Source: Chloroflexota bacterium (GTDB lineage: Bacteria; Chloroflexota; Dormibacteria; Dormibacterales; Dormibacteraceae). Taken from it: DNA of 8,906 nucleotides. Location: NCBI GenBank assembly GCA_005880175.1, contig VBJR01000262.1, positions 14,314-23,219 on the forward strand, in the 5' to 3' direction. How positions within the stretch are numbered: position 1 is the first letter of the stretch; every line of letters starts with the position of its first letter. The position numbers were made by a program, and so were the translations under genes. Positions 1 through 8,906 of this stretch are shown piece by piece. The notes under the pieces were generated by a model. It ran no database searches and was not told the DNA's origin. It was given only the letters and a program-made list of their open reading frames with translations.

Positions 1-1015
1 CCCTCGCATCCCGCCCTGCCGGCGGCCGGCAGCCGCAGCTCTCCCGCAGGACGAGCTCCGTCTCCAGCGTCGCCGCTTCCCCGGTCTCCTCCTCGCCGTC
101 GATCGCCGCCTGCAGCAGCTCGGCGGCCCGGGCGCCGAGCTCCAGCAGCGGCTGCCGCACCGTCGTCAGCGGCGGCAACAGGTAGCGCGCGACCGGGACG
201 TCGTCCCAGCCGGTGATCGCCACCTCGTCCGGGACGGCCAGCCCGATCGCCTCCGCCGCCGCGTACGCCCCCATCGCGATCTCGTCGTTCGCGCAGAACA
301 GCGCGGTGGGCGGCGTCCGCCGGCGCAGCACCAGCGCCGCCACCCGCTCGCCGTCCGCCTCCCGGAACCCGCACGCGTCGGCCGACCGCGGCGGGCGGAT
401 CCCGGCCTCGTGGAGGGCCTCCTGGAAGCCGGCCCAGCGCTCCGCGGCGTCCGGCGAGGACCCCGGATCGCCCAGGAACGCGATCCGGCGGTGGCCGTGC
501 CCGACCAGGTGGGCGGCCAGCGCCCGGGCGGCGTCCCGGTTCTCGGCGCGGACGGTGCGGGCCGCCGCCACCTGCGGCCGGGCCAGCAGCACGATCGGCA
601 TGGCCGCCGCCAGCTCCTCGGCGAGCACGTCGGACGCCGTCCGGCCGAACAGGACCAGGCCGTCCACCCGGCTGGCCAGGTCGCTGACCAGGTCGTCGGC
701 GTCCGGCCTGCCGTGCGTCCCGGCGATCAGGACGCTCTGGCCGAGCGCCTGGGCGGCCTCCTCCAGGCCCATGATCACGCCCGCGTAGTACGGGCCCGAC
801 AGGTTGGGGAACACGACCCCGATCGCCCCGTGGCGGCGGGTCGCGAGCGCCCGGGCGGCGCCGTTCAGCCGGTAGCCGACGGCGCGTGCCGACGCGAGCA
901 CGCGCTGCGCGGTCCGCTCGCGGACCGGAGCCCCTCCGCCCAGCACCCGCGAGACGGTCGCGATGGAGACGCCCGCGTGGCTGGCGACCGTGTAGATCGT
1001 CGGCCGCACCGACAT
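1..1015 (-). CDS. LacI-family transcriptional regulator (3' end beyond window edge)
   Basis: This is a DNA-binding transcriptional repressor of the LacI/GalR family, which normally senses a sugar or related small molecule. Residues 7-27 form the classic N-terminal helix-turn-helix (TVASHAGVSIATVSRVLGG). A hinge segment follows around residues 48-58 (YRLNGAARALA). From about residue 63 comes the periplasmic-binding-protein-like effector domain, with family motifs FCANDEIAMGAY, ITGWDDVPVARY and LTTVRQP. The C-terminal LVLRESCGC is near the usual family end, so after 338 full codons little should be missing, but no stop is seen before base 1. The start is ATG at 1013-1015. An ATG 4 nt upstream is in another frame, and no strong Shine-Dalgarno is visible. 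A 14-bp palindrome lies 25 bases upstream of the start. The ligand and regulon cannot be read from the sequence; the only neighbours seen upstream are unrelated to sugar use, and any controlled genes may lie left of the window. Confidence 0.93.
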   Translation of the reverse strand, partial: MSVRPTIYTVASHAGVSIATVSRVLGGGAPVRERTAQRVLASARAVGYRLNGAARALATRRHGAIGVVFPNLSGPYYAGVIMGLEEAAQALGQSVLIAGTHGRPDADDLVSDLASRVDGLVLFGRTASDVLAEELAAAMPIVLLARPQVAAARTVRAENRDAARALAAHLVGHGHRRIAFLGDPGSSPDAAERWAGFQEALHEAGIRPPRSADACGFREADGERVAALVLRRRTPPTALFCANDEIAMGAYAAAEAIGLAVPDEVAITGWDDVPVARYLLPPLTTVRQPLLELGARAAELLQAAIDGEEETGEAATLETELVLRESCGCRPPAGRDAR

Positions 1016-1040
1016 CCATATAGCACACGGGACCCCGATT

Positions 1041-1054
1041 TGTAAGGGCTTACA
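1041..1054. promoter_or_regulatory. Putative LacI-family operator (14-bp palindrome)
   Basis: TGTAAGGGCTTACA has 6-bp arms that are perfect reverse complements around a central GG, so 12 of 14 positions are symmetric. This matches the usual LacI/GalR-family operator style (TGTAAG-CG-CTTACA type), except that the central CG is GG. It lies 25 bases upstream of the ATG of the LacI-family gene, where an autoregulatory operator is expected, and it contains the TAA stop (1050-1052) of the preceding ATL-like frame. The symmetry is seen directly; binding by the adjacent regulator is inferred. It has no T-run, so it does not look like a terminator. Confidence 0.6.
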
Positions 1055-1379
1055 TCCCGGCCTCGATCAGGCGGCCCCGCAGGGCGATCCAGCCGACGCG
1101 ACGCGCGGGGTCGGCGCGGCCGCCCGCGAACGCTACTCCCTCGGCCTCCAGCCGTGCCCGCCGGCGCCGGGCCGCCGCCGCCTCGCCGGCGGGCCGGCCG
1201 CCGCTCCCGAGCACCCGGTGGGCGTTGGCGAACCCGGGGTGCGCCGTCGCCAGGCGGGCGACGAGGCGGGTCGCGTTGCCACCGTCGGCGGCGGCCGCGC
1301 CCAGCTCGCCGTACGTCGTCCACTCGCCGGGCAGGACGAGCCGGCTGGCGCGCAGGATGCGCGCGGCGAGCGGGCTCGG
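1050..1379 (-). CDS. MGMT/ATL-like (alkyltransferase-like) DNA-binding protein, start undefined
   Basis: The frame ends at TAA 1050-1052 and encodes a small winged-helix protein resembling the DNA-binding domain of O6-alkylguanine transferases and alkyltransferase-like (ATL) proteins. Visible hallmarks are GEWTTYGELG (the family TYGD/E turn), NATRLVARLA (recognition helix with the arginine-finger region), NAHRVLGSGG in place of PCHRV, then RLEAEGVAF and GRADPARRVGW. The acceptor cysteine position is Ala (codon 1221-1223) and the segment contains no cysteine, so it should bind or flag alkylated DNA, not demethylate it. The frame is open upstream to a TGA at 1485-1487, yet has no ATG, GTG or TTG before the conserved core; CTG at 1353-1355 or 1332-1334 are the only near-canonical options. 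The left part of the homology begins about where the upstream gene stops (1381). The coordinates therefore mark the homologous region, not a proven start. It could be a gene with a rare start, a 5'-damaged remnant, or affected by a sequence error. Confidence 0.6.
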   Translation of the reverse strand, partial: PSPLAARILRASRLVLPGEWTTYGELGAAAADGGNATRLVARLATAHPGFANAHRVLGSGGRPAGEAAAARRRRARLEAEGVAFAGGRADPARRVGWIALRGRLIEAGM

Positions 1380-1380
1380 G

Positions 1381-2361
1381 TCAGCCGTCGTACAGCGGGT
1401 TGTGCACGGTGACCTCGGCCCGGTACCGGCCGCCGACCCGGGTGAACGCCACCCAGGCCGCGCCCGACACCGTGCACGAGACCGTCAGGCGCTGGCCGTG
1501 TCCGGCCGGCCCGATCGGCGCCGTGCAGCGGCCCAGGTCGCCGCCGTCCTCGCGGACCAGGTGGACCTCGGCGCTCGCCGGCCCCACCTGCGGCCCCCGC
1601 TGGTTGACCACCGCCACCGAGATCGTGCAGGTGGACCCGGTGTCGCAGTCGCCGGCGTGCTTCAGCGACGCCTCGTCCACCACGTACTGGGCCGGCAGCG
1701 TCGTCGGGTCGTCGGTGCTGACCAGCGGGCTGGGCACCTGCACGGTCAGCGCGGCGGGGAAGTCCAGGTCCACGTTCACGTCCGTGATCCCGTCGGCCGT
1801 CCGGTAGCTCGGGCTCGACACCATGCGCAGGAACCGCCGCGGCGCGGTGGTGCTGACGTACAGGTCGCCATACCGGTCGCTCAGCACGGTGGCCGGCACG
1901 CCGCCGACGCGCGCCGACCGGCTCACGCGGTCGAACGTCGAGCCGGGCCGGGCCACGTCCAGCAGCGCCAGCGCGCGGCTCAGGGACGGGGTCGTGAGGT
2001 CGGTGAGCTCGTCCGTGCTCGTGACCCACTTGCCGCCGAGGAACGGCGCCAGCCTGCCCTGGCCGGCCCAGTAGTCCTGGCCGGCGAGCGCGTAGGCGCG
2101 GCTGCCCACGTACCGGTACTCCACCCGCCTGCCGTCGCTGACGACGGTGCCCTGGCTGTCGCCGTCCCGGTCGATCGTGACGTCCAGCTGGAACACGTGG
2201 CCGTCACGGCTGAACGCGCCCTTGACATGGACCGCTGGCGCCTTCCCGTAGTTGTCCAGCGCGCCCATGAGGGCCTGCCGGGCCACGGGCTGGCGCAGGT
2301 CCAGCGGTCCCATCCCGTTCAGGCCCAGGGCGACGAGCAGCGCCAGCGCCAGGCCCGCCAC
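1381..2361 (-). CDS. Predicted extracytoplasmic LppX/LprG-like protein with C-terminal four-Cys domain
   Basis: I do not recognise a named gene for this 326-residue protein. Residues 1-18 are hydrophobic (AGLALALLVALGL) and look like a signal peptide or anchor, though without the usual basic N-terminus or a lipobox Cys. Residues about 25-210 are rich in alternating beta patterns (APAVHVKGAFSRDG, VFQLDVTIDRDG, GRRVEYRYVGSRAYAL), resembling the LppX/LprG or lipoprotein-sorting fold by pattern only. Residues about 235-326 form a second beta-sandwich-like region with four cysteines (C239, C245, C279, C296) that could make two disulfides, which supports export. The start GTG at 2359-2361 lies 3 nt after the nuoN stop and in the same frame, so it is probably translated by coupling to nuoN. 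The next in-frame ATG (residue 17) would remove the hydrophobic segment. Co-transcription with complex I genes is likely; a functional link to respiration is not shown. Confidence 0.8.
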   Translation of the reverse strand: MAGLALALLVALGLNGMGPLDLRQPVARQALMGALDNYGKAPAVHVKGAFSRDGHVFQLDVTIDRDGDSQGTVVSDGRRVEYRYVGSRAYALAGQDYWAGQGRLAPFLGGKWVTSTDELTDLTTPSLSRALALLDVARPGSTFDRVSRSARVGGVPATVLSDRYGDLYVSTTAPRRFLRMVSSPSYRTADGITDVNVDLDFPAALTVQVPSPLVSTDDPTTLPAQYVVDEASLKHAGDCDTGSTCTISVAVVNQRGPQVGPASAEVHLVREDGGDLGRCTAPIGPAGHGQRLTVSCTVSGAAWVAFTRVGGRYRAEVTVHNPLYDG

Positions 2362-2364
2362 GGG

Positions 2365-3867
2365 TCAGTGGCCGGCGAGCGGTCCGGCGCCGAGCATGCC
2401 GGCGGCCTGGACGACCGACGGGAAGATGCCCAGGACCACGGCCAGCACGGCGGACACCGTGACGGCGACCAGCGGGCCGGGCGTCCGGTCCAGCTCGCGC
2501 GCCTCTGTCGTCGGCGTGAACACATGGATCACGACGCGCAGGTAGTACGCGACCGACACCACGCTGGTCAGCACGCCGATGACCACCAGCCACGTCCACC
2601 CGGTGGACACGCCGGCCGTGAACAGGAACAGCTTGCCGAAGAAGCCCACCAGCGGCGGGAAGCCGGCCAGCGAGAGCATGAACACGGTCATCAGCAGGCC
2701 CAGCCAGGGGTTTCGCTCCCAGAGCCCGTCCAGGTCCTCGAGCCGGTCGCGCTCGCCGGCCGGCGTCACCAGGACGGTCAGGACCGCGAACGCGCCGAAG
2801 TTCATGAACAGGTACGCGAACAGGTAGAACAGCACGGCGCCGATACCCGCGCTGCCCCCGGCCAGCACGCCGATCAGCATGTAGCCGCCCTGGGCGATGC
2901 CGGAGTAGGCGAGGAGGCGTTTGACGCTGGTCTGCGCGATCGCCAGCACGTTGCCGAGGACCATGCTGGCCGCCGCCACGAACGCGAGCAATACCTGCCA
3001 CTCCAGGCCGACGCTGGGCAGCGCGAAGTCGAAGACGCGCAGGATCATCGCGAAGGCGGCGGCCTTGGTGCCGACCGACATGAACGCGGTCACCGGCAGC
3101 GGCGCGCCCTGGTACACGTCGGGCGTCCACTGGTGGAACGGGACGCCGGAGATCTTGAACGCGAAGCCCGCGCCCAGCAGCAGCACGCCGAGCAGCAGCA
3201 GCGGGTTGGACGCCTGTTCGGGCCCGATCCGCTTCGCGATCTCGGACAGCAGCGTCGTGCCGGAGGCGCCGTAGACCAGCGCCATCCCGTACAGCACGAA
3301 CGCGCTTGCGAAGCCGCCGATCAGCAGGTACTTGGCGGCGGCCTCCTGCGAGGAGGTGTCGCGGCGGGCGAAGCCGCACGCCACGTAGAGCGCGATCGAG
3401 AGCAGCTCCAGGCCGAGGAACACGGTGACCAGGGACGTGGCCGCCCCGAGCACCATCATCCCGACCACCGCCGCCAGCACCAGCACCAGGAACTCGGACT
3501 CCAGGAAGTCGCGCCGGCGCACGTACGCGTGCGAGACGATCACGGTCAGGATGCCGAGGACGCTGAACAGCATCTCGAAGTAGAGGGCGAACTTGTCGCC
3601 GGTCGCGAAGCCGAAGTACGCGGTGTGCCCGCCGCCCTGCGACCACTCGAGGCCGGCGAGGGCGAGGGCGACCAGCAGGCCGGCGACCGAGATCACGGCC
3701 ACCGCGTCGCCCCGGCGGCGGGCGGGGAGGACCAGGTCCACGATCATCGCCACGAGCAGGGTCGCCGTGACGGCGGTGATCGGCGCGACCTGCGCGAGGT
3801 CGCTGCCCGCCTGTTCGAACGAGTAATTGACGGCAGGGCTGACGGCTAGCAGCAAGGTGTCGATCAT
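2365..3867 (-). CDS. nuoN: NADH-quinone oxidoreductase subunit N
   Basis: NuoN is one of three antiporter-like membrane subunits of complex I that move protons, driven by quinone reduction at the NuoH end; it sits closest to NuoK/NuoJ. The 500-residue length and roughly 14 hydrophobic helices fit the family. The channel residues are present: Glu154 in TM5 (LGLELLSIALY), Lys238 in TM7 (FKISGVPFHQWTPD), Lys268 in TM8 (SVGTKAAAF) and Lys412 in TM12 (GFFGKLFLF). The motif HQWTPDVYQGAP is typical of NuoN and separates it from NuoL and NuoM. The ATG at 3865-3867 overlaps the nuoM stop by four bases (ATGA), implying translational coupling. It ends at TGA 2365-2367, and the next gene starts 3 nt later in the same frame. 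No defect is seen. Confidence 0.97.
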   Translation of the reverse strand: MIDTLLLAVSPAVNYSFEQAGSDLAQVAPITAVTATLLVAMIVDLVLPARRRGDAVAVISVAGLLVALALAGLEWSQGGGHTAYFGFATGDKFALYFEMLFSVLGILTVIVSHAYVRRRDFLESEFLVLVLAAVVGMMVLGAATSLVTVFLGLELLSIALYVACGFARRDTSSQEAAAKYLLIGGFASAFVLYGMALVYGASGTTLLSEIAKRIGPEQASNPLLLLGVLLLGAGFAFKISGVPFHQWTPDVYQGAPLPVTAFMSVGTKAAAFAMILRVFDFALPSVGLEWQVLLAFVAAASMVLGNVLAIAQTSVKRLLAYSGIAQGGYMLIGVLAGGSAGIGAVLFYLFAYLFMNFGAFAVLTVLVTPAGERDRLEDLDGLWERNPWLGLLMTVFMLSLAGFPPLVGFFGKLFLFTAGVSTGWTWLVVIGVLTSVVSVAYYLRVVIHVFTPTTEARELDRTPGPLVAVTVSAVLAVVLGIFPSVVQAAGMLGAGPLAGH

Positions 3868-5390
3868 CTCCAGGGCACCGGGAGCGGGAACCCGAGCGAG
3901 GTCATGGCCTGCGTGAGCAGGTAAGGATAGAGGCCGAGCAGGGCCATCAGCAGGAGCAGCGGCACCAGCAGCCCCAGCTCCGCCGGGAAGACGTCGCTGC
4001 GGGCGACCGCCGCGCCCTCCCCGGACGGGTGCGCCGTGCCGTGGTGGCCGTGGTCGCCGCCCGGCGGCCCGGGCAGCTGCTCACCGGGGGCCGCGTACAT
4101 CAGGCCCTGGTACAGCCGGAGCATGTAGACCGGGGCCATCACCATGCCCAGGGTGCTCACGATCGCCAGCCAGGGCTGGAACTGCCAGGCCCCCAGCAGC
4201 GTCATGAACTCGCCGACGAAGCTGTTCAGCATCGGCAGCCCGAGGGCGGCCAGCGTGACCACCATGAAGACGCCGGCCAGGACCGGCATCCGCGGCGCCA
4301 GGTCCTTGATCGCCGAGCGGTCGTACGTCCCGGTCCGGGCGGCGATCCAGCCGATCAGCAGGAACAGCGCGGCCATGATGATCCCGTGGTTGACCATCTG
4401 CAGCACGGCGCCCTGCTGGCCCTGCTGGTTGAAGGCGAAGATGCCGAGCACGATGAAGCCCATGTGGCTGACGCTGGAGTACGCGATCAGCAGCTTCATG
4501 TCCCGCTGCGCGAGCGCCATCAGGGCGCCCCAGACGATGCCGGCGACGGCCAGCCAGGGCACCACGCCGTTCCAGTCCCACCACAGCGTGGGGTGGGGCA
4601 GCAGGGGGATGAGGATGCGCAGCATCGCGTACGCGCCCGTCTTGCCCATCACCCCGGCGAACGTGACCAGCATCGGGATCGGGGCGGCCCCGTACGCGTC
4701 GGGCAGCCAGCCGTGGAACGGGAACAGCGGGATCTTGATCGCGAACGCGAGCGCGAACAGGAAGAACAGCCCGAACTGGATGGCCTCCGTGGGCGGCTGC
4801 TTGGCCAGCGTGGCCAGGTCGAACGTGTGGACGCCGCCGCCGGCGTAGACGTACTCGCCGATGACGCCGACCAGGGCCAGCAGCGAGCCGGCCAGCGTGT
4901 AGAGGACGAACTTCAGCGCGGCGCCCCTGGCCTTGCCGCCCTCCCCCCACTGCCAGAGCAGGAAGTAGGCGGGGATCAGCTGCGCCTCCCAGAAGACGTA
5001 GAACAGCAGCAGGTCCGCGGCCAGGAACACCCCGGCCATGCCGCCCTCCAGCAGCAGGAGCAGCGCGATGAAGCCGCGCTGGCGGACGATGCGGTCGCCC
5101 GTGGCGACGATCGCGACGACCGTCAGGAAGGCGTTCAGCAGGACCAGCCAGAGGCTGATGCCGTCGAGGCCCAGGTGGTACGAGATGGAGTAGCTGCTGA
5201 CCCAGGGCACGTACTCCTCGAACTGGTACCCCTGGTGCCCGGGCTGGAACATGACGGCGGCCACCAGCGCGATCACGAGCGCGGCCAGCGCGGCGGCGAG
5301 GCCGACCGGACGGACGAGGCGGCGCGGCAGCCAGGGCAGGCCGACGACGGCGGCGCCGGCGACGGGGACGAGCCACAGTGCGGTCAGCAT
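3864..5390 (-). CDS. nuoM: NADH-quinone oxidoreductase subunit M
   Basis: NuoM is the middle antiporter-like proton-pumping subunit of complex I. The protein is 508 residues with about 14 hydrophobic helices. Glu135 (YVFWEAQLIPAYF) is the TM5 channel glutamate, Lys219 (FAIKIPLFPFHGWLPDAY) the TM7 lysine, Lys250 (GVMGKTGAYAMLRI) the TM8 lysine, and Glu394 (NSFVGEFMTLLG) the TM12 glutamate. All the expected ionisable residues are therefore kept. The loop at residues 440-460 is hydrophilic and His-rich (GGDHGHHGTAH), a small embellishment between the last helices. The ATG at 5388-5390 overlaps the nuoL TGA by one base (TGATG). A GAGGG motif about 10 nt upstream (near 5401-5405) could serve as ribosome binding site. 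The frame stays open further upstream inside nuoL, but that part has no NuoM homology. Confidence 0.97.
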   Translation of the reverse strand: MLTALWLVPVAGAAVVGLPWLPRRLVRPVGLAAALAALVIALVAAVMFQPGHQGYQFEEYVPWVSSYSISYHLGLDGISLWLVLLNAFLTVVAIVATGDRIVRQRGFIALLLLLEGGMAGVFLAADLLLFYVFWEAQLIPAYFLLWQWGEGGKARGAALKFVLYTLAGSLLALVGVIGEYVYAGGGVHTFDLATLAKQPPTEAIQFGLFFLFALAFAIKIPLFPFHGWLPDAYGAAPIPMLVTFAGVMGKTGAYAMLRILIPLLPHPTLWWDWNGVVPWLAVAGIVWGALMALAQRDMKLLIAYSSVSHMGFIVLGIFAFNQQGQQGAVLQMVNHGIIMAALFLLIGWIAARTGTYDRSAIKDLAPRMPVLAGVFMVVTLAALGLPMLNSFVGEFMTLLGAWQFQPWLAIVSTLGMVMAPVYMLRLYQGLMYAAPGEQLPGPPGGDHGHHGTAHPSGEGAAVARSDVFPAELGLLVPLLLLMALLGLYPYLLTQAMTSLGFPLPVPWR

Positions 5391-7300
5391 CAGCTCGTCG
5401 CCCTCACGAGCAGGATCAGGATCAGCGCGATCGCCGCCCCGCCCACGAACACGAGGATGTACGTCCGGAAGAAGCCGCTCTGGGTCAATGCCAGCGTGCC
5501 GGCGCCGGCCCGCGTGGCGGCGCCGATGTCCGTCGGCAGGCCGTCCAGCACCGGCTCCTCCAGCACCTTGTCGCCGGCGTTGGCAATGCCGTCCATCGTG
5601 CGCACGAACAGCGCGTCGTACAGCTCGTCCACGTAGTACTTGCGTTCGAGCAGGCGTTGCAGCCACGGCACCGCCGCGGACCACGGCCGCCAGGCGTGGC
5701 TGATGTAGAAGTTGTACGCGGCCAGGAACGCGACGCCGCCCAGGAGCAGCGTGGCGGCGGTCGGGATCCATTCCAGGCTTCGCGGCGTCCAGGGCAGCAC
5801 GCCCACCACCGGAGCCAGGAATTCCTCGACCTTCCTCCAGCCGACGTCGAACCCGGCGTTGAGCTGCAGCCCGCCGCCGACCACGGTCAGGACCGTGAGC
5901 ACGATGACCGGCACCATCATCACGGGCGGCGCCTCGTGCGGCTGCGCGACCGGCCGGTCGGGCGCGGCCTCGCGCCAGAACGCCATCCACCACATGCGGC
6001 CCGTGTAGAACCCGGTCAGGATCGCCGTCAGGAACCCGACCGCCCACATCACCTGCGGGAAGCCGCCCTGGTCCGGCTTGCTGAACGCGTCGCCGAGGAT
6101 GACCTCCTTGGAGAAGAAGCCGACCAGCGGGAAGATGCCGACCAGGGCCAGCGAGCCGATCAGGAAGCAGATCGACGTCAGGCGCATGTCCTTCCACAGG
6201 CCGCCGAACTTGCGCATGTCCTGCTCGTCGCGCATCGAGTGGATCACGTTCCCGGCGCCCATGAAGAGGAGGGCCTTGAAGAACGCGTGGGCGAGCAGGT
6301 GGTAGAACCCGGCGGCGTACGCGCCCAGGCCGACGCCGAGGAACATGTAGCCGATCTGGCTCATCGTGGAGTACGCGAGCACCCGCTTGATGTCGGTCTG
6401 CACGATGCCGATCGTCGCGGCGACCAGCGCGGTGACCGCGCCAAGCAGCGCGGCCGTGCTGTGCGACCAGAAGGCCACGTCATAGATCGGGTGCATGCGG
6501 CCGATCAGGTACACGCCGGCCGTCACCATCGTGGCCGCGTGGATCAGCGCCGACACCGGCGTGGGGCCCTCCATGGCGTCGGGCAGCCACGTGTGCAGTG
6601 GCAGCTGCGCGGACTTGGCGACCGCCCCGACCAGGAGCAGGAACCCGATCACCTCGATCCAGAAGCCGTCCGCCCTGGGCAGGGCCCCGAACACGCCGGC
6701 GAACGTGGTCTGCCGGTACTGGACGAAGATCGCGAACGTGGCCAGGATCAGGCCGATGTCGCCGATCACGTTCATCACGAACGCCTTGCGGGCGGCCGCG
6801 ACGGCGCTGTACCGCCAGTAGTAGAAGCCGATCAGCAGGTACGAGCTGAGGCCGACCATCGCCCAGCCCATGATCAGGAACACGAAGTTGCCCGCCAGGA
6901 CCAGCAGCAGCATCGAGAAGATGAACAGGTCCATGTAGCAGAAGAAGCGGGCGTAGCTGGCGTCGCCCTCGTGGTCCATGTAGCCGACCGCGTACGTGAC
7001 GATCAGGCCGCCCACGCCGGTCACGACCAGGCACATGAAGATCGACAGCCGGTCCACGAGCAGGTTCGCGGGCAGGCTGAACGCGCCGCTCTTGATCCAC
7101 GTCCAGTACGTGTAGTCGTGGGCCGTGCTGTTCTGGAGCGAGTCCACGAGCAGGATCACCGTGTAGACGAACCCGAGCCAGACCACGCCCGGCCCGATCA
7201 GCCGGATGGCCGTGCGGGGGATGGTCAGCGCGGTCAGCGCGAGGACGAGGGCGCCGGCGGCGGGCAGCAGGAGCAGGGCGAGAGCGAGCGTTTGCAGCAT
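5390..7300 (-). CDS. nuoL: NADH-quinone oxidoreductase subunit L (TM5 glutamate replaced by Ala)
   Basis: NuoL is the distal antiporter-like subunit of complex I, carrying the long lateral amphipathic helix that spans NuoM and NuoN. The 636-residue length fits the family. The core motif KSAQLPLHTWLPDAMEGPTP is present with Lys229, then His254 (SALIHAATMV), Lys342 (HAFFKALLFMGAG) and Lys398 (GFFSKEVIL). Residues about 535-612 contain the amphipathic region (YYVDELYDALFV to LTQSGFFRTY), and TM16 follows at the end. The oddity is TM5: the segment reads MGWAMVGLSSYLLIGFYY, where the family has GWE.VG; Ala147 (codon GCG, 6860-6862) sits at the place of E. coli Glu144, and no other acidic residue lies in that helix. 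The ATG at 7298-7300 begins 5 nt after nuoK, with a modest GAAGGG 9 nt upstream. Otherwise the gene looks intact. Confidence 0.97.
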   Translation of the reverse strand: MLQTLALALLLLPAAGALVLALTALTIPRTAIRLIGPGVVWLGFVYTVILLVDSLQNSTAHDYTYWTWIKSGAFSLPANLLVDRLSIFMCLVVTGVGGLIVTYAVGYMDHEGDASYARFFCYMDLFIFSMLLLVLAGNFVFLIMGWAMVGLSSYLLIGFYYWRYSAVAAARKAFVMNVIGDIGLILATFAIFVQYRQTTFAGVFGALPRADGFWIEVIGFLLLVGAVAKSAQLPLHTWLPDAMEGPTPVSALIHAATMVTAGVYLIGRMHPIYDVAFWSHSTAALLGAVTALVAATIGIVQTDIKRVLAYSTMSQIGYMFLGVGLGAYAAGFYHLLAHAFFKALLFMGAGNVIHSMRDEQDMRKFGGLWKDMRLTSICFLIGSLALVGIFPLVGFFSKEVILGDAFSKPDQGGFPQVMWAVGFLTAILTGFYTGRMWWMAFWREAAPDRPVAQPHEAPPVMMVPVIVLTVLTVVGGGLQLNAGFDVGWRKVEEFLAPVVGVLPWTPRSLEWIPTAATLLLGGVAFLAAYNFYISHAWRPWSAAVPWLQRLLERKYYVDELYDALFVRTMDGIANAGDKVLEEPVLDGLPTDIGAATRAGAGTLALTQSGFFRTYILVFVGGAAIALILILLVRATS

Positions 7301-7305
7301 CGCGA

Positions 7306-7644
7306 TCAGCCCTTCAGCTCGCTGAGCTCGTCCACGTCCTCGACGTCGCGGACGCGGAAGATGTCCACCAGGATGGCCAGGCCGACTACCGCCTCGGCAG
7401 CCGCGACCGTCATGGTCATCAGGGCGAAGAGCTGGCCTTCCAGGTTGTGCAGCTGCGCGGCGAACGTGATCAGCGTGAGGTTGGCCGCGTTGAGCATCAG
7501 CTCGATGCAGACCAGGATCACGATCGGGTTGCGCCGGACCAGCACGCCGAGCGCGCCGAGCAGGAACAGGATGAAGGCGAGGCCGAGGACGAGCCGCGCA
7601 TCCAGGGTGCCGGCGCCGACCTGGATCTGACCGTAGTCAGGCAA
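7306..7644 (-). CDS. nuoK: NADH-quinone oxidoreductase subunit K
   Basis: NuoK is a small three-helix membrane subunit of complex I (ND4L homologue), part of the proton path linking NuoH/NuoJ to NuoN. At 112 residues it is slightly longer than the common 100. Glu48 (VCIELMLNAANL, second helix) and Glu84 (TVAAAEAVVGLAI, third helix) have the same 36-residue spacing as E. coli Glu36 and Glu72. The extra length is an N-terminal stretch of about 12 residues ([12 protein letters not shown]). The start is TTG at 7642-7644; no ATG or GTG fits near the homologous start, and a perfect AGGAGG lies 6 nt upstream, so TTG is well supported. The gene overlaps the end of nuoJ by 8 nt. The charged C-terminal tail (VRDVEDVDELSELKG) is cytosolic or peripheral by inference. 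Confidence 0.96.
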   Translation of the reverse strand: MPDYGQIQVGAGTLDARLVLGLAFILFLLGALGVLVRRNPIVILVCIELMLNAANLTLITFAAQLHNLEGQLFALMTMTVAAAEAVVGLAILVDIFRVRDVEDVDELSELKG

Positions 7645-8161
7645 CGTTGTCCTCCTCTGCGTGTGCTTCTTCTTGCCGGCGGACCTCGCTCGCCGTCCGC
7701 CCGCCGCGGCTCAGGTAGATGGCGCCCACGGCCGCCACCAGGAGGAGGATGGAGGTCAGCTCGAACGGATACAGGTAGGTCGTGAAGAGGCCGGTCCCGA
7801 TCTGCTCGACGGTGCCGAAGAACGTCATGTCGAGCTTGTCGGGGGCGACGCCGAAGAACGACAGGCCGACCAGCAGCGAGAAAGCCCAGTGAAGGCGCAG
7901 CCGCCTGCTGACTCGCTCGCGTCCCGGTCCGAGCAGGGCGACAACGAACAGGAAGAGGACCATGACCGCGCCCGCGTAGACGATCACCTGGACCGCGAAC
8001 ACGAACTGGGCCGAGAGCAGCAGGAAGATGACGGACAGCGCGAGCATCACCGCCACCAGGCTGAGGACGCTGCGCACCGGCTGGCGCGACGCGATCACGC
8101 CCAGGCCGCCGAGCACGGCGATCACGGCCATCACCCAGAACACGATCTGCGGGACGATCAC
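7637..8161 (-). CDS. nuoJ: NADH-quinone oxidoreductase subunit J
   Basis: NuoJ (ND6 homologue) is a membrane subunit of complex I that packs between NuoH and NuoK and takes part in coupling quinone chemistry to pumping. The 174-residue protein has about five hydrophobic helices. The family signature [22 protein letters not shown] (residues 58-78, given here without a break only for its first and last parts: [10 protein letters not shown] and LFVVALLG) includes Tyr62 and Gly64 of the third helix, where complex I structures show a pi-bulge. The GTG start at 8159-8161 overlaps the upstream TGA by four bases (GTGA), with AGGGG 7 nt upstream. The frame continues open further upstream inside the nuoI region, but that part has no NuoJ character. 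The C-terminus is strongly charged ([12 protein letters not shown]) and overlaps the nuoK start. Confidence 0.95.
7651..7656 (-). promoter_or_regulatory. Ribosome binding site of nuoK
   Basis: A perfect AGGAGG on the minus strand lies 6 nt upstream of the TTG at 7642-7644, inside the 3' end of nuoJ. It decides the otherwise uncertain TTG start of nuoK. Confidence 0.75.
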
Positions 8162-8906
8162 CGGTCGGCCCCTACGAACAGCGGCTCCTGCTGGTCGGGG
8201 TTCGGCTCCAGCAGCATGTCCTTCGTGTAGACGAAGCGCTCGCGGCTGACGTCGGCGAGCTCGTACTCCGGTCCCAGCACGATCGCCTGGACCGGGCACG
8301 CCTCCTCGCAGTAGCCGCAGAAGATGCAGCGGAGCATGTTGATCTCGTAGGTCTTCGCGTAGCGCTCCCCGGGCGAGACGCGATTCTCGTCGGTGTTCTC
8401 CGCAGCGATGACCAGGATGCAGCCGACCGGGCACGCCGCCGAACACAGCTCGCATCCGATGCAGCGTTCCAGGCCGTTGTCGTAGCGCCGCAGGTAGTGG
8501 CGCCCCCGGTAGCGCTCCGAGCGCGGCGTCTTCTCCTCCGGGTACATCGTGGTGACCACCGGCCGGAACGTTTCCGCCAGCGTGGTCTTCAGCCCGGTGA
8601 GCAGAGCAGCGACGTCGTCGACGACGCTCGGCTGCTTGGTCGGCGTGACCACCACGTTGGCCAGCGCCAGCGGCAGCAGGACCTTCCAGCCCAGCCGCAT
8701 CAGCTGGTCGTAGCGGAGCCGCGGCAGCGTGGTCCGGAGCCAGATGTACAGGAACAGGAAGAGGATCACCTTCACCAGGAAGGACACCCACGCGAACGGC
8801 CCGAAGGCCGGATGCCAGCCCGCGAAGAACAGCAGGGAGGCCAGCGCCGAGACCGTGATCATGTTCACGTACTCGCCCAGGTAGAAGCAGACGAACTTCA
8901 GGCCCG
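8158..8906 (-). CDS. nuoHI: NuoH-NuoI fusion protein of complex I (5' part beyond window edge)
   Basis: The frame is open from the window edge to TGA 8158-8160 (248 residues visible). Residues about 1-88 are the C-terminal end of NuoH, the quinone-site membrane subunit: [15 protein letters not shown], then [20 protein letters not shown] and [20 protein letters not shown]. With no stop, the frame continues through a hydrophilic linker ([15 protein letters not shown]) into NuoI, whose usual N-terminus is recognisable ([23 protein letters not shown]). NuoI supplies two [4Fe-4S] clusters: [12 protein letters not shown] (codons about 8431-8463) and [12 protein letters not shown] (about 8296-8328). 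No in-frame ATG lies between the NuoH helix and the NuoI region, and the nearest GTGs fall inside the NuoH helix or inside the NuoI N-terminus, so separate translation of NuoI looks unlikely. NuoH and NuoI are adjacent in all complex I structures, so a fusion is sterically sensible. A one-base assembly error hiding a boundary is the main alternative. Confidence 0.9.
8169..8173 (-). promoter_or_regulatory. Ribosome binding site of nuoJ
   Basis: AGGGG on the minus strand, within the last codons of the NuoI part, stands 7 nt upstream of the GTG at 8159-8161. It supports the four-base-overlap start of nuoJ over any start further upstream in the same open frame. Confidence 0.5.

Follow-up and report, generated by a model that had tools for sequence, protein, structure and literature searches.

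How redox energy crosses the ~200 Å of the complex I membrane arm is disputed. A 2026 cryo-EM study of E. coli complex I describes a 'double ion-pair' in NuoL, made of K229-D178 and E144-R175, with distances of 3.3 Å (K229-D178), 4.8 Å (K229-E144), 5.2 Å (D178-R175) and 2.9 Å (R175-E144) (PMC13324432). T. thermophilus Nqo12 has an equivalent double pair, Glu132/Arg163 and Asp166/Lys216 (PMC11496545), and in mouse ND5 D179 is bonded to E145 (PMC10396290). The Arg also reaches towards the neighboring subunit: R175 bridges halfway from NuoM E407 to NuoL E144 (PMC13324432), and in simulations Nqo12 Arg163 pairs with Nqo13 Glu377 across the subunit border (PMC5552823). NuoM and NuoN have one acid-Lys pair each, and the residues given for the NuoM proton-input path include E. 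coli His248 (PMC13324432). We equate this His, from its position in TM7b, with H220 of mouse ND4 (PMC10396290); the equation is ours.

Two schemes for the last step of coupling compete. In the 'domino' scheme a proton passes from NuoM TM12 to NuoL TM5, a transfer regarded as crucial, and all protons are expelled via NuoL (PMC10212512). In the other, ion pairs open in waves (PMC13324432; PMC11496545). So far E144 has been probed by mutants reported to be impaired or leaky. E144Q is reported to lower the activity of E. coli complex I severely (cited in PMC4938563, whose own B. subtilis test showed little effect), and E132Q makes isolated T. thermophilus Nqo12 conduct protons faster (PMC11496545). 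On these accounts the Glu-Arg pair is thus not idle in the systems described. Paracoccus mutants of Nqo13, the NuoM equivalent, move four protons per NADH even with lowered catalysis (PMC9802314).

The nuoL locus and the substituted site

On its minus strand the window (the whole stretch of DNA analysed, 8,906 nucleotides) carries the last part of a nuo operon in the order NuoH/I, J, K, L, M, N, an order that agrees with the assignment of nuoL. The nuoL gene (5390..7300, minus strand) encodes a NADH-quinone oxidoreductase subunit L of 636 aa, identified by its open reading frame, by family models and by predicted fold. It scores above the cut-offs of NF005141 (643.7 bits vs 556) and TIGR01974 (625.4 vs 407.5 bits) and far below that of TIGR00940, the model for MrpA, subunit A of monovalent cation:proton antiporters (252 vs 920.45 bits). 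An AlphaFold model of the product has a mean pLDDT of 90.6; its best solved match in Foldseek is 8e9g_L (TM 0.84), and TM scores by query length span 0.78-0.84 across the best 50 matches listed. The residues expected of NuoL in TM7 (Lys), TM8 (His), TM11 (His/Lys) and TM12 (Lys and an acid) are all present, as K229, H254, H338, K342, K398 and E399.

The TM5 Glu, a residue of the common mechanism that lies outside the curated definition of the NuoL family, is absent. Aligned to E. coli K-12 NuoL, the window protein has Ala147 (codon GCG, 6860..6862, minus strand) in place of Glu144 in TM5, and Val178 (GTG, 6767..6769, minus strand) in place of Arg175 in TM6, the lost partner of the Glu. The second pair of the double ion pair is therefore missing at both ends. 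The residues of the first pair are retained: Asp181 in TM6 (GAC, 6758..6760, minus strand) corresponds to Asp178, and Ala228-Lys229 (6614..6619, minus strand) corresponds to Gly228-Lys229, with the TM7 Lys kept and the Gly altered. H254 and K342 align with the E. coli residues of the same number.

A first-pass annotation of this DNA had reported Ala for the TM5 Glu at position 147, and the alignment bears this out, together with the register on which the report relied (K229, H254 and K342 numbered as in E. coli, D181 offset by three from D178). Misalignment at 147 is ruled out, since the flanking GW and VG and this register agree. The annotation was also right that TM5 (residues 139-160) contains no other acid and that the TM5 Glu persists in NuoM (Glu135 = E144) and NuoN (Glu154 = E133). 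Its account of the TM5 Glu as the partner of the TM7 Lys was incomplete, in that the published NuoL and Nqo12 arrangement is the double pair K229-D178 and E144-R175. Since the Asp and Lys of the first pair are kept in the clade rows examined, the TM7 Lys229 still has an acid.

By the curated models the window protein belongs to the NuoL family, and it has one ion pair fewer. In fold, in the charged residues of the axis, in the TM6 Asp and in the TM7 Lys it resembles E. coli NuoL, T. thermophilus Nqo12 and mammalian ND5; unlike these, it has no second Glu(TM5)-Arg(TM6) pair, and its Gly228 is altered as well. In the open-licence papers searched, neither this clade nor any NuoL lacking the TM5 Glu was found described.

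The partner subunits look conventional in most respects. NuoM (3864..5390, minus strand; 508 aa; TIGR01972, 483.7 bits) keeps its ion pair, Glu135/Lys219, and the TM12 Glu394, which match E144, K234 and E407 of E. coli NuoM. By alignment, its Tyr233 (4692..4694, minus strand) takes the place of E. coli His248, the proposed uptake His on the N side. NuoN (2365..3867, minus strand; 500 aa; TIGR01770, 419.3 bits) keeps Glu154, Lys238, Lys268 and Lys412. Upstream of nuoL lie nuoK (7306..7644, minus strand; NF004320, 107.3 bits, cut-off 57) and nuoJ (7637..8155 with an approximate start, minus strand; NF005165, E 3.5e-35, below the cut-off of that model).

Distribution and history of the substitutions

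The best 120 homologues listed are 64-96% identical to the window NuoL, and those named include Candidatus Dormibacteraeota and Candidatus Nephthysia. At column 147 they carry Ala in 114, Gly in five and Glu in one. With 119 of these 120 closest homologues also lacking Glu, a base error or private mutation at codon 147 is ruled out. D181, K229, H254, H338 and K342 are kept in 120/120. The one Glu row (P0085) is of the Glu type to about residue 240; beyond about residue 250 it is clade-like, with 74-100% identity to its best clade match in each 50-residue stretch. By this pattern it is a mosaic NuoL with a canonical N-terminal part.

The absence of Glu147 goes together with that of Arg178. In a column comparison of 143 NuoL rows (69 without Glu147, 72 with it and two gapped there), Arg178 is found in 0/69 rows without Glu vs 68/72 with Glu. 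In the Glu-less rows residue 178 is Val in 58, Thr in five, Ala in four and Ile in two. Residue 228, which precedes Lys229, is Gly in 68/72 rows with Glu, and Ala (67) or Thr (2) in the 69 without; residue 143 likewise shifts with Glu loss, from Phe/Tyr to Ile/Leu/Val/Met. Four rows have Glu without Arg. Two of them (L092 and L098) group with the clade, and two (L041 and L042) are other antiporter-like proteins that also lack Asp181.

Two protein searches seeded by two other clade members gave 240 further proteins among the matches listed. Their residue 147 is Glu in 64 and Ala, Gly or Asn in 176. Arg178 is present in 64/64 proteins with Glu vs 0/176 without it, and residue 228 is Gly in all 64 of the former and Ala in all 176 of the latter. 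Asp181 and Lys229, the residues of the first pair, occur in 240/240, as they do in all of the best 120. Glu-less proteins in this set are named from Dictyobacter vulcani, D. aurantiacus, D. kobayashii, Tengunoibacter tsumagoiensis and Ktedonosporobacter rubrisoli. Dictyobacter, Tengunoibacter and Ktedonosporobacter belong to the Ktedonobacteria, a class of the Chloroflexota. Across the clade, residue 147 is A, G or N, and residue 178 is V, I, T, A or S.

In a sample designated 'phylum' (201 genomes, 188 with a match at E<=1e-60), the 90 best loci read comprise 47 without Glu and 43 with it. The sets of 120, 143 and 240 proteins overlap in part, and since the rows behind these counts and the trees were the ones that best matched the window NuoL or two clade members, the share of Glu-less rows is no measure of the frequency of the trait. 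Outgroup samples centred on Cohnella, Blastocatellia and Gemmatimonadetes genomes (242 genomes searched) have Glu, Arg, Asp and Lys in all 86 loci read, which comprise only the best matches. To judge from these sequences, the Glu-less state marks a NuoL branch in the Chloroflexota that includes Dormibacteria and Dictyobacter, the phylum being taken from record names. Clade-type NuoL is also carried by one record titled Bacillota (L002) and one titled Proteobacteria (L004); the genome of the latter is in the same phylum sample as a Dormibacteraeota genome, so its title looks wrong.

NuoM changes along with NuoL at one site. The place of His248 is occupied by Tyr at all 46 loci that lack NuoL Arg178, among them the two that retain Glu, and by His at 60/62 loci with Arg178; the other two (L110 and L114) have Tyr alongside NuoL Glu and Arg. 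Similarly, Ala228 stands alongside Glu and Arg in 3/27 Cohnella-group loci. Because each is also found with Glu and Arg, neither Ala228 nor the NuoM Tyr is peculiar to loss of the pair. The remaining NuoM residues are stable: E144, K234 and K265 (E. coli numbering) are kept in 43/43 clade loci and E407 in 42/43, with one gap, which rules out a joint loss of the NuoM TM5 Glu or TM12 Glu. NuoN of the clade keeps its four key residues in 18/18 loci.

Two trees, both quick searches, indicate how the substitutions arose. A 138-row NuoL tree was built without the trait columns and with rows P0085, L003, L041, L042 and L043 excluded. It places the loss of Arg178 and the change of Gly228 at one step each and asks for three changes at Glu147; every one of the 69 Glu-less rows falls inside one 71-row branch (SH-aLRT 95), in which L092 and L098 are the only Glu rows. 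A mixture-model tree of 62 hand-picked rows, without L098, requires one change each for Arg and Gly228 and two for Glu. L092 is long-branched and lies at or near the base of the branch (sister to a five-row group with support of 80 in the larger tree, unresolved at the base of the clade in the smaller). It has Glu without Arg and a NuoM Tyr, as an order with Arg lost first would predict. L098, deep in the clade, also has Glu and no Arg, so Glu can occur there; its first ~150 residues are nearer to the Glu type, and it is possibly a mosaic by sequence. The mosaic appearance of P0085 and L098 (4459-6333, minus strand) may reflect recombination or chimeric assembly.

The simplest order is loss of Arg together with the NuoM and Gly228 changes, followed by loss of Glu and then by drift of residue 147 among Ala, Gly and Asn; Arg would thus probably have gone first and its departure would have released the Glu. 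The changes of Arg and Gly228 share one branch, so the tight association represents a single historical event, and no independent repeat of the joint Glu and Arg loss was shown among the loci examined. We infer that the association of Glu, Arg and Gly228 supports functional coupling without proving it.

Proposed gating by a single ion pair and its alternatives

The reading that we favor, with a probability of roughly 70%, is that the complex I of the clade is otherwise ordinary but its NuoL relies on the single TM6-Asp/TM7-Lys pair, the counterparts of E144 and R175 having been removed ancestrally as a charge-neutral unit. By a count of residues, the absence of both Glu and Arg leaves the net charge of the site unchanged. 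Nearly all of the charged axis of NuoL is kept in the clade: H254, K305, H338, K342, K398 and an acid at 399 are present in 69/69 Glu-less rows and H334 in 65/69, with Gln in the remaining four. With its channel residues and the NuoM and NuoN pairs retained, the clade NuoL looks to be under selection, and the clade complex I probably still pumps.

In such an enzyme the Asp181 (TM6)-Lys229 (TM7) pair alone would gate NuoL, much as NuoM and NuoN use one acid-Lys pair; their acid is the TM5 Glu, whereas that of the clade NuoL would be the TM6 Asp. Protonation of NuoM TM12 Glu394 (E407) would be passed on electrostatically via Asp181/Lys229, with neither a proton hop onto a TM5 Glu nor an R175 bridge. 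The Tyr233 of clade NuoM has a likeness elsewhere in the arm, as NuoN has a Tyr at that place (NuoN Y252 = E. coli Y231). That the whole branch works without a titratable NuoL TM5 residue, without the R175 bridge and with Tyr for the NuoM uptake His is a broader and tentative proposition, at somewhat under even odds.

The consequences would bear on the dispute over coupling. With the TM5 acceptor absent, the 'domino' step would have to use Asp181 or be electrostatic if the clade enzymes pump normally. Should they pump 4 H+ per NADH, the transfer to NuoL TM5 from NuoM TM12 that this scheme calls for would be dispensable, and one Asp-Lys pair could couple the last junction by electrostatics alone.

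An unlikely alternative, though the most serious one, is that without the pair the last pumping unit is uncoupled or silent, so that the clade NuoL pumps less or not at all and H+/2e- is lowered, perhaps as an adaptation to low energy yield. The mutants described above would fit it, since E132Q is reported to raise the proton conduction of isolated Nqo12 (PMC11496545) and the effect of E144Q on E. coli complex I is cited as severe (PMC4938563), and the clade has lost NuoM His248, a proposed uptake residue, as well. These mutants resemble the clade NuoL in lacking the TM5 carboxylate; they keep the Arg, however, whereas the clade lacks it too and has an altered NuoM. An idle channel would need none of the axis residues that the Glu-less rows retain along with D181 and K229. 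Lowered catalysis in the Paracoccus Nqo13 mutants, moreover, left four protons per NADH (PMC9802314), and no other NuoL was seen at E<=1e-60 in 9/10 Dormibacteria-type genomes.

Neutral drift is a good deal less probable. It would make the loss mechanistically meaningless, the Glu-Arg pair having had little function in this lineage, and the variability of residues 147 and 178 within the clade is what drift would produce. Against it stand the retention of the pair in all 86 best-matching loci read from three other groups, the severe effect of Glu loss reported for E. coli (cited in PMC4938563) and the changes next to Lys229 and in NuoM that accompany the loss. Least probable is that acids such as Asp124 or Glu216, at the beginning of TM4 and of TM7 respectively, have taken over the work of Glu147 in Dormibacteria. 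Both are present in the window NuoL; they occur in 37/69 and 32/69 Glu-less rows, with an acid at neither place in the 72 Glu rows. Only part of the clade has either of them, however, and the rows read from named Ktedonobacteria carry Asn124 and, for the most part, Thr216, which rules out a clade-wide replacement.

Single-pair gating by Asp181 and Lys229, the favored reading, predicts that a Glu and Arg double mutant performs better than a single Glu mutant. The clade consists of natural, maintained enzymes without the Glu-Arg pair, some named Ktedonobacteria carrying a canonical copy in addition; since it exists as a natural pair-less mutant, the role of the pair in pumping becomes directly testable.

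Additional NuoL copies and neighboring reading frames

In a relative, the Dormibacteraeota metagenome-assembled genome G001, family models place the Ala-type NuoL together with each of nuoA to nuoI and with nuoM; the test covered nuoA-I, L and M, and NuoA scored below its cut-offs. The ten genomes that hold the top matches in the phylum sample are of the Dormibacteria type. In nine of these ten, G001 among them, no second NuoL was found at E<=1e-60, the genomes being drafts of unstated completeness. G200, the tenth, carries a diverged copy as well as a fragment of another NuoL of the Ala type. A second, normal NuoL that covers for the Ala type was therefore not seen in nine of the ten Dormibacteria-type genomes; one is present in nine other clade genomes (G133, G031, G125, G093, G101, G205, G098, G138 and G162). 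Those nine, Dictyobacter among them, hold both types of NuoL, with and without the Glu-Arg pair. Their second copies (L133-L141) share a genome with a Glu-less NuoL but have Glu147, Arg178 and Gly228.

At one end of the operon segment, the C-terminus of nuoH lies in one frame with nuoI (8158..8904, minus strand), NuoH models matching residues 1-108 of the ORF and NuoI models residues 93-237. The frame lacks the last NuoH residues and the usual NuoI start. In a relative (L001) NuoH ends in a stop and NuoI is in a different frame; the joining in the window may be a real fusion or an assembly deletion. At the other end, nuoN is followed by an ORF of 326 aa (1381-2361, minus strand) with zero NCBIfam matches and by the ORF of a LacI-family regulator (2-1015, minus strand) that is cut by the window end.

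Six genomes (G112, G208, G176, G192, G026 and G200) have a second, strongly diverged NuoL-like copy (L142-L147), in which residue 147 is Gly, Leu or Ala and residue 178 is Ala, Leu or Gln. Because these copies belong to a different, degenerate-looking module, they were not counted as an independent loss of Glu and Arg. In the three stretches read (L142, L143 and L147), the translations suggest by eye that the copy is part of a run resembling NuoJ/K-L-M-N, with an ORF similar to penicillin-binding proteins nearby; L143 and L147 also appear to have a ferredoxin-NAD(P)H-reductase-like ORF next to the copy. The NuoM of L144 has Gln for E144, and the NuoL of L147 has Thr for K342.
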